Assembly (NCBI RefSeq): GCF_000380505.1
Contig: NZ_AQYH01000017.1
Coordinates: forward strand, 34,120-98,119
Reading direction: 5' to 3'
DNA length: 64,000 nucleotides
DNA from: Kaistia granuli DSM 23481
GTDB taxonomy: Bacteria > Pseudomonadota > Alphaproteobacteria > Rhizobiales > Kaistiaceae
The notes below the pieces were generated by a model. It was not told the DNA's origin, searched no databases, and saw only the letters and a program-made list of their open reading frames with translations. Positions 1 to 64,000 of this stretch are shown here, piece by piece. A program made the translations under genes and the position numbers. Each line of letters opens with the position of its first letter. Positions within the stretch are counted from its first letter, which is position 1.

Positions 1-50
1 AGCCCGATGGCGATGCCGAGGGAGGCGTAGGTTGCAAGGGCCGGGTTCAT
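1..50 (-). CDS. Probable SMR-family multidrug efflux protein, N-terminal fragment (runs off the left edge)
   Basis: Only the first 16 codons are in the window (MNPALATYASLGIAIG). The start codon overlaps the stop of the upstream TetR gene as ATGA, so the two are translationally coupled. A hydrophobic start with a short polar N-terminus fits the first helix of small multidrug resistance (EmrE/QacE-type) transporters, which are often paired with TetR repressors. The fragment is too short to prove the family; another small membrane protein is possible. Confidence 0.45.
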   Translation of the reverse strand, partial: MNPALATYASLGIAIG

Positions 51-619
51 GGCCTGTCACTCTTCACGGTCATGTCGATCAGGGTTTGGCGCAGCGCGTG
101 GCGGTCCATGCGCAGCGTCGCGTCGACTTCGGTCAGGTCGGCCAGCCAGACACCGTCGGCCGCATAGCGGACAATCTCCAGCGCCGGATCCGAATCGGTG
201 TCGGCATGCCGCAGCAGGCGATTGCGCAACCATTCCGACCAGAGCTTGCGGAGATTGGCGTCCGTCATCATTGAAATCGACAGCGCGCCCCAGGGGCTCG
301 GGGTTTTCGAGCCGATCAGCCGGAGCGCCGATTCGACATAGGCCCGGGTGAAGCGGCCATGCGCGACGGAATCGTCGGCGAGCAGCGCGTCGATCTCGCT
401 GTCGAGCGCGTCGAGAAGGTCGACGAAGACCCCTTCGATCAGGATCTCCTTGCTCGGAAAGTGGTGGAACAATCCACCCTTCGTGACATTGGCCGCATCG
501 GCGACGGCCTGGATCGTCAAGGCGGACAGGCCCATCTCGACGGCGAGACCGGCCGCGCAGTCCAGGAGGGTCCGGCGTACCTGTTCGGGCTGCTTCTTGC
601 GGGCGTAGGCATTGGTCAT
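47..619 (-). CDS. TetR/AcrR-family transcriptional regulator
   Basis: A 190-residue protein with an N-terminal TetR helix-turn-helix at about residues 12-58. Its recognition region has the typical form (AVADAANVTKGGLFHHFPSK). The rest is a helical ligand-binding domain. It is the first gene of a two-gene unit with the putative SMR efflux gene, which it overlaps by 4 bp. A perfect 9-bp inverted repeat lies 6 bp upstream of the start codon, so an autoregulated drug-responsive repressor of the efflux gene is the simplest reading. The ligand is unknown. Confidence 0.9.
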   Translation of the reverse strand: MTNAYARKKQPEQVRRTLLDCAAGLAVEMGLSALTIQAVADAANVTKGGLFHHFPSKEILIEGVFVDLLDALDSEIDALLADDSVAHGRFTRAYVESALRLIGSKTPSPWGALSISMMTDANLRKLWSEWLRNRLLRHADTDSDPALEIVRYAADGVWLADLTEVDATLRMDRHALRQTLIDMTVKSDRP

Positions 620-624
620 TTCGT

Positions 625-650
625 AAAGATACCAAATGGTCGGTATCTTT
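625..650. promoter_or_regulatory. Palindromic operator candidate for the TetR regulator
   Basis: AAAGATACC (625-633) and GGTATCTTT (642-650) are perfect inverted repeats separated by 8 bp, directly upstream of the tetR start codon. Size and ATACC...GGTAT symmetry fit a TetR-family dimer or dimer-of-dimers site. Assignment to this regulator is inferred from position. Confidence 0.7.
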
Positions 651-714
651 GGAAGTCGTCTGGTTCTGATTGTTTGCCGGCCGCCGTGGCAAGACGGTCG
701 GCGCTGCGCGAGCG

Positions 715-753
715 AAAAAAAAGACCCCGGCCAGGGTGAGCTGGCCGGGGTCT
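715..753 (-). terminator. Rho-independent terminator of the DUF2165 gene
   Basis: AGACCCCGGCCAG (722-734) pairs perfectly with CTGGCCGGGGTCT (741-753) around a 6-nt loop. Read on the minus strand the stem is followed at once by a run of eight T residues (722-715). It lies about 40 bp beyond the DUF2165 stop codon. Confidence 0.9.
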
Positions 754-794
754 GTCGGTCACGGCGCTGGAAGGCGCCAGGCGGCCCGCATGGG

Positions 795-1295
795 CTAGTC
801 GTTCAGTTCCGTGTCCGGCATCGAGACGAAGATCAGCACGGCGATGATGGTGATGAAGAAGCGGAACGCCGATTCGATGCCGTTCCAGGTCTGCGACATC
901 CACATGCCGAACCACTCGCCGCCGACCGACAGGAATGCCACCTGCCAGACGAGGAAACCGAAGGCCAAGCCGCCGATCGCCCACTTCTTCGAGCGGTTGA
1001 AGGCGCGGGCATCGGCGCCGAGGCGGCCGAGCATGGCGAAAGTGCCGATCCAGCACAGGATGGCGGTCAGTGTCTCGGCTGCGATGATCGCGATATAGAA
1101 GACGTGGTGCAGCGTCGGGTTGCTGATTGCGCGGTAATGGATCGTCGCGTTCGGGAAGATGGTGTCCATCAACAGCACGTGCTGCACGAACTCGAAATTG
1201 GAGCCGTAGTCCGTGATGTTGCCGAATGCCACCAAGGTGGCAAAGAAGGCGATGGAAGCGACGAGCGCTGTTTTGCTGAGGCGGGTGATTTGCAT
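795..1295 (-). CDS. DUF2165 family small integral membrane protein
   Basis: A 166-residue protein with four predicted membrane segments, at about residues 8-28, 66-92, 105-127 and 142-160. The sequence between the first two segments (FEFVQHVLLMDTIFPN region) has the usual features of DUF2165 proteins, whose function is unknown. The ATG at 1295 follows an AGAGGA Shine-Dalgarno sequence. It is a single-gene unit between a TetR gene and an SDR, with a strong terminator of its own. Confidence 0.8.
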   Translation of the reverse strand: MQITRLSKTALVASIAFFATLVAFGNITDYGSNFEFVQHVLLMDTIFPNATIHYRAISNPTLHHVFYIAIIAAETLTAILCWIGTFAMLGRLGADARAFNRSKKWAIGGLAFGFLVWQVAFLSVGGEWFGMWMSQTWNGIESAFRFFITIIAVLIFVSMPDTELND

Positions 1296-1433
1296 CGGGA
1301 ATAATCCTCTTGATAGCCAGCCACCAGAAAAGCACGAAATCTTCTACGGACAAGTAAATGCCGTTCCGTCAAGCCTTGTTAGGCCATGACGTCGTCGTTC
1401 GGCGCAGGCGTTGCCTCGGCGCTTGGGGAAGCG

Positions 1434-2342
1434 CTACCGGTATCCGGTCGCATCGGCGGGCTTGCCCGTTTCCTCGACCTCGACCAGGTAGCGGTAGGCA
1501 TCCGGCTGGGAGCCGTCGAGGTCGGTGAAGCCATAGACCTCCGCCAAACCGCCGCTGGAGAGCGACTGGCCGTTCCAGCGGGCACGGTCGGGATCGGCGG
1601 CGAGGGCGGCGACAGCGCGGCCGACGAAGCGCGGCGTTTCCGAGATGACGAAATGCGGCACATTCGCGATGGCCTCGCGCCAATTGTCCTCGCGCACGCC
1701 GAAATGTTCCAGCATCATCTCCGAGCGCAGCCAGCCGGGTGTCAGCGATAGGGCCGTCGCTTGGTGCGGGGCGAGATCCTTGGCATGCGCCCAGGCCATG
1801 CGGTTCACGGCGGTCTTGGCAAGATCGTAGAAGGGCGACAGGCGATAATGCGTGGCGTTGTAGTCCGCCGTGCCGTCCGTCACCTCGACCAACAGTCCGC
1901 CGGGATTCTCGATCAGCAGCGGCAGGGCGAAATGCGCGGTGATCAGATGGGTGTCGATGCCGAGGCGAAGCAGGCGCAGGCCGTTGGCGAGATCGTGCTC
2001 CCAGACCGGCTTGTTCCATTCGAACAGCTTCTCGCCGCCCCAGATGTCGTTGACCAGGATGTCGAGCCGCCCTGCGTCGCGGCGAATCCGTTCGACCAGG
2101 GCGCGGACCTCGTCCGGAACGAGATGGTCCGTCGGTACGGCGATGCCCGCGCCGCCGAGTGATGTCACCAGCTCCGCCGTTTCCTCGATCGTCTCGGGGC
2201 GCTGGTATTCGGAGGGCCGCTCCCGCGTCGACCGGCCGGTGACATAGACGGTGGCGCCCGCCGCGCCGAGTTCCGCCGCGATGCCGCGTCCGGCGCCCCG
2301 CGTCGCCCCGGCGACAAGAGCCACTTTTCCGTGCAGCGTCAT
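1434..2342 (-). CDS. Divergent short-chain dehydrogenase/reductase
   Basis: A 302-residue Rossmann-fold protein. The cofactor motif is AGATRGAG (about 11-18) and the Tyr/Lys pair is in YDLAK (Y172, K176). It departs from classical SDRs: the usual NNAG is NDIWGG, and the catalytic serine position reads VEVTDG, with no obvious serine. Activity may therefore be altered. The start at 2342 is preceded by GGGAG; longer upstream frames lack one. It is transcribed away from a TetR gene at 2434, and both share the A+T-rich palindrome at 2397-2422. It is the likely target of that regulator. Confidence 0.85.
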   Translation of the reverse strand: MTLHGKVALVAGATRGAGRGIAAELGAAGATVYVTGRSTRERPSEYQRPETIEETAELVTSLGGAGIAVPTDHLVPDEVRALVERIRRDAGRLDILVNDIWGGEKLFEWNKPVWEHDLANGLRLLRLGIDTHLITAHFALPLLIENPGGLLVEVTDGTADYNATHYRLSPFYDLAKTAVNRMAWAHAKDLAPHQATALSLTPGWLRSEMMLEHFGVREDNWREAIANVPHFVISETPRFVGRAVAALAADPDRARWNGQSLSSGGLAEVYGFTDLDGSQPDAYRYLVEVEETGKPADATGYR

Positions 2343-2396
2343 GGCATTCTCCCGGTCTTGCCAGCCCATTCGGTCTGGCAAATCTGAGTTCAGTAA

Positions 2397-2422
2397 TTTA
2401 TAAATGATCATTCGTTTATAAA
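2397..2422. promoter_or_regulatory. A+T-rich palindrome in the SDR/TetR divergent promoter
   Basis: Two copies of the self-complementary octamer TTTATAAA (2397-2404 and 2415-2422) flank TGATCATTCG. The 26-bp unit is itself a near-perfect palindrome, in a region far richer in A+T than the genes around it. It lies 11 bp upstream of tetR and 55 bp upstream of the SDR, so it can serve as operator for both, and probably overlaps a promoter element. Confidence 0.65.
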
Positions 2423-2433
2423 AGAGAGTCAAG

Positions 2434-3006
2434 ATGGCCCGTCGCAAGACCCTTCCGGACGAGGCGGTACTTGAAGCCGCGCTGGCGCTGATCCACGAGC
2501 GCGGTCCCGAGGCGCTGACCTTCGAGAACCTGTCCCGTGCCTGCGGGCTCTCCGGCTCGACGCTGGTCCAGCGCTTCGGCAGCAAGGCGGCGCTGAAGCA
2601 GGCGGCGCTGCTGCAGGCATGGGACGGTCTCGACGCGAGAACGGCCGGCCTCGCCGCCGCCGTGCCGAAATCGCCGGCCGGGGCGATCGCCCTGCTGGTC
2701 GGACTGTCCGACTATGGCGACATCGAAGCCTATGCCGAGGGGCTGCTGGTGCTGCGGGAGGATCTGCGCGATCCGCTGCTGCGGGCCCGTGGGGCGCGCT
2801 GGAAGCTAGCGATTGCCGAGGCGCTCGACGCCTGCTTCGCCGATACGCCGCACGCGCCGAAGGACATCGGCCTGCTGCTGGCCTCGCATTGGCAAGGTTC
2901 GCTGGTCTGGTGGAGCTTTGATCCACAGGGCGCGGTGGCGGATCACGTCCGGCATGGCCTGGTTGGCCTGGTGGCGGTTCTGCTGGCGAAGGAGCCCTCT
3001 GCCTGA
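2434..3006 (+). CDS. TetR-family transcriptional regulator
   Basis: A 190-residue protein with a TetR-type DNA-binding domain at residues 8-55 (LTFENLSRACGLSGSTLVQR holds the turn helix). The C-terminal domain is not recognisable at family level. The ATG at 2434 follows a GAGAG ribosome-binding sequence. It is divergent from the SDR at 1434-2342, and a symmetrical A+T-rich site lies between the two starts. This arrangement usually means self-repression together with control of the divergent enzyme. The signal is unknown. Confidence 0.88.
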   Translation: MARRKTLPDEAVLEAALALIHERGPEALTFENLSRACGLSGSTLVQRFGSKAALKQAALLQAWDGLDARTAGLAAAVPKSPAGAIALLVGLSDYGDIEAYAEGLLVLREDLRDPLLRARGARWKLAIAEALDACFADTPHAPKDIGLLLASHWQGSLVWWSFDPQGAVADHVRHGLVGLVAVLLAKEPSA

Positions 3007-3174
3007 CCGAAAGTCCTGCGCGAAATCGTGGCGCGTCGAGCGCGGCGATGGCAGGGTGGCGACCGCGAAGCGCTGCCGCGATTCCGGTCGTCGTCGGCGA
3101 ATGGGAACGGTGGGGGCAGGCGACCTGAATTCGGCCGCCCGCCCGCCGATAGACGAGTACAGGGAGCGAGACGA

Positions 3175-3969
3175 ATGGCGGAATTGGCGGGCAAGGTGGC
3201 GATCGTCACCGGCGGGGCGACGGGCATCGGCTTCGGCGGCGCGCAGGCGCTGGCGGCGGACGGCGCGACGATCGTGCTGTTCGGCCTCGACAGGGGCGCG
3301 CTGGACAAGGCTGTCGCGACGCTGGCGGCGTCGGGCACGACCGCGCATGGCGTCGTCGGCGACGTCTCGAGCGACGCGTCGGTTTCCGCGCTGGTGGCGG
3401 AGACGGTGGCGAAGTTCGGCCGCATCGACATCATCGTCAACAGCGCCGCGATCCAGCCCTACGGCACGGTCGAGACGATGTCGGAGGCCGATTGGGATCG
3501 CGTGCTCGCTGTCAATCTGAAGGGCACCTATCTGACCGCCCACCACGCCATTCCGGTGATGCGGAAGAACGGCGGTGGCGCGATCGTCAACATCGCGTCG
3601 GTGCAGGGCATCGCCTGCCAGACCAATGTCGCCGCCTATGTCGCCTCGAAGGGCGGCCTGCTGGCGCTGACCCGCGCCATGGCGCTCGACCATGCCAAGG
3701 ACGGCATCCGCGTCAATGCCGTCTGCCCCGGCTCGATCGATACGCCGATGCTGCGTTTCGCGGCGAGCGAGAATCTCGACGGCAAGACCGAGGACGAAGT
3801 GATCGCCTCCTGGGGCGCGGCGCATCCGATTGGCCGCGTCGGCCGGATCGAGGATGTCGGGGCGATGATCGCCTTCCTCGCCGGCCCGCGCGCCGCCTTC
3901 TGCACGGGCGGCGAATACAAGGTCGATGGCGGTCTGCTGGCCAAGATCGGCGTCGTCCTTCCGGATTGA
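3175..3969 (+). CDS. SDR-family oxidoreductase
   Basis: A 264-residue classical SDR: NAD(P)-binding motif TGGATGIG (12-19), NSAA in place of NNAG (89-92), and catalytic S142, Y155 and K159 (YVASK). The C-terminus has the usual glycine-rich YKVDGGLL end. The start at 3175 has GGGAG 9 bp upstream; the reading frame is open further back but without a ribosome site. It stands 168 bp after the tetR gene and ends in a strong bidirectional terminator. The substrate cannot be told from sequence. Confidence 0.88.
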   Translation: MAELAGKVAIVTGGATGIGFGGAQALAADGATIVLFGLDRGALDKAVATLAASGTTAHGVVGDVSSDASVSALVAETVAKFGRIDIIVNSAAIQPYGTVETMSEADWDRVLAVNLKGTYLTAHHAIPVMRKNGGGAIVNIASVQGIACQTNVAAYVASKGGLLALTRAMALDHAKDGIRVNAVCPGSIDTPMLRFAASENLDGKTEDEVIASWGAAHPIGRVGRIEDVGAMIAFLAGPRAAFCTGGEYKVDGGLLAKIGVVLPD

Positions 3970-3990
3970 AGCTGGACCATTCAGCCAAGG

Positions 3991-4025
3991 AAAAGGCCCC
4001 GGCGAAGATCGCCGGGGCCTTTTTT
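3991..4025. terminator. Bidirectional rho-independent terminator
   Basis: AAAAGGCCCCGGCGA (3991-4005) pairs with TCGCCGGGGCCTTTT (4009-4023) around a 3-nt loop. This 15-bp stem is followed by T residues on the plus strand and preceded by A residues that serve the minus strand. It sits between the convergent SDR (3175-3969) and the small gene at 4050-4244. Confidence 0.92.
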
Positions 4026-4049
4026 GCTTCCGCCGGGTGGGTCCGTCGC

Positions 4050-4244
4050 CTATTCGGCGTCGGCGCGCAGCAGGCTCATGCCCTCATCCGTCAGCACATA
4101 GCCGGCGACGCGCGTCTTGACGAGGCCGAGCTCGATCAGCTTCTGCACGGCCTTGCCGTTGAGGCCGACATAGGGGCCGGGACGCGAGACGCGGGCGAGC
4201 GTCTTCAGCTCGATTTGGGAAAGGTCGGTCTTGGAAACGGCCAT
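4050..4244 (-). CDS. Small conserved-looking protein with winged-helix-like sequence
   Basis: A 64-residue soluble protein. A helix-rich first half is followed by KAVQKLIELGLVKTRVAGYV and LTDEGMSLL, which resembles the recognition helix and wing of MarR-like winged-helix proteins in miniature. The ATG at 4244 is preceded by AAAGGATC. It is a monocistronic gene between a terminator and the M3 peptidase gene. Function is unknown; DNA binding is only a guess from the pattern. Confidence 0.65.
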   Translation of the reverse strand: MAVSKTDLSQIELKTLARVSRPGPYVGLNGKAVQKLIELGLVKTRVAGYVLTDEGMSLLRADAE

Positions 4245-4384
4245 GGCGCTGATCCTTTTGATGTTTGGCCGCGGACAATAGCGATAATTCCGGTCAAGGC
4301 CAGCGCCGCGCGCGTGTACGGTCCAATGAAACGGCAGATTGCCCGCTCCCGCAAGCGGGAGGGGCCGAAAGGTCCGGCGGCGGA

Positions 4385-6433
4385 TTACTCCGCCGCTTCG
4401 AGCAGGCCGCGCTTCTTCAAAAGCGCGGAGGGTTCCGGGTCGCGGCCGCGGAAGGCGCGATAGGCCTCGTCCGGCTTGCGGCGGTTGCCGGCGGCATAGA
4501 CGAAATCCCGCAGCTTGGCGGCGACGGCGGGCGCGAAGATGTCGCCCGCCTCCTCGAAGGCGCCGAAGCCGTCGGCGTCGAGCACTTCAGACCAGAGATA
4601 GGAATAATAGGCCGAGGAATAGCCGTCGCCCGCGAAGACATGCTGGAAGTGCGGCGGCCGGTGCCGCATCACCATCGCTTCCGGCATGCCGATCTCGCCG
4701 AGGATCTTCGTCTCGAAGGCGTTGGCGTCGAGGCCCTCGGTCGAGGTCAGCAGGTGGAATTCAAGGTCCACGAGCGCCGACGAGACATATTCTACGGTGG
4801 CGAAGCCTTGGTTGAAGGTCCGGCTCGCCATCAGCCGGTCGAGCAGCGCCTTCGGCATCGGTTCGCCGGTCTTGTAGTGCAGCGCGAAGCGTTCCAGCAC
4901 GTCCGTTTGCTCGAACCAGTGCTCGTAGAGCTGCGACGGGAACTCGACGAAGTCGCGCGCCACATTGGTGCCGGCGAGCAGCGGGTAGGTGACGTCGGAC
5001 AGCAGGCCGTGCAGGCCGTGGCCGAACTCGTGGAACAGCGTCCGCGCGTCGTCATAAGAGAGCAGCGTCGGCTGGCCGTCGGCCGCCTTGGCGAAGTTCA
5101 TCACATTGACGATGACGGGGCGGATATCGCCATTGAGCCGCTCCTGGCCGCGATATTCGCTCATCCACGCGCCGGAGCGCTTCGAGGACCGGGCGAAATA
5201 ATCGCCGAGGAACAGGCCGACCGGTTTGCCTTCCCGGTCCTTCACTTCGAAGACGCGGACATCCGGATGGTAGACCGGTACGTCAAAGCGCTCGACGAAG
5301 GTGACGCCGAACAGCCTTGTTGCCGTGTCGAAGGCGGCCTCGATGATCTTGTCGAGCTGCAGATACGGCTTCAGCTGGCTTTCATCGAGATCGAACTCGG
5401 CCTTGCGGCGCTTCTCGGAATAGAAGCGCCAGTCCCAGGCGGCAATGTCGAAATTGCCGCCCTCGCTGCGAGCTAGTTCCTGCAACGCGTCGCGCTCGGC
5501 CAGCGCCTGGGCGCGAGCCGGCGTCCAGACGGAACGCAGCAGCTCCATCGCCGCCTCGGGCGTCTTCGCCATCGAATCGTCGAGGCGATAATGCGCGAAA
5601 GTCTCGAAGCCGAGCAACTTCGCCCGTTCGGCGCGCAACGCCACGGTCTCGGCAATGATGGCGCGGTTGTCGGTCTTGCCGGCCTCGCCGCGCGCGATCC
5701 AGGCGGCGAACGCCTTCTCGCGCAGGTCGCGCCGGGCCGAGAACTGCAGGAACGGCTCGATCGACGAACGCGACAGCGTGATCACGTGCTTGCCGTCGAG
5801 ACCACGATCCCTGGCCGCCTGGGCCGCCGCGTCGCGCAAGAAGTCCGGCAGGCCGGCGAGATCGTCCTCGCCTTCCAGCGTCAGGCTCCAGCTCTTCTCG
5901 TCGGCGAGCACGTTCTGGCCGAAATTGGTGCCGAGTGTCGCGAGCCGCTCGGCAATGGCGCCGATCCGGGTCTTCGCTTCCGGCGACAGGCCGGCGCCGG
6001 CGCGGACGAAGGCGGTGTGATAGCGATCGAGCACCCGGGCCTGTTCGGCGTCGAGGCCGGAATCGCCCACCTTGACCAGCGTGTCGATGCGCTCGAACAG
6101 CTTGGCGTTCTGGTAGATCGCATTGCTGTGGCGGGCCAGCACCGGGGCGAGATCGAGCTCGATCGTCTCCAGCTCGTCATTGGTATGGGCGCCGGTCAGG
6201 TTGAAGAAGACGCTGGCGACGCGGTCGAGCAGACGACCGGCCCGCTCCATGGCGGCGATCGTGTTGTCGAAGCTGGGCGCTTCTGGATTGTCGGCGATTT
6301 CAGCGATCTCGGCATTGTGCGCGGAGATCGCCGCCTCGAAGGCGGGGCTGTAATGCGCGGGTTCGATCGATGCGAAGGGCGGGACGGCGAAAGGGGTGTT
6401 CCAGGGCGCGAGAAGCGGATTGTCGGCAGTCAT
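4385..6433 (-). CDS. dcp: M3-family zinc metallopeptidase (dipeptidyl carboxypeptidase/oligopeptidase A type)
   Basis: A 682-residue protein, the normal length for bacterial M3 oligopeptidases. It has no signal peptide, so it is probably cytoplasmic. The zinc-binding HEFGH is at residues 468-472, in the longer family motif TLFHEFGHGLHGLLS. The third zinc ligand is expected in the following EFPSQLYEHW stretch. It would cut short peptides during protein turnover. Dcp and oligopeptidase A (PrlC) are hard to separate by eye; the overall sequence looks nearer to Dcp. It is divergent from the PfkB gene at 6559. Confidence 0.88.
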   Translation of the reverse strand: MTADNPLLAPWNTPFAVPPFASIEPAHYSPAFEAAISAHNAEIAEIADNPEAPSFDNTIAAMERAGRLLDRVASVFFNLTGAHTNDELETIELDLAPVLARHSNAIYQNAKLFERIDTLVKVGDSGLDAEQARVLDRYHTAFVRAGAGLSPEAKTRIGAIAERLATLGTNFGQNVLADEKSWSLTLEGEDDLAGLPDFLRDAAAQAARDRGLDGKHVITLSRSSIEPFLQFSARRDLREKAFAAWIARGEAGKTDNRAIIAETVALRAERAKLLGFETFAHYRLDDSMAKTPEAAMELLRSVWTPARAQALAERDALQELARSEGGNFDIAAWDWRFYSEKRRKAEFDLDESQLKPYLQLDKIIEAAFDTATRLFGVTFVERFDVPVYHPDVRVFEVKDREGKPVGLFLGDYFARSSKRSGAWMSEYRGQERLNGDIRPVIVNVMNFAKAADGQPTLLSYDDARTLFHEFGHGLHGLLSDVTYPLLAGTNVARDFVEFPSQLYEHWFEQTDVLERFALHYKTGEPMPKALLDRLMASRTFNQGFATVEYVSSALVDLEFHLLTSTEGLDANAFETKILGEIGMPEAMVMRHRPPHFQHVFAGDGYSSAYYSYLWSEVLDADGFGAFEEAGDIFAPAVAAKLRDFVYAAGNRRKPDEAYRAFRGRDPEPSALLKKRGLLEAAE

Positions 6434-6558
6434 GCGGGCCTCTGTGAGAATGAGCTGACGCCAGACATGGAGGGTTTGGCGACGCGGTTCAAGCTTAATG
6501 CCGGCCGCATTCCTCTCTATAGGAGAGAGACCAACCCCTGTCCGATTCGAGTTTCGCC

Positions 6559-7494
6559 ATGTCCGCCTCCCTCCCGCCCCGTCCCCGCATGCTCGTCATT
6601 GGCGACGTGATGACCGATGTCATCGTGCGGCCGGACGGCCCGCTGGTGGTCGGCTCCGACCGGCGCGCCAAGATCGGCCTCTATCCGGGCGGTTCCGGCT
6701 GCAACCAGGCGGCCTGGCTGGCGCATCTCGGCATTCCCGTGGCCTTCGCCGGTCGCGTCGGACGCCGCGATCTCGGCGAGCAGGAGCAGGCCTTGCGCGA
6801 CGCCGGCGTCGTGCCGGTTCTTGCCGCCGACGATACGCGCGCGACCGGCATGCTGATCGTCCTGCTCTCCGAGGGCGGCGAGCGCAGCTTCCTGACCGAT
6901 CGCGGCGCCAATGACGGCCTCTGCGACCATGATCTGCCGTTCTCTATGCTGAACCAGCTCGATCTCGTGCATGTCTCCGGCTATGCGCTGTTCACGCCGG
7001 GCCCGCGCGCCGCGGTGATGTCGCTGATGGCGGTGGCGCGGGCGCGCGGCATCACGGTGACGGTCGATCCCGCTTCGGTCGGGTTCCTGGAGGAGGTCGG
7101 CCCGTCGAATTTCCTCGGCTGGACCAGCGATGCGTCGATCATCTTCCCGAATGCCGAGGAGGCCGCCTGCCTGACCGGCACGCGCAACGAGGCCGAGCAG
7201 ATCCGTTTCCTGACCGCGCGCTACGACCTCGCGGTCATCAAGCGCGGCGCGGCTGGCGCAGAGGCGGCCAACCAGTCGATCCGGCTGAAGGCACCGGCTC
7301 CGCAGGTGAAGGTCGTCGACACGACCGGCGCCGGCGATGCCTTTCTCGCCGGCTTCCTGGCCGCGCGGCTGGCCGGCAAGCCGCTCGACATCTGCCTCAA
7401 CCGCGGCGTCGCGGCGGGGGCGGCGGCGACCACGGTGCTTGGCGGGCGTCCGACCGAGAGCCTGCCGCTGCCGCTTGCCTGGGGCGATCTCTAG
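6559..7494 (+). CDS. PfkB-family (ribokinase-like) carbohydrate kinase
   Basis: A 311-residue protein of ribokinase fold. The first PfkB signature is in GGSGCNQAAWLAHLG (about 44-58). The second, DTTGAGDAF (254-262), holds the catalytic base Asp260 and the anion hole. It should phosphorylate a sugar or nucleoside hydroxyl with ATP. It stops 2 bp from the convergent lactonase-like gene. The deoC operon and nucleoside hydrolase nearby make a (deoxy)ribose or nucleoside substrate plausible, but this is inference. Confidence 0.87.
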   Translation: MSASLPPRPRMLVIGDVMTDVIVRPDGPLVVGSDRRAKIGLYPGGSGCNQAAWLAHLGIPVAFAGRVGRRDLGEQEQALRDAGVVPVLAADDTRATGMLIVLLSEGGERSFLTDRGANDGLCDHDLPFSMLNQLDLVHVSGYALFTPGPRAAVMSLMAVARARGITVTVDPASVGFLEEVGPSNFLGWTSDASIIFPNAEEAACLTGTRNEAEQIRFLTARYDLAVIKRGAAGAEAANQSIRLKAPAPQVKVVDTTGAGDAFLAGFLAARLAGKPLDICLNRGVAAGAAATTVLGGRPTESLPLPLAWGDL

Positions 7495-7496
7495 TC

Positions 7497-8378
7497 TCAG
7501 CCTCGCACGCGGCTCGTCGCGCCGTCGGCGAGCGCGACCTCGATGACGCTGAGGCCGCGCTCGGTGAGCCTTGACGGAAACATCTCCGGCAGGCGCGCTT
7601 CATGAGGCGGCACAACCCGGCCAGGATCGTCGCCGGCCGCCTTCACGATGGCATCCAGCGCGAACACCATGTTGGTCTGGCTGCCGATGCCCATGCCGAC
7701 CGGCCGGTAGAACGGATCCGCCGGCTCGCCTCCATTGAGATTTTCCATCCGGTAGACGAGGTCGCCGGTGATGACGAAGCTGTCTTCGCTTGTGCGCTGG
7801 CCGTCATTGCGGATGACGACGAATTGCGAACCGGGCGTATGCGTATCGGCGGCGAGGCGCAGGTCAATGCCGGGAAACACATCCTCCATGTCGCCATTCA
7901 CGGCGACGAGACGGCCGTCGCGCGCCAGCTCGACGCAGCGGATGATGTCGGCCGGGTCGGTCGTACGCATCAGCCAGCGGAAGCGCCGGTCGAGCGACAT
8001 CGCCCAGATCCAGCGCGAAAGCTCGGCCTCCTGGATGTAGAATTTCGCATTGAGGAACAGCGCGAGGCCACCCATGTGGTCGAAATGGGCGTGGGTGATG
8101 ATGACGTGGTCGATGTCCCCAGGCGTCATCCCGATTTCGGCCAGCACGTCGCGTGGCGCGGCGAAATTCACGACGCCGGAGCGATCGGCGAGAAACTTGC
8201 CATGGGCGGCGTCGTCATGGCCGCAATCGATCAGGATGGTGTGCTCGTCGCTCTTCAGCAGCGTGTAGGCATAGGGAAGCTTGCAGGTTCCCTTGTTGTG
8301 CTCGCCATAGACCAGCGCGCTCAGCGGCATTTCGGGGATGTAGGCGTATTCCAGCACCCAGATCGAATAGATGGACAT
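7497..8378 (-). CDS. Metallo-beta-lactamase-fold hydrolase, N-acyl-homoserine-lactonase-like
   Basis: A 293-residue protein. The dinuclear-zinc motif THAHFDHMGG gives H96, H98, D100 and H101. Further ligands are expected in the DTHTPGSQ stretch (about 181-188) and ITGDLVY stretch (about 207-213). This arrangement is typical of the AHL lactonase/AttM group that opens lactone rings, although many relatives act on other esters. I chose the ATG at 8378 because the conserved sequence begins there; the frame is open further upstream. The gene for an unknown helical protein lies just upstream on the same strand (gap 19 bp). Confidence 0.82.
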   Translation of the reverse strand: MSIYSIWVLEYAYIPEMPLSALVYGEHNKGTCKLPYAYTLLKSDEHTILIDCGHDDAAHGKFLADRSGVVNFAAPRDVLAEIGMTPGDIDHVIITHAHFDHMGGLALFLNAKFYIQEAELSRWIWAMSLDRRFRWLMRTTDPADIIRCVELARDGRLVAVNGDMEDVFPGIDLRLAADTHTPGSQFVVIRNDGQRTSEDSFVITGDLVYRMENLNGGEPADPFYRPVGMGIGSQTNMVFALDAIVKAAGDDPGRVVPPHEARLPEMFPSRLTERGLSVIEVALADGATSRVRG

Positions 8379-8397
8379 GGGCCCTCCCGGCCGCGCT

Positions 8398-8889
8398 TCA
8401 GGTTGTGACGAGGCGTGGTGTATGCAGCGCGCAGCAGGCTCCGGTGAGATCGATCCGATCGAAGCCGGGGAGCGCGCGGGACGCGGCGCCGAGTTCTGCC
8501 CAGGCGGCGGCGACCAGCCGTGTTGGATCTGTGACGCCATCGCGACCGAGGGGCGCGGCGCGGATCCTCGCCAGCGCGTCCGTCAGCCGCGCGGCCGCGG
8601 CCAGGAGATGCTCGTGATGATGGCGTGTCCGGGATGAGTGCGGCGCGAGGCGCAGCGTGGCGTCGCGGGCGCTATCGAGCAGGTCCGCCGCGACGGCGAG
8701 CATTGGATGATGGGGGCCGGCCGAGCGCGCGCCGCTGGCGGAAAGCAGAAGCAGGCCGGCGAGTTGCGCCGTGACGGCGCGCAGATCCTCGAAGCAGGGA
8801 CCCGCCGCCTCGATATAGGCGCGCGTGGCGTCGTCCGGCCCTGCGGGCGCATCGCATTGCGGTTGGTGCGGAGTGGCGACGGAGCGCAT
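8398..8889 (-). CDS. Hypothetical helical protein upstream of the lactonase-like gene
   Basis: A 163-residue protein that I do not recognise. It is rich in alanine and leucine with two long predicted helices (about 27-55 and 62-115) and an HHHEH cluster near residue 90. There is no signal peptide or membrane segment. The ATG at 8889 is preceded by AAAGGGC. Codon use looks like that of real genes here, and the 19-bp gap to the lactonase-like gene suggests co-transcription. It could be an accessory protein of the hydrolase. Confidence 0.55.
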   Translation of the reverse strand: MRSVATPHQPQCDAPAGPDDATRAYIEAAGPCFEDLRAVTAQLAGLLLLSASGARSAGPHHPMLAVAADLLDSARDATLRLAPHSSRTRHHHEHLLAAAARLTDALARIRAAPLGRDGVTDPTRLVAAAWAELGAASRALPGFDRIDLTGACCALHTPRLVTT

Positions 8890-8981
8890 GCCCTTTCCCC
8901 TGGGGCCAGCGCCCGCGTCTACTCGGCGTCGGCAGCGTAGCTTCACCCGAACGCAGGGGCAGGCTCAAGCGGAGATCCGCG

Positions 8982-9018
8982 CCGCTCCACCGCTTCCTTT
9001 ATGGAAAGCGGTGAGCGG
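8982..9018 (-). terminator. Stem-loop downstream of the ALDH gene
   Basis: CCGCTC and ACCGCTTCC (8982-8997) pair with GGAAAGCGGT and GAGCGG (9003-9018), with small bulges. It lies just past the stop codon of the aldehyde dehydrogenase gene. There is no T run on the minus strand, so it may be a weak terminator or an RNA-stabilising hairpin. Confidence 0.4.
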
Positions 9019-9030
9019 ACGCAGCGGGTA

Positions 9031-11424
9031 TCATTCGCCGTAGGGGACCCAGATGTTCTTGACCTGGGTGGCGCGGCGCAGGAATTCGCGGCCCTGCGCC
9101 GAGGGTTCGGGCCAGCGGCGCGGGATGCCCTGGTTGGCCCAGACCGGCTTCAGATTGCCGGACGAGGCCTTCTCCACCATGGCGCTGCCGGCCTTCGAGC
9201 CGAAATACCAGAGCGCCGCGACGTCGTCGTGCTCGGCCAGAGTCTTGGCCAGCACGTCGCGTTCGCCGGTGACGATGTTGACCACGCCGGCCGGAACATC
9301 CGACGTATCAAGGACTTGATAGAAATCCGTCACCACCAGCGGATGGCTGGAGGAGGGGACGACGACGACCCGGTTGCCCATTGATATCGCCGGCATCACC
9401 AGCGACACGAAACCCAACAGCGGCGCCTCGTCCGGGCAGAGAATGCCCATGGTTCCAAAGGGTTCGTTCATGGCGAGGGTGACGTGGCGCGACTTGGTCG
9501 CATGCACGGCGCCGTCGTACTTGTCGGCCTGCGCCGCGTACCAGAAGGTCCGCCGGATCGAAACCGCCACCTCTTCCGCCGCCGCCTTGGCCGATACGCC
9601 GGTCATCGCGACGATCCGCGCCTCGAACTCCTTGGCGCGGGAGGAGAGATTTTCCGCAACGTAATAAAGCACTTGCGCGCGGTTATGCGCCGTCGCGCCG
9701 CCCCAGCTTCCGGCCTTGCCGGCCGCCTCGACGGCGTTGCGGATGTCCTTGCGGTTGCCGAGCCCGGCCTGGCCGACGGGACGGCCCTTCGGGTCGAGCA
9801 CCGAATAGGAATAGCCGGAATCCGGCCGCGCCTGCTTGCCGCCGACATAGAGTTTTGCCGTCCGGTCGATCGACGGCAGGCCCGAGATTTCCTCGTCGGC
9901 GACCGGCAGCGCCGACAGCTTGGCGGCGACTTTCTCGTCTGCCTTCAACGGCTTGTCGGAGACCGGCTTCAGATATTCGGCCATGCCCTCGCGCCCGCCC
10001 TCGCGGCCAAAGCCACTTTCACGATAGCCGCCGAAGCCGGCGGCAGCGTCGAACATGTTGGTGCCGTTGATCCACACCACGCCGGCCTTCAGCTTGGCGG
10101 CGACGTCGAGCGACAGGTTGATGTTCTCCGACCAGACCGAGGCCGCGAGGCCGTAGCGGCTGTTGTTGGCGAGCGCCACCGCCTCGTCCGGCGTGCGGAA
10201 GGTCATGCCGGCGAGCACCGGTCCGAAGATCTCGACCTCGGCGATGGTGGAGGCCGGGGCGACATTGGTGAACAGCGACGGCGGGAAGAAACAGCCCTTC
10301 TTTGGTAACCCCTCGTTAACCTGGAAGAGCGTCGCGCCCTCCGCCTCGCCCTTGGCCACAAGCTCGCGGATGCGCTTCAGCTGGACCGGGTCGACGATGG
10401 CGCCCATGTCGACCGATTTGTCGAGCGGATCGCCGACGCGAAGGTTGGCCATCCGGGCGCGGAGCTTGGCGTAGACCTGTTCGGCGACGCCCTCCTGCAC
10501 GAGCAGCCGGGAGCCGGCGCAGCAGACCTGGCCCTGGTTGAACCAGATCGCATCAACCACGCCCTCGACCGCGCCGTCGATGTCGGCGTCCTCGAAGACG
10601 ATGAAGGGCGACTTGCCGCCGAGCTCGAGCGACAGCTTCTTGCCCGTGCCGGCCGTCTTCTCGCGGATGATGCGGCCGACCTCGGTCGAGCCGGTGAAGG
10701 CGATCTTGTCGACATCAGCATGCTCGACGATGGCGTTGCCGGTGATGCCGTCGCCGGTGACGATGTTGACGACGCCGGCCGGCAGGCCGACCTCGCGGCA
10801 GATCTCCGCGAAGGCGAGGGCGGTGAGCGGCGTGTACTCAGCCGGCTTCAGCACGACCGTGTTGCCGGCGGCGAGCGCCGGGGCGATCTTCCAGGCGAGC
10901 ATCAGCAGCGGGAAGTTCCACGGGATGATCTGGCCGCAGACGCCGACGGGGCCTTCGCCGGGGAACTCGCTCTCGATCAGTTCGGCCCAGCCGGCGTGAT
11001 GGTAGAAGTGCCTGGCGACGAGGGGAATGTCGATGTCGCGCGTCTCGCGGATCGGCTTGCCATTGTCCATCGTCTCCAGCACGGAGAGGAAGCGCTCGCG
11101 CTTCTGGATGTGGCGGGCGATGGCGTAGAGGTAGACGGCGCGGTCATGGCCGGAGAGGGCCGACCACGACTTGAACGCCTTGCGCGCCGCCTTGACGGCC
11201 TTGTCGACGTCGGCGGCGCTGCCCTGGGCGACCTGCGCGAGCTCGGTCTCATAGGCCGGGTTGAACACGGCGAAGCGCTGGCCTTCCGAGGGCGCGACGA
11301 ACTTGCCGTCGATGAAATGGTCGAAGCCGTTCTTGTGCTGGTCCAGCCAGCCGACGACGTGCTCGTTCACTTCGGGGGCGGGGCCGTAATCCATGCTGAC
11401 GAGAATGTCCTTGACGAGTGCCAT
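9031..11424 (-). CDS. Two-domain aldehyde dehydrogenase of the ALDH16 type
   Basis: A 797-residue protein: a complete aldehyde dehydrogenase domain (about 1-490) followed by a second, diverged ALDH-like domain (about 510-797). The first domain keeps the catalytic cysteine C301 in GQVCCAGSR and the general-base glutamate in LELGGKSP. The second has no GQxC motif and is presumably structural. Length and layout match ALDH16, whose bacterial members are active. It is the last gene of an operon with deoC; DeoC releases acetaldehyde, so oxidation of acetaldehyde to acetate is the likely role. The gap to deoC is 11 bp. Confidence 0.85.
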   Translation of the reverse strand: MALVKDILVSMDYGPAPEVNEHVVGWLDQHKNGFDHFIDGKFVAPSEGQRFAVFNPAYETELAQVAQGSAADVDKAVKAARKAFKSWSALSGHDRAVYLYAIARHIQKRERFLSVLETMDNGKPIRETRDIDIPLVARHFYHHAGWAELIESEFPGEGPVGVCGQIIPWNFPLLMLAWKIAPALAAGNTVVLKPAEYTPLTALAFAEICREVGLPAGVVNIVTGDGITGNAIVEHADVDKIAFTGSTEVGRIIREKTAGTGKKLSLELGGKSPFIVFEDADIDGAVEGVVDAIWFNQGQVCCAGSRLLVQEGVAEQVYAKLRARMANLRVGDPLDKSVDMGAIVDPVQLKRIRELVAKGEAEGATLFQVNEGLPKKGCFFPPSLFTNVAPASTIAEVEIFGPVLAGMTFRTPDEAVALANNSRYGLAASVWSENINLSLDVAAKLKAGVVWINGTNMFDAAAGFGGYRESGFGREGGREGMAEYLKPVSDKPLKADEKVAAKLSALPVADEEISGLPSIDRTAKLYVGGKQARPDSGYSYSVLDPKGRPVGQAGLGNRKDIRNAVEAAGKAGSWGGATAHNRAQVLYYVAENLSSRAKEFEARIVAMTGVSAKAAAEEVAVSIRRTFWYAAQADKYDGAVHATKSRHVTLAMNEPFGTMGILCPDEAPLLGFVSLVMPAISMGNRVVVVPSSSHPLVVTDFYQVLDTSDVPAGVVNIVTGERDVLAKTLAEHDDVAALWYFGSKAGSAMVEKASSGNLKPVWANQGIPRRWPEPSAQGREFLRRATQVKNIWVPYGE

Positions 11425-11435
11425 GATCGATCTCC

Positions 11436-12434
11436 TCAGGCGAGGGCGTGACGGATGGTGGACGAATAGCGGCCGGTGACGAAGTGCTCGATCTGCCGTT
11501 CGATGTCGGCGAGCAGGGAACTGGCGCCGATGCGGAACAGGTCGGGCTCAAGCCAGCGGTTGCCGAGCTCTTCCTTCATGAGGATCAGCCACGACATCGC
11601 ATCCTTGGCGGTCCTGAGGCCGCCGGCCGGCTTGAAACCGATCTTGAAGCCGGTCGCCGCCTCGTAGTCGCGGATGGCGCGGCACATCACGAGGCTGACC
11701 GGCAGCGTCGCGTTGACGTCTTCCTTGCCGGTCGAGGTCTTGATGAAGTCGGCGCCGGCCTGCATGGCGACCATCGAGGCCTTGTAGACATTGCGCAGCG
11801 TCTTCAGGTCGCCGGTGGCGAGGATCGCCTTCAGATGCGCCTCGCCGCAGGCTTCCCGCATGGCGGCGACCTCGTCATAGAGAGCCTGCCAGTCGGCATT
11901 CAGCACATGGGCGCGGGTGATGACGATGTCGATCTCGTGCGCGCCCTCGCCGACGGCGTAGTGGATCTCCTCCAGCCGCTGCTTCAGCGGCGTCAGGCCT
12001 GCCGGGAAGCCGGTGGCGACCGAGGCGACGGGAATGCCGGAGCCTTCGAGCGCCTTGACCGCCGGGGCGACCATGGTCGGGTAGACGCAGACGGCGCCGA
12101 CAACAGGCGGGTTGTCCGAAAGGCCGAGCGCCTCGACCAGATCCTCGCGGAACGGCCGGCGCGCCTTCATGCAGAGCCGGTGCACGCGGCCCGGCGTATC
12201 GTCGCCGGCCAGCGTCGTCAGGTCCATCAGCGTCACGGCCTTCACCAGCCAGGCTGCCTGGTATTCCTTCTTCACCGTCCGCCTTGTCGGAAGCGTCGCG
12301 GCGCGACGCTCGGCGGCGGAGGTATTGACCTGCGCGCCCTCGAACCAATCGGTCCTGAGCGGCGTGCCGTCATTGCGCGTGAGGGCATTGGAGAGCTTCG
12401 GAGCCTTGCGCTCCGTGGAGCCGTCAGCCGGCAT
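11436..12434 (-). CDS. deoC: Deoxyribose-phosphate aldolase
   Basis: A 332-residue protein that cleaves 2-deoxyribose-5-phosphate to glyceraldehyde-3-phosphate and acetaldehyde. The Schiff-base lysine K232 is in FIKTSTGK and the second conserved lysine K268 in GFKPAGG. It is longer at the N-terminus than E. coli DeoC (about 70 residues), as in the longer eukaryote-like branch. The start at 12434 overlaps the end of the regulator gene by 11 bp; the frame is open further upstream but would overlap much more. It sits between a SorC-type regulator and the ALDH16-type enzyme. Confidence 0.93.
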   Translation of the reverse strand: MPADGSTERKAPKLSNALTRNDGTPLRTDWFEGAQVNTSAAERRAATLPTRRTVKKEYQAAWLVKAVTLMDLTTLAGDDTPGRVHRLCMKARRPFREDLVEALGLSDNPPVVGAVCVYPTMVAPAVKALEGSGIPVASVATGFPAGLTPLKQRLEEIHYAVGEGAHEIDIVITRAHVLNADWQALYDEVAAMREACGEAHLKAILATGDLKTLRNVYKASMVAMQAGADFIKTSTGKEDVNATLPVSLVMCRAIRDYEAATGFKIGFKPAGGLRTAKDAMSWLILMKEELGNRWLEPDLFRIGASSLLADIERQIEHFVTGRYSSTIRHALA

Positions 12435-13431
12435 GGGTTTTCTCCCGGGCTTCGGAAAGGGCGTGTTCGGAAAGGGCATGAAGTGCGGTCGCCTCGTCGG
12501 TGACGAGGACGTTGACATAGCGGGCGTTCAGGGCGGCGAGGACGACGGCGTGCTTGGACTTGCCGGCAGCGACGCCGATTGCATGGGTCTTGTCGCGCAG
12601 CTTCTCGGGCGCGAGGCCGATCGTGCGGGCGTCGAGTGCCGGATCGGCGATGGCGCCGTCGGCGTTGATGAAGCGGCCGAGCAGGTCGCCGACGGCGTGC
12701 TTCTCGGCGAGGCCGTCGACGTCGCGGTCGGTCAGATAGCCGGATTCGATGTGGACGGAGCCGGCCATGCCGCCGAGCCCGAAGCAGGCGACGGGCGCTT
12801 CCTCCGCGAGCGCCAGCACATCTGCGATGACCGGGTCAGCCTCGAGCACGCTGCGCGTCTCGGCGCGGCCGACGATCGCCGGCACCGGCAAGAGCGTCGC
12901 CGTGCCGTTGCCGCTCTCGGCGAAGCGCTCGGCGACGGTGTTGGTCGCGAGCCGCGCCGATCGTGAATTGGTCGCGCCGTTCATCAGGACGATCCGCACG
13001 CCGTCGTTCCAGCCCGGCGGCAGCCAATGCGCGACGGCCGCCATGGTTCGGCCCCAGGATACGCCGATCAGGCCGGGCCGGGGGCTGAGCGAGGCGAGAT
13101 ATTGCCCGGCTGCCTGGGCGACGGCGTCCTGCGCCAGCGCGCCGTCGCCGAGCGCCGGCACGACGATGGCCTCGCGCAGGCCATAGGACTTCTGGAGCTG
13201 GGCTTCGAGGGAGGGCAGGCGCTGGGCGCGGGGAACGATGGCAATGCGGACGATCCCGCTGTCGCGAGCGTCGCGCAACAGCCTCGCGACCTGCCAGCGC
13301 GTCAGGCCGACCTCCGAGGCGATCTCGCTCTGGGTCCGTTCCAGGTCGTAGTAGAGCTTCGCGACCTGCACCATCAGGTGCTCGCGTTGCTCGTCGCTGG
13401 CCGGGCGGACTGGATTGGCGGCGATTGGCAT
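12424..13431 (-). CDS. SorC-family sugar-binding transcriptional regulator (B. subtilis DeoR-like)
   Basis: A 335-residue protein. The N-terminal helix-turn-helix is at about 25-60 (TQSEIASEVGLTRWQVARLL), followed by a SorC sugar-phosphate-binding domain with GVSWGRTM and FGLGG motifs. Family members respond to phosphorylated sugars; for this operon deoxyribose-5-phosphate is the obvious candidate. I prefer the ATG at 13431, although a GTG at 13458 is also possible. Neither start has a clear Shine-Dalgarno sequence, and both lie in or next to the double palindrome at 13435-13467, so the regulator very likely represses itself and deoC. Confidence 0.87.
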   Translation of the reverse strand: MPIAANPVRPASDEQREHLMVQVAKLYYDLERTQSEIASEVGLTRWQVARLLRDARDSGIVRIAIVPRAQRLPSLEAQLQKSYGLREAIVVPALGDGALAQDAVAQAAGQYLASLSPRPGLIGVSWGRTMAAVAHWLPPGWNDGVRIVLMNGATNSRSARLATNTVAERFAESGNGTATLLPVPAIVGRAETRSVLEADPVIADVLALAEEAPVACFGLGGMAGSVHIESGYLTDRDVDGLAEKHAVGDLLGRFINADGAIADPALDARTIGLAPEKLRDKTHAIGVAAGKSKHAVVLAALNARYVNVLVTDEATALHALSEHALSEAREKTHAG

Positions 13432-13434
13432 GAT

Positions 13435-13467
13435 TTCACATATGTGAGGATCAATCACTTATGTGAA
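13435..13467. promoter_or_regulatory. Double palindromic operator of the deo operon
   Basis: TCACATATGTGA (13436-13447, perfect palindrome) and TCACTTATGTGA (13455-13466, one mismatch) have centres 19 bp apart. The outer TTCACATA and TATGTGAA also pair, so the whole site is symmetrical. It is placed directly at the regulator's start codon. Two sites about two helical turns apart fit a SorC-family tetramer. Confidence 0.75.
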
Positions 13468-13519
13468 GACGTAGGCCGGCGGCCCGCCAATGTCAATGCG
13501 GTCGCCGCCGGCCGTCCTC

Positions 13520-14587
13520 TCAAGCGCCGCGCGAAACCGCTGGCCCTGTTCGCTGCCGATAGATCCGCTTGATGGCCTTCGCTGGTCCCAGTCGGAGCAG
13601 GTGCCAGAGACAGGTGGCGCGGATCGAGGCCGGGAGGCCCGCGTGAAGGAGGTGATAGGCCAGCACGTCCTGCAATTGGGCGCGATCGCGTCGGGTGAAC
13701 AGCCGCGTCGCGGCGGCCAGGTCCGCGAAAGCGGCCGGCCATTCGCTCGCCGTCACGCTCTTGCCGGATTGCAGGCGGTCCAGGGCGCGGTAGCGGAGGA
13801 TTTCGGCCCGGAACGGGCCTCGTTCCGCCTCTTCCTGATGCCAGTCCAGCCGGCCGACCAGGGATGCGGCGGGGTCGAGCCCGGTCGCCCGTCGCATCGC
13901 TGCGGATCGGCGTGCGAGGTCCGCCGCGAAATTCTGGTGGAGCGCCCGGGTGTGCGAGACCGAGCCCGGCCAGACCCGATAGGAGATCAGCGCCTGCGGC
14001 AGGTTGGCGACCTGCCCCACCTCGGCGAGCCGCAGCCACAGATCGTAATCCTCCGCCGCATCGAACGCGTCTCGAAAGCCGCCGACGCGATAGAATGCCG
14101 AGCGGCGGAACATCATGGCCGAGGCGATGAAGGGGTTCTCGCGAGCCAGGCGCTTGACCAGGATGTCATGCTGCTGCGGCCGATTCATGGGCTCGATCGG
14201 ATTTCCGTCGGGATCGATGGCCATGCCGTTGCTGCCGAGCAGCACGAGATCCGGCTCTGCCTCGAAGCGCTGGAATTGCAGGGCGAGCCGGTCCGGGTGG
14301 GCGATGTCGTCGGCGTCGAGGCAGGCGACCAGCGGCTGCTGCGAGGTGGCAATGCCATTCTGGCGCGCCGGGACAATGCCGAGCGGCGCCTGCCGCAGGA
14401 CCCGGATGGTCGGGTTGCGGGCGGCCGCCTCGGCCAGAATTTCGGGTGTGGCGTCGGTCGAGCCGTCATCGACCACGATGATCTCGGCCGCCTTTGCCGT
14501 CTGGGCCTCCAGGCTTGCCAGCGCCTCCGTGATGTAGGGAACGCCGTTGCGGACCGGCATGATGATGGAAATGGGGAGGGTCTGCAT
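13520..14587 (-). CDS. Family 2 glycosyltransferase
   Basis: A 355-residue GT-A fold protein. The N-terminal nucleotide-sugar domain has SIIMPVRNG, the first-strand acid EIIVVDDGSTD, and the metal-binding acids in ACLDADDIAHPDR (DxD-like). The AEDYDLWLRL stretch holds the likely catalytic acid. The C-terminal 130 residues are helical with no clear membrane segment. It stands alone between a nucleoside hydrolase and the deo operon with no other polysaccharide genes, so acceptor and product are unknown. Confidence 0.85.
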   Translation of the reverse strand: MQTLPISIIMPVRNGVPYITEALASLEAQTAKAAEIIVVDDGSTDATPEILAEAAARNPTIRVLRQAPLGIVPARQNGIATSQQPLVACLDADDIAHPDRLALQFQRFEAEPDLVLLGSNGMAIDPDGNPIEPMNRPQQHDILVKRLARENPFIASAMMFRRSAFYRVGGFRDAFDAAEDYDLWLRLAEVGQVANLPQALISYRVWPGSVSHTRALHQNFAADLARRSAAMRRATGLDPAASLVGRLDWHQEEAERGPFRAEILRYRALDRLQSGKSVTASEWPAAFADLAAATRLFTRRDRAQLQDVLAYHLLHAGLPASIRATCLWHLLRLGPAKAIKRIYRQRTGPAVSRGA

Positions 14588-14646
14588 GCAGCGCCTGCTG
14601 AGGATGGGTACGTCACGTCCGGCCCCGGTGGATGAGCGGGGGCCGT

Positions 14647-14668
14647 GCAGGGGCCCGAAGGCCCCTGC
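14647..14668 (-). terminator. Hairpin after the nucleoside hydrolase gene
   Basis: GCAGGGGCC (14647-14655) pairs perfectly with GGCCCCTGC (14660-14668) around a CGAA tetraloop, 10 bp beyond the nucleoside hydrolase stop codon. No T run follows on the minus strand, so this could be a terminator of the non-canonical type or a 3'-end stabiliser. Confidence 0.5.
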
Positions 14669-14677
14669 GTTCGAGGC

Positions 14678-15673
14678 TCAGGCGCGGGCGGCTGCGCCCT
14701 CGACGATCGTGCGGAAGTAGAGGTCGAGGAAGCGCTCGGTGTCGACGGCAGTGCAGATCGTGTGATCGGGTAGGCCATCCCACGGCGTCGGCGGGAAGCT
14801 GCGCGTCGTCGGCTTCTGGATCGTCTGGCCGATCGCGATGCCTTCGGTCACCACCTTGATCGGGCCGGTGCGGGTCTCGAACAGGCTCGGATCGAGCAGA
14901 TAGGCGACGGCGGAGGAATCGTGCACGAAGATGCCGTCGATCCCGGTCGCCTTGCGGTAGAAGTCCTCGTAGAAGCGCGAGATGTCCCAGAAGAACTGGC
15001 CGGCCTTGCCCGCCTTTTCGCGCAACTCCTGCATGTAGGCCGTCGTCATCACGCATTCCTGGGTGACGTCGAGGCCGACGACGACGATCGGCCACTGGGC
15101 GGCGAACATCTCGTCGGCGGCGTGCGGGTCGCCGATGATGTTGGCCTCGGCGACCGGCGTCACATTGCCGGAATGGCCGGAATAGCCGAAGGCCCCGCCC
15201 ATGATGACGACCTGCTTGACCAGGGCCGCGATGCCGGGGTCCTCGCGCAGCGCCAGCGCCAGATTGGTCATGCGGCCGACGGCGACGAGGGTGATTTCGC
15301 CCGGATGCTTGCGGACCATCTCGATGATGAAGCGGTGCGCCGGCAGTTCGTGCTCGGCGGCGGTGATCGTGTCGGGGATGGGTACGTCGCCGAGGCCGTT
15401 ATGGCCGTGGACGTAGTGCGGTTCCTCGGTCAGCGGCAGGACGAGCGGCTTGGCAGCGCCGCGGGCGACCGGGGCCTCAATCTCGAAAAGCTCTTTCAGA
15501 TACAGCGCATTGCGGGTGGTCGTGTCGATCGAGGCATTGCCGAGCACGGTGGTGATGCCGACCAGGTCGACCGACGGCGCATATTCGAGAAACAGCAGCG
15601 CCATGGCGTCGTCGATGCCGGGATCGGTGTCGTAGATGACCTTCATGGGGGCGGGGGCGGCTGGGCTGGGCAT
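14678..15673 (-). CDS. Inosine-uridine preferring nucleoside hydrolase family protein
   Basis: A 331-residue protein. The family calcium-binding motif DTDPGIDDA begins at D15. The VVIMGGAF stretch (about residue 160) and the C-terminal VHDSSAVAYL stretch carry the other calcium and ribose ligands. It splits the N-glycosidic bond of ribonucleosides to base and ribose. The start at 15673 has AGGA 7 bp before it; a later methionine in the same frame does not. It is divergent from the chimeric regulator, and the shared promoter region holds the TGATCA repeats, so that regulator may control it. Confidence 0.87.
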   Translation of the reverse strand: MPSPAAPAPMKVIYDTDPGIDDAMALLFLEYAPSVDLVGITTVLGNASIDTTTRNALYLKELFEIEAPVARGAAKPLVLPLTEEPHYVHGHNGLGDVPIPDTITAAEHELPAHRFIIEMVRKHPGEITLVAVGRMTNLALALREDPGIAALVKQVVIMGGAFGYSGHSGNVTPVAEANIIGDPHAADEMFAAQWPIVVVGLDVTQECVMTTAYMQELREKAGKAGQFFWDISRFYEDFYRKATGIDGIFVHDSSAVAYLLDPSLFETRTGPIKVVTEGIAIGQTIQKPTTRSFPPTPWDGLPDHTICTAVDTERFLDLYFRTIVEGAAARA

Positions 15674-15821
15674 TCTAGGGTCCTGATGATTCCGGTCTGA
15701 ACTTCGTCTGGCGGCAGGATCGACCATATCGCCATGGCCGAACAGGGGCGACGACGGTTCCTGGCGCGAATTCGTCCATATCCTCCGGCGTTTCTCATGT
15801 CCGCCATCGTCCATTCGAACG

Positions 15822-15835
15822 ATATGATCAAGTCG
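15822..15835. promoter_or_regulatory. First copy of a 14-bp direct repeat in the divergent promoter region
   Basis: ATATGATCAAGTCG occurs here and again at 15919-15932, and the palindrome TGATCA is inside each copy. It lies about 150 bp upstream of the nucleoside hydrolase and 77-90 bp upstream of the regulator. The repeats are good candidates for binding sites of the regulator encoded at 15912-17678. Confidence 0.55.
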
Positions 15836-15911
15836 ATCAATGCTGCCGGAACGGAATTGGCAGCTTGAATGGTCAATCCGGTTGTCGATAATGGCGGGAA
15901 CCTCAGGAAAA

Positions 15912-17678
15912 ATGATCAATATGATCAAGTCGCAGCGTGAAAACCGGATCCTCGAGATCCTTGCCCAGGCGGGCGAGGAGGTCTCCGTGCTGGAAATCGC
16001 GCAGCGCATCGGCCGCGTCTCCGGCGTGACGATACGTCGGGACATCGTCCGGCTGGCGGAGGAGGGGCGGCTCGAGCGCACGCATGGCGGCGCGCTGCTG
16101 CCGGCGGCCTCCGCGGCAGCCGAGACACCGCTGCCGCGTGAAAACGCGCTGCAGGACGAGGTCGAGGGGGTCGACGCGATCGTGCTGCCGCCGATCGGCG
16201 GGCGCGGCGCCGATACGCTGCGCATGCTGGCGAAGCGCCGGCGCATCCCGTTCCTGGCCGAATCCTCGCCGCAGGAAGGCGGCGTCTATCTCGGTCCCGA
16301 CAATTTCACTGCCGGCCGTGAGCTCGGCCGGGCGGCGGGCAAGATGCTCTCCGGCGCGATGGCCGAGGCGCGCGTGCTGCTGGTCTCGCTCGAGACGCTG
16401 CCGAACACGCGGGCCCGCTGCGACGGCTTCGTCAAGGGGTTCGGCGAGACGTTCCGCGGCACGGTCCGGCCCTGGCGCGTCGACGGTCAGGGCAGCTTCC
16501 GCATCGCGCTCAGGGCCAGCCTCGACGCCTTCGCCGCCTATCCCGACATCAACGTCATCTTCGGCGTCAACGATCATTCCGTGCTGGCGGCGATCGAGGC
16601 TTCCGACCGGGCCGGGGTCGCCGATGTCAGCGCGTTTTCGGTCGGCGGCGAGGGCGGCGCGCTGTTCGATGCGCTGGCCGCCCGCGGCAAGCTGAAGGCG
16701 ACCGCTGCGCTGTTTCCGGAGATCGTTGGCATCCGCGCCGTCGAGACGCTGGCGGGCGCGCTGCATGGCAGCGCGATGCCGGACGAGATCCGCACGCCGC
16801 ATGTCGTCGTCACGCCGGAGTCGCTCGACCGCTATTATCGCAAGGCCGGCAATGGCTGGGTGCTGGCGCCGGAAGCCGAGGCGTCGATCCTCGGCGCCAC
16901 CGAGCGGCCGGCCTTCGTCCGCTCCGTCGGGCCGCGCCGCGCCATCGGCTTCGTGCCGCATTATCCGGCGCATGACTGGTATCGCAACATGGCGCGCGCC
17001 ATGCGGGAGCGGGCCGAGGCGCTCGGCTTCGAGCTGAAGGTCGCGGCGCCGCAATCCGGCATCGCCCGCGAGATCGCCGCCATCCGCCGGCTGATCGCCA
17101 GGAGCGCCGCCCGCCTGGTGCGGCCGGGCGACACCATCCTGATCAACAGCGGCGTGCTGTCGACGCTGCTCGCCGACGAACTGATGAGCCGCGACGGGAT
17201 CACCGTCGTCACCAACGCCGTCGACGTGATGGAGCGGCTGTCCGGCCGGCCGGGCCTGAAGCTGATCATGACCAGCGGCGAATACCAGGCTCGAGATCGC
17301 TGCCTGGTCGGGCCGAGCCTCGGCGCGCTGTTCGAGACGATGCGGGTCGACCGCGCCTTTCTCTCGGTCGACGGCATCTCGCCACATTTCGGCCCGTCGG
17401 CCACGGACGAGCGGCTGGCGCTCGCCGCCAAGCGCTTCGTCGACGCCTCGCGCGAGGTGGTGGTGATGGCCGACCATTCGCTGGTCGGCGTCGAGGCCAG
17501 CCACCGCATCGCCGGCCTCGGCGCCGTCGACGATCTGATCACGGATTCCGCCTCGCTGCCAGCGGATCGGCTCGCATTCGCCTCGCTCGGCATGCGCATC
17601 ACGCTCGCCGACGAAGAGCCCGAGGAGATGGCGGCGCCCCGGTCCGATCGGCCGGCCGGGGACAGGAAGACGGCCTAG
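15912..17678 (+). CDS. Chimeric transcriptional regulator: DeoR helix-turn-helix, permuted sugar-binding domain, DeoR sensor domain
   Basis: A 588-residue protein. Residues 1-63 are a DeoR winged helix ending in the family signature (GVTIRRDIVRLAEEGRLERT, then HGGA). Residues 84-310 look like a type-1 periplasmic-binding (RbsB/LacI-like) domain that starts at its third strand (EGVDAIVLPP) and includes YLGPDNFTAGRELG. Residues 341-393 look like the missing first strands and helices of that domain (AIGFVPHYPAHDWYRNMARA). Residues 388-565 are a DeoR sensor domain (RLVRPGDTILINSG; FLSVDGI). The start could also be the ATG at 15921. It is 51 bp upstream of the CUT1 operon, its likely target. Confidence 0.85.
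   Translation: MINMIKSQRENRILEILAQAGEEVSVLEIAQRIGRVSGVTIRRDIVRLAEEGRLERTHGGALLPAASAAAETPLPRENALQDEVEGVDAIVLPPIGGRGADTLRMLAKRRRIPFLAESSPQEGGVYLGPDNFTAGRELGRAAGKMLSGAMAEARVLLVSLETLPNTRARCDGFVKGFGETFRGTVRPWRVDGQGSFRIALRASLDAFAAYPDINVIFGVNDHSVLAAIEASDRAGVADVSAFSVGGEGGALFDALAARGKLKATAALFPEIVGIRAVETLAGALHGSAMPDEIRTPHVVVTPESLDRYYRKAGNGWVLAPEAEASILGATERPAFVRSVGPRRAIGFVPHYPAHDWYRNMARAMRERAEALGFELKVAAPQSGIAREIAAIRRLIARSAARLVRPGDTILINSGVLSTLLADELMSRDGITVVTNAVDVMERLSGRPGLKLIMTSGEYQARDRCLVGPSLGALFETMRVDRAFLSVDGISPHFGPSATDERLALAAKRFVDASREVVVMADHSLVGVEASHRIAGLGAVDDLITDSASLPADRLAFASLGMRITLADEEPEEMAAPRSDRPAGDRKTA
15913..15932. promoter_or_regulatory. Second repeat copy with paired TGATCA palindromes at the regulator start
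   Basis: Two TGATCA palindromes (15913-15918 and 15922-15927) stand 9 bp apart. The second lies in the second copy of ATATGATCAAGTCG. They overlap the first codons of the regulator gene. Autoregulation by blocking initiation is an inference. Confidence 0.5.
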
Positions 17679-17729
17679 CCAGCCGGACGGACTGCATAAG
17701 CAATTTTGAAAAGTGACTGGGAGGATACC

Positions 17730-18947
17730 ATGAAGAAACTGCTTCTCGCCGCGACGATGCTCGCGGGACTGACGCCTGCGGCCTCTGCGCAGGAGACGAT
17801 CACGCTGAAGTTCTGGGACAACCAGCAGACCGAATCCGGTCTGAGCCAGTACCAGCAGGAGGCGGTCAAGCGCTTCGAGGCCGAGAATCCCGGCATCAAG
17901 ATCGAAGTCACGACCATCCCCTATCCGGAGTTCCAGCAGCGCCTGTTGACGGCCGTGCAGGGCGGCAACGCGCCTGATGTCTCGACCGTCGACCAGATCT
18001 GGCAGGCCGCCTTCGCCGAGGCCGGCGCGATCGCCGAGCTCGATGCGCAGGCCAAGGCCGCCGGCGTCTCGCCCGACGCCTTCTTCAAGGGCGCCTGGGA
18101 TTCGGCCAACTACAACGGCAAGCTCTACGGCATCCCGTTCAATGTCGACGTCTGGCAGTTCTCCTTCCTGAACAACGCGCTGTTCAAGGAAGCCGGCATC
18201 GACCCCGCCTCGATCACCACCTGGGAAGGCCTGAAGGCCGCCGCCGAGAAGCTGACCGACCCTGCCAAGGGCAAGTATGGCGTCGGCCTGTTCGGCCATA
18301 AGGGCGAAGACACCGTCGTCGTCATGGACAGCTTCATCTTCTCGAATGGCGGCAAGGTGCTGGACGAAAACGGCAAGTGCGCGCTGACCGGCAAGGAATC
18401 GGTCGAGGCGCTCGAATATCTGCAGTCGCTGGTGCCGTTCGCGCCGAAGGGCATCCTGAACGCCTCGTCGGGCGACATGCGCGAACTGTTCCTGAACGGC
18501 TCGCTCGGCGTCGAGTTCTGGCCGGCGCTGGAGCAGCCGACCCTGCAGAAGTCGAAGATCGATTGGGACTTCGAGAACGGCACCGCGCCGGCGGGCAAGA
18601 CCCCGGTCGGCGCCTATGGCGGCTGGAACCTCGTCGTCTACAAGTCGTCGCCGCATCAGGAAGCCGCCTGGAAGTTCATCCAGTTCCTGACCAAGGAAGA
18701 CGTCAACGGCGCGGTCGTCGATCTCGTCCCGGCCAACGTGAAGGCGGCCAAGACCTTCCTCGAGGCGAACCGCAAGGGCGCCGACAAGATCATGACGCAT
18801 CTCGGCAACGCCCAGCCGCGTCCGCTCTCGGCCCGCTACCTCGAAGTCTCCGACATCCAGGTGACGCTGGCGCAGGACGTCTATTCCGGCGCCAACCCGG
18901 CCGAGGCCGCTGCCAAGGCCTGCGCCGCCATTGACGGCCTGAACTGA
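17730..18947 (+). CDS. CUT1 ABC importer, periplasmic substrate-binding protein (system 1)
   Basis: A 405-residue protein with a clear signal peptide (MKKLLLAATMLAGLTPAASA, cut before QET). It belongs to the extracellular solute-binding family 1 (MalE/UgpB-like). The start is fixed by GGGAGG 7 bp upstream. The substrate is likely a sugar or sugar derivative. It is the first gene of an operon that continues with two permeases and five enzymes up to 25715. A REP-like palindrome separates it from the first permease, which is a usual way to keep binding protein in excess. Confidence 0.9.
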   Translation: MKKLLLAATMLAGLTPAASAQETITLKFWDNQQTESGLSQYQQEAVKRFEAENPGIKIEVTTIPYPEFQQRLLTAVQGGNAPDVSTVDQIWQAAFAEAGAIAELDAQAKAAGVSPDAFFKGAWDSANYNGKLYGIPFNVDVWQFSFLNNALFKEAGIDPASITTWEGLKAAAEKLTDPAKGKYGVGLFGHKGEDTVVVMDSFIFSNGGKVLDENGKCALTGKESVEALEYLQSLVPFAPKGILNASSGDMRELFLNGSLGVEFWPALEQPTLQKSKIDWDFENGTAPAGKTPVGAYGGWNLVVYKSSPHQEAAWKFIQFLTKEDVNGAVVDLVPANVKAAKTFLEANRKGADKIMTHLGNAQPRPLSARYLEVSDIQVTLAQDVYSGANPAEAAAKACAAIDGLN

Positions 18948-18994
18948 GGCAATGCCTTGCCGGGCGGACATCGCGTCCGTCCGGTTCTCCGCTT

Positions 18995-19076
18995 CGTCAT
19001 CCCCGCGAAAGCGGGGATTCATCAAGGCCAGAGACAACTCAGGCTGCATGGATCCCGGGTAAAGCCCGGGATGACG
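18995..19076. repeat. REP-like palindromic element (copy A)
   Basis: An 82-bp element bounded by CGTCATCCC and GGGATGACG. It contains two hairpins: CCCCGC-GAAA-GCGGGG at the left and CCCGGGTAAAGCCCGGG at the right. Related copies lie at 27569-27600, 46093-46217 and 63593-63685. Its right end holds a full CCCGGGATGACG (19065-19076), the predicted IS110 target. It sits between binding protein and permease genes. Confidence 0.85.
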
Positions 19077-19120
19077 CCATACCGGCGCCCGCCACGCCCA
19101 TACCGAAAAGAACCAAATTC

Positions 19121-20002
19121 ATGTTGAAACGCGATCGCTGGCTCACCTGGATCTTCGTGACGCCGGCCGTCCTGCTGGTCGCGGTGCTGATGTACTATCC
19201 GATGATCGGAACGGTCATCGAGAGCCTCTACTCGACCTCCTTCATCAATCCGACGCCGAAATTCGTCGGCCTCGCCGTCTACCAGAAGATCTTCGGCAGC
19301 GCCGATTTCGCCCAGATCGTCTGGAATTCCTGCGTCTGGACGCTGGCCGTCGTGGTGCTGCAGAACGGCTTCGGCTTTCTCTGCGCGCTGCTCCTGAACC
19401 AGAAGCTGCCCGGTCAGGGGCTGATGCGGTCGCTGATCCTCTTGCCCTGGGTGCTGCCCGGCGTTGTCGCCGCCATCCTGTGGCGTTTCATGTACGACCC
19501 GCAGCTCGGCCTCATCAATTCCTTCCTGATCTCAGCCGGCTTCGGCGATCAGGGCCTCGCCTGGCTCGCCGATAGCTCGACCGCCATGGCGGCCGTCGTC
19601 GTCGCCGCCGTCTGGAAGGGCTTTCCGTTCTCGACCGTCGTCTTCCTCGCCGCCCTGCAGAATGTCGAGGCCGAGCAGATGGAGGCGGCGAAGATGGACG
19701 GCGCCGGCTCGCTCCGTCGCCTGTGGCACATCGTGCTGCCGTCGATGAAGGAAGTGATCGCCATCAACTTCGTGCTGACCACCATCCTGACCTTCAATTA
19801 TTTCGACATGATCTGGGTGCTGACGCGCGGCGGGCCCCAGAACTCCACGCATATCTTCCCGACCAAGATCTACGAGCTCGGCTTCGGCCAGTTCCGCTTC
19901 GGCGAGGCGGCCGGCTACGGCGTCGTTTCGATCGTCGTGCTGGCGCTGCTGATCACGCTCTATTTCCTGGTCCAGCGTACCGGCCGAAAGGCTCAAGCAT
20001 GA
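19121..20002 (+). CDS. CUT1 ABC importer permease, MalF-like (system 1)
   Basis: A 293-residue inner-membrane protein with six predicted helices, the first at about 10-32. The EAA loop that contacts the ATPase is MEAAKMDGAGSLRRLWHIVL (about 187-206). It ends by ATGA overlap with the second permease. The ribosome site (AAAAGAA) is weak, which fits lower expression than the binding protein. No ATPase gene is in this operon. Confidence 0.9.
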   Translation: MLKRDRWLTWIFVTPAVLLVAVLMYYPMIGTVIESLYSTSFINPTPKFVGLAVYQKIFGSADFAQIVWNSCVWTLAVVVLQNGFGFLCALLLNQKLPGQGLMRSLILLPWVLPGVVAAILWRFMYDPQLGLINSFLISAGFGDQGLAWLADSSTAMAAVVVAAVWKGFPFSTVVFLAALQNVEAEQMEAAKMDGAGSLRRLWHIVLPSMKEVIAINFVLTTILTFNYFDMIWVLTRGGPQNSTHIFPTKIYELGFGQFRFGEAAGYGVVSIVVLALLITLYFLVQRTGRKAQA

Positions 20003-20826
20003 CCCCGTCCAAATCCTCTCGCTTCCTCCTGATGGCACTGCAGCTCGGCCTCTGCGTCATCATCCTGCTGCCCTTCTTCTGGATGGTGTCGGTGTCGCTG
20101 AAGCCGGCCGCCGAGCCCTTCGCCATTCCGGCCCGGCTCTGGCCGGAGAACCCGACCTTCGAGAACTACCTGACGGCGTTCCGCCCGGAATTCCGCACCT
20201 ATTTCCTGAACTCGGTCGTCGTCTCGCTCTCGACCGTCGTGATCACCGTGACGCTGGCGCTGTTCGCCGCCTATTCGTTCACGCGGACGCAGATGCGGCT
20301 GCTGTCGCTCCTGATGGTGCTCGTCATCGTGGCGCAGATGTTCCCGGCCAGCGCCATCATCATCCCGATCTACAAGATGATGAAGGCGGCCGACCTCCTG
20401 AACACCTACACCTCGCTGATCCTTGCCTATGTGACGGTGACGCTGCCGGTGGCGATCTGGATGCTGCGCGGCTTCCTGGCGCGGTTGCCGGTGGCGTTGG
20501 AGGAGGCGGCCGCGATCGACGGCGCTGGTCCGTTCAAGATCTTTTTCCTGATCATCCTGCCGCTCTGCAAGCCAGGCATCGTCGCCACCGCCGTCTTCGT
20601 TCTGATCGTCACCTGGCAGGAGTTCCTGTTCGCGCTCTCCTTCACCTCGACCAAGGAGATGCGGACCCTTCCCGTTGGCATGAACGACTTCATCGGCCAG
20701 TACGGCATCCGCTACGGCGAGCTGATGGCGAGTTCGGTGCTGATCTCGGTTCCCGTCATCGCCGTCTTCTTCCTCCTGCAACGCCAGTTCGTGGCCGGCC
20801 TCACCGCCGGCGCCGTGAAAGGCTGA
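19999..20826 (+). CDS. CUT1 ABC importer permease, MalG-like (system 1)
   Basis: A 275-residue protein with six membrane segments and the EAA motif EEAAAIDGAGPFKIFFLIIL (about 167-186). It ends in GLTAGAVKG, typical of MalG-type permeases. The start overlaps the previous stop by 4 bp (ATGA). It is followed after 3 bp by the enoyl-CoA hydratase gene, so importer and enzymes are on one transcript. Confidence 0.9.
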   Translation: MTPSKSSRFLLMALQLGLCVIILLPFFWMVSVSLKPAAEPFAIPARLWPENPTFENYLTAFRPEFRTYFLNSVVVSLSTVVITVTLALFAAYSFTRTQMRLLSLLMVLVIVAQMFPASAIIIPIYKMMKAADLLNTYTSLILAYVTVTLPVAIWMLRGFLARLPVALEEAAAIDGAGPFKIFFLIILPLCKPGIVATAVFVLIVTWQEFLFALSFTSTKEMRTLPVGMNDFIGQYGIRYGELMASSVLISVPVIAVFFLLQRQFVAGLTAGAVKG

Positions 20827-20829
20827 TCG

Positions 20830-21615
20830 ATGTCCGAACCGCTCGTTCTCCGCGACGACCTCGAACCCGGCATTGTCCGGCTCACCTTCAACCGGCCCGA
20901 CAAGCTGAACGCGCTGTCGACGCCATTGATGCAGGAATTCGAGGCGCATCTGGACGCCATCGCCGCCGATCCGGCCGTGCGGGTGGTCATCCTCGCAGGC
21001 GCCGGCGAGAAGGCCTTCGTCGCCGGCGCCGACATCGCCGAATATCGCGGCAACCGGCGGGCCGAGTTCATCGCCTACCAGCTCGAGAGCCGACGCGTGT
21101 TCGACAAGCTCGAAGCGCTTGCCAAGCCGACGATCGCGGCGATCCGCGGCTATGCGCTCGGCGGCGGCTTCGAGATCGCGCTCTGCTGCGACGTGATCGT
21201 CTGCGCGACCAGCGCGCGCCTCGGCCTGCCCGAGGGCCTGCTTGGCCTGTCGCCGGGCGGCGGCGGCACGCAGCGCCTGACCCGCGCCGTCGGCCGAATC
21301 GTCGCCTCCGACATGATGCTCGCCGCGCGCCGCATCACCGGCGAGCGCGCCCACCAGCTCGGCCTCGCCGTCGAATGCGTCGCCGACGACGCACTGATGG
21401 AAATGGCGGAAAGCCGCGCCCGCGCCATGCTGAAGGTAGCGCCGCTGGCGCAGGCCGAGATGAAGCGGCTGATCCGCCAGGGCCCCGACGCGGCGCTGCC
21501 GGTGGCGCAGGGCTTCGAGCAGGAAGTGCTGTTCCGCCTCTACGGCACGGCGGACGGCCAGGAGGGCATCGACGCCTTCCTCGACAAACGTGATCCGGTC
21601 TTCAAGGGAATATGA
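20830..21615 (+). CDS. Enoyl-CoA hydratase/isomerase family protein
   Basis: A 261-residue crotonase-fold protein. Both hydratase acid/base glutamates can be placed: E115 in GGGFEIALCCD and E135 in LPEGLLGLSPG. The oxyanion-hole segment is AGADIAEY. This points to true hydration or dehydration of a CoA ester rather than a diverged crotonase. It lies between a sugar permease and an SDR, with a CoA-transferase in the same operon, which implies that the imported compound is metabolised as a CoA thioester. Confidence 0.88.
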   Translation: MSEPLVLRDDLEPGIVRLTFNRPDKLNALSTPLMQEFEAHLDAIAADPAVRVVILAGAGEKAFVAGADIAEYRGNRRAEFIAYQLESRRVFDKLEALAKPTIAAIRGYALGGGFEIALCCDVIVCATSARLGLPEGLLGLSPGGGGTQRLTRAVGRIVASDMMLAARRITGERAHQLGLAVECVADDALMEMAESRARAMLKVAPLAQAEMKRLIRQGPDAALPVAQGFEQEVLFRLYGTADGQEGIDAFLDKRDPVFKGI

Positions 21616-22394
21616 CGATGCGTGGAACCGAACTTTTGGGACGGGTGGCCGTCGTCACCGGCGGCGCCATGGGCATCGGCCGCGCTTCCGCCGAGGCGCT
21701 GGCGCGGGAAAGCGCCGCCGTGGTGGTGGCCGACATCGACGAGGAGGCGGGCGCCGCGACGGCGGCGGGCCTCCGGGCCTCCGGCGCGGAGGCGATCTTC
21801 GTGCGCACCGACGTCGCGGTGATGGCCGACATGCAGGCGATGGCGGCCAGGGCGGTCGAGGCCTTCGGCGGCATCGACATCCTCGTCAACAATGCGGCCC
21901 GCGCCATCGGCGGCGTCGTCGACGAGATCGACGAGGAGAGCTGGAATACCGTCATCACCACCAATCTCTCCAGTGTCTGGCGTGGCATGCGCGTTTGCGT
22001 TCCCGAGATGCGCAAGCGCGGCAAGGGCGCCGTCGTCAACATGTCGTCGGTGCAGTCGCTCGCCGGCTTCAAGGGCTGGGCTGCCTATGCCGCGGCGAAG
22101 GGCGGCATCAACGCGCTGACGCAGCAGGCTGCGATCGACCTCGCGCCGCACGGCATCCGCGTCAACGCGGTGGCGCCCGGCACGATCATGACGCCCTTGA
22201 ACGAGAAGATTTTCGCCACCCATCCCGATCCGCAGGGGCTGATCGCCAGCTGGAACAATGCCCATCCGCTCGGCCGCTTTGGAGAAGCACCGGAAGTTGG
22301 CGAAGCGGTCTTGTTCCTGGCCAGCGATCGGGCTTCCTTCATCACGGGAGAAATCCTGCGCGTCGATGGCGGCCTCGTCGTCCGGGGCGAATGA
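21612..22394 (+). CDS. SDR-family oxidoreductase in the importer operon
   Basis: A 260-residue classical SDR: TGGAMGIG (16-23), NNAA (93-96), catalytic S146, Y159 and K163 (YAAAKG). The start overlaps the hydratase stop by ATGA. Acid D41 at the end of the second strand (VVVADID) favours NAD over NADP. In this operon it could oxidise a sugar to its lactone (SMP-30 lactonase is two genes downstream) or a hydroxyacyl-CoA produced by the hydratase. Confidence 0.88.
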   Translation: MTMRGTELLGRVAVVTGGAMGIGRASAEALARESAAVVVADIDEEAGAATAAGLRASGAEAIFVRTDVAVMADMQAMAARAVEAFGGIDILVNNAARAIGGVVDEIDEESWNTVITTNLSSVWRGMRVCVPEMRKRGKGAVVNMSSVQSLAGFKGWAAYAAAKGGINALTQQAAIDLAPHGIRVNAVAPGTIMTPLNEKIFATHPDPQGLIASWNNAHPLGRFGEAPEVGEAVLFLASDRASFITGEILRVDGGLVVRGE

Positions 22395-22425
22395 CGCGCG
22401 GCAATCATCACGGGAAGGAAGCGGA

Positions 22426-23541
22426 ATGAGCGACAGCGATTTTCATACGATCGAGGCCAAGGGCGTCAAGGCGACCCTCGACCTCCGGGGCGGCCATGTC
22501 CGCGTCTTCGCGACGGAGCAGGGCGGCCGCACGATCGAGCCCCTGCACTCGGCCCCTTGGTTGAACGACAAGACGATCGTCGACGATGAGACGATCGATG
22601 CCAATCTGCGCTTACTCTCCGGCGACTTCTTCTGCGCGCCGTTCTCGACCAATGACATCGACCCGGTGACGCTGCATGGCTGGCCGGCCAATTCGCCCTG
22701 GACGCTGTTGGGCGTCGAGGCGCATCCAGAAGGCGGCCAGACGGCGCGCTACGAGCTGGTCAAGCGCGTGCAGGGTGCGACGCTCGTCAAGGAGCTGACC
22801 GTCCGCGACGGCCATCCCTTCCTCTATGAGCGCCACATCTTCTCCGGTGGCGAGGGTGATCTGCCGGTCGCCAATCACGCCATGACCCGCTTCGACGGCG
22901 GCGGCCGGCTCTCCTTCTCGCCGAAGCTGTTTGGCACGACGCCGGAAACCGCGATCGAATCCGATCCGGCCAAGGGCCGCTCGCTGCTCGCCTATCCCGC
23001 CCGTTTCACCGATCTGACCAAGGCGCCGCGCGCCGATGGCGGCACCGCCGATCTCACCACCTATCCGTTCGGCTCGAAGCACGAGGACTTCCTGTCGCTG
23101 GTCGAGGATCCGGCCAATCCATTCGGCTGGGCGGCCGCTGTCCGACCGGACAAGCGCGACATCTTCCTGACGCTGAAGAACCCGGCCGATTTCCCCATCA
23201 CCATGATGTGGTTCTCGAATGGCGGCCGCGACTATACGCCGTGGAACGGCCGCCATATCGGCGTGCTCGGCCTCGAGGAAGGCCGCACCTATGCCGGCTA
23301 CGGCCACAAGGCGTCGATCGCCCCGAACCCGTGGTCGGAGCAGGGCATTCCGACCTCGCTCCACCTCGATCCGTCCGGTGATGTCGAGGTCCGCAATGTC
23401 ATCGGCGGCGTCGCGCTGCCCGAGGGCTGGACCCGCGTTGCCTCCGTCGAGGCGGGGGCTGGGGAACTCGTTCTCGTCGACGAGGCCGGCGGCAGCGTCA
23501 CGGTTCCCTATGACGCGAAATTCCTGACGCGGGGCGCATGA
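22426..23541 (+). CDS. Galactose-mutarotase-like fold protein, function unknown
   Basis: A 371-residue soluble protein without a signal peptide. Beta-rich sequence with spaced motifs (RGGHVRVFATEQGGRTIEP near the N-terminus; FFCAPFSTNDID; ANHAMTRFDGGG) resembles aldose-1-epimerase-like proteins that bind sugar rings. The start is set by GGAAGGAAGCGGA. A role in anomer conversion or sugar recognition is likely, but I cannot name the family firmly. It overlaps the next gene by 4 bp. Confidence 0.7.
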   Translation: MSDSDFHTIEAKGVKATLDLRGGHVRVFATEQGGRTIEPLHSAPWLNDKTIVDDETIDANLRLLSGDFFCAPFSTNDIDPVTLHGWPANSPWTLLGVEAHPEGGQTARYELVKRVQGATLVKELTVRDGHPFLYERHIFSGGEGDLPVANHAMTRFDGGGRLSFSPKLFGTTPETAIESDPAKGRSLLAYPARFTDLTKAPRADGGTADLTTYPFGSKHEDFLSLVEDPANPFGWAAAVRPDKRDIFLTLKNPADFPITMMWFSNGGRDYTPWNGRHIGVLGLEEGRTYAGYGHKASIAPNPWSEQGIPTSLHLDPSGDVEVRNVIGGVALPEGWTRVASVEAGAGELVLVDEAGGSVTVPYDAKFLTRGA

Positions 23542-24452
23542 TGACTGGCGCGGCGATGCATCACGGCTTCACCACCGGCGGACCGACGGTCCTGCCGGCG
23601 GAGCGGGCGACCGTCCTGTTCGACGGTATCTTCTCGTCGCCGCGCCTGCAGCATCCCGAAGGTGTCGCGGTCGGTCCGGACGGCTGGGTCTGGGCCGGCA
23701 GCGAGAACGGTCAGATTCTGCGCATCGCGCCGGACGGGTCCGAGATCGAGGAGGTCGCCTCGACGGGTGGCTTCCTGCTCGGGCTCGCCTTTGACGGCGA
23801 CCGGGCGCTCTTTGCCTGCGATTCCCGCTATCACGCGGTGTTTCGCCTCGATCTCGCCGACCGGTCGCTGGCGCGCTTCACCGCGCCCGGCATCCAGGTG
23901 CCGAACTACGCCGTCGTCGATCGCGCGCGCGGCCGGCTCTATGTCTCCGATACGCGGGCGCCGACCGATCCCGGCCCGTCGATCTGGTCGTATGATCTTG
24001 CAAGCGGCGCCGGCGCCGTCTGGCATGGCGGGCCATTCGACCATGCCAACGGCATGGCGCTTTCTCCGGAGGGTGACGCGCTGTTCCTGTGCGAAACCTT
24101 TGCACGGCGCGTCACGCGGATCGCGATCGAGGCGGATGGTTCGGCCGGCGCGGCGACGACATGGTGCGGCGATCTGCCGGGCCTTCCGGACGGGCTCGCC
24201 TTCGACGACAAGGGCGCGCTGTTCGTGAGCTGCTACGAGCCGTCGCGCGTGCTCCGGATTCCGGCCGGCGGCGGCGCTGCGGAAATCTATATCGAGGACG
24301 CAACCGCGCATGTCCTCGCCCATCCGACCAACATCGCCTTCGACGGCGCCACGCTCTACACGGCCAATCTCGGCCGCTGGCACGTCACGAAGATCGAGAC
24401 CGACACCACCGGAACGCCGCTCTGGCGGCAGACCCGGGGCGAATCCGACTAA
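23538..24452 (+). CDS. SMP-30/gluconolactonase family sugar lactonase
   Basis: A 304-residue six-bladed beta-propeller. The metal ligands expected in the family can be placed: E41 in HPEGVAV, an asparagine in HANGMALSPEGD, and an aspartate in LPDGLAFDD. It hydrolyses aldonolactones to aldonic acids. The ATGATGA junction with the upstream gene gives two adjacent starts; I used the first. It is probably cytoplasmic, as there is no signal peptide. With the SDR and mutarotase-like gene it forms a sugar-oxidation module. Confidence 0.87.
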   Translation: MMTGAAMHHGFTTGGPTVLPAERATVLFDGIFSSPRLQHPEGVAVGPDGWVWAGSENGQILRIAPDGSEIEEVASTGGFLLGLAFDGDRALFACDSRYHAVFRLDLADRSLARFTAPGIQVPNYAVVDRARGRLYVSDTRAPTDPGPSIWSYDLASGAGAVWHGGPFDHANGMALSPEGDALFLCETFARRVTRIAIEADGSAGAATTWCGDLPGLPDGLAFDDKGALFVSCYEPSRVLRIPAGGGAAEIYIEDATAHVLAHPTNIAFDGATLYTANLGRWHVTKIETDTTGTPLWRQTRGESD

Positions 24453-24509
24453 CCAACCAAGGCCAGCCGCCGACGCGGCCGGCCAAACGACGAGTGTGAG
24501 GAACCGACC

Positions 24510-25715
24510 ATGACCGCCGCCAAGGCCCTCCAGGACGTCACCGTCCTGGATCTGAGCCATCTCCTGCAGGGCCCCTTCGCCACCCAGCTGCTCGCCGACA
24601 TGGGTGCGAATGTCATCAAGGTCGAGCGGCCGGGGCAGGGCGACCTGTTCCGCACGCTGACCTTCAACAACCGCTGGGTCGGCGGCACCGAGAGCCCGAA
24701 TTTCCTCGCCTGGAACCGCAACAAGCGTTCGCTGGCGCTCGATCTGAAGGCGCCCGAGGCGAAGGAGATCCTCTACAAGATCGCCGAGACGGCCGATGTC
24801 GTGGTGCAGAATTTCCGCCCCGGCGTGCTGGAGCGGCTCGGCTTCGGCTATGCCGATTTCGCCAAAATTAATCCGCGCATCATCTATTGCTCCGGGTCCG
24901 GCTATGGCGACAGCGGCCCGTACCTGTCCCGCCCCGGCCAGGACATGCTGATCCAGGGCCTGACCGGCATCGCCGCCGCCACCGGCCGTGGCGACGGCCC
25001 GCCGGTGCCGGTCGGCTCGGGCTTCTCCGACCAGGTCGGCGCCATGAACATGGTCTATGGCATCCTGTCGGCGCTCTACTGGCGCGAGCGCTCTGGCGAG
25101 GGCCAGGAGATCAAGGTCGACCTGCTCTCGGCCATGCTCGCGCATCAGGGCCAGGAAATGCTGATGGCGATGAACTTCCAGCAGGATTTCGTGCGGCCGA
25201 ATTCCGGCATCGGCCATCCCGGCATGGACGCGCCCTTTGGTGTCTATCCGACCTCGGACGGCTGGGTGACGGTGGCGATGAGCCCGTTCAAGCGCTTCGT
25301 CGGTGTGCTCGGCGACGACAGCCTGCTCGTCTACGACAATCCGAAGGACCTGTTCGACAAGCGCGACGAGATCTGGGAGAAGCTCGCGGCGCTCACCAAG
25401 GGCTGGACGACGGCCGACCTGATGCAGGCTTTGCTCGCCGTCGACATCTGGTGCGGCGAGGTGAAGACGCATCTGCAAGCCGAGCAGGACCCGCAGGTAA
25501 AGCATATCGGCGCGATCACCAGCTACGAGCACCCGACCGCCGGCACCGTCAAGGTGGTGGCGCCGGCCGTGAAGATGTCGAAGACGCCGTCCGAGATCGA
25601 GCGCCCGGCGCCGCGCATCGGCGAACATTCGCGCGAGATCCTGAAGGAATTCGGTTTTGACGCGGCAACGGTGGATGGTTTCATCGCCAAGGGCTCCGTC
25701 GCCGAAGTGAAATAG
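24510..25715 (+). CDS. CaiB/BaiF (family III) CoA-transferase
   Basis: A 401-residue family III CoA-transferase. The N-terminal signature is VLDLSHLLQGPFATQLLADM, and the catalytic aspartate that forms the acyl-enzyme is D145 in RPGQDMLIQG. The C-terminal half ends with the usual GEHSREILKEFGF. It moves CoA from a thioester to a carboxylic acid. As last gene of the operon it can activate the acid made by the lactonase. The start follows GAGGAA. Confidence 0.9.
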   Translation: MTAAKALQDVTVLDLSHLLQGPFATQLLADMGANVIKVERPGQGDLFRTLTFNNRWVGGTESPNFLAWNRNKRSLALDLKAPEAKEILYKIAETADVVVQNFRPGVLERLGFGYADFAKINPRIIYCSGSGYGDSGPYLSRPGQDMLIQGLTGIAAATGRGDGPPVPVGSGFSDQVGAMNMVYGILSALYWRERSGEGQEIKVDLLSAMLAHQGQEMLMAMNFQQDFVRPNSGIGHPGMDAPFGVYPTSDGWVTVAMSPFKRFVGVLGDDSLLVYDNPKDLFDKRDEIWEKLAALTKGWTTADLMQALLAVDIWCGEVKTHLQAEQDPQVKHIGAITSYEHPTAGTVKVVAPAVKMSKTPSEIERPAPRIGEHSREILKEFGFDAATVDGFIAKGSVAEVK

Positions 25716-25737
25716 GCCGGCCACCCGTCCAAACAGG

Positions 25738-25770
25738 AAAGCCCCGCGGCCGGCTGGCCGCGGGGCTTTT
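25738..25770. terminator. Bidirectional rho-independent terminator
   Basis: AAAGCCCCGCGGCC (25738-25751) pairs with GGCCGCGGGGCTTT (25756-25769) around GGCT, followed by T residues on the plus strand and preceded by A residues. It separates the CoA-transferase operon from the convergent system-2 importer. Confidence 0.92.
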
Positions 25771-25797
25771 GGTTGTCCAGGCCGCCGGGAGGCGGCG

Positions 25798-26610
25798 CTA
25801 CTTCAGCGCGCCGGCGGTCAGGCCACTGACGATCTTGCGCTGCAAGAGCATGAACACGATGACGATCGGCGTCACATAGATCACGGCATAGGTCATGATG
25901 CCGTTCCAGTCGGTGGTGTTCGGGCCCATGAAGTTCATCAGGCCGACAGTCGCCGTCTGCAGGTCCTCCTGCGAGATCATCGTGCGCGAATAGACATATT
26001 CGCCGAACGACTGCAGGAAGATCAGCACCGAGGTGACGAGGATGCCGTTGCGCGCCAGCGGCACGATGATGCGGAGGAAGGCGGTCAGGCGCGACGCGCC
26101 GTCGACCCGCGCCGCTTCCTCGAGCTCCTTCGGGATCTGCAGGAACGAGGTCCGGCAAAGCACGATGTAGAGCGGCAGCACCTTGGCCGTCTGGGCCAGG
26201 ATGACGGCGAAGCGCGGCGTCGCGATCAGGCCGATCTGGTTGAACAGCACGAAGATCGGCGTCGCCATCAGCGACGGCGGCAGCACCTGCATCATCAGGA
26301 TCAGGAACAGCACGACATCCATCCAGACGCCGCGCACGCGGGCCAGCGCATAGGCGCAGCCCGTGCCGATCAGCGCGGCGATCACCGTGGTGCCCGCCGC
26401 CACCACCAGCGAGTTCCACAGATAGACGTCCATCTTCTTGTCGACGAACACCTGGATGAAGTTGAACTGCGGATCGGTCGGCCAGAAGGTCGGTGGGTAG
26501 GTGAAGGTCTCCGACGACGGCTTGAAGGCGGTCAGATACATCCAGTAGAGCGGGAACAGGTAGATCGCCAGGAAGCCGAGCGCGATGGCGAAGAGAACGT
26601 AGCGTTTCAT
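25798..26610 (-). CDS. CUT1 ABC importer permease, MalG-like (system 2)
   Basis: A 270-residue membrane protein with six helices. The EAA loop is EEAARVDGASRLTAFLRIIV, and the C-terminus GLTAGALK is typical. The start at 26610 is preceded by GGAGAACCCC, which overlaps the stop codon of the upstream permease gene. It is the last gene of a five-gene operon that contains no ATPase. Confidence 0.9.
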   Translation of the reverse strand: MKRYVLFAIALGFLAIYLFPLYWMYLTAFKPSSETFTYPPTFWPTDPQFNFIQVFVDKKMDVYLWNSLVVAAGTTVIAALIGTGCAYALARVRGVWMDVVLFLILMMQVLPPSLMATPIFVLFNQIGLIATPRFAVILAQTAKVLPLYIVLCRTSFLQIPKELEEAARVDGASRLTAFLRIIVPLARNGILVTSVLIFLQSFGEYVYSRTMISQEDLQTATVGLMNFMGPNTTDWNGIMTYAVIYVTPIVIVFMLLQRKIVSGLTAGALK

Positions 26611-26620
26611 GGGGTTCTCC

Positions 26621-27523
26621 TCAGGCCCGGTATTCTTGACGCGTCGAGCGCACATAGAGGAAGGCGACGACGATGACGAAGCCGAGCATCAGCACCGAGA
26701 CGGCGCTGCCGGTGGCGATGTCGTAGTTCTGGAACGAGAGCTGCCAGGACCAGTATTGCGCGACATTCGACGAATTGGCCGGACCGCCCTGGGTCAGCGA
26801 GGCGAACAGGTCGAACTGCTGCAGCGTGAAGATAATGCCGAGGCAGACGACGGCGCCGATGGTCGAGCGCATCATCGGCAGCGTCATGTGCCAGAAGCGG
26901 CCCCACGGGCCGGCGCCATCAAGGGCCGCCGCCTCGTACATGTCCTTCGGAATGCCGGCGAGGCCGACCGAAAGCAGAATCATGTTGAACGGGATGCCGA
27001 GCCAGACATTGGCGATGATGACGGAATAGAGCGAGATCGCCGGCGTCGACAGCCAGAAGATCTTGTCGTCGATCAGGCCGGAGGAGATCAGCAGGTAGTT
27101 GAGCACGCCGAAGTCACCGGCAAACACCCACTTCCAGATCGCGCCGGCGACCAGCGCCGGGATGATCCAGGCCGCCAGGAACAGGCCGCGCAGATAGCTC
27201 GCGCCGAAGAAGTCCTGCTGGAAGAACAGCGCCAGCCCGAAGCCGATGGCGAGCTGGAAGACGATGCACAGGATCACGAAGATCGCCGTATTGGCCATGA
27301 TCGACCAGAATTCCGGCGCCGCGAACAGGGTGCGGTAGTTGGCCAGCCCGACAAAGGGCCGGATCAGGTCGCCGAGCGAGAACATGTCCACTTCCTGGAA
27401 GGACATGGCGATGTTGTAGATCAGCGGAAACGCCGAGAAGACGAAGAGATAGGCCAGAGCGAGGCTGGCCAGCGCGGCGTCGAAGCCGCGTCCGTCGCGG
27501 AGGCTGCGCAGAAGCGCCGACAT
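26621..27523 (-). CDS. CUT1 ABC importer permease, MalF-like (system 2)
   Basis: A 300-residue membrane protein with six predicted helices, the first at about 20-42. The EAA motif is YEAAALDGAGPWGRFWHMTL. AAGGAG lies before the ATG at 27523. A 32-bp REP-like palindrome separates it from the binding-protein gene upstream. It pairs with the MalG-like permease to form the translocation channel. Confidence 0.9.
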   Translation of the reverse strand: MSALLRSLRDGRGFDAALASLALAYLFVFSAFPLIYNIAMSFQEVDMFSLGDLIRPFVGLANYRTLFAAPEFWSIMANTAIFVILCIVFQLAIGFGLALFFQQDFFGASYLRGLFLAAWIIPALVAGAIWKWVFAGDFGVLNYLLISSGLIDDKIFWLSTPAISLYSVIIANVWLGIPFNMILLSVGLAGIPKDMYEAAALDGAGPWGRFWHMTLPMMRSTIGAVVCLGIIFTLQQFDLFASLTQGGPANSSNVAQYWSWQLSFQNYDIATGSAVSVLMLGFVIVVAFLYVRSTRQEYRA

Positions 27524-27568
27524 GGGCGGTCTCCTTAGTGGGCTTTGGGGTTCGCCGCTGAAAATCAG

Positions 27569-27600
27569 CCGTCATCCCGGGCCGGAGCCGGGGATGACGG
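27569..27600. repeat. Short REP-like palindrome (copy B)
   Basis: CCGTCATCCC (27569-27578) and GGGATGACGG (27591-27600) form a perfect 10-bp outer stem. It contains a full predicted IS110 target, CGTCATCCCGGG (27570-27581), in minus orientation. It lies between the system-2 binding-protein and permease genes. Confidence 0.85.
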
Positions 27601-27619
27601 CATTGGCTGGCGCGAACGC

Positions 27620-28840
27620 CTACTTCTTGACGATGCCGTCGATCGTCGACTGCGCGGTGGTCAGCGCGGTCTTGGCGTCTGCCTGGTGCGTCAGCGCCTG
27701 CTGGATGGCGGTCGAGATCGCCTTGGAGATCTTGGCCCAATCCGGCGACGGACCGCGGGCGCGGGCATACTTCATCGATTCCGCGAACACGGCGTACTGC
27801 GCCGGCCACTTCGGATCCTTGGCCTCGACCGGATAGGAGGGCACGAAGCCGAACTCGTTCCAGACGCGCGGCATCTGCGAGTACATGTATTCGAGATACA
27901 TGAACGCCTCTTTCGGATGCTGCGACTTGGCGAAGATCACATTGTTGCCTTCGCCGAGCGCCGAGGCGCGGGTATCGCCCTGCTTCTCGATCGGCAGCAG
28001 TGCGACGCGGTAGTCGAACTTGGCGTCCTTCGACATGCGGGGCAGCTCCCACGGGCCGGAAATGCCCATGGCGGCGTTCTGCGCGTTGAAGGTGGCCATC
28101 GAATCGTACTGGCCGCGGATCAGCGTGTCGGGCGAAGCGAGCTTCTCGTCGATGATCTTCTGCCAGACTTCCAGCGCGCGCACGGCGCCGTCATCGGCGA
28201 TGTGGTCGAAATCGGCGCCGGTCGACTGCGCCCAGGGCAGGAACTGGAAGGTGCCTTCCTCGTTCGAATTGGCCGAGAAGGCCAGGCCGTAGACGTTCTT
28301 CGCCGGGTCGGTCAGCTTCTTCGCCGTCTCGTAGAGCTCCTGCCAGGTCTGCGGCGGCTTGTCCGGATCCAGGCCGGCGGCCTTGAACATGTCGGCGTTG
28401 TAGTAGAGCGCGATGGTGTTGGAACCGCGCGGCAGGCCGTAGATCTTGCCGTCCCAGGTGACGGTCGAGAGCGGGCCCGGGAAGATCTTCGAGGTATCGA
28501 CGATCTCTGATTCGGCAATGTAGGGCGTCAGGTCGAGCAGCGCGCCCTTGGCCGACAGGAACGGCGTGTTGGGATTGTCGACATAGGCGACGTCGGGAGT
28601 CGTGCCGGTGGCGACGGCGCGCATCACGTCATTGGCCCAGTCGGCGAACTCGACGCGCTTGATGTTGATCTTGATGTCGGGGTGGAGCTTCATGAACTCG
28701 TCCGCCATCACGTAGTTGTAGCCGGGGTCGGCCTGGCGATCGATGGTCCAGACATTGAGCTCGACCGGCTCCGCCGATGCGGCGGCCGTCAGCGCCAGAA
28801 CGCCCGCGGCGCCCAGCCAGTATTTCGCAAAATTCGCCAT
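27620..28840 (-). CDS. CUT1 ABC importer, periplasmic substrate-binding protein (system 2)
   Basis: A 406-residue protein. The signal peptide spans about 1-23 (GVLALTAAASA, then EPVEL). Family 1 solute-binding protein features include GTTPDVAYVD and YGLPRGSNTIALYYN. The start follows GGAGGAAAACG. It is co-transcribed with a sugar isomerase and a Gfo/Idh oxidoreductase, so the ligand is probably a monosaccharide, disaccharide or cyclitol. The exact substrate is not readable. Confidence 0.9.
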   Translation of the reverse strand: MANFAKYWLGAAGVLALTAAASAEPVELNVWTIDRQADPGYNYVMADEFMKLHPDIKINIKRVEFADWANDVMRAVATGTTPDVAYVDNPNTPFLSAKGALLDLTPYIAESEIVDTSKIFPGPLSTVTWDGKIYGLPRGSNTIALYYNADMFKAAGLDPDKPPQTWQELYETAKKLTDPAKNVYGLAFSANSNEEGTFQFLPWAQSTGADFDHIADDGAVRALEVWQKIIDEKLASPDTLIRGQYDSMATFNAQNAAMGISGPWELPRMSKDAKFDYRVALLPIEKQGDTRASALGEGNNVIFAKSQHPKEAFMYLEYMYSQMPRVWNEFGFVPSYPVEAKDPKWPAQYAVFAESMKYARARGPSPDWAKISKAISTAIQQALTHQADAKTALTTAQSTIDGIVKK

Positions 28841-28911
28841 CGTTTTCCTCCATGGTGGCGAGCAATCGAACCCACGCTCCTCCCGCGTGGCGGGGCAATC
28901 GCCCCGGCGGT

Positions 28912-28932
28912 CCCCGCCGGAACCCGGCGGGG
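28912..28932 (-). other. Intercistronic GC hairpin between isomerase and binding-protein genes
   Basis: CCCCGCCGG (28912-28920) pairs with CCGGCGGGG (28924-28932) around a 3-nt loop. A second small hairpin (GGGGC-AATC-GCCCC) lies just beside it, at 28892-28905. Position in the gap suggests RNA processing or stabilisation rather than termination. Confidence 0.45.
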
Positions 28933-28956
28933 TAGTCTCGTCCGGTCAGTGAGGGA

Positions 28957-29865
28957 TCAGGCCGGATTGGGGATGAAGGCCATGCCGCCGCGAGCTTCCT
29001 TCAGGAAGTTGAGCGACTTGACCTGGCCAGTCATCTCGAGCGCGTTGCGGTAGACCGGATCATGCCAGCCCTCGATGTCGATCGTGCCGGTATAGCCGGA
29101 GAGGCGAAGCTCGCTGATGATCCGCGTCCAGTCGCTGTCGCCGAAGCCAGGCGAGCGCATCTGCACGAAGGGATGCTTGCCGAAGATGCCGCTCTCGCGG
29201 ATGACGTCCCAGCGGATCGTCGCGTCCTTGCCGTGCACGTGGAAGATCTTCGGCGCCCATTTTCGGATCTGCGGGATCGGGTCGATCAGATAGACCATCT
29301 GATGGCACGGCTCCCATTCGAGGCCGATATTGTCGTCCGGCGTCTCGTTGAAGATCAGCTCCCAGGCGTCGGGATTGTGGGCGATGTTCCAGTCACCGGT
29401 CGCCCAGTTGCCGTCCATGGCGCAATTCTCGAAGGCGAGACGCACACCCTTGTCGCTCGCGCGCTTGGCGAGCTCGCTCCACACTTCCTTGTAGCGCGGC
29501 AGGCTCTCCTCGATCGACTTGCCGCGAATGCGGCCGGTGAAGCCGGCGATCGTCTTGGCGCCGAACAGGTGGGCGTTGTCGATCAGCGTCTTCCAGCCTT
29601 CGAGCGTCTCGCGGTCGATGTCGGTGGTCTCGAGCGGGTTGCCGAACATGCCGAGCGTATCGATTTTCACGTCGGCGTCGCCGATCGCTTCCTTCAACTC
29701 GGCCGCCAGCTTCGGAATATCCTTGCCGCCGAGGGTCTGCCAGAAGAACGGCTCGATGGATTCGAAGCCGAGCGGCAGGATCTGCTTCACGTAGGCGGCC
29801 GGATCGGGGAGGTTCCCCTTGATCATCGTGCCGATGCGGATGTCGAGGACGGGATTGGTGGTCAC
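28957..29865 (-). CDS. Sugar phosphate isomerase/epimerase (TIM barrel, xylose-isomerase-like)
   Basis: A 302-residue AP-endonuclease-2/IolE-type barrel. The usual metal ligands can be placed in FENCAMDGNW (Glu), GLEWEPCHQ (Glu and His), IFHVHGKDA (His) and DIEGWHDP (Glu). It starts with GTG at 29865 after GAAGGAA, and that ribosome site overlaps the stop of the upstream oxidoreductase gene. The family covers isomerases, epimerases and dehydratases of sugars and inositols. Together with the Gfo/Idh enzyme it suggests a keto-sugar or inosose intermediate. Confidence 0.87.
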   Translation of the reverse strand: MTTNPVLDIRIGTMIKGNLPDPAAYVKQILPLGFESIEPFFWQTLGGKDIPKLAAELKEAIGDADVKIDTLGMFGNPLETTDIDRETLEGWKTLIDNAHLFGAKTIAGFTGRIRGKSIEESLPRYKEVWSELAKRASDKGVRLAFENCAMDGNWATGDWNIAHNPDAWELIFNETPDDNIGLEWEPCHQMVYLIDPIPQIRKWAPKIFHVHGKDATIRWDVIRESGIFGKHPFVQMRSPGFGDSDWTRIISELRLSGYTGTIDIEGWHDPVYRNALEMTGQVKSLNFLKEARGGMAFIPNPA

Positions 29866-29877
29866 GGCGTCTTTCCT

Positions 29878-30912
29878 TCAGATCGAAATGTCGATGCGAC
29901 GTCCGGTTTCGGCGCTCTCGATCGCACCGAAGACCATGGCGAGGCTCTTGATGTTCTGGTGGCCGACCGTTTCCGGCTCCGGCCCGCCGCGGGTCGCGGC
30001 GATGAAGTCCTGCATGACCCCGAGGTGGCCACCCGTCCGGTCGGACGTTCCGAGGGGAGGAATCTCGGTGGCGGCCACCTCAGAGAACAGGCCGGAGATC
30101 GGCTTGCCATTTCCTTGGCCTGCGATCTCGGCGCGAATGTCCTGATGCCCGTCCCAGACGAGCGTTCCCTTGGTGCCGATGATGCGCCAGGCCGATTCCC
30201 AGCTCGTCATCAGCCCGTCGGCGCACCAGCTGCCGCGGTAGTTGAAGATCACGCCGTCGCCGAGCTCGAAGATCGCCGCGGCCGAGGAGCCCTGCTTGTA
30301 CCAGGAGTTCCTGGGGTTCCATTCGCGGCAATAGACGGCTTCCGGCGCGGTGCCCGACATGAAGCGGGCGGCGTCGAAGGTGTGGATCGCCATGTCGAGC
30401 AGCAGCACATGGTCCATCTGCTCGCGAAAGCCGCCGAAATGCGGGGCGAGGAAGAAATCGCAATGGATCGAGGTGACGTCGCCGATGGCGCCGTTCTCGA
30501 TGGCGTGGCGGATGCGGCGCACGCCTTCGAGATAGCGGCGGTTCTGCACGACGACATGCAGCTTGCCGGCCGCCTTGGCGCGGGCGATCAGGTCGCGCGC
30601 CTGGTCGAGCGTCTCGGCCATCGGCTTCTCGGACAGTACATGGCAGCCGGCGGCGAGCGCCGTCGAGACGATGTGGTGTCGGGCGGTGGGGATGACGACG
30701 TCGAAGACGAGGTCCGGCTTCGCCTCGGCGATCAGCTGCTCGATGCTCGTCGCGATGACGATGTCGCCGAGCTCGAACTCGGCCGCGCGGGCACGGGCCG
30801 CGTCGGGGTTGATGTCGGCGAGGCCGACGATTTTCAGATCATCGATGGTCTTGGCGGCTTCGAGCCAGGCACGGCTCATCGCTCCGCAACCGATCAAGAC
30901 GGCGCGCTGCAT
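29878..30912 (-). CDS. Gfo/Idh/MocA-family NAD(P)-dependent oxidoreductase
   Basis: A 344-residue protein. The N-terminal Rossmann domain begins VLIGCGAMSRAW. The conserved SEKPMAETLDQA carries the EKP catalytic lysine (about residue 95), and the LLLDMAIHTFDAARF stretch (about 178-192) holds the aspartate and histidine of the active site. The start at 30912 follows GGAGGAG; earlier codons in frame lie in the operator region. It is the first gene of the LacI-controlled operon and should oxidise a sugar or polyol hydroxyl. Confidence 0.9.
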   Translation of the reverse strand: MQRAVLIGCGAMSRAWLEAAKTIDDLKIVGLADINPDAARARAAEFELGDIVIATSIEQLIAEAKPDLVFDVVIPTARHHIVSTALAAGCHVLSEKPMAETLDQARDLIARAKAAGKLHVVVQNRRYLEGVRRIRHAIENGAIGDVTSIHCDFFLAPHFGGFREQMDHVLLLDMAIHTFDAARFMSGTAPEAVYCREWNPRNSWYKQGSSAAAIFELGDGVIFNYRGSWCADGLMTSWESAWRIIGTKGTLVWDGHQDIRAEIAGQGNGKPISGLFSEVAATEIPPLGTSDRTGGHLGVMQDFIAATRGGPEPETVGHQNIKSLAMVFGAIESAETGRRIDISI

Positions 30913-30951
30913 TCCAATGCTCCTCCCACGGCCCATGTCCTCATTCGTTGC

Positions 30952-30969
30952 ACCGCAAACGTTTACGGT
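30952..30969. promoter_or_regulatory. LacI-type operator 1
   Basis: ACCGCAAACGTTTACGGT is an 18-bp palindrome with a single mismatched pair, centred on AACGTT. It lies 40-57 bp upstream of the Gfo/Idh start in the divergent region with the LacI gene. Confidence 0.8.
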
Positions 30970-30984
30970 GCGATGCAACAGGGC

Positions 30985-30998
30985 CGTAAACGTTTACG
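30985..30998. promoter_or_regulatory. LacI-type operator 2
   Basis: CGTAAACGTTTACG is a perfect 14-bp palindrome with the central CG of LacI-family sites. Its centre is 31 bp (about three helical turns) from operator 1, so two repressor dimers could bind the same face of the helix. Confidence 0.85.
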
Positions 30999-31141
30999 AT
31001 GACACCGTATTGAGGTACGCTTGTCAAGATCCCGATTGCTGGACCGCCGGAGTCCGCACTCGCGGAGGTGGTGCACGCGGCGTCACAAATGATGTACGCA
31101 AGGCGGGTCGCTACGGCGGCTGGGGAAGGGGAGGCAGACTG

Positions 31142-32173
31142 GTGAGCATCAAGGCTCTGGCGCAGCACCTGAATATCTCGATCGGCACGGTATCGCGCGC
31201 GCTGAACGGTCGTGCCGACGTCAATCCGGAGACGCGCAAGCGTGTGCTCGCGGCGGCCGAGGCGCTCGGCTATGTGCCGAACCAGTCCGGCCGCAGCCTG
31301 CGCCAGGGCACGACCAATGTCATCGGTTTCACCATCGAGACCAATATCGAGACCAAGTCGCAGGGCGACACCTTCTTCATGAGCGTGTTCGACGGCGTGC
31401 AGACCGTCTTCGCCCGCCACCAGCTCGACCTCGTCGTGCTGCCATGCTCCTCGGAGGATGACCCGTTCGACCATGTCCGCCGCGTCGTCTCGCGCCAGTT
31501 CGTCGATGGTCTGTTCATCTCGGCGACGCAGCGCGTCGATCCGCGCATCGATTTCCTGATCGAGCGCGGCATTCCCTTCGTGACGCTCGGGCGCAGCCAG
31601 TCCGGCGGCGAGCATTCCTGGATCGACATGGATTTCGAGGGGGTCGCGGCGGGCGCCGTCGCCCGGCTGGTGGCGCGCGGCCATCGCCGCATCGCGCTCG
31701 CCAACACGGCAAGCGGCATCAATCTGAGCTACATCTTCGAGGATTCGTACCGTCGCGCACTGGCCGAGCACGGCATCGACTATGATCCGGACATCGTGAT
31801 GCGGGGCGAGATCACCGAGCGTGGCGGCTACGCCATCTGCGACCGGCTGCTCGCCCTGCCGGATCGCCCGACGGCGGTCGTGCTCGTCAACGAGAGCCTG
31901 GCGATCGGCATCTATCGTCGCCTGCACGACGCGGGGCTGATGCCCGGCCGCGACATGGCGATCATCGGGCTCCGGCAGAGCCCGCAGGCGCGATTCCTGT
32001 CGCCGACGCTGACCTGCCACCGGCTGTCGCTGCATGATGTCGGCGTCGAGCTGGCGCAGTCGCTGCTCGCCACCATGCCGGCCTATCGCGACCACTATCC
32101 GCAGGGCGTCACGCAGAAGATCTGGCCGATGGAGCTGGTGCCGGGCGAGAGCGATCCGCCGCTCGGCGGCTGA
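31142..32173 (+). CDS. LacI-family transcriptional regulator
   Basis: A 343-residue protein. The N-terminal LacI helix-turn-helix and hinge begin with the start codon itself (SIKALAQHLNISIGTVSRAL), followed by a type-1 periplasmic-binding effector domain. The start is GTG at 31142, about 8 bp after GGGGAGG. It is divergent from the Gfo/Idh-isomerase-importer operon, and two AAACGTTT palindromes lie between, so it very likely represses that operon. The inducer should be the imported sugar or a product of it. Confidence 0.9.
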   Translation: MSIKALAQHLNISIGTVSRALNGRADVNPETRKRVLAAAEALGYVPNQSGRSLRQGTTNVIGFTIETNIETKSQGDTFFMSVFDGVQTVFARHQLDLVVLPCSSEDDPFDHVRRVVSRQFVDGLFISATQRVDPRIDFLIERGIPFVTLGRSQSGGEHSWIDMDFEGVAAGAVARLVARGHRRIALANTASGINLSYIFEDSYRRALAEHGIDYDPDIVMRGEITERGGYAICDRLLALPDRPTAVVLVNESLAIGIYRRLHDAGLMPGRDMAIIGLRQSPQARFLSPTLTCHRLSLHDVGVELAQSLLATMPAYRDHYPQGVTQKIWPMELVPGESDPPLGG

Positions 32174-32250
32174 GCCGGCATCCGGCCCGCCTTGCCAGGG
32201 GCGAGTCCCTGCCCTAGAACAAAGCATGAACTTTGTTGGGAAGACGGCCG

Positions 32251-33483
32251 ATGAACCTGCGTGAAAAGCTCACGATCCTGGCCGACGCGGCCAAATATGA
32301 CGCCTCCTGCGCCTCGAGCGGCTCCGACCGCAAGCATGCCGCGCCCGGCCCGGACGGCAAGGGTGGCATCGGTTCGACCGAAGGCATGGGCATCTGCCAT
32401 TCCTACGCGCCGGATGGGCGCTGCATCTCGCTGCTCAAGATCCTCCTCACCAATGCCTGCAGCTTCGACTGCCTCTATTGCGTCAACCGCGCCTCGTCCA
32501 ACGTGCCGCGCGCCCGCTTCACCGTGGCGGAAGTGGTCAAGCTGACGCTCGACTTCTATCGGCGCAACTATATCGAGGGATTGTTCCTCTCCTCCGGCAT
32601 CCTGCGCGATCCCGACTACACGATGGAGCAGGTAGTGGCGGTGGCGCGCTCGCTCCGGGTCGAGCACGGCTTTCGCGGCTACATCCATCTGAAGACCATT
32701 CCGGAGGCGAGCGAGGCGCTGATCACCGAGGCGGGGCTCCATGCCGACCGCCTGTCGATCAATATCGAGCTGCCGACCGAGACGGCGCTCAAGGCGCTGG
32801 CGCCGGAAAAGAGCGTCCCCTCGATCCGCCGCACCATGGGGCGGCTGCGGCTCAAGCTCGACGAGGCGAAGTCGGAGCAGCACCTGAAGCATGCGCCGCG
32901 CTTCGCGCCGGCCGGGCAGAGCACGCAGATGATCGTCGGCGCCGACGCGGCGACCGACCGCTCGATCCTCGACCTCTCCGCCAATCTCTACGGCTCCTAT
33001 GGCTTGAAGCGGGTCTACTACTCCGCCTTCAGCCCGATCCCGGATGCGAGCCGCAAGCTGCCGCCGGCCGCGCCGCCGCTGCTGCGGGAGCACCGGCTCT
33101 ACCAGGCCGACTGGCTGCTGCGCTTCTACGGCTTCTCGGCCGACGAGATCGGCGGCGCGTCGGGCATGCTCGATCTCGACATCGACCCGAAGCTCGCCTG
33201 GGCGCTGGGTCATCGCGACCGCTTCCCCGTCGATCTGAACCGGGCCGGCCGCGAGACGATGCTGCGGGTGCCGGGCCTGGGCGCGAAAACGGTCGACCGG
33301 CTGATCGTGGCGCGCCGGCATCGCACGCTGCGGCGCGAGGATCTCGGCCGGCTGCGCCTGCCGCTCGGCAAGATCCTGCCCTTCGTCGAACTGGGGGACC
33401 ACCGGCCGACGCGCCTCCTCGATTCCGACCGCCTCGCGGCGATGCTGCGCCCGCGCCCGGCGCAGATCGAGCTGCCGTTCTAG
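32251..33483 (+). CDS. Putative DNA modification/repair radical SAM protein
   Basis: A 410-residue protein. The iron-sulfur cluster motif CSFDCLYC gives C70, C74 and C77, followed by a radical-SAM barrel. A C-terminal helix-hairpin-helix-like segment (LNRAGRETMLRVPGLGAKTV) suggests DNA binding. This matches the uncharacterised radical-SAM family that is regularly paired with UdgX. The next gene starts 2 bp downstream, so the two are coupled. No reaction has been established for the family as far as I know. Confidence 0.85.
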   Translation: MNLREKLTILADAAKYDASCASSGSDRKHAAPGPDGKGGIGSTEGMGICHSYAPDGRCISLLKILLTNACSFDCLYCVNRASSNVPRARFTVAEVVKLTLDFYRRNYIEGLFLSSGILRDPDYTMEQVVAVARSLRVEHGFRGYIHLKTIPEASEALITEAGLHADRLSINIELPTETALKALAPEKSVPSIRRTMGRLRLKLDEAKSEQHLKHAPRFAPAGQSTQMIVGADAATDRSILDLSANLYGSYGLKRVYYSAFSPIPDASRKLPPAAPPLLREHRLYQADWLLRFYGFSADEIGGASGMLDLDIDPKLAWALGHRDRFPVDLNRAGRETMLRVPGLGAKTVDRLIVARRHRTLRREDLGRLRLPLGKILPFVELGDHRPTRLLDSDRLAAMLRPRPAQIELPF

Positions 33484-33485
33484 CC

Positions 33486-34913
33486 ATGCACCGGGTCGCG
33501 CTCGCAGGGCCGGCGGATTTCAGCGGTTGGCGCGACGCGGCGCGCCGCCTGGCACGGCAGGGCGTCGATCCTGCCGACGTCGCCTGGATGGTCGACGGCG
33601 AGGCTGATCTCTTCGGCGCGCTCGATCCGCCGATCGCCACCCTGCCGGAGGGCCCCGCCTTCGCGGTGCCGCGCGGCTTTCTCGAATTGGCCGAGACGGC
33701 GATCCTGCATGTCGATCCCGAGCGTTTCGCGCTGCTCTACAGGATGCTTTGCCGACTCAAGACCGATCACGACGCGCTGGAAGACCGTGTCGATCCGCTG
33801 GTGACTCGGCTCGGCCGGCTCGCCAAGGCGGTCTATCGCGACATCCACAAGATGCACGCCTTCGTCCGTTTCCGCTCCGTCGCGACCGAGGCTGGCGAAT
33901 GCTTCGTCGCCTGGTTCGAGCCGGAGCACCATATCGTCGAGGCCGCGGCGCCCTTCTTCGTCCGCCGGTTCGCGTCGATGCGCTGGTCGATCCTGACGCC
34001 GGAGCGCTGCGCGCATTGGGACGGCTCCGTGCTGCGCTTTTCCGACGGCGTCGATCGGGGCGCGGCGCCGGATGAGGACAAGCTCGAGGCGCTCTGGTGC
34101 GATTATTACGCGGCGATCTTCAATCCGGCGCGACTGAAGCCGCAGGCGATGCGCTCGGAGATGCCGAAGAAATACTGGCGCAACCTGCCCGAGGCCTCGC
34201 TCATTGATTCCTTGATCCGGTCTGCGGCGACGAGGAGCGCCGAAATGGTCCAGCATGCCCCATCCGCGCCGAACAGAAGCCCGCAGCGCGGCCGCGCCGC
34301 CCCGGCGCCGACCGCGCCTGCCGGTTCGCTGGAGGCGCTGCGCCTCGAGGCGGCAGACTGTCGGCGGTGCCCGCTCTTTGCCGATGCGACGCAGACGGTG
34401 TTCGGCGAGGGGCCGGCGGATGCGGCGATCGTCTTCGTCGGCGAGCAGCCGGGCGACCAGGAAGATCTGGCCGGGCGGCCGTTTGTCGGACCCGCGGGCC
34501 AGGTTTTCGACGTGGCGCTGCAGGAGGCCGGCATCGATCGCGGCGCTGTCTATGTCACCAATGCGGTCAAGCACTTCAAATTCGTGCCGCGCGGCAGAAG
34601 GCGCCTCCACCAGAAGCCGAACATGGGGGAGATCAAGGCCTGCCGCTGGTGGCTGGAGCAGGAGCTGGTACTGCTCCGGCCCCGCCTCGTCGTCGCGCTC
34701 GGCGTCACGGCGTTGACCGGGCTGCGCGGCACGGCGGCCCCGCTTGCCTCGGTCCGGGGACAGGCGCTCACGCTGGCGGACGGCACGCCGCTGATCGCGA
34801 CCGTGCATCCGTCCTTCCTGCTGCGCCTGCCGGACGAAAAGGAGAAAGCGCGCGAAGCCGCACGCTTTCTCGAGGATCTCAGGCGCGTCGCCGCCCTGGC
34901 GAAGGCCGCCTGA
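33486..34913 (+). CDS. udgX: UdgX-family uracil-DNA-binding glycosylase fused to a DUF4130 domain
   Basis: A 475-residue protein. Residues 1-250 are a DUF4130-type domain (FVRFRSVATEAGE; MPKKYWRNLPEA). Residues 285-470 are a family-4-like uracil-DNA glycosylase. Its motif A is GEQPGDQEDLAGRPFVGPAG (319-338), and UdgX's extra loop is RGRRRLH (369-375), whose H375 aligns with the histidine that bonds covalently to the uracil-site sugar in mycobacterial UdgX. The FeS cysteines start in CRRCPLF. It would mark or repair uracil in DNA together with the radical-SAM partner. Its stop abuts the convergent SDR stop. Confidence 0.9.
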   Translation: MHRVALAGPADFSGWRDAARRLARQGVDPADVAWMVDGEADLFGALDPPIATLPEGPAFAVPRGFLELAETAILHVDPERFALLYRMLCRLKTDHDALEDRVDPLVTRLGRLAKAVYRDIHKMHAFVRFRSVATEAGECFVAWFEPEHHIVEAAAPFFVRRFASMRWSILTPERCAHWDGSVLRFSDGVDRGAAPDEDKLEALWCDYYAAIFNPARLKPQAMRSEMPKKYWRNLPEASLIDSLIRSAATRSAEMVQHAPSAPNRSPQRGRAAPAPTAPAGSLEALRLEAADCRRCPLFADATQTVFGEGPADAAIVFVGEQPGDQEDLAGRPFVGPAGQVFDVALQEAGIDRGAVYVTNAVKHFKFVPRGRRRLHQKPNMGEIKACRWWLEQELVLLRPRLVVALGVTALTGLRGTAAPLASVRGQALTLADGTPLIATVHPSFLLRLPDEKEKAREAARFLEDLRRVAALAKAA

Positions 34914-35687
34914 CTACCAGCAGGTATAGCCGCCGTCGGCCGAGACGATCGAGCCGGTCATCAGGCTCGCCGCGTCGCTGGCGAGGAAGTGCACGACCGA
35001 GGCGATCTCGTCGGTCTCGCCCATGCGGCCCATCGGCGTGCCGCCGACCCAGGCGTCCCACATCTTCGGATCGTCCTTCACGAAGGCGGTCAGCGGCGTG
35101 TTGATATAGGTCGGCGCCACGGCATTGACGCGGACCCCGCGCGAGCCCCATTCGGCCGCGAGCGACTTGGTCAGGTGGTGCACGCCGGCCTTCGAGGCGT
35201 TGTAGAAGGCCTGCTCCTGCGGCTTGTTGACGATGAAGCCCGACATCGAGCCGATATTGACGATCGAGCCGCTGCCGGCCTTGAGCATGTAATTGCCGAA
35301 GGCGCGGCAGCACCAGAATGTGCCGTTCAGATTGACGTCGATGACGTTGAGCCAATGCTCGTCTGTCACCGTCTCGGCCGGCGTCATGCTGCGGGCGATG
35401 CCGGCATTGTTGACGAGGATGTCGATCTTGCCATGCTTGGCGACGACGTCGTCGGCGACCTGGTTGACGCGGGCCGAGTCCGTCACGTCCATGACGACGA
35501 CGTCGACGTCGTAGCCCTTCGCCTTCAGGCTGGCCTGGCCGGCCTTCGCCACCGTCTCGTCGCGATCGGCGATGATCACCTTGGCGCCGGCCTCGGCGAG
35601 CGCCTCGACCGTGGCGAGGCCGATCGACTGGGCGCCGCCGGTGACCAGCGCTACCTTGCCGTCGAGACGCAGTTTTTCGAGATACAT
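34914..35687 (-). CDS. SDR-family oxidoreductase
   Basis: A 257-residue classical [11 protein letters not shown] (16-23), NNAG (93-96), S147, Y162 and K166 (YNASK). D41 at the end of strand two favours NAD. The C-terminus ends SADGGYTCW. The start follows GGAGGAAGTTC. It is a single gene, convergent with udgX with no bases between the two stop codons. It resembles polyol or sugar dehydrogenases (xylitol/sorbitol type), but the substrate is unproven. Confidence 0.88.
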
Positions 35688-35805
35688 GAACTTCCTCCAG
35701 AGTGGGCGCTTCTCCCCTGATGCCCAAGCTAGAGAAGGAACGCGGCTCCGTCACGAGCGAAGCCGCGTCATCCCGCAAGATTTGTATTCGTTCGCAACGA
35801 TCGCC

Positions 35806-35988
35806 CTATGGGGCCGGCGTGACCGGCTTGTCGGTTTCGGTCTTGCCGGGGGCGTCCCCCGGGGGATGGGCTGGATCGCGCGGCTCGGCCTGGTTTTCCG
35901 GCGTGTCGCCCTGGATGTCGGGCGGCCGCCGCGTGTTGCCGAAGCTGCTGTTGCCGCCGGGTTTGTCCTTGTCATAAGGCGTCGACAT
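35806..35988 (-). CDS. Small, probably disordered protein
   Basis: A 60-residue protein with no family that I recognise. It is very rich in proline, aspartate, glycine and charged residues (DKDKPGGNSS; PGDAPGKTETDKP), with almost no hydrophobic core, so it should be intrinsically unfolded. AGGAG lies 7 bp before the ATG at 35988. It lies between an SDR gene and the GntR gene that ends the CUT2 operon. Confidence 0.6.
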   Translation of the reverse strand: MSTPYDKDKPGGNSSFGNTRRPPDIQGDTPENQAEPRDPAHPPGDAPGKTETDKPVTPAP

Positions 35989-36065
35989 GCTGCGTCTCCT
36001 CGGGGTTTCGTGTCGAGGAAAACCCGCTGCTCCCGATCCGGTTCCGTGCGGCGGCGTCATGGGGG

Positions 36066-37067
36066 TCAATCGACGAGAATCAGGAACGGCACAGGGTGGT
36101 GGGGCGCCTGCTTGTCGAGCCTGGCGAGCCGCGCGAGGTTGGAGACGACTGAGCGCTGCAAATGGCGCGCAAGCGCCTGCTGCGCTTCCGCAAGCTGGCC
36201 GGCCACGAGATGGTCGAACACCGCAAGATGCTCGCCGAGCATGATCTCGATCTCGTCGGTATCGCGATGGCGCTGGAACGTCTCGTGCATGGCGATCAGC
36301 GGCAGCTGGCTGCGCCGGATCGCATGGCGCAGCTGGCGGTTCCCACAGCTCAGCACCGTATCGACATGCAGGTCCTGCTCGAGCTGTTCAAGATTGGCGG
36401 CGGTGCGGCGGCCGGACTGGACGCGGCGAATGCGCTCCTGCCTGGCATGGAGATCGGACTGACTGAGCCGTGCCATCGCCTGCTCCAGGGCGATCGGCTC
36501 CAGCAGCCAGCGCAGCTCGAAATGCTCGCGCATCAGTTCCGGCGTCAACGGCCCGGCATACCAGCGCTGGTTCTTGTCCTGAATGACGAGGCCGGTTCGG
36601 TCGAGCGCGGTCAGAACCTCGTGCGCCACCGTGCGGCTGACGCGATAATGCTCGGCCAGCAGGCTCTCGTTCAGCTGGAAGCGGCCATAGGGCAGGCAGC
36701 CGGCGACGATGTGCTCGACCTCCGGATAGATCGTCGCCCGCCGGTTGCGCGTCTTCGGTTCCAGCATGAGCGTGTCGGGCAGCGTCAGGCCGGCCTCGAC
36801 CAGATCGCGCCGTAGCGGTTCGGCGTCGATGTCGTCGCCGATCATCAGGCCGCGGCCACCGAAACGGGTGACGAGGCCCTCGTCCTCCAGCCGCTTCAGC
36901 GCGGCGCCGGCCGGAATCCGGCTCGACTGGAAGGCACGCGCCAGCGCCGTCTCGCCGACGACGAGGCCGCCGGGCAGGACGCCGTCGACGATGTGGCGCC
37001 GCAGGACGCGGTAGATCACCTCGTACAGAGGCAATCCCGCATCCCCCGGCTCGTCGGTCCTAGCCAT
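36066..37067 (-). CDS. GntR-family regulator with two tandem winged helices and an FCD-like effector domain
   Basis: A 333-residue protein. The first GntR-like winged helix is at about 14-76 (LARAFQSSRIPAGAALKRLE), the second at about 112-172 (LLAEHYRVSRTVAHEVLTAL). An all-helical FCD-like ligand domain follows (EQDLHVDTVL; EHLAVFDHLVAG). Usual FadR-type regulators have only one winged helix. The start overlaps the end of the ATPase gene by 8 bp, so it is the last gene of the CUT2 operon. The palindrome at 41957-41982 is a candidate site. Confidence 0.82.
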   Translation of the reverse strand: MARTDEPGDAGLPLYEVIYRVLRRHIVDGVLPGGLVVGETALARAFQSSRIPAGAALKRLEDEGLVTRFGGRGLMIGDDIDAEPLRRDLVEAGLTLPDTLMLEPKTRNRRATIYPEVEHIVAGCLPYGRFQLNESLLAEHYRVSRTVAHEVLTALDRTGLVIQDKNQRWYAGPLTPELMREHFELRWLLEPIALEQAMARLSQSDLHARQERIRRVQSGRRTAANLEQLEQDLHVDTVLSCGNRQLRHAIRRSQLPLIAMHETFQRHRDTDEIEIMLGEHLAVFDHLVAGQLAEAQQALARHLQRSVVSNLARLARLDKQAPHHPVPFLILVD

Positions 37068-38595
37068 GCGCCGTCGCGGCGGCGGCATGCCCGGCCTCGG
37101 CGCCGGCATGGATGAAGCCCATGATCTCGCGACTCATCGGTTCGTAGCGACGCGAGTTCTCGATCGTGCCGGTGAGGGCGAAGTCGCTCATCACCAGGAT
37201 GCGGTCGGCCAGCGTGATCATCTCCGGCATGTCGCTGGAGATCAGAAGCACCGAGACGCCCTCGCGTGTGATCTCGCCGATCAGCTCGTGGATCGCCGTC
37301 TTGGTCTTGATGTCGATGCCGACCGTCGGCTCGTCGATGATCAGGATCTCGACGCCGGCCGCCAGCCATTTGGCGATCGACACCTTCTGCTGGTTGCCGC
37401 CCGAGAGCTTGCCGACCGCCTGTTCGATCGACGGCGTCTTCACCTCGAGCTTGGCGACCAGCGGCTCGGCGACACGGCGCTCGGCGGCGCGGCCGATCAG
37501 GCCGAGCTTCGAGGCGATGCGGCGCCAGACCGAGATCGCGATGTTGGAGCGGATCGGATGGGTGAGGATCAGCCCCTCGGCCTTGCGGTCCTCCGAGATG
37601 TAGCCGAGCTTGTGGCGGCGGATCGCCGTCGGCACGTCGGGGATCGTCACCACCTGGCCGTTCAGCCGCAACTCGCCCGAAACCACCTTGCCGTCGCCGA
37701 TCAGCGCGCGGGCGAGTTCGGTGCGGCCGGCGCCGACCAGGCCGTACAGGCCGAGAATCTCGCCCTTGTGCAGCTGGAAGCTGATGCTCTTGTGGCCGAA
37801 GGAGGTGGCGAGGTTCTTCGCCTCCATCACGGTCTTCGAGCGGTCGACGTCGCGCGTCCCCATTTCGGCGACGCGCTCCTCGCGTCCGATCATCGCCGAG
37901 ACGATCTTGCCGCGGTCCATGCGGCTGATCGGCTCGCCCGCGGCGGCGATGCGGCCGTCGCGCAGCACCGTGACGCGGTCGGAGATCGCCATCACTTCTT
38001 CGAGCTTGTGGGAGACGAAGACGATCGCCTTGCCCTCGTCGCGAAGCCGCCGGACGACGGCGAACAAGGCGTCGGCCTCATGGCCGGTGATCGAGGCGGT
38101 CGGCTCGTCGAGCAGCAGCACCTGCGCTTCCAGCGACAGTGCCTTGGCGATCTCGACGATCTGCATCTGCGCCACCGAGAGATGGCGGACCTCGGTGCGA
38201 GTGTCGATCGACGGGTCGATCATGTCGAGGAATTTTCGCGCCTCGGCATGCACCTTGTCGAAGTCGATCACGCCGTTCCGCGTCGGCGGACGCTCGATCA
38301 TGATGTTCTCGCCGACGGTGAAGCGCGGGATCAGGTTGCGCTCCTGGTGCACGGCCGAGATGCCGGCGGCGATGGCGTCGCGCGGCGAGTGGAAGTCGAC
38401 CGGCCTGCCGTCGACGAGCAGCCGGCCGCGATCCGGCCGGTAGAGACCGGTGATGATCTTGATCAGCGTCGACTTGCCGGCGCCGTTCTCGCCCATCAGC
38501 GCGTGGGTTTCGCCGGGCAGGATCTCGAACGAGACATTGTCGAGCGCGGTGACGCCGGGAAAATCCTTGCCGATGCCTTCGATGGTCAGACGCAT
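37060..38595 (-). CDS. CUT2 (ribose-type) ABC importer ATPase, RbsA/XylG-like
   Basis: A 511-residue protein with two nucleotide-binding domains. The first has a full Walker A (GENGAGKST, about 36-44), signature LSVAQMQ and Walker B LLLDEPT. The second has the degenerate loop GLVGAGRTEL, signature LSGGNQQ and IIDEPT. This asymmetry is normal for the family. The start at 38595 is 2 bp after the permease stop. It drives uptake of a monosaccharide-like solute through the two permeases upstream. Confidence 0.93.
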   Translation of the reverse strand: MRLTIEGIGKDFPGVTALDNVSFEILPGETHALMGENGAGKSTLIKIITGLYRPDRGRLLVDGRPVDFHSPRDAIAAGISAVHQERNLIPRFTVGENIMIERPPTRNGVIDFDKVHAEARKFLDMIDPSIDTRTEVRHLSVAQMQIVEIAKALSLEAQVLLLDEPTASITGHEADALFAVVRRLRDEGKAIVFVSHKLEEVMAISDRVTVLRDGRIAAAGEPISRMDRGKIVSAMIGREERVAEMGTRDVDRSKTVMEAKNLATSFGHKSISFQLHKGEILGLYGLVGAGRTELARALIGDGKVVSGELRLNGQVVTIPDVPTAIRRHKLGYISEDRKAEGLILTHPIRSNIAISVWRRIASKLGLIGRAAERRVAEPLVAKLEVKTPSIEQAVGKLSGGNQQKVSIAKWLAAGVEILIIDEPTVGIDIKTKTAIHELIGEITREGVSVLLISSDMPEMITLADRILVMSDFALTGTIENSRRYEPMSREIMGFIHAGAEAGHAAAATAHG

Positions 38596-38597
38596 GA

Positions 38598-39563
38598 TCA
38601 GGCACCTCCGGCGCGGACGGCGCGCAGCCGGTTCAGGCCGACGGCGGCGAGGATCAGGGCGCCGAGCAGGAACTGCACCCAGTAGGGATCGACCTTGGCC
38701 AGCACCATGCCGTTCTGGATGATGACGATCAGCACCACGGCGAGCGCAGTGGCGGCGACCGAGATGTGGCCGCCCGTCAGCGCGGCGCCGCCGATGATCG
38801 GGGCGGCAAACGACATCAGCAGCCAGTCGACGCCGATCGACGGCTGGGCCGAGCCGAGCTGGGCGACGGCGAGGATGGCAGCGGCGCCGGCGAGGAGGCC
38901 GGACAGCGTATGCGCCATGACGATGACGCGGTCGCGCGGGATGCCGGAGAGCTCGGCCGCGTGAGGATTGCCGCCGACGGCGAGAAGCTGGCGGCCGGGC
39001 ACGGTGCGGGCGAGGAAGAAGGCGAGCGCCAGCGCTATCAGCACGGGCGGCAGCAGCAGGTAGGGCAGGGCATAGAGGCGGCCCGTGCCGAAAGCGACGA
39101 AGCCGGCGGGCAGGTTGTAGAACGGGATCGACTCGGTGATGCCGAGATTGATGCCGGTGAAGGCGGACGCCGTCGCCAGCGTGATGATGAATCCGTTGAT
39201 GCCAGTGCGGACCGTCAGCAGGCCGTTGATCAGGCCGCCGGCGGCGCCGATGGCGAGGCCGGCGAGAACAGCGACGGGAACCGGGAAGCCCCATTTCTCC
39301 ATCATGCCGCCGACGGCGATGGCGACGAGGCCGCCGAGCGCACCGACCGACAGGTTCATGTGGCCGACGGCGAGCGTCAGCATCTGAGCAAAGGCGACGA
39401 TCAGCACGACGCAGAACGAGCGCAGCATCACATAGAGATTGAACTCGGTCAGGAACGCCGGCGACATCGACGCCAGCACGACGAGGCCGACGAGGATGGC
39501 GACGGCGAGCGCCGACCATTCATTGGCGAGAAAACGTTGGCCGAGGGTCATGTTGTTGGTCAT
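38598..39563 (-). CDS. CUT2 ABC importer permease (second of two)
   Basis: A 321-residue RbsC-like membrane protein with 8-10 hydrophobic helices. Typical motifs are AVGHMNLSVGALGG and GGAALTGGHIS. The start overlaps the first permease's stop by 4 bp. Two different permease genes imply a heterodimeric channel, unlike the homodimer of E. coli RbsC. Confidence 0.9.
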   Translation of the reverse strand: MTNNMTLGQRFLANEWSALAVAILVGLVVLASMSPAFLTEFNLYVMLRSFCVVLIVAFAQMLTLAVGHMNLSVGALGGLVAIAVGGMMEKWGFPVPVAVLAGLAIGAAGGLINGLLTVRTGINGFIITLATASAFTGINLGITESIPFYNLPAGFVAFGTGRLYALPYLLLPPVLIALALAFFLARTVPGRQLLAVGGNPHAAELSGIPRDRVIVMAHTLSGLLAGAAAILAVAQLGSAQPSIGVDWLLMSFAAPIIGGAALTGGHISVAATALAVVLIVIIQNGMVLAKVDPYWVQFLLGALILAAVGLNRLRAVRAGGA

Positions 39564-40588
39564 GCGCTGCGTCCTGAAGTTTGGCGCGGGTTCTTGCGGC
39601 CAAGGCTGCGGCGTTCGGCATAGACGCCGCGATAGCGGTCGACCATGACGGCGAAGAGCAGGATCAGGCCGAGGAAGAGCTGCAGCCAGAAATTGCCGAC
39701 CTGCATGACGAGCAGGCCCGAACGCAGCGTCGTGACGAGCAGCGCTCCTAGGATGGTGCCGACCACCGACACGAAGCCGCCGGCGAGCAGAGTGCCGCCG
39801 AGGACGGGCGCCAGGAACGAGGGCAGAAGCCAGTCCTGGCCGATCGACGGCATGGCGGCGCCAAGGCGGAATACCAGCATCAGTCCGGCCGAGGCGGCGA
39901 GCGCGCCGGAGAGCGTATGCGCGATGATGATGGCGCGGCCGACCGGCACTCCGGAGAGCTCGGCGGCGCGCGGGTTGGCGCCGGCGGCGAGGATCTCGCG
40001 ACCGAGCGCGGTGAAGCGGAACAGCACGATCAGCGCGGCGCCGAGGCCGAGCGCCACGAACAGCAGCGGCGACAGGAAGCCCCAGCGCATGCGGCCGAAG
40101 GCGGCGATCTCGGGCGGCAGCGCGTTGAAGGTCTGCGCCTTGGAAAGGATCAGCATGCCGCCGAGGAACAGGCTGGCGCTGGCCAAAGTGATGATGAAGG
40201 AATTGACTCCCGAGCGGACGATGACGAAGCCGTTCAGCCAGCCGAGAAAGGCGCCGAGCAGCAGCGCCAGCGCCATGGCGACGGGGATCGGCAGGCCGAT
40301 CGTCTGCATCAGATAGCCCGACGCCATCACGGCGCAGACACCGATCGAGCCGATGGCGAGGTTCATGCCGCCGGTCGCCAGCACGACCATGGTCGAGAAG
40401 CCGATGACGATGTCGACGGCGAGCGAGCGCGACAGGGCGAACAGGTTGAACGACGAGACGAAGCCGGGGGCAAGGCTCGTGAACAGGACCCAGAACAGCA
40501 CGATGATGACGGCGAGGCCGATCAGGTTCGACTGTTCCGCCAGCCAGGACGGCCGTGCGCGGGATTGGGAAGAGACGGATAGGGTCAT
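39560..40588 (-). CDS. CUT2 ABC importer permease (first of two)
   Basis: A 342-residue RbsC-like membrane protein. Hallmarks are LATGGMNLAIGSIG and LGGTLLAGGFVSV. I took the ATG at 40588 (MTLSVSSQ); an upstream in-frame start would reach into the palindromic repeat. It is separated from the binding-protein gene by 253 bp that hold the 128-bp repeat at 40646-40773. It ends with RYRGVYAERR, typical of the family. Confidence 0.9.
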   Translation of the reverse strand: MTLSVSSQSRARPSWLAEQSNLIGLAVIIVLFWVLFTSLAPGFVSSFNLFALSRSLAVDIVIGFSTMVVLATGGMNLAIGSIGVCAVMASGYLMQTIGLPIPVAMALALLLGAFLGWLNGFVIVRSGVNSFIITLASASLFLGGMLILSKAQTFNALPPEIAAFGRMRWGFLSPLLFVALGLGAALIVLFRFTALGREILAAGANPRAAELSGVPVGRAIIIAHTLSGALAASAGLMLVFRLGAAMPSIGQDWLLPSFLAPVLGGTLLAGGFVSVVGTILGALLVTTLRSGLLVMQVGNFWLQLFLGLILLFAVMVDRYRGVYAERRSLGRKNPRQTSGRSA

Positions 40589-40645
40589 GGTGAAGCCATG
40601 TGTGAGGCGAACCGGTTGGCAAGGCGCCATTCGCGGAAGATCTGG

Positions 40646-40773
40646 CCTTCACCTCCCCCTGAGGGAGAGGTCGGACCGAAGGTCCGGGTGAGGGTTTTCG
40701 GTCTCACCGGAAGTTTCCTAAACCCTCACCCGCCGGCTTCGCCGTCGACCTCTCCCTCAGGGAGAGGTGAAGG
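40646..40773. repeat. RIME-like palindromic intergenic element
   Basis: A 128-bp element. Outer arms CCTTCACCTC (40646-40655) and GAGGTGAAGG (40764-40773) are perfect inverted repeats. Inner arms GGGTGAGGGTTT (40686-40697) and AAACCCTCACCC (40720-40731) are also perfect. Smaller hairpins (CCTGAGG, GGACCGAAGGTCC) lie between. It resembles the mosaic palindromic elements known from rhizobia and lies between the CUT2 binding protein and permease genes. Confidence 0.8.
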
Positions 40774-40841
40774 GTATCGTGCCGGGCAGGGTAGAAGGCC
40801 GGGCGGGATTGCATATCCGCCCGGCCGATCCGCGATACCGC

Positions 40842-41888
40842 TTACTTGCAGTCGAGGTACTTGTCCTTGAAGGACGCCTGGATCTCGGTCGTGATCTTCT
40901 TCAGGTCGTCCTTGTAGGTCGCCGCGTTGGCGTTCGAGATCAGCAGCGTGCCCGAATCGATGAAGCGCTCGGTCTGCGGCGTTTTCACGAAGGGAGCCTC
41001 GGCCTTGACCGTGCAGGTGCCGCTGGCGAGCAGGTCGAGCACATAGGCGCCGACATAGCCCTGGCCATAGGGGTTCTGCGCCATCGTGCCGGCTGCGAAG
41101 CCGTCCTTGATGGCGTCGAGGACGATCTGGTCGTCATCGATGCCGACCAGCTTGATGCGCTTGTCGCCGAGATTGCGCAGCGACTTGGCGGCGACCACCG
41201 ACGGGATGTAGGCGGTCGAGATCAGGCCGTCGATCTCGTCCTTCTGGGCGCCGAGCAGGGCGTTGATCTTCTGGTCGGCGGCTTCCTGCGCATCGGTATC
41301 GGTGATGTGCTGGACGACCGTCACCGCGCCGTTCGTCTCGGAAGCTGCCTTCTCGACGGCATCCATGCGCAGCTTGGTGTTCGGGTCGACGAGCAGGCCG
41401 GCCAGATGGACGATCTTGCCCTTGCCGCCGAGCGCCTCGATCAGCGCCTTGGTGCCGAGATAGGCCGAGTTGTAGACGTCGGTGCCGAAGCAGAACGACA
41501 CCTTGGTCGGGTCCTGCGCGCAGCCGGCGAGCGCCAGCGACGGGATGTTGTTGGCGGAGAGCTCCTCGACCGTCGAGTTAATGCCGACAGCGTCGCCCGG
41601 GAAGATGCCGAACGCATTGTAGCCCTGGGTCACCAGGCTCTCGACCAGCTCGGTCTGCAGGTTGAGCTTCCATTCCGACGGAACCTTGAAGTCGACGGCG
41701 GCGATGCCGAAGTCCTTCGCCGCGTCCTTGCCGGCCTGTTCCCAGGGCGCGAAATAGGGATGCGGGCCGCCCGGAATGAGCGCGATCTTGTTGTCGGAAG
41801 CATAGGCCGAACCGGCGGCCAGACCCATCAGGGCGGCAGCGAGCATCGGCAGGGCGCGCGAGCGCGCGCCACGGTGGCGGTTATTCAT
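40842..41888 (-). CDS. CUT2 ABC importer, periplasmic sugar-binding protein
   Basis: A 348-residue type-1 periplasmic-binding protein (RbsB/Peripla_BP_4). The signal peptide spans about 1-30 (AAALMGLAAGSAYA, then SDNK). Family features are ALIPGGPHPYFAPW and QNPYGQGYVGAYVLD. GGGAGGACATC precedes the ATG at 41888. It is the first gene of the importer operon. Cysteines at about 130 and 140 and near the C-terminus may form disulfides. The ligand is unknown. Confidence 0.9.
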   Translation of the reverse strand: MNNRHRGARSRALPMLAAALMGLAAGSAYASDNKIALIPGGPHPYFAPWEQAGKDAAKDFGIAAVDFKVPSEWKLNLQTELVESLVTQGYNAFGIFPGDAVGINSTVEELSANNIPSLALAGCAQDPTKVSFCFGTDVYNSAYLGTKALIEALGGKGKIVHLAGLLVDPNTKLRMDAVEKAASETNGAVTVVQHITDTDAQEAADQKINALLGAQKDEIDGLISTAYIPSVVAAKSLRNLGDKRIKLVGIDDDQIVLDAIKDGFAAGTMAQNPYGQGYVGAYVLDLLASGTCTVKAEAPFVKTPQTERFIDSGTLLISNANAATYKDDLKKITTEIQASFKDKYLDCK

Positions 41889-41956
41889 GATGTCCTCCCT
41901 CGGCGACAGACGGGGCTGCTCCACCAGCCCGCGTTCGCGGGGAGGATGTAAGCACG

Positions 41957-41982
41957 ATCGCATATCGCGTGCAATATGCGAT
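41957..41982. promoter_or_regulatory. Palindromic operator candidate of the CUT2 operon
   Basis: ATCGCATAT (41957-41965) and ATATGCGAT (41974-41982) are perfect 9-bp inverted repeats with an 8-bp spacer, 69 bp upstream of the binding-protein start. The operon's own GntR regulator is the most likely ligand. The long arms suit a protein with two winged helices per subunit, but this is inference. Confidence 0.65.
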
Positions 41983-42100
41983 GCGTCGGGAATGCGAGAT
42001 CGTTCGCGGCGGCGACCACGACGCGAACAGGCCCCGCCCCCGGGGTTCGAGGCGAGGCCTGGATTTGGATAGGTCAGTCAGGTCAGTCAGATATTCGGTG

Positions 42101-42138
42101 GAGCGTCCGCGCGCATGGGGGCGGGCGCGCGGACGCTC
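42101..42138 (-). terminator. Strong hairpin downstream of the Spy/CpxP-like gene
   Basis: GAGCGTCCGCGCGC (42101-42114) pairs perfectly with GCGCGCGGACGCTC (42125-42138). It starts 7 bp beyond the stop codon. There is no T run, but a 14-bp GC stem can still end or protect the transcript. A 9-bp tandem duplication (AGGTCAGTC, 42071-42088) lies just beyond. Confidence 0.6.
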
Positions 42139-42144
42139 GAGGAC

Positions 42145-42825
42145 TTATTCCGCCTGCGGAGCGGCGTCGTCCTCCGGCATGTCCGGCGCCGCCGGAGCGG
42201 CGTCGGGAGCTGCCTGGTCGCCGGCCCGATCCGGGCCAGGGCCACGATCACGGCCGGGACCGCGCATCGGCGGACCGAAGCGCAGATCGGCATCGGCGAG
42301 CTTCTGCAGCTGTTCCGGCGTCAGCTTCGCCTTCAGCCCGTCGATCGCCTTCTGCAGATCGGCGGCCTTGGCGGCGCGCTCGGTCGAGCGGCGGATCAGC
42401 CGCTCCTCGCGGGCGAACGGCGCCTTGTCGGCCTCGGCCGCCGCTGCGTCCGGGCGGGCCGGCGGCTGGAACATGGCGAGGAGGGCGTTGGTATAGCCGC
42501 GCCAGGCATCCTTCTGGTCGGGGCGGATGTCGATCAGCGTTTCGGCCGCGTTCAGGTTATTGGCGAGCCACATCTGCATGCGTTCGCCGCGCGGGCCGTG
42601 CGGGCCATGGCCGCGCATGTCGCGGCCGTGGTGGCGGCCGCCGCGGCCTTCCTGGTTGCCGGCATGCCTGCCGCCATGCGGTCCGCGCTTCATTTCGCCC
42701 TTGTCGCCACCCTTCGACGCTTCGGCGACGGTGTCGGTCTTGGCGGCGAAAGCGGCCGGAGCGACGGCGATGGCGGAGGCGCCGGCGAGAGTGACGATGG
42801 CGAGAGCTGCGAGAGTACGCTTCAT
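42145..42825 (-). CDS. Spy/CpxP (LTXXQ) family periplasmic protein with a His/Arg/Gly-rich segment
   Basis: A 226-residue protein. The signal peptide spans about 1-27. Residues 46-80 are rich in His, Gly and Arg (histidines at 50, 54, 65, 66, 73 and 76), which could bind metal ions. A helical domain with LTPEQ (168-172) follows, then a Pro/Ala/Asp-rich tail. Spy/CpxP proteins are periplasmic chaperones or sensors of envelope or metal stress. It is divergent from a response regulator and kinase, so it probably belongs to their regulon. Confidence 0.75.
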   Translation of the reverse strand: MKRTLAALAIVTLAGASAIAVAPAAFAAKTDTVAEASKGGDKGEMKRGPHGGRHAGNQEGRGGRHHGRDMRGHGPHGPRGERMQMWLANNLNAAETLIDIRPDQKDAWRGYTNALLAMFQPPARPDAAAAEADKAPFAREERLIRRSTERAAKAADLQKAIDGLKAKLTPEQLQKLADADLRFGPPMRGPGRDRGPGPDRAGDQAAPDAAPAAPDMPEDDAAPQAE

Positions 42826-43069
42826 GGAAAATCTCCAATTGCTACGCTGGACACGAACCGAAGCTAGGGAACGGCCGTTTCCCCGATAGGTCGTTTCGTT
42901 TCCCAGCATGTCCGCCTTCAACGATTCTGTTGCGAAATGTTTCCGCCGGCACGTTTGAGACGCTCGGTTACGAAAAACCTGCCCCCTGTCATCTAGGACG
43001 GGGTAGAGCTTTTTCACCGGGGCACGCGACGCGGGCACGGGTAGCCGGAGAAACGAGTTAGCCGATACG

Positions 43070-43792
43070 ATGTCCAATCCGCCGCATATCCTCGTCGTCG
43101 ATGACGATCTCGAAATCCGCAAGCTGCTCGGCCGCTATCTCGACGGTCAGGGCCTGCGCGTCTCGCTCGCCGCCGACAAGCGCGAGCTCGAGGAAAAGCT
43201 GGCGACGCAGCAGATCGACCTGATCGTGCTGGACGTCATGCTGCCGGACGGTTCGGGTCTCGACATCTGCCGCCAGCTGCGCGATCGCCGGCCCCAGATA
43301 CCCGTCATCCTGCTGACGGCCCTGAAGGAAGACGTCGACCGCATCATCGGGCTGGAGATCGGCGCCGACGACTATCTCGGCAAGCCGTTCAATCCGCGCG
43401 AGCTGCTCGCCCGCATCCGCGCCGTGCTCCGCCGCACGACAGATGTGAACGAGGCGCCGGCCGCGATCGCCCGCTATCGGTTCGCCGGCTTCGTCGCGTC
43501 GCCGGAAACGCGGGCCCTGGCCGATCCCGACGGCGTCGACATCGTGCTGACCGGGGCGGAGTTCGACCTGCTCCGCGTGTTCCTCGACCGGCCGGGCCGG
43601 GTGCTGTCGCGCGAGCAGCTGCTCGATCTGACGCAGGGCCGCGAGGCCGACCCGCTCGACCGGTCGATCGACGTGCTGATGAGCCGGCTTCGCCGCAAGC
43701 TCGGCGATGACGGCAAGTTCCAGATCTTCAAGACGGTCCGCAACGGCGGCTACCAGCTCGCCGTCAAGGTCGAGACGGAGGGCGAGGCGTGA
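43070..43792 (+). CDS. OmpR-family two-component response regulator
   Basis: A 240-residue protein. The receiver domain (1-120) has phosphoacceptor D55 (LIVLDVMLPDGSG), acidic pair D11/D12, and conserved lysine in GKPFNPREL. A C-terminal winged helix (about 140-235) follows, with the QLLDLTQGREADPLDRSIDV recognition region. The stop overlaps the kinase's GTG start. It likely regulates its own operon and the divergent Spy/CpxP-like gene. Confidence 0.92.
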   Translation: MSNPPHILVVDDDLEIRKLLGRYLDGQGLRVSLAADKRELEEKLATQQIDLIVLDVMLPDGSGLDICRQLRDRRPQIPVILLTALKEDVDRIIGLEIGADDYLGKPFNPRELLARIRAVLRRTTDVNEAPAAIARYRFAGFVASPETRALADPDGVDIVLTGAEFDLLRVFLDRPGRVLSREQLLDLTQGREADPLDRSIDVLMSRLRRKLGDDGKFQIFKTVRNGGYQLAVKVETEGEA

Positions 43793-45099
43793 ACTCGCTG
43801 CGCCTGAAGATCGCGCTGCTCGTTGTCGTGGCCATTGTCGCCGTCGTCGGCCTGGCGACCCTCGTCGCCGTCAGCGTGATCGGCCGGCCCGGGCCGGAGC
43901 GCGCGCTCGGGCCCGCCGCCATCCAGATCGACCTGATCGCGCGGCTGGTCGAGCGCCATCCGGAGGATTTCCAGGAAGGCCTGGTCGAGCGCGGCTCGAT
44001 GCGCGGCAAGGATCTCGGCATTCGTCTGCGGCCGAAGCCGGCGCGCGGGCCGGTGCATGAGGGGCTGACGGAATCGCTGCGCGGGATGCTCGAGCATATC
44101 GGCCATCCGCGCGACGTCGTCGTCACCGAGCCGCGCCATCGCGGTCCGACCATGGTCTCCATCCCGATCGCCGATCTCGGCTATATCGCCGTGCCGCTTT
44201 CGAACACGCCGCCGACCCGCGCCGGCTGGCCGATCCTGATCGGCTGGATGCTGGCGATCATCCTGGGCGCTGCCGGCATCGCGCTGGTCATCGCCAACCG
44301 GCTGACCAAGCCGTTGCAGATGATCGAGGCGGCGATCGCCTCGGTCGGCGCCGATGGCGTGCTGCCGGTCCTGCCGGAAACCGGCTCGGCCGAGATGCGG
44401 GCGACGGCGGGGGCGCTGAACCGGCTATCGGCCCGGCTCAAAAACGCCATGGAGAGCCGGATGCGCCTGGTCGCGGCGGCCGGCCACGATTTGCGCACGC
44501 CAATGACGCGGATGCGGCTTCGCGCCGAATTTCTCGACGAGGACGAGCGGCAGAACTGGCTGAACGATCTCGAGGAACTCGACCGCATCGCCGACAGCGC
44601 CATCCGCCTTGTCCGCGAGGAAGTGGATGAGGGCGAACGCGAACCGCTCCGGCTCGACGAGCTGGTGCGGCGGCTGACGACCGAGCTGGCGGCGCAGGGC
44701 CGCGACATCGCCGCCGGCCGGCTCGAGCCCGTCCAGGTCGCGGCGGCGCCGCTGGCGCTGACGCGGGCGCTGCGCAATCTGATGATCAACGCCGCCACCC
44801 ATGGCGGCGGCGGCGTCGTCACGCTCGGAAGCGACGACGGCATGGCCGTGATCCGCATCGCCGACCAGGGGCCGGGGATTCCCGAGGCGATGATCGAACG
44901 CGCCTTCGAGCCGTTCTTCCGTGTCGATCCCGCCCGCCGCCAGTCGGTACCCGGCGCCGGCCTCGGCCTCGCCATCGCCAAGGAGATCATCGAGCGGCTC
45001 GGCGGCCGGATCGTCATGCGCAACGGCGTGGATGGCGGCCTCGTGCAGGAGATCGCCCTGCCGCTGGCGGCGGCGCCGGCGGAGAGCGTCGCGAGCTGA
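43789..45099 (+). CDS. Two-component sensor histidine kinase
   Basis: A 436-residue membrane kinase: TM1 (about 8-28), a periplasmic sensor of about 110 residues, TM2 (about 144-166), HAMP (about 167-220), dimerisation domain with phospho-accepting H233 (AGHDLRTPMTRMR), and an ATPase domain with NLMINAATHG (N box), DQGPGIP (G1) and GAGLGLAI (G2). It starts with GTG overlapping the regulator's stop by 4 bp. With the Spy/CpxP-like neighbour it resembles a Cpx-like envelope-stress system, though the sensor part has no obvious family. Confidence 0.92.
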   Translation: MNSLRLKIALLVVVAIVAVVGLATLVAVSVIGRPGPERALGPAAIQIDLIARLVERHPEDFQEGLVERGSMRGKDLGIRLRPKPARGPVHEGLTESLRGMLEHIGHPRDVVVTEPRHRGPTMVSIPIADLGYIAVPLSNTPPTRAGWPILIGWMLAIILGAAGIALVIANRLTKPLQMIEAAIASVGADGVLPVLPETGSAEMRATAGALNRLSARLKNAMESRMRLVAAAGHDLRTPMTRMRLRAEFLDEDERQNWLNDLEELDRIADSAIRLVREEVDEGEREPLRLDELVRRLTTELAAQGRDIAAGRLEPVQVAAAPLALTRALRNLMINAATHGGGGVVTLGSDDGMAVIRIADQGPGIPEAMIERAFEPFFRVDPARRQSVPGAGLGLAIAKEIIERLGGRIVMRNGVDGGLVQEIALPLAAAPAESVAS

Positions 45100-45194
45100 A
45101 GCGGCTCTATGCGAAGCGACGGACAAGCTGTTGCCTGAGCTTCACGAGGCTGTGCTACCGTCCCGGCGAAACCACGCCTGAACGGACAAAGAAC

Positions 45195-46016
45195 GTGACC
45201 CTTTCGATCGAACAACGCTCTGCCCGCCTCGCCCTCGCCAGGGAGGTGGCCCGCGAGGCCGGCGCGCTGGCGCTCAGCTATTTCGAGCGGCTCGCCACCC
45301 TCGCCGTCGAATTCAAGCAGGGCGGCCAGGACGTCGTCAGCATCGCCGATCGCGAGGTCGAGGTGCTAATCCGGGCCCGCATCGCGGAAAAATTCCCCGA
45401 GGACGGCGTGCTCGGCGAGGAGGATGGCCTGGTCGAGGGCCAGTCCGGCGTGCTCTGGGTCGTCGATCCGATCGATGGCACCAGCCCGTTCCTCAACGGC
45501 CTGTCGCATTGGTGCATCTCGATTGCCGTCGCCGTCGAGGGCGAGGCCGAGATCGGCGTCATCTACGCCCCAGTCAGCGACGAGTTCTTCTCCGCCGCCA
45601 AGGGCATGGGCGCCTTCCTGAACGACGCGCCGATCGCGGTCGCACCAGCCCGTTCGATCGAGGATGGCCTGCTGGGCTTCGGTAGCAACCACCGCATCCC
45701 GCCCGCCGATGTCGGTCGCTTCATAACCGTGCTGCTGGACGCCGGCGGCATGTTCTACCGCAACGGCTCCGGCGCGCTGATGCTTGCCTATGTCGCCTGC
45801 GGCCGGCTCGTCGGCTACTACGAGCAGCACATCAATTCCTGGGATTGCCTGGCTGGTCTCTGCCTGATCCGCGAAGCCGGCGGCTGGCACAATGATTTCC
45901 TCGCCGGCGAGGGCATGCTGAAGGGTAACCGCATCGCCGGCGGCGCGCCGCAGATGAAGGCCGGGCTGATCGCGCTCCTGGAGCGCGCCGGCGCCTCGAC
46001 CGAGACGATCGCCTGA
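45195..46016 (+). CDS. Inositol-monophosphatase-family phosphatase
   Basis: A 273-residue protein. The metal ligands are in GEED (74-77) and the motif WVVDPIDGT (D91, D94), with the last in INSWDCLAG near residue 217. It removes phosphate from inositol phosphate or related small phosphates (histidinol phosphate, bisphosphate nucleotides). The start is GTG at 45195. It stands alone between the kinase gene and a REP element, and no substrate clue is given by neighbours. Confidence 0.87.
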   Translation: MTLSIEQRSARLALAREVAREAGALALSYFERLATLAVEFKQGGQDVVSIADREVEVLIRARIAEKFPEDGVLGEEDGLVEGQSGVLWVVDPIDGTSPFLNGLSHWCISIAVAVEGEAEIGVIYAPVSDEFFSAAKGMGAFLNDAPIAVAPARSIEDGLLGFGSNHRIPPADVGRFITVLLDAGGMFYRNGSGALMLAYVACGRLVGYYEQHINSWDCLAGLCLIREAGGWHNDFLAGEGMLKGNRIAGGAPQMKAGLIALLERAGASTETIA

Positions 46017-46092
46017 GGCGGGCGCGCGGTCAGCCTCTCGCGCGAGCGGATAGGACCGGCCCAGGCCGGCTCGCTCGTCGTCGTAAGCTCGC

Positions 46093-46217
46093 CGTCATCC
46101 CGGACGCAGCGAAGCGGAGATCCGGGATCCATTCAGCCGGGTTGCCGGCAGTTTGAAGGATCCTCGTTCTTCCCGCGAACCCGGCTGAATGGATCCCGGG
46201 TCAAGCCCGGGATGACG
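46093..46217. repeat. Nested REP-like palindrome (copy C)
   Basis: A 125-bp element bounded by CGTCATCCC and GGGATGACG. Inside, a perfect 22-bp inverted repeat (46122-46143 with 46178-46199, containing GGATCCATTCAGCCGG) encloses a 34-bp centre. Its right end carries a complete CCCGGGATGACG (46206-46217). It lies between two convergent genes, the phosphatase and the E1-like enzyme, and may end transcription from both sides. Confidence 0.88.
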
Positions 46218-46266
46218 CCGGCGCATTGCGGCGCCGGCGGTGCCAAATATGGGTGCAGAGGCGCTG

Positions 46267-48708
46267 CTACACCCCCGGTCCCGACGCTTCGCGCAGGTAG
46301 CGGACCGGGCGTTCCGGCGCCAGCGCCAGGGCCGCGCGGACGATTGCCTGCGCGTCGATGCCGTGGTGGCGGTAGAGATCGGCGATGGTGCCGGTCTGGC
46401 CGAAATGCTCGACGCCGAGCGAACGGGTGCGGTGGCCGCCGACCGAGCCGAGCCAGCCCAAAGTCGCCGGATGACCGTCGAGAACCGTCACCAGCGAACA
46501 ATGATGCGGCAGGTCGGCGAAAAGCCGTTCGACATGCGACTGCGCATGGACGAGGCCGCGCTCGCGCGCTCGTCCGGCCGCCGTCCAGCCGGCATTCAGC
46601 CGGTCGGCCGAGGTGATGGCGAGCAGGCCGATGTCGCGCCGGTCCTCGGCGAGCAGCCCCGTCGCCTCGATCGCCTCGGGCGCCACGGCGCCGGTATAGG
46701 CGATGACGATCTCGGCATTCGGGCCGGGCTTCCGCAGCCAATAGGCGCCGTCGACGATGGCGCGCGACAGCTCGTCGTCGATGGTGCGGGTCGGCTGCTC
46801 GAGCGGCCGCGTCGACAAGCGCAGATAGATCGAACCGCCGGTCTGGTCGCGCAACCAGGTGCGCTCGTCCGGATCGCCGTCGCCGTTCCTCTGGATATAG
46901 TCGAAGCCGAAGCGGAGGATGGTGGCGAGCTCGTCGACGAAGGCAGGCTCGAAGGCGGCGAGGCCGTCCTGCGCCATGCCGATCAGCGGCGTGCCGATCG
47001 ACTGGTGCGCGCCGCCTTCCGGCGCCAGCGTGATGCCGGACGGTGTGGCGACGAGGATGAAGCGCGCATCCTGGTAGCAGGCATAGTTGAGCGCGTCAGC
47101 GCCGCGATAGATGAAAGGGTCGTAGAGCGTGCCGACCGGCAGCAGGCGTTCGCCATTGATCGAATGGCTGAGGCCGAGCGCCGACAGCATCAGGAACAGG
47201 TTCATCTCGGCGATGCCGAGCTCCAGATGCTGGCCCGACGGCGAGAATTCCCAGTTGAAGGTCGAGGGAATCCGCTCCGACTTGAAGGTGTCTGCCATGC
47301 TTTCGAGCGCGAACAGGCCGCGCCGGTTCACCCACGGGCCGAGGTTCGTCGAGACGGTGACATCGGGCGAGGTGGTGACGATGCGGTTGGCAAAATCGGA
47401 ATCCTCGCGCGAGATCTCGTTCAGGATCTGGCCGAAGCCGGCCTGGGTCGAGAGCTCCCTGCCGCCGACGCCCGGCGCCGGCAGCACGGCCGGCACGTCG
47501 ATATGCGGCGCGGCCTCGGCCTTCTCGCGCTTGTTGAACGGCACGGTGTCGAGGAAAGCCTGCAGCTTGGCGGGCGCTGCCGAAAGGCCCTCGAAATTCT
47601 CCCACTCATGGCCGGGACGGACGTTCATCGCGGTGCGGAACGCGTCCATCTGGGTCGGGTTCATCAGCCCGGCGTGATTGTCCTTGTGGCCGGCGATCGG
47701 CAGGCCGAAGCCCTTGATCGTATAGGCGATGAAGCAGGTCGGCCGGTCGTGCTCGCCGGCCTTGGCGAAGGCGTCGAGCAACGTCGGCAGATCATGGCCG
47801 GCGAGGTTGGTCATCAGCTTCGCGAGGTCGGCGTCGGAGCGCGCCTCGATCAGCTTGGTGACCGGGCCCTGGTCGCCGATCTCGTCGAGCAGCCGCTTGC
47901 GCCAGGACGCGCCGCCCTGGAAGCAGAGCGCCGAATAGAGCTGGTTCGGGCAATTGTCGATCCAGTCGCGCAGGCGTTCGCCGCCCGGCTCCTGGAAGGC
48001 CGCTTCCAGCAGCACGCCGTACTTGAGAACGACCACATCCCAGCCAAAGTTCTGGAAGATCGCCTCGAAACGCTGCCACAGTCCCTCGCGCACGACGGCG
48101 TCGAGGCTCTGGCGGTTGTAGTCGACGATCCACCAGGTGTTCCTGAGGCCGTGCTTCCAGCCCTCGAGCAGGGCCTCGAAGATGTTGCCCTCGTCCATCT
48201 CGGCGTCGCCGACCAGCGCGATCATCCGGCCTTCCGGCCGATCCGCGTGGCTCCAGCCCTTGGCGCGGACATAGTCCTGCACCAGCGAGGAAAACAGCGT
48301 CTGTGCGACGCCGAGGCCGACCGAGCCGGTCGAGAAGTCGACACCGTCAATGTCCTTGGTGCGCGAGGGGTAGCTTTGGGCCCCCTTGTAGCCGCGGAAG
48401 TTTTCGAGCTTCTCGCGGGTCTGGCGGCCGAGCAGATACTGGATGGCATGGAAGATCGGGCTTGCATGCGGCTTGACCGCGACGCGGTCCTGCGGCCGCA
48501 GCACGTCGAGATAGAGCGCCGTCATGATCGTCGCCAGCGAGGCGGACGAGGCCTGGTGGCCGCCGACCTTCAACCCTTCCGCATTGTCGCGCAAATGGTT
48601 GGCGTTGTGGATGGTCCACGCCGCCAGCCAGAGGATCTTCTTCTCCAACTCGGCCAGGATGGCGAGCCGGTCCTGGGACGGAGAGGTGGGGCTGGGCGCG
48701 TTCGACAT
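46267..48708 (-). CDS. AceE/MdeB-like thiamine-diphosphate enzyme (homodimeric 2-oxoacid dehydrogenase E1 / transketolase family)
   Basis: An 813-residue single-chain TPP enzyme. The motif GDAEMDEG starts at residue 167 and resembles GDGEMDE of homodimeric pyruvate dehydrogenase E1 more than transketolase. A pyrimidine domain includes LELGIAEMNLFLML, whose Glu activates the cofactor, and a C-terminal transketolase-like domain follows. The start follows GGAGGATCG. Its operon encodes a trans-sulfuration PLP enzyme; in Pseudomonas, MdeB (2-oxobutyrate dehydrogenase E1) is paired with methionine gamma-lyase in the same way. A 2-oxobutyrate role is inferred. No E2 or E3 is adjacent. Confidence 0.8.
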   Translation of the reverse strand: MSNAPSPTSPSQDRLAILAELEKKILWLAAWTIHNANHLRDNAEGLKVGGHQASSASLATIMTALYLDVLRPQDRVAVKPHASPIFHAIQYLLGRQTREKLENFRGYKGAQSYPSRTKDIDGVDFSTGSVGLGVAQTLFSSLVQDYVRAKGWSHADRPEGRMIALVGDAEMDEGNIFEALLEGWKHGLRNTWWIVDYNRQSLDAVVREGLWQRFEAIFQNFGWDVVVLKYGVLLEAAFQEPGGERLRDWIDNCPNQLYSALCFQGGASWRKRLLDEIGDQGPVTKLIEARSDADLAKLMTNLAGHDLPTLLDAFAKAGEHDRPTCFIAYTIKGFGLPIAGHKDNHAGLMNPTQMDAFRTAMNVRPGHEWENFEGLSAAPAKLQAFLDTVPFNKREKAEAAPHIDVPAVLPAPGVGGRELSTQAGFGQILNEISREDSDFANRIVTTSPDVTVSTNLGPWVNRRGLFALESMADTFKSERIPSTFNWEFSPSGQHLELGIAEMNLFLMLSALGLSHSINGERLLPVGTLYDPFIYRGADALNYACYQDARFILVATPSGITLAPEGGAHQSIGTPLIGMAQDGLAAFEPAFVDELATILRFGFDYIQRNGDGDPDERTWLRDQTGGSIYLRLSTRPLEQPTRTIDDELSRAIVDGAYWLRKPGPNAEIVIAYTGAVAPEAIEATGLLAEDRRDIGLLAITSADRLNAGWTAAGRARERGLVHAQSHVERLFADLPHHCSLVTVLDGHPATLGWLGSVGGHRTRSLGVEHFGQTGTIADLYRHHGIDAQAIVRAALALAPERPVRYLREASGPGV

Positions 48709-48743
48709 GGACGATCCTCCATCGATCCGAAATCCAAGCATGA

Positions 48744-48762
48744 ACCGGGCGCGACGCCCGGT
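48744..48762 (-). other. Intercistronic hairpin upstream of the E1-like gene
   Basis: ACCGGGCG (48744-48751) pairs perfectly with CGCCCGGT (48755-48762) around a 3-nt loop, in the 113-bp gap between the ATPase gene and the E1-like gene. It may set the relative level of the last cistron. Confidence 0.45.
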
Positions 48763-48821
48763 CCAGCCGTTCTGTGCCGCGCGCACCGGGGGGCCAGGCG
48801 CGGCAATCTTCACTTCGCGGC

Positions 48822-49898
48822 TCAGCCGATGCGCGATCCGGTCGTGGTATCGAACAGGTGGATCCGCTCGACCGGGAACGAGACGCTGACCGTATCGCCG
48901 CGCGCGGCGAGGCCACGCTCGAGCGAGAACGCCTTGACGTCACTGCCGAAGGCGTTGGCGTGCAGGATGGTGCCGAAGCCGGTCGGCTCGACCAGGTCGA
49001 TCTGGGCCGGAATGCTCTCCGGCTCGTTCTTACCGACGACGACATGCTCGGGCCGGATGCCGAGCGTCACCCTGGCGCCGTCGGCCGTCGAGGCGGGCCC
49101 GGCGAGCGCGACGGTCACGCCCTGGCCGAGTTCGACGCGCGGCGCGCCGTCGGTGGCGCGATAGGTGCCCTCGAACATGTTCATGGCCGGCGACCCCATG
49201 AAGCCGGCGACGAACAGGTTGGCCGGCCGGTCATAGAGATCGAGCGGGCTGCCGACCTGCTGCACGATGCCGGCATTCATGGCGACGATGCGGTCGGCCA
49301 GCGTCATCGCCTCGATCTGGTCGTGCGTGACATAGATCGAGGTGGCGCCGAGATCCTGGTGCAGCTTCTTGATCTCGCCGCGCATGTGCTCCCGCAACCG
49401 CGCGTCGAGGTTCGAGAGCGGCTCGTCGAACAGGAAGGCCTTGGGCGAGCGCACGATGGCGCGGCCCATGGCGACGCGTTGGCGCTGGCCGCCGGAGAGC
49501 GCCTTGGGGCGGCGCTCCATCAGCGGCGTCAGGCTCAGCTTTTCGGCGGCGCCGGAGATCGCCGAGGCGATCTTTTCCTTGGCGGTCTTCCGGAGCCGCA
49601 GGCTGTAGCTCATGTTGCCGGCGACGGTCATGTGCGGATAGAGCGCGTAGGACTGGAACACCATGGCGATGTCGCGGTCCTTGGGATCGAGCTCGTTGAC
49701 GCGCTTGCCGCCGATCTTGATCTCGCCGGCGGAGATGTCCTCCAGGCCGGCGATCATCCGCAGCAGGGTCGATTTTCCGCAACCGGACGGGCCGACCAGC
49801 ACGACGAATTCGCCGTCCTGGATGGTCAGGTCGACGCCGTGCAGGATCTTGACGGAGCCGTAGGCCTTGCGGACGTCTTTGATGTCGATGGATGCCAT
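48822..49898 (-). CDS. CUT1 ABC importer ATPase (UgpC/MalK-like, system 3)
   Basis: A 358-residue protein. Walker A GPSGCGKST is at 36-44, signature LSGGQRQR at about 134, Walker B AFLFDEPLSNLD, and switch histidine in YVTHDQIEAM. A C-terminal OB-fold regulatory domain (about 240-358) is present as in MalK/UgpC. It is the only CUT1-type ATPase in the window, although three CUT1 permease pairs are present. UgpC/MsmK-type ATPases are known to serve several importers, so it could also power systems 1 and 2. Confidence 0.92.
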   Translation of the reverse strand: MASIDIKDVRKAYGSVKILHGVDLTIQDGEFVVLVGPSGCGKSTLLRMIAGLEDISAGEIKIGGKRVNELDPKDRDIAMVFQSYALYPHMTVAGNMSYSLRLRKTAKEKIASAISGAAEKLSLTPLMERRPKALSGGQRQRVAMGRAIVRSPKAFLFDEPLSNLDARLREHMRGEIKKLHQDLGATSIYVTHDQIEAMTLADRIVAMNAGIVQQVGSPLDLYDRPANLFVAGFMGSPAMNMFEGTYRATDGAPRVELGQGVTVALAGPASTADGARVTLGIRPEHVVVGKNEPESIPAQIDLVEPTGFGTILHANAFGSDVKAFSLERGLAARGDTVSVSFPVERIHLFDTTTGSRIG

Positions 49899-49910
49899 TG
49901 CGATGCTCCC

Positions 49911-50747
49911 TCAGCCCTTGACCGCGCCGGCCGTCAGGCCTTGCACGAGGTAGCGCTGGATAAAGAAGAAGAAGAGACAGGCGGGGATCAGGGCGAGCAC
50001 GCCCGCAGCCATCATCTGTCCGAAATCGACCGAGAACTTCGAGACGAAGCTGAGCAGCCCGACCGGGAAGGTGCTGGCATCGACGCCGGAGATCAACATC
50101 AGCGCGAACAGCAGTTCGCTCCACGCCGCCGTGAACACGAAACCGAGCGTCGCTGCCATGCCCGGCAGCGTCAGCGGCAGGATGATCTGCCTGAACGCCA
50201 TGAAGCGCGTGGCGCCGTCGATCATCGCGGCTTCTTCCAGGTCCTTCGGGATGCCGTCGAAGAAGGACTGCATCAGGAAGGTCGCGAACGGCACGTTGAA
50301 GGCGACGTAGACGAGCACCAGGCCGGAGAGGCTGTTGGTCAGCCCGAGCGGCGACAGGATCTTGAAGATCGGCGCGATCAGCATCACCAGCGGGAACATC
50401 TGGGTCAGGAGCATCAGCCCGACGATCCAGAACTTGCCGCGGAACGAGAAGCGCGACATGGCGTAGCCGCCGAGCGACGACAGGATGGTGACGATGACGG
50501 CGGTCGACAGCGACACGATCATCGAGTTGCGGAAGAACAGCGGGAAATCGCTGTGCCGGATCACGAAGTCGAAATGGTCGAACACCGCCCGTGACGGCCA
50601 CAGCCGAACGCCCTCGGAATAGAGCAGGTCGTTCGGCGTGACCGAGATCTTCAGCACCCAGAACAGCGGGAACAGGGCGAACGCCACGTAACAGAGGATG
50701 GCGGCGCGGTGGGCGATCGTGGCGACGATGCGCTTGTTGCTTCTCAT
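49911..50747 (-). CDS. CUT1 ABC importer permease, MalG-like (system 3)
   Basis: A 278-residue membrane protein with six helices. The EAA motif is EEAAMIDGATRFMAFRQIIL and the C-terminus GLTAGAVKG. The ATG at 50747 lies 3 bp after the MalF-like gene's stop, and GGAGCG upstream serves as ribosome site. The ATPase gene follows 12 bp downstream. Confidence 0.9.
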   Translation of the reverse strand: MRSNKRIVATIAHRAAILCYVAFALFPLFWVLKISVTPNDLLYSEGVRLWPSRAVFDHFDFVIRHSDFPLFFRNSMIVSLSTAVIVTILSSLGGYAMSRFSFRGKFWIVGLMLLTQMFPLVMLIAPIFKILSPLGLTNSLSGLVLVYVAFNVPFATFLMQSFFDGIPKDLEEAAMIDGATRFMAFRQIILPLTLPGMAATLGFVFTAAWSELLFALMLISGVDASTFPVGLLSFVSKFSVDFGQMMAAGVLALIPACLFFFFIQRYLVQGLTAGAVKG

Positions 50748-50750
50748 GTC

Positions 50751-51686
50751 TCAGCGCTCCCTGAGCAGCGTCTGGCGCAACAGCACGATCAGCATCGAAT
50801 AGACGAGCAGCAGCGCGAGCAGCACCATCGCAATCGCCGAGGCGTAGCCGAAATCGAGCCTGCGGAAGGCCGTGGTGAAGATGTAGCTGGCGACGATCTG
50901 CGTCCGGTCGGCCGGGCCGCCATTGGTCATCACGACGATCAGATCGGCGAAATTGGCGATCCAGACGGTGCGCAGCATGACGGTGATGGCAATGGTCGGC
51001 GCCAGGAAGGGCAGGGTGATCGAGCGGAAGCGCTGGAAGGGGGTGGCGCCGTCGATGGCGGCCGCTTCGTAGAGATCGCGTGGGATCGACTGCAGCGCCG
51101 CCAGCAGCGTGATGGCGAAGAACGGGATGCCCCACCAGACATTGGCGATGATCGGGCCCCACATGGCGTGGTCGGGGCTCGACAGCAGGTTGTCGGGCGC
51201 GTCCATCAGGCCGAGGCCGAACAGCCAGTGCGGGATCGGGCCGACGATCGGGTTGAACAGCATCGCCCAGTTCAGGCCGGACAGGAAACTCGGCACCGCC
51301 CAGGGCAGGAAGCAGAGCGCCTGCGCCAGGCCGCGGCCGCGGAACGGCTTGTCGAGCAGCAGTGCCAGGATCAGGCCGAGGCAGAACTGCAGCGCCACCG
51401 AATAGCCGGTCCAGTAGACGGTGTTTTTCAGCGCCTGCCAGAAGGTCTTGTCCTTGGCGAGCGCGCGGAAATGGTCGAGGCCGATGAAGCCGCCCGAGAA
51501 CGGGTCGAGCAGCGTGATGTCGCGGAAGGCGTAGGAGATGCCGATCACCAGCGGCACCAGCATGACCGTGACGATCAGGATCAGGGCCGGGGCGGAATAG
51601 AGATAGGGCTCGCTCGCCGAGGCGAGGCGCCGCAAGAACGGTCGTCGGTCGCGCCCATAGGGGGCGGCGTTCACGGCCTCTGTCAT
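50751..51686 (-). CDS. CUT1 ABC importer permease, MalF-like (system 3)
   Basis: A 311-residue membrane protein with six helices, the first at about 31-53. The EAA loop is YEAAAIDGATPFQRFRSITL. The ATG at 51686 (MTEAVNAAPYG) is my choice; an in-frame start 10 codons upstream is possible. A 13-bp GC hairpin separates it from the binding-protein gene. Confidence 0.88.
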   Translation of the reverse strand: MTEAVNAAPYGRDRRPFLRRLASASEPYLYSAPALILIVTVMLVPLVIGISYAFRDITLLDPFSGGFIGLDHFRALAKDKTFWQALKNTVYWTGYSVALQFCLGLILALLLDKPFRGRGLAQALCFLPWAVPSFLSGLNWAMLFNPIVGPIPHWLFGLGLMDAPDNLLSSPDHAMWGPIIANVWWGIPFFAITLLAALQSIPRDLYEAAAIDGATPFQRFRSITLPFLAPTIAITVMLRTVWIANFADLIVVMTNGGPADRTQIVASYIFTTAFRRLDFGYASAIAMVLLALLLVYSMLIVLLRQTLLRER

Positions 51687-51851
51687 CGAAAGTCGATCCC
51701 TTTGGTCTCTTCGCACCCTGCCGGAGCCTCTCTTTCGCGGAGGTCGCAGTCGCGGAATTCTGTTTCGGCAGAGGGGCCGGGCGCGGGATGGTCTGCTCCG
51801 CGATCTGGTCTGCCGGGATCCGGCCCTCCGCGAAGAAGGGCCGGACTGGCG

Positions 51852-51886
51852 GTCGCGCCGGCTGGCCGTGGCTCAGCCGGCGCGAC
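51852..51886 (-). other. Hairpin between binding-protein and permease genes (system 3)
   Basis: GTCGCGCCGGCTG (51852-51864) pairs perfectly with CAGCCGGCGCGAC (51874-51886), 6 bp beyond the binding-protein stop codon. It has the position typical of a 3'-end stabiliser or partial terminator that keeps binding-protein mRNA in excess. Confidence 0.65.
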
Positions 51887-51892
51887 ACGGCC

Positions 51893-53155
51893 TCACTTGG
51901 TGGCGAGGAACTTCTGCTGGCTCTTGGTCAGGTAGTCCGCCCATTCCTGGCCGAGTTCCTGCGGCGTGATCTCGCCGAGCAGCGCCTGCTGGCTGGTCTT
52001 GATCACGAGCGAGTCCTTGAAGAAGGCGAACTCGGGCAGGTAGGTCGGCATGACGGTCGGGACGACGTCCTTGTCGGACAGCTCGGCGAACCAGCCCTTG
52101 AACTGCTCGCTGGCGTAGAACGGGTCGGTCTCGGCCGACTTGCGAGCCGGCAAGGCGCCTGTCTTCTTGTTCCAGGCGATGTTGCCTTCCTTGCCTTCAA
52201 GGGTAGCGAGCAGCTTCCAGGCGGCGTCCTTGTTCTCGCTCGTCGAGAACATCGACCAGCCGGCATAACCGATGGTCGGGAAGGTCTTGCCGTTCTCGCC
52301 CTTCGGCATGGTCATGATGCCGTAGTCTTCCGGCTTCATCCGCTCGGCGATGGCGATCAGCGCGTCCGGATCCTGGTCGAGCATCGCGCAGGTGCCGGAA
52401 TAGAAGCCGGCGACGATCTCGTTGAAGCCCCAGTTGACGCTGTCCTTCGGCGCATAGCCCTTCTTGTACAGGTCGGTGAAGAAGGTGAGGCCCTTGACCC
52501 AGCCGGCGTCGGCGAAGGTCGAGGTGCCGTCTTCCTTGAAGAAGGCGTTGTCGCCGTTGGCGGTGGCGCCGAACATGACCCAGCCGTTCAGGCCGCCGGG
52601 GCCACCGCGCATGCAGTAGCCCGACTTGCCCGGAAGTGCCGAAACCTTCTTGGCGGCTTCCTCGAATTCGGCCAGCGTCTTCGGCACCTCGGTGACGCCG
52701 GCTTCCTTGAACAGGTTCTTGTTGTAGAACATCGCGCGCAGATAGAAGCCGTAGGGCAGCATGTAGGCGGTGTTCTTGACCGAGCGGCCGAGCTCGAGCG
52801 CGCGGTCGTTCAGGTCGGAAGCCTCGTCCCACTTGGCCAGATAGGGTTCGAGGTCCTCCAGCATGCCGCGATTGGCATAGAGCGACAGCCAGGTGTCCGG
52901 CATCTCCATCACGTCAGGCGTCTCGCCGGCGGCGACCATGGTCGCGAACTTTTCGAAGGCCTGGCCCCAGGGCAGCGAGATGATCTCGACAGTGGTGCCG
53001 GGATTGGCCTCCTCGAAGGTCTTGACGATGCCCTTCAGCGTCTCGGTGCGTTCCGGGCTGGTGATCACTTCGACCAGCTTCAGCTTGGTGTCGGCGAGCG
53101 CCGATCCGGCGAGCAGCGCCGTCATGACGGCGGCTGCGGCGATCTTCCTGAACAT
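51893..53155 (-). CDS. CUT1 ABC importer, periplasmic substrate-binding protein (system 3)
   Basis: A 420-residue family 1 solute-binding protein. The signal peptide spans about 1-21 (MTALLAGSALA, then DTKL). Features include AAGETPDVMEMPDTW and PYGFYLRAMFYNKNLF. GGGAGAACCACC precedes the ATG. It lies between the PLP enzyme and the permeases in a seven-gene operon. CUT1 proteins bind sugars, polyols or glycerophosphates; the enzymes around it suggest an unusual, perhaps sulfur- or amino-containing ligand. Confidence 0.9.
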   Translation of the reverse strand: MFRKIAAAAVMTALLAGSALADTKLKLVEVITSPERTETLKGIVKTFEEANPGTTVEIISLPWGQAFEKFATMVAAGETPDVMEMPDTWLSLYANRGMLEDLEPYLAKWDEASDLNDRALELGRSVKNTAYMLPYGFYLRAMFYNKNLFKEAGVTEVPKTLAEFEEAAKKVSALPGKSGYCMRGGPGGLNGWVMFGATANGDNAFFKEDGTSTFADAGWVKGLTFFTDLYKKGYAPKDSVNWGFNEIVAGFYSGTCAMLDQDPDALIAIAERMKPEDYGIMTMPKGENGKTFPTIGYAGWSMFSTSENKDAAWKLLATLEGKEGNIAWNKKTGALPARKSAETDPFYASEQFKGWFAELSDKDVVPTVMPTYLPEFAFFKDSLVIKTSQQALLGEITPQELGQEWADYLTKSQQKFLATK

Positions 53156-53188
53156 GGTGGTTCTCCCTCTTGTTGATTGCAGCGGTGT

Positions 53189-54364
53189 TTACGGACGCCG
53201 GGCGGATTCGATCGCCGCGGCGAGATCGTTCCAGAGCGCGTCGGCCCCCTCGAGACCGACATGCAGGCGGACCATGTTGGCGTCGATGCCGAAATCGATC
53301 GCCGAATTGGGGCCTGCCGCCTGTACCCGCACGACCTGGGCGGGCACGACGAGACTTTCATGGCCGCCCCAGCTGACGCCGAGCTTGAACAGCCGAAGCT
53401 TGTCGGCGAAGGCGGGGATGTCGACCACGCCGTCGCGGAATGTGAACGAGAACAGGCCGGACGTGCCGGACAGGCTGGGCGGCAGGGCGTTGCCGAGGCC
53501 GGGATGCGACACGGAGGCGACCGCGTCATGGTCGGCGAGGCGGCGCGCCACATGCAGCGCGGCGGCCTCGTGCGCCTTCATGCGGATCGGCAGCGTGCGC
53601 AGGCCGCGCACCAAGAGCCAGGCATCGAAGGGCGACAGCTTGCCGCCGAGATAGGGCAGCGTGCCGGAGCGGATCTTGCCGATCAGTTCCTTCGAGCCGA
53701 CGACGACGCCGGCGACGACGTCGCTGTGGCCGCCGAGATATTTCGAGGCCGAATGGAGCACCAGGTCGACGCCGAGCTTGATCGGCTGCTGGAACACCGG
53801 CGAGGCCCAGCTGTTGTCGATCGCCGTGATGACGCCGTGGCTTCTGGCGAGAGCCGCCAGCGCCTGGATGTCGTGCGTCTCCATCGTCCAGCTGGTCGGG
53901 CTCTCCATGTAGAACAGCGCCGCCCCTGGCAGCGCCGCCGCCACGGCGGCCTCGTCGAGCCCGTCGACATAGGTGACGCTGACGCCGTAGCGCGACAGCA
54001 GCGTCTCGAACAGGCGATAGGCGTCGGGATAGACATGGCGCACGCAGACGATGCGGTCACCGGGCTTCACGAAGGTGATCACCGTCGAGGAGATCGCCGC
54101 CATGCCGCTGCCGAAGGCGAGGCCGTCCTCGGCGCCTTCCATGCCGGCCACCTTCTCCTCGAAGATGCGCACGGTCGGGTTCAGGCCGCGGCTGTAGACT
54201 GGGCGGACCTTGTTGCCCTTGTAGGTCTCTTCCATCTCGGCATAGGACGAGAAGGTGAAGAGCGAGGTCTGCACGATCGGCGGCACGACCGCGTCGTAGG
54301 CATTGCCCTCGTCATGCGCGGCGAGGAGGGAGGCGTGCTCGAAGGACGCGACGCTGTCGTTCAT
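53189..54364 (-). CDS. Trans-sulfuration PLP enzyme (cystathionine lyase/methionine gamma-lyase type)
   Basis: A 391-residue Cys/Met-metabolism PLP enzyme. The PLP lysine K208 is in SASKYLGGHSDVVAG. GMAAISSTVI near residue 90 forms the phosphate cup, and YSRGLNPTVRIFEEKVAGME is the typical N-terminal signature. The start overlaps the GntR stop by ATGA. It would split C-S bonds by beta- or gamma-elimination, giving a 2-oxoacid (pyruvate or 2-oxobutyrate), ammonia and a thiol. The AceE/MdeB-like gene in the same operon favours 2-oxobutyrate. Exact substrate unknown. Confidence 0.87.
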   Translation of the reverse strand: MNDSVASFEHASLLAAHDEGNAYDAVVPPIVQTSLFTFSSYAEMEETYKGNKVRPVYSRGLNPTVRIFEEKVAGMEGAEDGLAFGSGMAAISSTVITFVKPGDRIVCVRHVYPDAYRLFETLLSRYGVSVTYVDGLDEAAVAAALPGAALFYMESPTSWTMETHDIQALAALARSHGVITAIDNSWASPVFQQPIKLGVDLVLHSASKYLGGHSDVVAGVVVGSKELIGKIRSGTLPYLGGKLSPFDAWLLVRGLRTLPIRMKAHEAAALHVARRLADHDAVASVSHPGLGNALPPSLSGTSGLFSFTFRDGVVDIPAFADKLRLFKLGVSWGGHESLVVPAQVVRVQAAGPNSAIDFGIDANMVRLHVGLEGADALWNDLAAAIESARRP

Positions 54365-55164
54365 TTCATTGCCTTGTCGGATTGGTGGGCGATGTCCTGC
54401 GACATCTCCCGGATGTCTTCCTCGACGATCTGGAGGATCGCGAGGGTTTCATTGCGGGCCCGCTGCGGGTCCTGCGCCGCGATGGCGTCGAACAGGGTGC
54501 GGTGGAACGGGAAGGACCGACCGGCGAAATCGGGCCGGTCGAACGGCTTCGACCAGAAGCGCTCGAACGCCTCGCGCATCTGCTCCAGCAATTGCCCGAA
54601 CATCGGATTGTGCGAGGCGTCGTAGACGGCGAGGTGGAAGGCGAGGTCGTATTTGCCGGAGGTGCCTTCGGCGAGGTGCACCGTCTCCATCTCGTCGAGC
54701 CGCGCCTCGATGATCTCAAGATCGGCGCTGGTGCGGCGGAGCGCTGCCAGCGCCCCTGCCTCCGCCTCGAGCCCGCGCCGGATGTCGAGCGTCGCCAGCA
54801 GGCCCTCGCGCAGGTCGCTCGCATCGATCTGCAGCGGCATGTGGATGGTGTCGGGCGAGATGCCGCGCAGCAGATAGGTGCCGCTGCCCTTGCGCGACTC
54901 GACGACGCCGAGTGCCTGGAACTGGCGGATCACCTCGCGCACCGTCGACCGACCGACGGCGAGCGACTGCATCAGCTCGCGCTCGGTCGGCAGGCGCTCG
55001 CCCGGCCTGAGGCCGGACTGCGAGATGAAATCGGCGAGTGCCTTCATCACCGTGCCGGCGCGGTCGGAGGCGGGAAGGGGGGAAAGGCCGGGAAAAGACG
55101 GGGGATCGCCCGCGCCGGTGGCGCCGCGATGCCGTGTGTCTGACGATGAAGTCGCCTTGATCAC
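54361..55164 (-). CDS. GntR-family (FadR/FCD subfamily) regulator
   Basis: A 267-residue protein. The winged helix is at about 35-100 (LPTERELMQSLAVGRSTVRE), followed by a helical FCD domain with the metal/ligand histidines in DLAFHLAVYDASHN and FPFHRTLFDAI. It starts with GTG at 55164 after GGGGA. It is the first gene of the operon that ends with the E1-like enzyme. A pair of inverted repeats lies just upstream, so autoregulation of the whole operon is likely. Confidence 0.9.
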   Translation of the reverse strand: MIKATSSSDTRHRGATGAGDPPSFPGLSPLPASDRAGTVMKALADFISQSGLRPGERLPTERELMQSLAVGRSTVREVIRQFQALGVVESRKGSGTYLLRGISPDTIHMPLQIDASDLREGLLATLDIRRGLEAEAGALAALRRTSADLEIIEARLDEMETVHLAEGTSGKYDLAFHLAVYDASHNPMFGQLLEQMREAFERFWSKPFDRPDFAGRSFPFHRTLFDAIAAQDPQRARNETLAILQIVEEDIREMSQDIAHQSDKAMK

Positions 55165-55178
55165 GCTGTGTCCCCGGT

Positions 55179-55225
55179 CCGTCTGTGACGAAATTGGTCT
55201 GACATCTGATCATTTCTACAGACGG
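55179..55225. promoter_or_regulatory. GntR operator candidate of the seven-gene operon
   Basis: The inner near-palindrome TGGTCTGACATCTGATCA (55195-55212) resembles FadR-subfamily sites (TGGTC...). Outer perfect arms CCGTCTGT (55179-55186) and ACAGACGG (55218-55225) surround it. The site lies 15-61 bp upstream of the gntR start codon. Confidence 0.55.
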
Positions 55226-55392
55226 GGCTTTTCGTCAAGAGCCAGACTTTCGGCAGTCGGGTGACGTTTTGGGCACCATGCCGCTTCCGCAGCGGCACAT
55301 ATCGGCAAAACAGCGCGATGGCGCCGCTATTGGCCGGGGCCGTGACCTGCTAGCTTCGTTGCGCGCATTGTGCGCCGGGCGGGCGAGCGATC

Positions 55393-55671
55393 ATGAATGA
55401 CAAGCCGGCACTTCAGATCACGCCGACGCGGTTCGAGATGGAGGTCGACGGCCATGCCGCCTTCATCCTCTATCGGCTGCAGGGCGACGTCATCGAACTC
55501 GTCCATACGGAAGTGCCGTCGGAGCTCGCCGGTCGCGGCATCGGCACCAAGCTGGTCCGCGCCGTGCTGGAAAGGCTGCGCGACCGTGGCGCCCGGATCC
55601 ACCCGCTCTGCCCCTTCGTGCACGCCTATATCGCTCGCCACGGCGAATATGCCGATCTCGTCACCGACTGA
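55393..55671 (+). CDS. Small GNAT-like acetyltransferase domain protein
   Basis: A 92-residue single-domain protein of the short GNAT group (YidJ/YjdJ-like). The acetyl-CoA pyrophosphate loop is SELAGRGIGTKLV (about 43-55) and the C-terminal part is RIHPLCPFVHAYIARH. Proteins of this kind are half the length of usual acetyltransferases and their acceptors are unknown. It is 30 bp upstream of the flavin oxidoreductase and may be co-transcribed. Confidence 0.85.
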   Translation: MNDKPALQITPTRFEMEVDGHAAFILYRLQGDVIELVHTEVPSELAGRGIGTKLVRAVLERLRDRGARIHPLCPFVHAYIARHGEYADLVTD

Positions 55672-55700
55672 GCTTCGATCCCAGCCAACGGAGGCTATGG

Positions 55701-57098
55701 ATGCCTGCCTATGACGCCATCATCATCGGCACCGGCCAGGCCGGCCCGCCGCTAGCCGGCCGGCTTGCCGCCGCCGGCCAGAAGGTTGCCATCATCGAGC
55801 GCAACCTGATCGGCGGCACCTGCGTCAACACCGGCTGCACGCCGACCAAGACGCTCGTCGCCAGCGCCAAGACGGCGCAGATGGCGCGGCGGGCCGCCGA
55901 ATATGGCGTCGTTCTCGAAGGATCGGTCGGCATCGACATGCGGAAGGTCAAGGCGCGGGCCGACGCCGTCTCCGGCGCCTCGCGCGACGGCGTGACGTCC
56001 TGGCTCGCCGGCATGGAGAACTGCACCCTCTATCGCGGTCATGCCCGCTTCCTCGACCGCAAGCGGGTCCAGGTCGGCGACGACGTGCTGACGGCGGAGC
56101 GGATCTTCATCAATGTCGGCGGCCGCGCCGCTTTGCCGGATATTCCCGGCCTCGCCGACACGCCGCATCTGACCAACAGCACGATCATGGATCTCGATAC
56201 CGTACCGGATCATCTCCTGATCATCGGCGGCAGCTATGTCGGGCTGGAATTCGCGCAGATCTATCGCCGCTTCGGCGCCAGGGTGACGGTGTTCGAGACC
56301 AGCCCGCGCCTGATCCGCCGCGAGGACGAGGACATCTCGCGCGCGGTGGCGGGAATTCTGGCGGCGGAAGGGATCGACATCGTCGTCGGCGCCACCAACC
56401 TGTCGGTCGGGCGGGCGACCAACGGCGCCGCGGCGGGTGGCATGATCGCGCTCAGCCATGACGGTCCGAACGGCCTGCGTACCGTGTCCGGCTCGCATCT
56501 GCTCGTCGCTACCGGCCGACGTCCCAACACGGACGATCTCGACGCCGAGAAGGCCGGCGTCGCGCTCGACGCGCATGGCTACATCATCGTCGACGACGCG
56601 CTCAAGACCAAAGCCGACGGCATCTGGGCGATGGGCGACTGCAACGGCCGCGGCGCCTTCACCCATACCTCCTACAATGATTTCGAGATCGTCGCCGCCA
56701 ACCTGCTCGACAAGGATTCCCGCCGCGTCAGCGACCGCATTCCGGTCTATGCGCTCTATATCGACCCGCCGCTCGGTCGCGTCGGCATGACCGAGGCGGA
56801 GGCGGTCCAGACCGGCAAGCGCATCCTCGTTTCCACGCGGCCGATGACGCGGGTCAGCCGGGCGATCGAGAAAGGCGAGACGCAGGGTTTCATGAAGATC
56901 GTCGCCGACGCCGACAGCGGCGAGATCCTCGGCGCGGCGCTGCTCGGTACGGGCTGCGACGAGGCCGTGCACTCGCTGATCGACGTGATGTATGCCCGCC
57001 GGCCGTTCGATCAGGTCCGCCGCGGCGTCCACATCCATCCGACGGTTTCGGAGCTTCTTCCCACCATGCTGGGCGATTTTCAGCCCGTTTCACCGTGA
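55701..57098 (+). CDS. FAD-dependent pyridine nucleotide-disulfide oxidoreductase (mercuric-reductase/lipoamide-dehydrogenase-like)
   Basis: A 465-residue protein: FAD-binding GTGQAGPPLAGRLA (about 9-22), redox pair C41/C46 in GGTCVNTGCTPTK, NAD(P)-binding GGSYVGLEFAQ (about 176-186), second FAD motif WAMGDCNGRGAFTH, and C-terminal HPTVSELLPT, whose His/Glu pair is the acid/base of lipoamide dehydrogenases. There is no N-terminal heavy-metal domain and no C-terminal CC pair, so mercuric reduction is unlikely. The natural disulfide or quinone substrate is unknown. GGAGG sets the start. Confidence 0.88.
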   Translation: MPAYDAIIIGTGQAGPPLAGRLAAAGQKVAIIERNLIGGTCVNTGCTPTKTLVASAKTAQMARRAAEYGVVLEGSVGIDMRKVKARADAVSGASRDGVTSWLAGMENCTLYRGHARFLDRKRVQVGDDVLTAERIFINVGGRAALPDIPGLADTPHLTNSTIMDLDTVPDHLLIIGGSYVGLEFAQIYRRFGARVTVFETSPRLIRREDEDISRAVAGILAAEGIDIVVGATNLSVGRATNGAAAGGMIALSHDGPNGLRTVSGSHLLVATGRRPNTDDLDAEKAGVALDAHGYIIVDDALKTKADGIWAMGDCNGRGAFTHTSYNDFEIVAANLLDKDSRRVSDRIPVYALYIDPPLGRVGMTEAEAVQTGKRILVSTRPMTRVSRAIEKGETQGFMKIVADADSGEILGAALLGTGCDEAVHSLIDVMYARRPFDQVRRGVHIHPTVSELLPTMLGDFQPVSP

Positions 57099-57217
57099 TG
57101 TCGCCGCACTTACCTGCATGCTCGCTGGTTGTGCATCCCGCCTCTTGCCGACGGGCGGTGGTGGCGCGAGCGGCCGTGTATGGTAAATGTTAAGGATAGT
57201 CTCATAGAGACAGGAGC

Positions 57218-59230
57218 GTGATTGGCCGATGTAGCGTTCCGGCGATGTGTATGGGTGTTGTGCCGTTGAAAGTCCCTGTCCTCCAACCGCGCGGCATCCG
57301 CACTCGGCGCCGGTTCCGTCAGACCGTCGCATCGGCGATGGTCATCGTGATGGCGGGCTCGACGGCCACCTATGCACAGGATGGCGGTTTCCTCAGCGGC
57401 TTTCGCTCGCTCTTCGGCAAGGAAAAGGTCGAACCAGTCGCCGACGCGGTTCCCTATAAGCCGACCGTCAACGTTCCAGACGCACCGCGTTCGCTGCGCA
57501 AGGCGATCACCGCCGCCTCCACCCTGCAGTCGATGCGGAAGTCGCCGCCCTCCGGCGCCGCCGGCTTGCTGCGCCGGGCGCGCGCCGACATCGACCAGAT
57601 CACCGCGGCGCTCTATTCCAACGGCTATTATGGCGGGTCCATCCGCATCACGATCGCCGGCCGGGATCTCGACGCGCCGGACATCCTGCAGGCGATCGAG
57701 GCCGCGCGGCCGGCCGGCCCCGTTCCGGTGCAGATCGACGTCACCACCGGGCCCCTGTTCCATTTCGGCAGCATCACGCTGGTCGACGAGCGCAACCGGC
57801 CCCTGCCGATGGCGCCGACCTTGCGCGAACTCGGGATCGAGCCGGGCTCCGACGCCAAGTCGACGACCATCCTCGATGCCGAGGGCAAGATCGCCGATTA
57901 CTTCCGCAAGGAAGGCCACGCCTTTGCCAAGGTGGTCGACAAGGACGTCGTCGCGGACCATGCGTCGAACCTCGTCAACGTCACCTATGTCGTCAGCACG
58001 GGACCGGCGGTCGCCTTCGGCCAGGTCACCGTCGCCGGCACCGAAAAGGTGCGCCCGTCCTTCGTCGAGGAGCGGGTCCGCATCATTCCGGGCGAGATGT
58101 TCTCGCCGCAGCGTCTCGCCGATACGCGCAAGTCGCTGCTGCGCTACGAGATATTCTCCGGCGTCCGCATCCGCGAGGGCGATAAGCTGGACGCCGACGG
58201 CCGCTTGCCGGTCGAGGTCGAGGTGACCGAACGCAAGCCGCGCTATGTCGGCTTCGGCGCCAAGTATTCCTCCACCGACGGCTCGTCGATCAACGCCTTC
58301 TGGGGCCATCGCAACCTGTTCGGCGGCGCCGAGACGCTGCGCCTCGACGGCCAGGTCTCGTGGTTCGGCAGCAAGTCCAGCGCCGTGCCGGATGCCAATC
58401 CGCTCGGCTACCGCTTCGCCGCCACCTTCGGCAAGCCCGGCATCTGGACGCCGATCGACGATCTCGTCGCCCAGGCGGCGGTGCTGCGCGAGGTCACCGA
58501 CGCCTATGTCCGCGAGGCGGCGACCTTCACGGCCGGCGTCCGGCGCAACTATTCCGACCAGTTCTCCGTGCAGGTCGGCCTCGATCTCGAACAGTCACAT
58601 GTCCAGGACGCCACCGGCTCGCGCGACGACACCATCGTCGGCGTCCCGATCGACGTCGCCTACGACACCACCGACAACCCGCTCGATCCGTCCTCCGGCA
58701 TTCGCGCCTCGGGCACTTTCGAGCCCTTCGCCTATCTCGGCCAGGCGAGCGCCGGACCGATGATGTTCAAGGGCTCGCTCTCCACCTACAAGGCACTGGA
58801 CGAGGAGAAGCGCTACATCCTCGCCGGCCGCGTCTCGGCCGGCACCATCTTCGGCGCCGATCTGCTCGACGTGCCGCCGCAGCGGCGCTTCTATGTCGGC
58901 GGCGGCGGTTCGCTGCGCGGCTATGATTATCAGTCGGTCAGCCCGCGCAACGCGCAGGGCGACATCATCGGCGGCCTGAGCTACGTGACCGCCTCGGCTG
59001 AGGCGCGCATCAAGGTGACGGATACGATCGGCATCGTGCCGTTCTTCGATATCGGCGGCGCCTCAGAGGGCTCGGTTCCCGACCTCGATGACCTGCGCTA
59101 TGCCGCCGGCCTCGGTCTGCGCTATTATACCGGCATCGGCCCCGTCCGGCTCGACGTCGCCATCCCGCTCGATCCCGAGCCCGACGATGCCGGCTACGGC
59201 ATCTATATCAGCCTTGGACAGTCGTTCTGA
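57218..59230 (+). CDS. tamA: Outer membrane assembly factor TamA (BamA/Omp85 family)
   Basis: About 670 residues: N-terminal export signal (about 30-53), periplasmic POTRA-like domains (about 90-330) and a C-terminal 16-strand barrel with the Omp85 motif GGGSLRGYDY and a terminal phenylalanine. With TamB it helps move lipids and some proteins into the outer membrane. Start uncertain: a GTG at 57218 lies only 1 bp after AGGAG, and ATGs at 57245 or 57251 are alternatives. The stop overlaps the tamB start (TGATG). Confidence 0.9.
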   Translation: MIGRCSVPAMCMGVVPLKVPVLQPRGIRTRRRFRQTVASAMVIVMAGSTATYAQDGGFLSGFRSLFGKEKVEPVADAVPYKPTVNVPDAPRSLRKAITAASTLQSMRKSPPSGAAGLLRRARADIDQITAALYSNGYYGGSIRITIAGRDLDAPDILQAIEAARPAGPVPVQIDVTTGPLFHFGSITLVDERNRPLPMAPTLRELGIEPGSDAKSTTILDAEGKIADYFRKEGHAFAKVVDKDVVADHASNLVNVTYVVSTGPAVAFGQVTVAGTEKVRPSFVEERVRIIPGEMFSPQRLADTRKSLLRYEIFSGVRIREGDKLDADGRLPVEVEVTERKPRYVGFGAKYSSTDGSSINAFWGHRNLFGGAETLRLDGQVSWFGSKSSAVPDANPLGYRFAATFGKPGIWTPIDDLVAQAAVLREVTDAYVREAATFTAGVRRNYSDQFSVQVGLDLEQSHVQDATGSRDDTIVGVPIDVAYDTTDNPLDPSSGIRASGTFEPFAYLGQASAGPMMFKGSLSTYKALDEEKRYILAGRVSAGTIFGADLLDVPPQRRFYVGGGGSLRGYDYQSVSPRNAQGDIIGGLSYVTASAEARIKVTDTIGIVPFFDIGGASEGSVPDLDDLRYAAGLGLRYYTGIGPVRLDVAIPLDPEPDDAGYGIYISLGQSF

Positions 59231-62200
59231 TGCCTCGCGCCCTCAAGATCCTGCGCTGGTTCGGCGTCGGTTTCATTGCCGTCCTGATCGCGCTCGTTGG
59301 CCTGTTCGGCTTCCTGCAGACGGGCCCCGGCCTGCGCATGCTCGCCAGCGTCGGCAGCAAGCTCGCCAGCAGCGACGGGCTGACGGTGCAGATCGAGGGT
59401 ATTTCCGGCTTCGTTCCCTCCAACCTGTCGATCGCCCGCATCGACGTGGCCGACGCCACCGGCCCGTTCGCTTCGGTCGAGAACCTGCATCTCGCCTGGC
59501 ATCCGCTGTCGCTCCTTTCCGGCAAGGTGGCGATTACCGATCTGTCGGCTGACCGGGTTGCGGTGTCGCGGCAGCCTGTCCTGCCGGCCGCGCCGGCCGA
59601 TAGCAGCTCTTCCGGCGGCATTCCTTTCATCCGCGTCGCGCTCGACCGGCTCGACATTGCCAAGATCGACATCGGCGAGCCGGTGCTCGGCATGGCGGCC
59701 GTGCTCAACCTGCAGGCGTCGGCCCGGCTGGTCGATCCGGCCGAGGGGCTGGCGCTCGACTTCGCGGTGGTCCGCGAGGACGCGCCCGGCGAGATCAAGG
59801 GCCGCGTCCGCTATGCGCCGGGCAATGGTGCCGGCAGCGACTCGCTCTATCTCGATGTCACCGCCAGCGAACCGGCCGGCGGCCTGGTCGCCCGTCTCGC
59901 GCAGATCGAGGGGCTTCCGGCGCTCGCGCTTTCGATCAAGGGCAATGCGCCGCTCAACAATTGGGACGGCCGTATCGCGCTCGATGCCGGTAGCGCCGGC
60001 CAGCTTTCCGGCACCGCCGCCGTCAAGGAGGTCGAGACCGGCCGCCGTGTCATGCTCGATCTCGGCGGCGACATTGCCGGCCTGGTTCCCGCCTCGATCC
60101 GCCCGCTCTTCACCGACCGGACGACGCTGATCGGCTCGGCCATCGTCGAGCCCGAGGGCCGCGTCGCCATCGAAGGGCTGAACGCCACCGCGTCCGGCTT
60201 CGGCCTGGCGCTGGTAGGCAGCCTCGACACCAAGGCCAAGACCGCCGATGTCAGGCTCGACCTGGTCGGCGGCGACCCCTCGCATTTCGCCGCCTTCGCG
60301 CCTGGCGTCACCTGGGCCAACTGGCGTCTCAACGCCGCCGCCAACGGCGCTTTCGCGGCGCCGACCGTCGACGCGACGCTGACGGCAAAGGCGCTCGCCG
60401 CCTTCGGCTATGACGCGGCCGACCTCAGCATCGTCGCCAAGACGACGCCGGCCGGCAACGGCGGGCTCGATTTCACCGTCGACGGCACGGCATCCGGCCT
60501 GTCCGCCGCCGATCCCAAGGTTGCCGCCGCGCTCGGTCCGTCCGCGCGGCTGCAGGCGGCGGGTTCAGTCGGCGATGCCGGCGCCGTCCTGACCTCGGCC
60601 AAGGTGGCGCTGGAGCCGCTCGACCTCACCTTTGCCGGCACCGCCGCAGCCAAGGACGTGAAGGGCGAGCTGCGTCTCGAGCGGCTCAACCTCGCCGCGT
60701 TCTCCGGTTTTGCCGGCCGCCCGCTGACCGGCAGCGCCGTGCTCGCCGCCCGGATCGACGCCGATCCGTCGGTCCGCCGCATCGCGGTCGCTCTCGATGG
60801 CTCATCGCGGGACATCACCACCGGCATCGCTCAGGTCGACGATTTCTTCAGCGGCGAGAGCCGGATCCAGGGCTCGGTCTCGCTGGCCGAGGACGGTCGC
60901 ATCGCCGTCAACGGCCTGACGCTGGCCGCCAAGGGGCTCGACGTCGCGGTCGATGGCGGCATCGAGAAATCCGCCGCCGATCTCGCCGCCCGCATCAAGC
61001 TCGCCGATCTGAAGCAGCTCGATCCGCGCGTTTCCGGCGCCGCCAATGCCGATCTGCGTTTCACCGGCGGCCTCGAGGCGCTCGGCCTCACCGGCAAGGT
61101 GTCGATCCCAGCCGGCGTCGCCATGGACCAGAAGATCGAGAACCTGGCGCTCACCGTTGACCTGACCGACTTGACCGGCCTGCCGGGAGGCACGGTCGCG
61201 CTCGACGGCAAGCTCGCCGGCAAGCCGGCCAAGGGCGGGGCAAAGCTGACCACGCTCGCCGATGGCGGTCGCCGTCTCGACAATCTCGATCTCGCCATTG
61301 GCGGGGTCAATGCCAAGGGTGCGGCGAGCCTTGCCGCCTCCGGCCTCGTCGACGGCAAGGTCACCATCGCCGCCTCCAACCTCGCCGATCTCTCGGGCCT
61401 GGTCCTGACCGAGCTCGCCGGCCGGCTCGACGCCACCATTGTGCTCGACGCGCCGAACGGCGCGCAGCGCGTCGCCGTCGACGGCTCGGCCGCCGGGCTG
61501 CGCGTTGCCGGCAACCGCGTCGACAAGGCCGACATCAACGCCCGCATCGCCGATCTGACCGGCACGCCGGTGATCGACGGCAAGGTGGTGCTCTCCGGCG
61601 TCGTCGCCGGCGGCCAGACCATCGAGAAGGCGACCGTGACGGCGAAGAGTGCCGGTACCGCCACAGACGTCACGCTGGACACCGCCTTGCTCGGCGCCAG
61701 CATCAACGCCAAGGCGCGGATTTCGCCGGCCGGCGAGGCGACCGATGTCCGCCTCGACACGCTGAAGCTTTCCCGCGCCGGCACCAATGTGACGCTCGCT
61801 TCGCCCGCGAACATTGTGATCGCCAAGGGAGGCGTCACCATCGACAAGCTGGCGCTGGTGACCGGCGACGGCCGGACCACGATCAGCGGCCGCGCCGGCG
61901 AGACGCTCGACCTCGATGTCGACCTGCGCAATCTGCCCTTGTCGCTGGCCTCGCTCGCCTCGCCGACGCTCGACATGAAGGGCACGCTGAGCGGAACCGC
62001 GCGCGTCACCGGCTCGGCCTCGGCACCAGCCGGCGACTACGACCTCCGGATCGCCAAGCTCACCAATGGCGATATCGCCAAGGCCGGCCTCGGACCGTTC
62101 GACATCACCGCCAAGGGCAAGCTCGGCGGCGGGCGCGTCGGCGTCGAGGCGACGATCAAGGCGCCCTCGGTGTCCGGCCTGACGATCAATGGCTCGGTGC

Positions 62201-63543
62201 CGATCGCCGGCGGCGACATGGACCTGAAGATCAAGGGCGGCATCGATCTCGCCATCGCCAACACCGCGCTCGCCACGTCCGGCGGCAATGTCCGCGGCAA
62301 GGCCGTGATCGACGCGGCTCTGGGCGGGCCGACCTCGGCTCCGCGCGCCTCGGGCACGGTGCGGATCTCGGGCGCCAGCTACAATGATTCGCTGAATGGC
62401 ATCGCACTCTCCAACATCGAGGCGGTGCTGACCGGCACCGACCGCACCATCCAGGTCACGTCGTTCTCGGCGCAGACCGTCCAGGGCGGCCGCATCGTCG
62501 GCAAGGGCAATGTCGGTCTCGACCCGGCCCAGGGCTTCCCGGCCGCCATCGAAGTCACGCTGCAGAAGGCGACGCTGGTCAACAGCGACATGATGCGGCT
62601 CGTCGCCGACGGCAAGATCAACGTCCAGGGACCGGTCGCGACGCGGCCGAAGATCGTCGGCCAGATCAACGTCCGCAGCCTCGACATCAACATCGCCGAC
62701 GTGCCGTCGGGCGGGCTCGACCCGCTCGCCGTCCGCCACGTCAATACCGGCAAGCAGCCGGCGGGGAAGGCCGGCATGCGGGCCCAGGCGCAGGCCCGCG
62801 CCGCCGCGACCGCCAAGAAGAAGACTCAGCCGGCGAGCCCCTTCGTGGCCGATCTCGACCTCCGCGTCTCGGCCCCGAACGGCGTGTTTGTGCGTGGCAT
62901 GGGCATGGATGCCGAGTTTGGCGGCGACCTGACGCTGCGCGGCACCACCGCCGACATGGTGACGCTGGGCGGCTTCGAGTTGAGGCGCGGCCGGTTCAAC
63001 GTCGTTGGCCGCCAGCTCGATTTCACCCAGGGCAAGATCACCTTCAATGGCAGCCTCGACCCGGAGCTCGACTTCAAGGCTGATACCACCGGCGGCGACG
63101 TCGTCGCCAGCATCATCATCACCGGCAATGCGTCGTCGCCGGAGGTGAGCTTCGCCTCGACGCCGACCTTGCCGCAGGACGAGGTGATCGCCCGGCTGCT
63201 GTTCGGGCGCGCGATCAGCACGCTGACGCCCGGCCAGGCGCTGCAGGTGGCACAGACGGTGGCGCAGTTCTCGGGCCGCGGGACAGGCGTGCTCGATTCG
63301 GTTCGGCGTTCGCTCGGCGTCGATTCGCTGTCGATCGGCACCGACGCTTCCGGCAAGGGCGGCCAGCTCGGCATCGGCAAGCGGCTGAACGACAAGGTCT
63401 ATATCGGCGTGCAGCAGGGTACGTCGCCGGATTCGAGCAAGGTCACGGTCGATGTCGACCTGACGCGCAATATCCGCATCCAGGGCGCGGCCGGCGCCGA
63501 TGGCTCCAACGAGGTCGGCATCGGCGCGCAGTGGGATTATTGA
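59230..63543 (+). CDS. tamB: Translocation and assembly module protein TamB (AsmA-like, DUF490)
   Basis: A 1437-residue protein. A single N-terminal membrane anchor (about 9-30) is followed by a very long, repetitive beta-helical region rich in Ala, Gly, Val and Asp that forms the periplasm-spanning groove, and the conserved DUF490 C-terminus (about 1120-1437; LGGFELRRGRFNVVGRQLDF; ending in QWDY). A low-complexity lysine/alanine insert (about 1180-1200) breaks the groove near the C-terminal domain. It is translationally coupled to tamA. It acts in lipid and autotransporter transport to the outer membrane. Confidence 0.92.
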   Translation: MPRALKILRWFGVGFIAVLIALVGLFGFLQTGPGLRMLASVGSKLASSDGLTVQIEGISGFVPSNLSIARIDVADATGPFASVENLHLAWHPLSLLSGKVAITDLSADRVAVSRQPVLPAAPADSSSSGGIPFIRVALDRLDIAKIDIGEPVLGMAAVLNLQASARLVDPAEGLALDFAVVREDAPGEIKGRVRYAPGNGAGSDSLYLDVTASEPAGGLVARLAQIEGLPALALSIKGNAPLNNWDGRIALDAGSAGQLSGTAAVKEVETGRRVMLDLGGDIAGLVPASIRPLFTDRTTLIGSAIVEPEGRVAIEGLNATASGFGLALVGSLDTKAKTADVRLDLVGGDPSHFAAFAPGVTWANWRLNAAANGAFAAPTVDATLTAKALAAFGYDAADLSIVAKTTPAGNGGLDFTVDGTASGLSAADPKVAAALGPSARLQAAGSVGDAGAVLTSAKVALEPLDLTFAGTAAAKDVKGELRLERLNLAAFSGFAGRPLTGSAVLAARIDADPSVRRIAVALDGSSRDITTGIAQVDDFFSGESRIQGSVSLAEDGRIAVNGLTLAAKGLDVAVDGGIEKSAADLAARIKLADLKQLDPRVSGAANADLRFTGGLEALGLTGKVSIPAGVAMDQKIENLALTVDLTDLTGLPGGTVALDGKLAGKPAKGGAKLTTLADGGRRLDNLDLAIGGVNAKGAASLAASGLVDGKVTIAASNLADLSGLVLTELAGRLDATIVLDAPNGAQRVAVDGSAAGLRVAGNRVDKADINARIADLTGTPVIDGKVVLSGVVAGGQTIEKATVTAKSAGTATDVTLDTALLGASINAKARISPAGEATDVRLDTLKLSRAGTNVTLASPANIVIAKGGVTIDKLALVTGDGRTTISGRAGETLDLDVDLRNLPLSLASLASPTLDMKGTLSGTARVTGSASAPAGDYDLRIAKLTNGDIAKAGLGPFDITAKGKLGGGRVGVEATIKAPSVSGLTINGSVPIAGGDMDLKIKGGIDLAIANTALATSGGNVRGKAVIDAALGGPTSAPRASGTVRISGASYNDSLNGIALSNIEAVLTGTDRTIQVTSFSAQTVQGGRIVGKGNVGLDPAQGFPAAIEVTLQKATLVNSDMMRLVADGKINVQGPVATRPKIVGQINVRSLDINIADVPSGGLDPLAVRHVNTGKQPAGKAGMRAQAQARAAATAKKKTQPASPFVADLDLRVSAPNGVFVRGMGMDAEFGGDLTLRGTTADMVTLGGFELRRGRFNVVGRQLDFTQGKITFNGSLDPELDFKADTTGGDVVASIIITGNASSPEVSFASTPTLPQDEVIARLLFGRAISTLTPGQALQVAQTVAQFSGRGTGVLDSVRRSLGVDSLSIGTDASGKGGQLGIGKRLNDKVYIGVQQGTSPDSSKVTVDVDLTRNIRIQGAAGADGSNEVGIGAQWDY

Positions 63544-63566
63544 CGGCGGGTTGCTCCGCCGCCGTC
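63542..63566 (+). terminator. Hairpin at the tamB stop codon
   Basis: GACGGCGG (63542-63549) pairs perfectly with CCGCCGTC (63559-63566). The stem starts within the stop codon. No T run follows, so termination would be inefficient. The IS110-like leader begins about 120 bp further on. Confidence 0.5.
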
Positions 63567-63592
63567 ACCCCATCCATTCCCTCCGCCGCTTT

Positions 63593-63685
63593 CCCGGGCT
63601 CGATCCGGGATCCATGCAGCGGAGGTATCGGGAAGCTCGCGCTGCCAAGGCTCCAACTGAATGGGTCCCGGGTTAAGCCCGGGAT
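63593..63685. repeat. REP-like element (copy D), interrupted on its right side
   Basis: It begins CCCGGGCTCGATCCGGGATCC and ends GTCCCGGGTTAAGCCCGGGAT, like copy C. Where copies A and C continue GACGCC, this copy changes at 63686 to TGTCTGTTTGG. The missing GACG half should lie beyond the inserted element, outside the window. Confidence 0.85.
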
Positions 63686-63719
63686 TGTCTGTTTGGAATT
63701 TGCTAGATGGTTTGGGCCG

Positions 63720-63890
63720 GTTGCGGGTTTCGAAACGGCCATCCCGAAACCCGCGTCCATGGCCGAGACCGTCCCGGGATCGGGCGCCTGCCCGTCGTCA
63801 TCTGGGTCCGGCGGTGGACCGGCTTCGCTTGCTTGTTGACTTGATGGGGCCGCGTTCCCGCGAGCCCGCAGACAATCCGAAGCCAGGACA
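63720..63890 (+). ncRNA. Candidate bridge RNA of the IS110-family element
   Basis: A 5' hairpin is formed by GCGGGTTTCG (63723-63732) with CGAAACCCGC (63745-63754). Target loop: outer stem GCCG-a-GACC (63762-63770) with GGTCCGGC (63805-63812); left guide CCCGGGAT (63773-63780), equal to the target at 63678-63685; inner hairpin CGGGC-GCCT-GCCCG (63781-63794); right guide CGTCATC (63796-63802), complement of GATGACG. Donor loop: outer stem GGCTTCG (63821-63827) with CGAAGCC (63878-63884); left guide ending TTGAT (63841-63845); inner hairpin 63847-63867; right guide CAGACAAT (63869-63876), complement of ATTGTCTG at 63684-63691. Ends are approximate; folded by eye. Confidence 0.85.
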
Positions 63891-63894
63891 AACC

Positions 63895-64000
63895 ATGCCA
63901 TCACCCAGCCCAGCCGTCGAGACGGTGCCGCGCATCCTCGGCATCGACGTCGCCAAGGAAACGGTCGTCCTGCACGACAGCACCTCCGGCCAAACCCTTG
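63895..64000 (+). CDS. IS110-family transposase (bridge-RNA recombinase), N-terminal fragment
   Basis: Only 35 codons are in the window. RILGIDVAKETVVLHD is the first RuvC-like strand of DEDD transposases, with the catalytic aspartate in GIDVAK. The rest of the RuvC-like domain and the C-terminal serine-containing Tnp domain lie outside. The ATG at 63895 follows the predicted bridge RNA directly; CAGGACAAACC gives AGGA as ribosome site. Confidence 0.88.
   Translation, partial: MPSPSPAVETVPRILGIDVAKETVVLHDSTSGQTL

Follow-up and report, generated by a model that had tools for sequence, protein, structure and literature searches.

The stretch analysed here, which we call the window, comprises 64,000 nucleotides of Kaistia granuli DSM 23481 and shares one end with contig C17 (of 20), an end that falls inside an IS110-family element. 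On the forward strand, to which all coordinates refer unless stated otherwise, the element is preceded by a 1,437-aa ORF (59230-63543), whose C-terminal part we take to resemble a TamB-type translocation protein. Between the two lies the left part of an interrupted REP palindrome, GGTCCCGGGTTAAGCCCGGGAT (63664-63685), which combines the left target with the core and of which the stretch 63667-63685 reads CCCGGGTTAAGCCCGGG-AT. The left part of the element itself (63684-64000), cut by the end of window and contig, accounts for the last 317 bases: a core dinucleotide AT (63684-63685) that is common to the target, the donor and all four guides described below, a 209-bp leader, and the start of the recombinase gene (63895-64000, MPSPSPAVETVPRILGIDVAKETVV..., with its ATG at 63895). 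The first eight bases of the element, ATTGTCTG (63684-63691), form the right donor. Intact copies of the target, CCCGGGATGACG, lie elsewhere in the window at 19065-19076 and 46206-46217 and, on the reverse strand, at 27570-27581; the genome holds 34 of them, against one occurrence of the reversed control.

The original prediction had read the leader as a bridge RNA, and all the strings it named were found in place: the left target guide CCCGGGAT (63773-63780), the right target guide CGTCATC (63796-63802), which is the complement of GATGACG, the hairpin CGGGC-GCCT-GCCCG that separates the two (63781-63794; also present in the single fold and the alignment fold), the right donor guide CAGACAAT (63869-63876), which is the complement of ATTGTCTG, and the halves GGCTTCG (63821-63827) and CGAAGCC (63878-63884) of a possible stem closing the donor loop. 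The fourth guide, named there only through the match it was expected to make, is the left donor guide TTGACTTGAT at 63836-63845, its counterpart being the right end of the element, CTGACTTGAT. When the leader was shuffled 20,000 times with its dinucleotides kept, the four guide strings (8, 7, 9 and 8 nt) appeared in 390, 193, 9 and 17 shuffles, respectively, with two or more of them together in six shuffles and three or more in none.

A search of the genome for further copies, as had been suggested, found the leader at six other contig termini and the right end at seven, which makes seven left and seven right ends, all 14 of them at contig ends. With the slash marking the junction, the left junctions read CCGGG/AT-TGTCTG, that is CCGGG/ATTGTCTG, in all seven cases (six with CCCGGG, one with TCCGGG), and the right junctions read CTGACTTG-AT/GAC (AACTGACTTGAT/GAC) in all seven, the next base being G in six and A in one. 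The expectation that the right end would match the left donor guide and then continue with AT was thus borne out (AACTGACTTG-AT in 7/7 right ends), and the predicted AT core was confirmed at the element ends. The flank beyond it was foreseen in part: it resumes with GACG in six of the seven copies and GACA in one, but the window copy is followed by GACGACGAGCG and not by the guessed GACGCC. The recombinase frame ends ACT-TGA-T, which places the stop codon TGA inside the right-end donor TTGAT.

Flanking sequences of the 14 ends were compared with 13 same-genus loci that carry the gene upstream of the element in the window. The left flank of the window copy matches all 13, and in six of them (L181-L185 and L189) it is directly adjoined by sequence matching the start of contig C4, so the window copy continues on C4, with flank GACGACGAGCG. 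We found no ATTGTCTG in these six stretches, and a search of other same-genus genomes for the leader returned a single 33-base match. At the empty site, an intact GGCCGGGATGACG is present in L181, L185 and L189 (the CCGGGATGACG REP is kept in 3/6), and L189 continues with CAGAGCGCGTGGC, close to the flank on C4; L182 carries the variant TCGGGATGACGG, and the stretches of L183 and L184 lack CCGGGATGACG. Over the seven bases that precede the core, the three intact sites differ from the GCCCGGG of the window at one position, so these are related empty sites and not identical ones. The shared junction form of all seven left ends, together with the intact REP in three relatives, agrees with the predicted insertion into a REP palindrome. 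While the location of all fourteen ends at contig ends could suggest that the junctions are assembly artefacts created at repeats, this is vanishingly unlikely: relatives hold complete copies of the same architecture inside contigs, and both flanks of the window copy adjoin in six relatives.

Given that the longest assembled ends measure 335 and 344 bp and that the elements of relatives span 1,152-1,247 bp, roughly 470-570 bp of the middle are missing from the assembly, and the E, D and D residues of the element's own recombinase are consequently not seen; its assembled portions hold the first-D region and the SG motif only. DNA searches for a complete copy in 14 same-genus and 28 same-family genomes returned only the seven own ends and matches of 31-43 bases, and among plasmids a DNA search turned up two partial matches from Agrobacterium, covering 29% of the query, and a protein search only relatives under 60% identity. 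The N-terminal part (35 aa in the window, with the first-D region GIDVAK) has no Pfam hit; the recombinases of the relatives L070 and L083 exceed the Pfam cut-off. The C-terminal 113 aa, encoded on C4, match PF02371 with 62 bits (cut-off 21.3) and carry the HPRDSG motif characteristic of the IS110 C-terminus; the same fragment scores 80 bits with NF033542 ("IS110 family RNA-guided transposase"), whose cut-off of 140 bits is set for the whole protein and is exceeded by the relatives L070 and L083. Across 15 full recombinases of relatives, D17, E64, D106, D109 and G248 show no variation, while S247 is present in 14 (T in L089); judging by position and from general knowledge of the family, we take D17, E64, D106 and D109 to be the catalytic residues. 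A profile of these 15 proteins matches the solved recombinases of IS621 (8wt6, 5e-47) and ISCro4 (9t56, 1e-48).

At least 66 loci match the C-terminal fragment, among them 29 with TTGATGAC at the right end; going by the titles of the matches listed, 27 of these 29 are alphaproteobacteria and two are Thioalkalivibrio. The remaining loci comprise other IS110 branches, fragments and the irregular L076, with guides analysed in part. Order- and class-level searches added further copies; a class-level search at E 1e-80 yielded six matches in five of 385 genomes, two of which (L163 and L167) lie on contigs equal in length to those of L089 and L072. Regarding classification, the long left non-coding end (209 bp from core to start codon) and the short right end are those of the IS110 group. 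Since the core is AT and not the CT of IS621 orthologues, the element is placed in the IS110 family but not among the IS621 orthologues. Membership of the IS1111 family was considered and rejected on the position of the guides, as the guide region lies upstream of the gene and the right end follows the stop codon too closely to leave space for one. By sequence comparison, an assignment to the known bridge-RNA (IS110) kind, with AT instead of CT as core, appears well supported.

The structural case for a bridge RNA comes from compensatory changes across relatives and from a held-out model, and not from the fold of the single leader, whose stability is unremarkable (z -1.27, matched by 21 of 200 shuffles) and in which a 5' stem-loop GCGGGUUUCG/CGAAACCCGC is predicted at 63723-63754. 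The covariance model R1, for which 16 relatives were used and the window's element was left out, locates the target- and donor-binding loops at 63765-63884 (E 6.6e-17), in the predicted order of target loop, then donor loop; at E up to 1 it has no second match in the window. Applied to 12 other loci, it finds eight, all of them clade members, and gives no match in L106, L104, L090 and L101, which belong to other IS110 branches. In an alignment of 17 leaders, compensatory changes occur in six of seven outer target-stem pairs and in one of two hairpin pairs; the covariation score of the whole fold, 0.209, was reached by 0/500 shuffles and exceeded every slid version, with the qualifications that the structure was taken from the same alignment and that the shuffles do not keep kinship. 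The pairs of the donor arm hardly vary and say little, and the proposed GGCTTCG/CGAAGCC closure of the donor loop stands as far as the strings go, but the alignment fold closes the donor arm somewhat differently. Rfam contains no bridge RNA match to the leader, the lone hit at E up to 1 being a hammerhead below its gathering score. Taken together, the leader reads as a target loop and a donor loop, each with a left and a right guide and each including the core. A different role is suggested by ISPpu9, a REP-inserting IS110-family element described as having two regulatory small RNAs (PMC8450116), and by the position of the donor arm directly before the start codon in the window's element. That the leader RNA chiefly regulates expression of the recombinase, without guiding it to a target, is highly improbable, given that such a role predicts neither four guides nor the covariation of guides with sites; regulatory and guide roles could nevertheless coexist.

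To measure this covariation, the last six bases of each site before the core were compared with the element's own guide zone and with those of all others. For 27 distinct guide zones, a left target guide agrees with its own site at 5.55 of six bases on average, as opposed to 3.96 for the guides of others (0/200,000 permutations), and with one element per distinct site (n=15) the values are 5.63 and 3.94 (0/200,000). L168 was left out (flank of 4 nt), and L177 has no readable left end. Sites range from CCCGGG in the window to CTCGCA (Inquilinus, Asaia and others), CTCGCG (Methylobacterium), CTTAGG and CCAAGG (Mesorhizobium), GCGTAGG (G401) and GCGGAGG (G321), and GCGTAGGAT is an example of a relative's guide. 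The permutations ignore the kinship of elements, an objection answered by two close pairs: in L136/L138, which are 92.7% identical at the DNA level, guide and site changed together from GCGGAGG to GCGTAGG, and in L065/L069 (91.5%) from CCGGG to CGGGG. A tree of the 113 C-terminal residues, computed without L164 and with seven of 18 inner branches well supported, needs 10 changes among nine site classes, the minimum being eight. The scans for elements required ATTGT or a match to the right donor guide, GTCATC, a left-donor-guide pattern and an ATGAC-like right flank, so part of the constancy of the core, of GTCATC and of the junction TTGATTGT follows from these requirements; none was placed on the left target guide or on the fourth right base. 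At this fourth position, right target and right guide are in agreement in 19 of 25 elements (G/A table, Fisher p 0.0015, with the A and C of the L175/L176 pair entered as A), or in 18 of 24 (p 0.0019) when L076, which agrees only via an irregular junction, is removed. On the donor side, left donor guides follow the changes of the right ends, matching seven of eight bases in 28 of 33 copies (own element counted once) and six of eight in the other five (L139, L173-L176).

The original prediction regarded different guides at the same REP site as evidence against it. Overall, own guides fit best, and guides covary with target and donor across orthologues, but the agreement has its misfits: four of six matches in L134, and in L175/L176 (4.0, where other guides reach 4.33), five of six in L065/L066, L096/L097, L139, L164, L165, L173/L174 and L178, a mean of 5.4 in the G321 copies and 5.5 in L135/L179. 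An alternative in which the recombinase protein itself recognises REP palindromes, and the resemblance between leader and site is a coincidence or a captured REP fragment, can point to the REP-like foot ATGAC carried by most sites examined (partly a result of how elements were sought) and to IS1397 and ISKpn1 of the IS3 family, for which the transposase was held responsible for the choice of REPs (PMC1525189). We consider it very unlikely, because left guide and site differ in step even between elements that are 91-93% identical, with 0/200,000 permutations doing as well, and because capture of a REP cannot explain two guides that match the element's own ends.

With element ends, AT core, interrupted REP, four guides and the joint change of guide and site all read from the sequences themselves, we are highly confident that the last part of the window is the left end of an insertion sequence of the IS110 family, whose leader likely yields a bridge RNA by which the recombinase would be directed to REP palindromes. 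In the mechanism we propose, the element would excise as a circle, and once its right end is joined to its left, a promoter for transcription of the leader would arise (TTGATT, followed by TA after 16-18 bases). The RNA would then pair with CCCGGG-AT-GACG of the REP and with the circle junction CTGACTTG-AT-TGTCTG, and strand exchange by the recombinase at AT would leave each end with a single AT. In 29 elements joined end to end, the circle junction reads TTGATTGT, partly owing to how the boundaries were constructed; this is a -35-like hexamer that needs both ends, followed by TA 16-18 bases on in most of the 29, and for the window's element the predicted promoter consists of TTGATT, 17 bases and TAGATG. 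A junction promoter of this kind is suggested by likeness to IS621, whose published description includes a promoter rebuilt at the circle junction (PMC11208160).

Bridge RNAs (PMC11208160, PMC11208158), seekRNAs and natural redirection of guides (PMC11187229) and REPs as targets of IS110 elements (PMC1525189) are all known from the literature. For IS621 from E. coli, the reference among bridge-RNA IS110 elements (PMC11208160), the likeness extends to a leader upstream of the recombinase, a target loop followed by a donor loop, guides that cover the core, and a REP target. The two differ in the core (CT in IS621, AT in the window's element), in the right target guide, which can pair 7 nt (GATGACG) here and four in IS621, and in the right non-coding end, which is almost absent here. 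ISRm19 of Sinorhizobium meliloti, also an alphaproteobacterial IS110 element, had all four of its copies in REPs (PMC1525189), a likeness by description only; that paper (2006) predates guide RNAs. Natural redirection by guide change was published for ISEc11/ISXne4 (IS1111) and ISEc21/ISMch6 (IS110), single pairs with transposases 72% identical (PMC11187229), whereas the present clade offers many guide variants in one REP-bound set, some in elements with about 92% identical DNA. Our search of the open PMC literature found no description of the clade, of its AT core or of the way its guides change from host to host, and the earlier statement that no description of this element was known still stands after it.

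We lean towards the interpretation that these elements form a REP-tracking alphaproteobacterial bridge-RNA lineage, in which the right target guide would be fixed on the ATGAC foot common to many REPs, while point changes would adapt the left target guide to the REP that a given host carries. Tens to hundreds of intergenic sites would thereby be open to insertion, probably without harm. G401 has 14 copies of GCGTAGGATGAC, which is absent from six other genomes; for CTCGCAATGACG the count is 524 in the Inquilinus genome and no more than one in any of six others. Against such fitting to the host, an Asaia MAG whose element carries an Inquilinus-type guide has only one CTCGCAATGACG. When the genus to which G321 and G401 belong was scanned with a degenerate pattern, the matches listed included several REP variants within single genomes. 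If this interpretation is true, the lineage would represent a natural series of reprogrammed AT-core bridge RNAs. The clade provides a readable guide-to-site code for AT-core IS110 elements, with many naturally different guides and known sites, and makes it testable how the guide of a mobile element follows the repeats of its hosts. Additionally, as it combines an AT core with a guide able by nature to pair 7 nt, it could supply AT-core recombinases.

Several further observations were made along the way. In L092, L096 and L097 (Mesorhizobium), the left target guide ends in GGAC where GGAT is expected, so that the second core base differs from the site, and the left junctions of L084 and L175 show GT in place of the core AT, which may reflect either mutated cores or tolerated core mismatches. 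The right end of L076 (Methylobacterium) reads TTGAT-TGTGACG instead of TTGAT-GACG, presumably a slip or a damaged site. Among the matches listed, those closest to the C-terminal fragment are L063 (68%) and L064 (67%) from the gammaproteobacterium Thioalkalivibrio sp. ALJ16, both of which share the right end of the window's element and are flanked by TGACG, a pattern suggestive of transfer between classes. In L091, L100, L104, L106, L107, L111 and L113-L116, ACACAGTTGCC or a similar sequence, and not TTGATGAC, follows directly after the stop codon; we regard them as a neighbouring IS110 branch with a different donor end. A more distant IS110-family recombinase is found within the same genus (L141 in G010), 37% identical to the L065 protein. 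Lastly, a second repeated element breaks the assembly at the end of contig C5, at both ends of C16 and at the start of C17; the shared sequence holds TGTCGAAGCTATGAAGGTTGTTCATCCGGGCC and looks like another insertion sequence.
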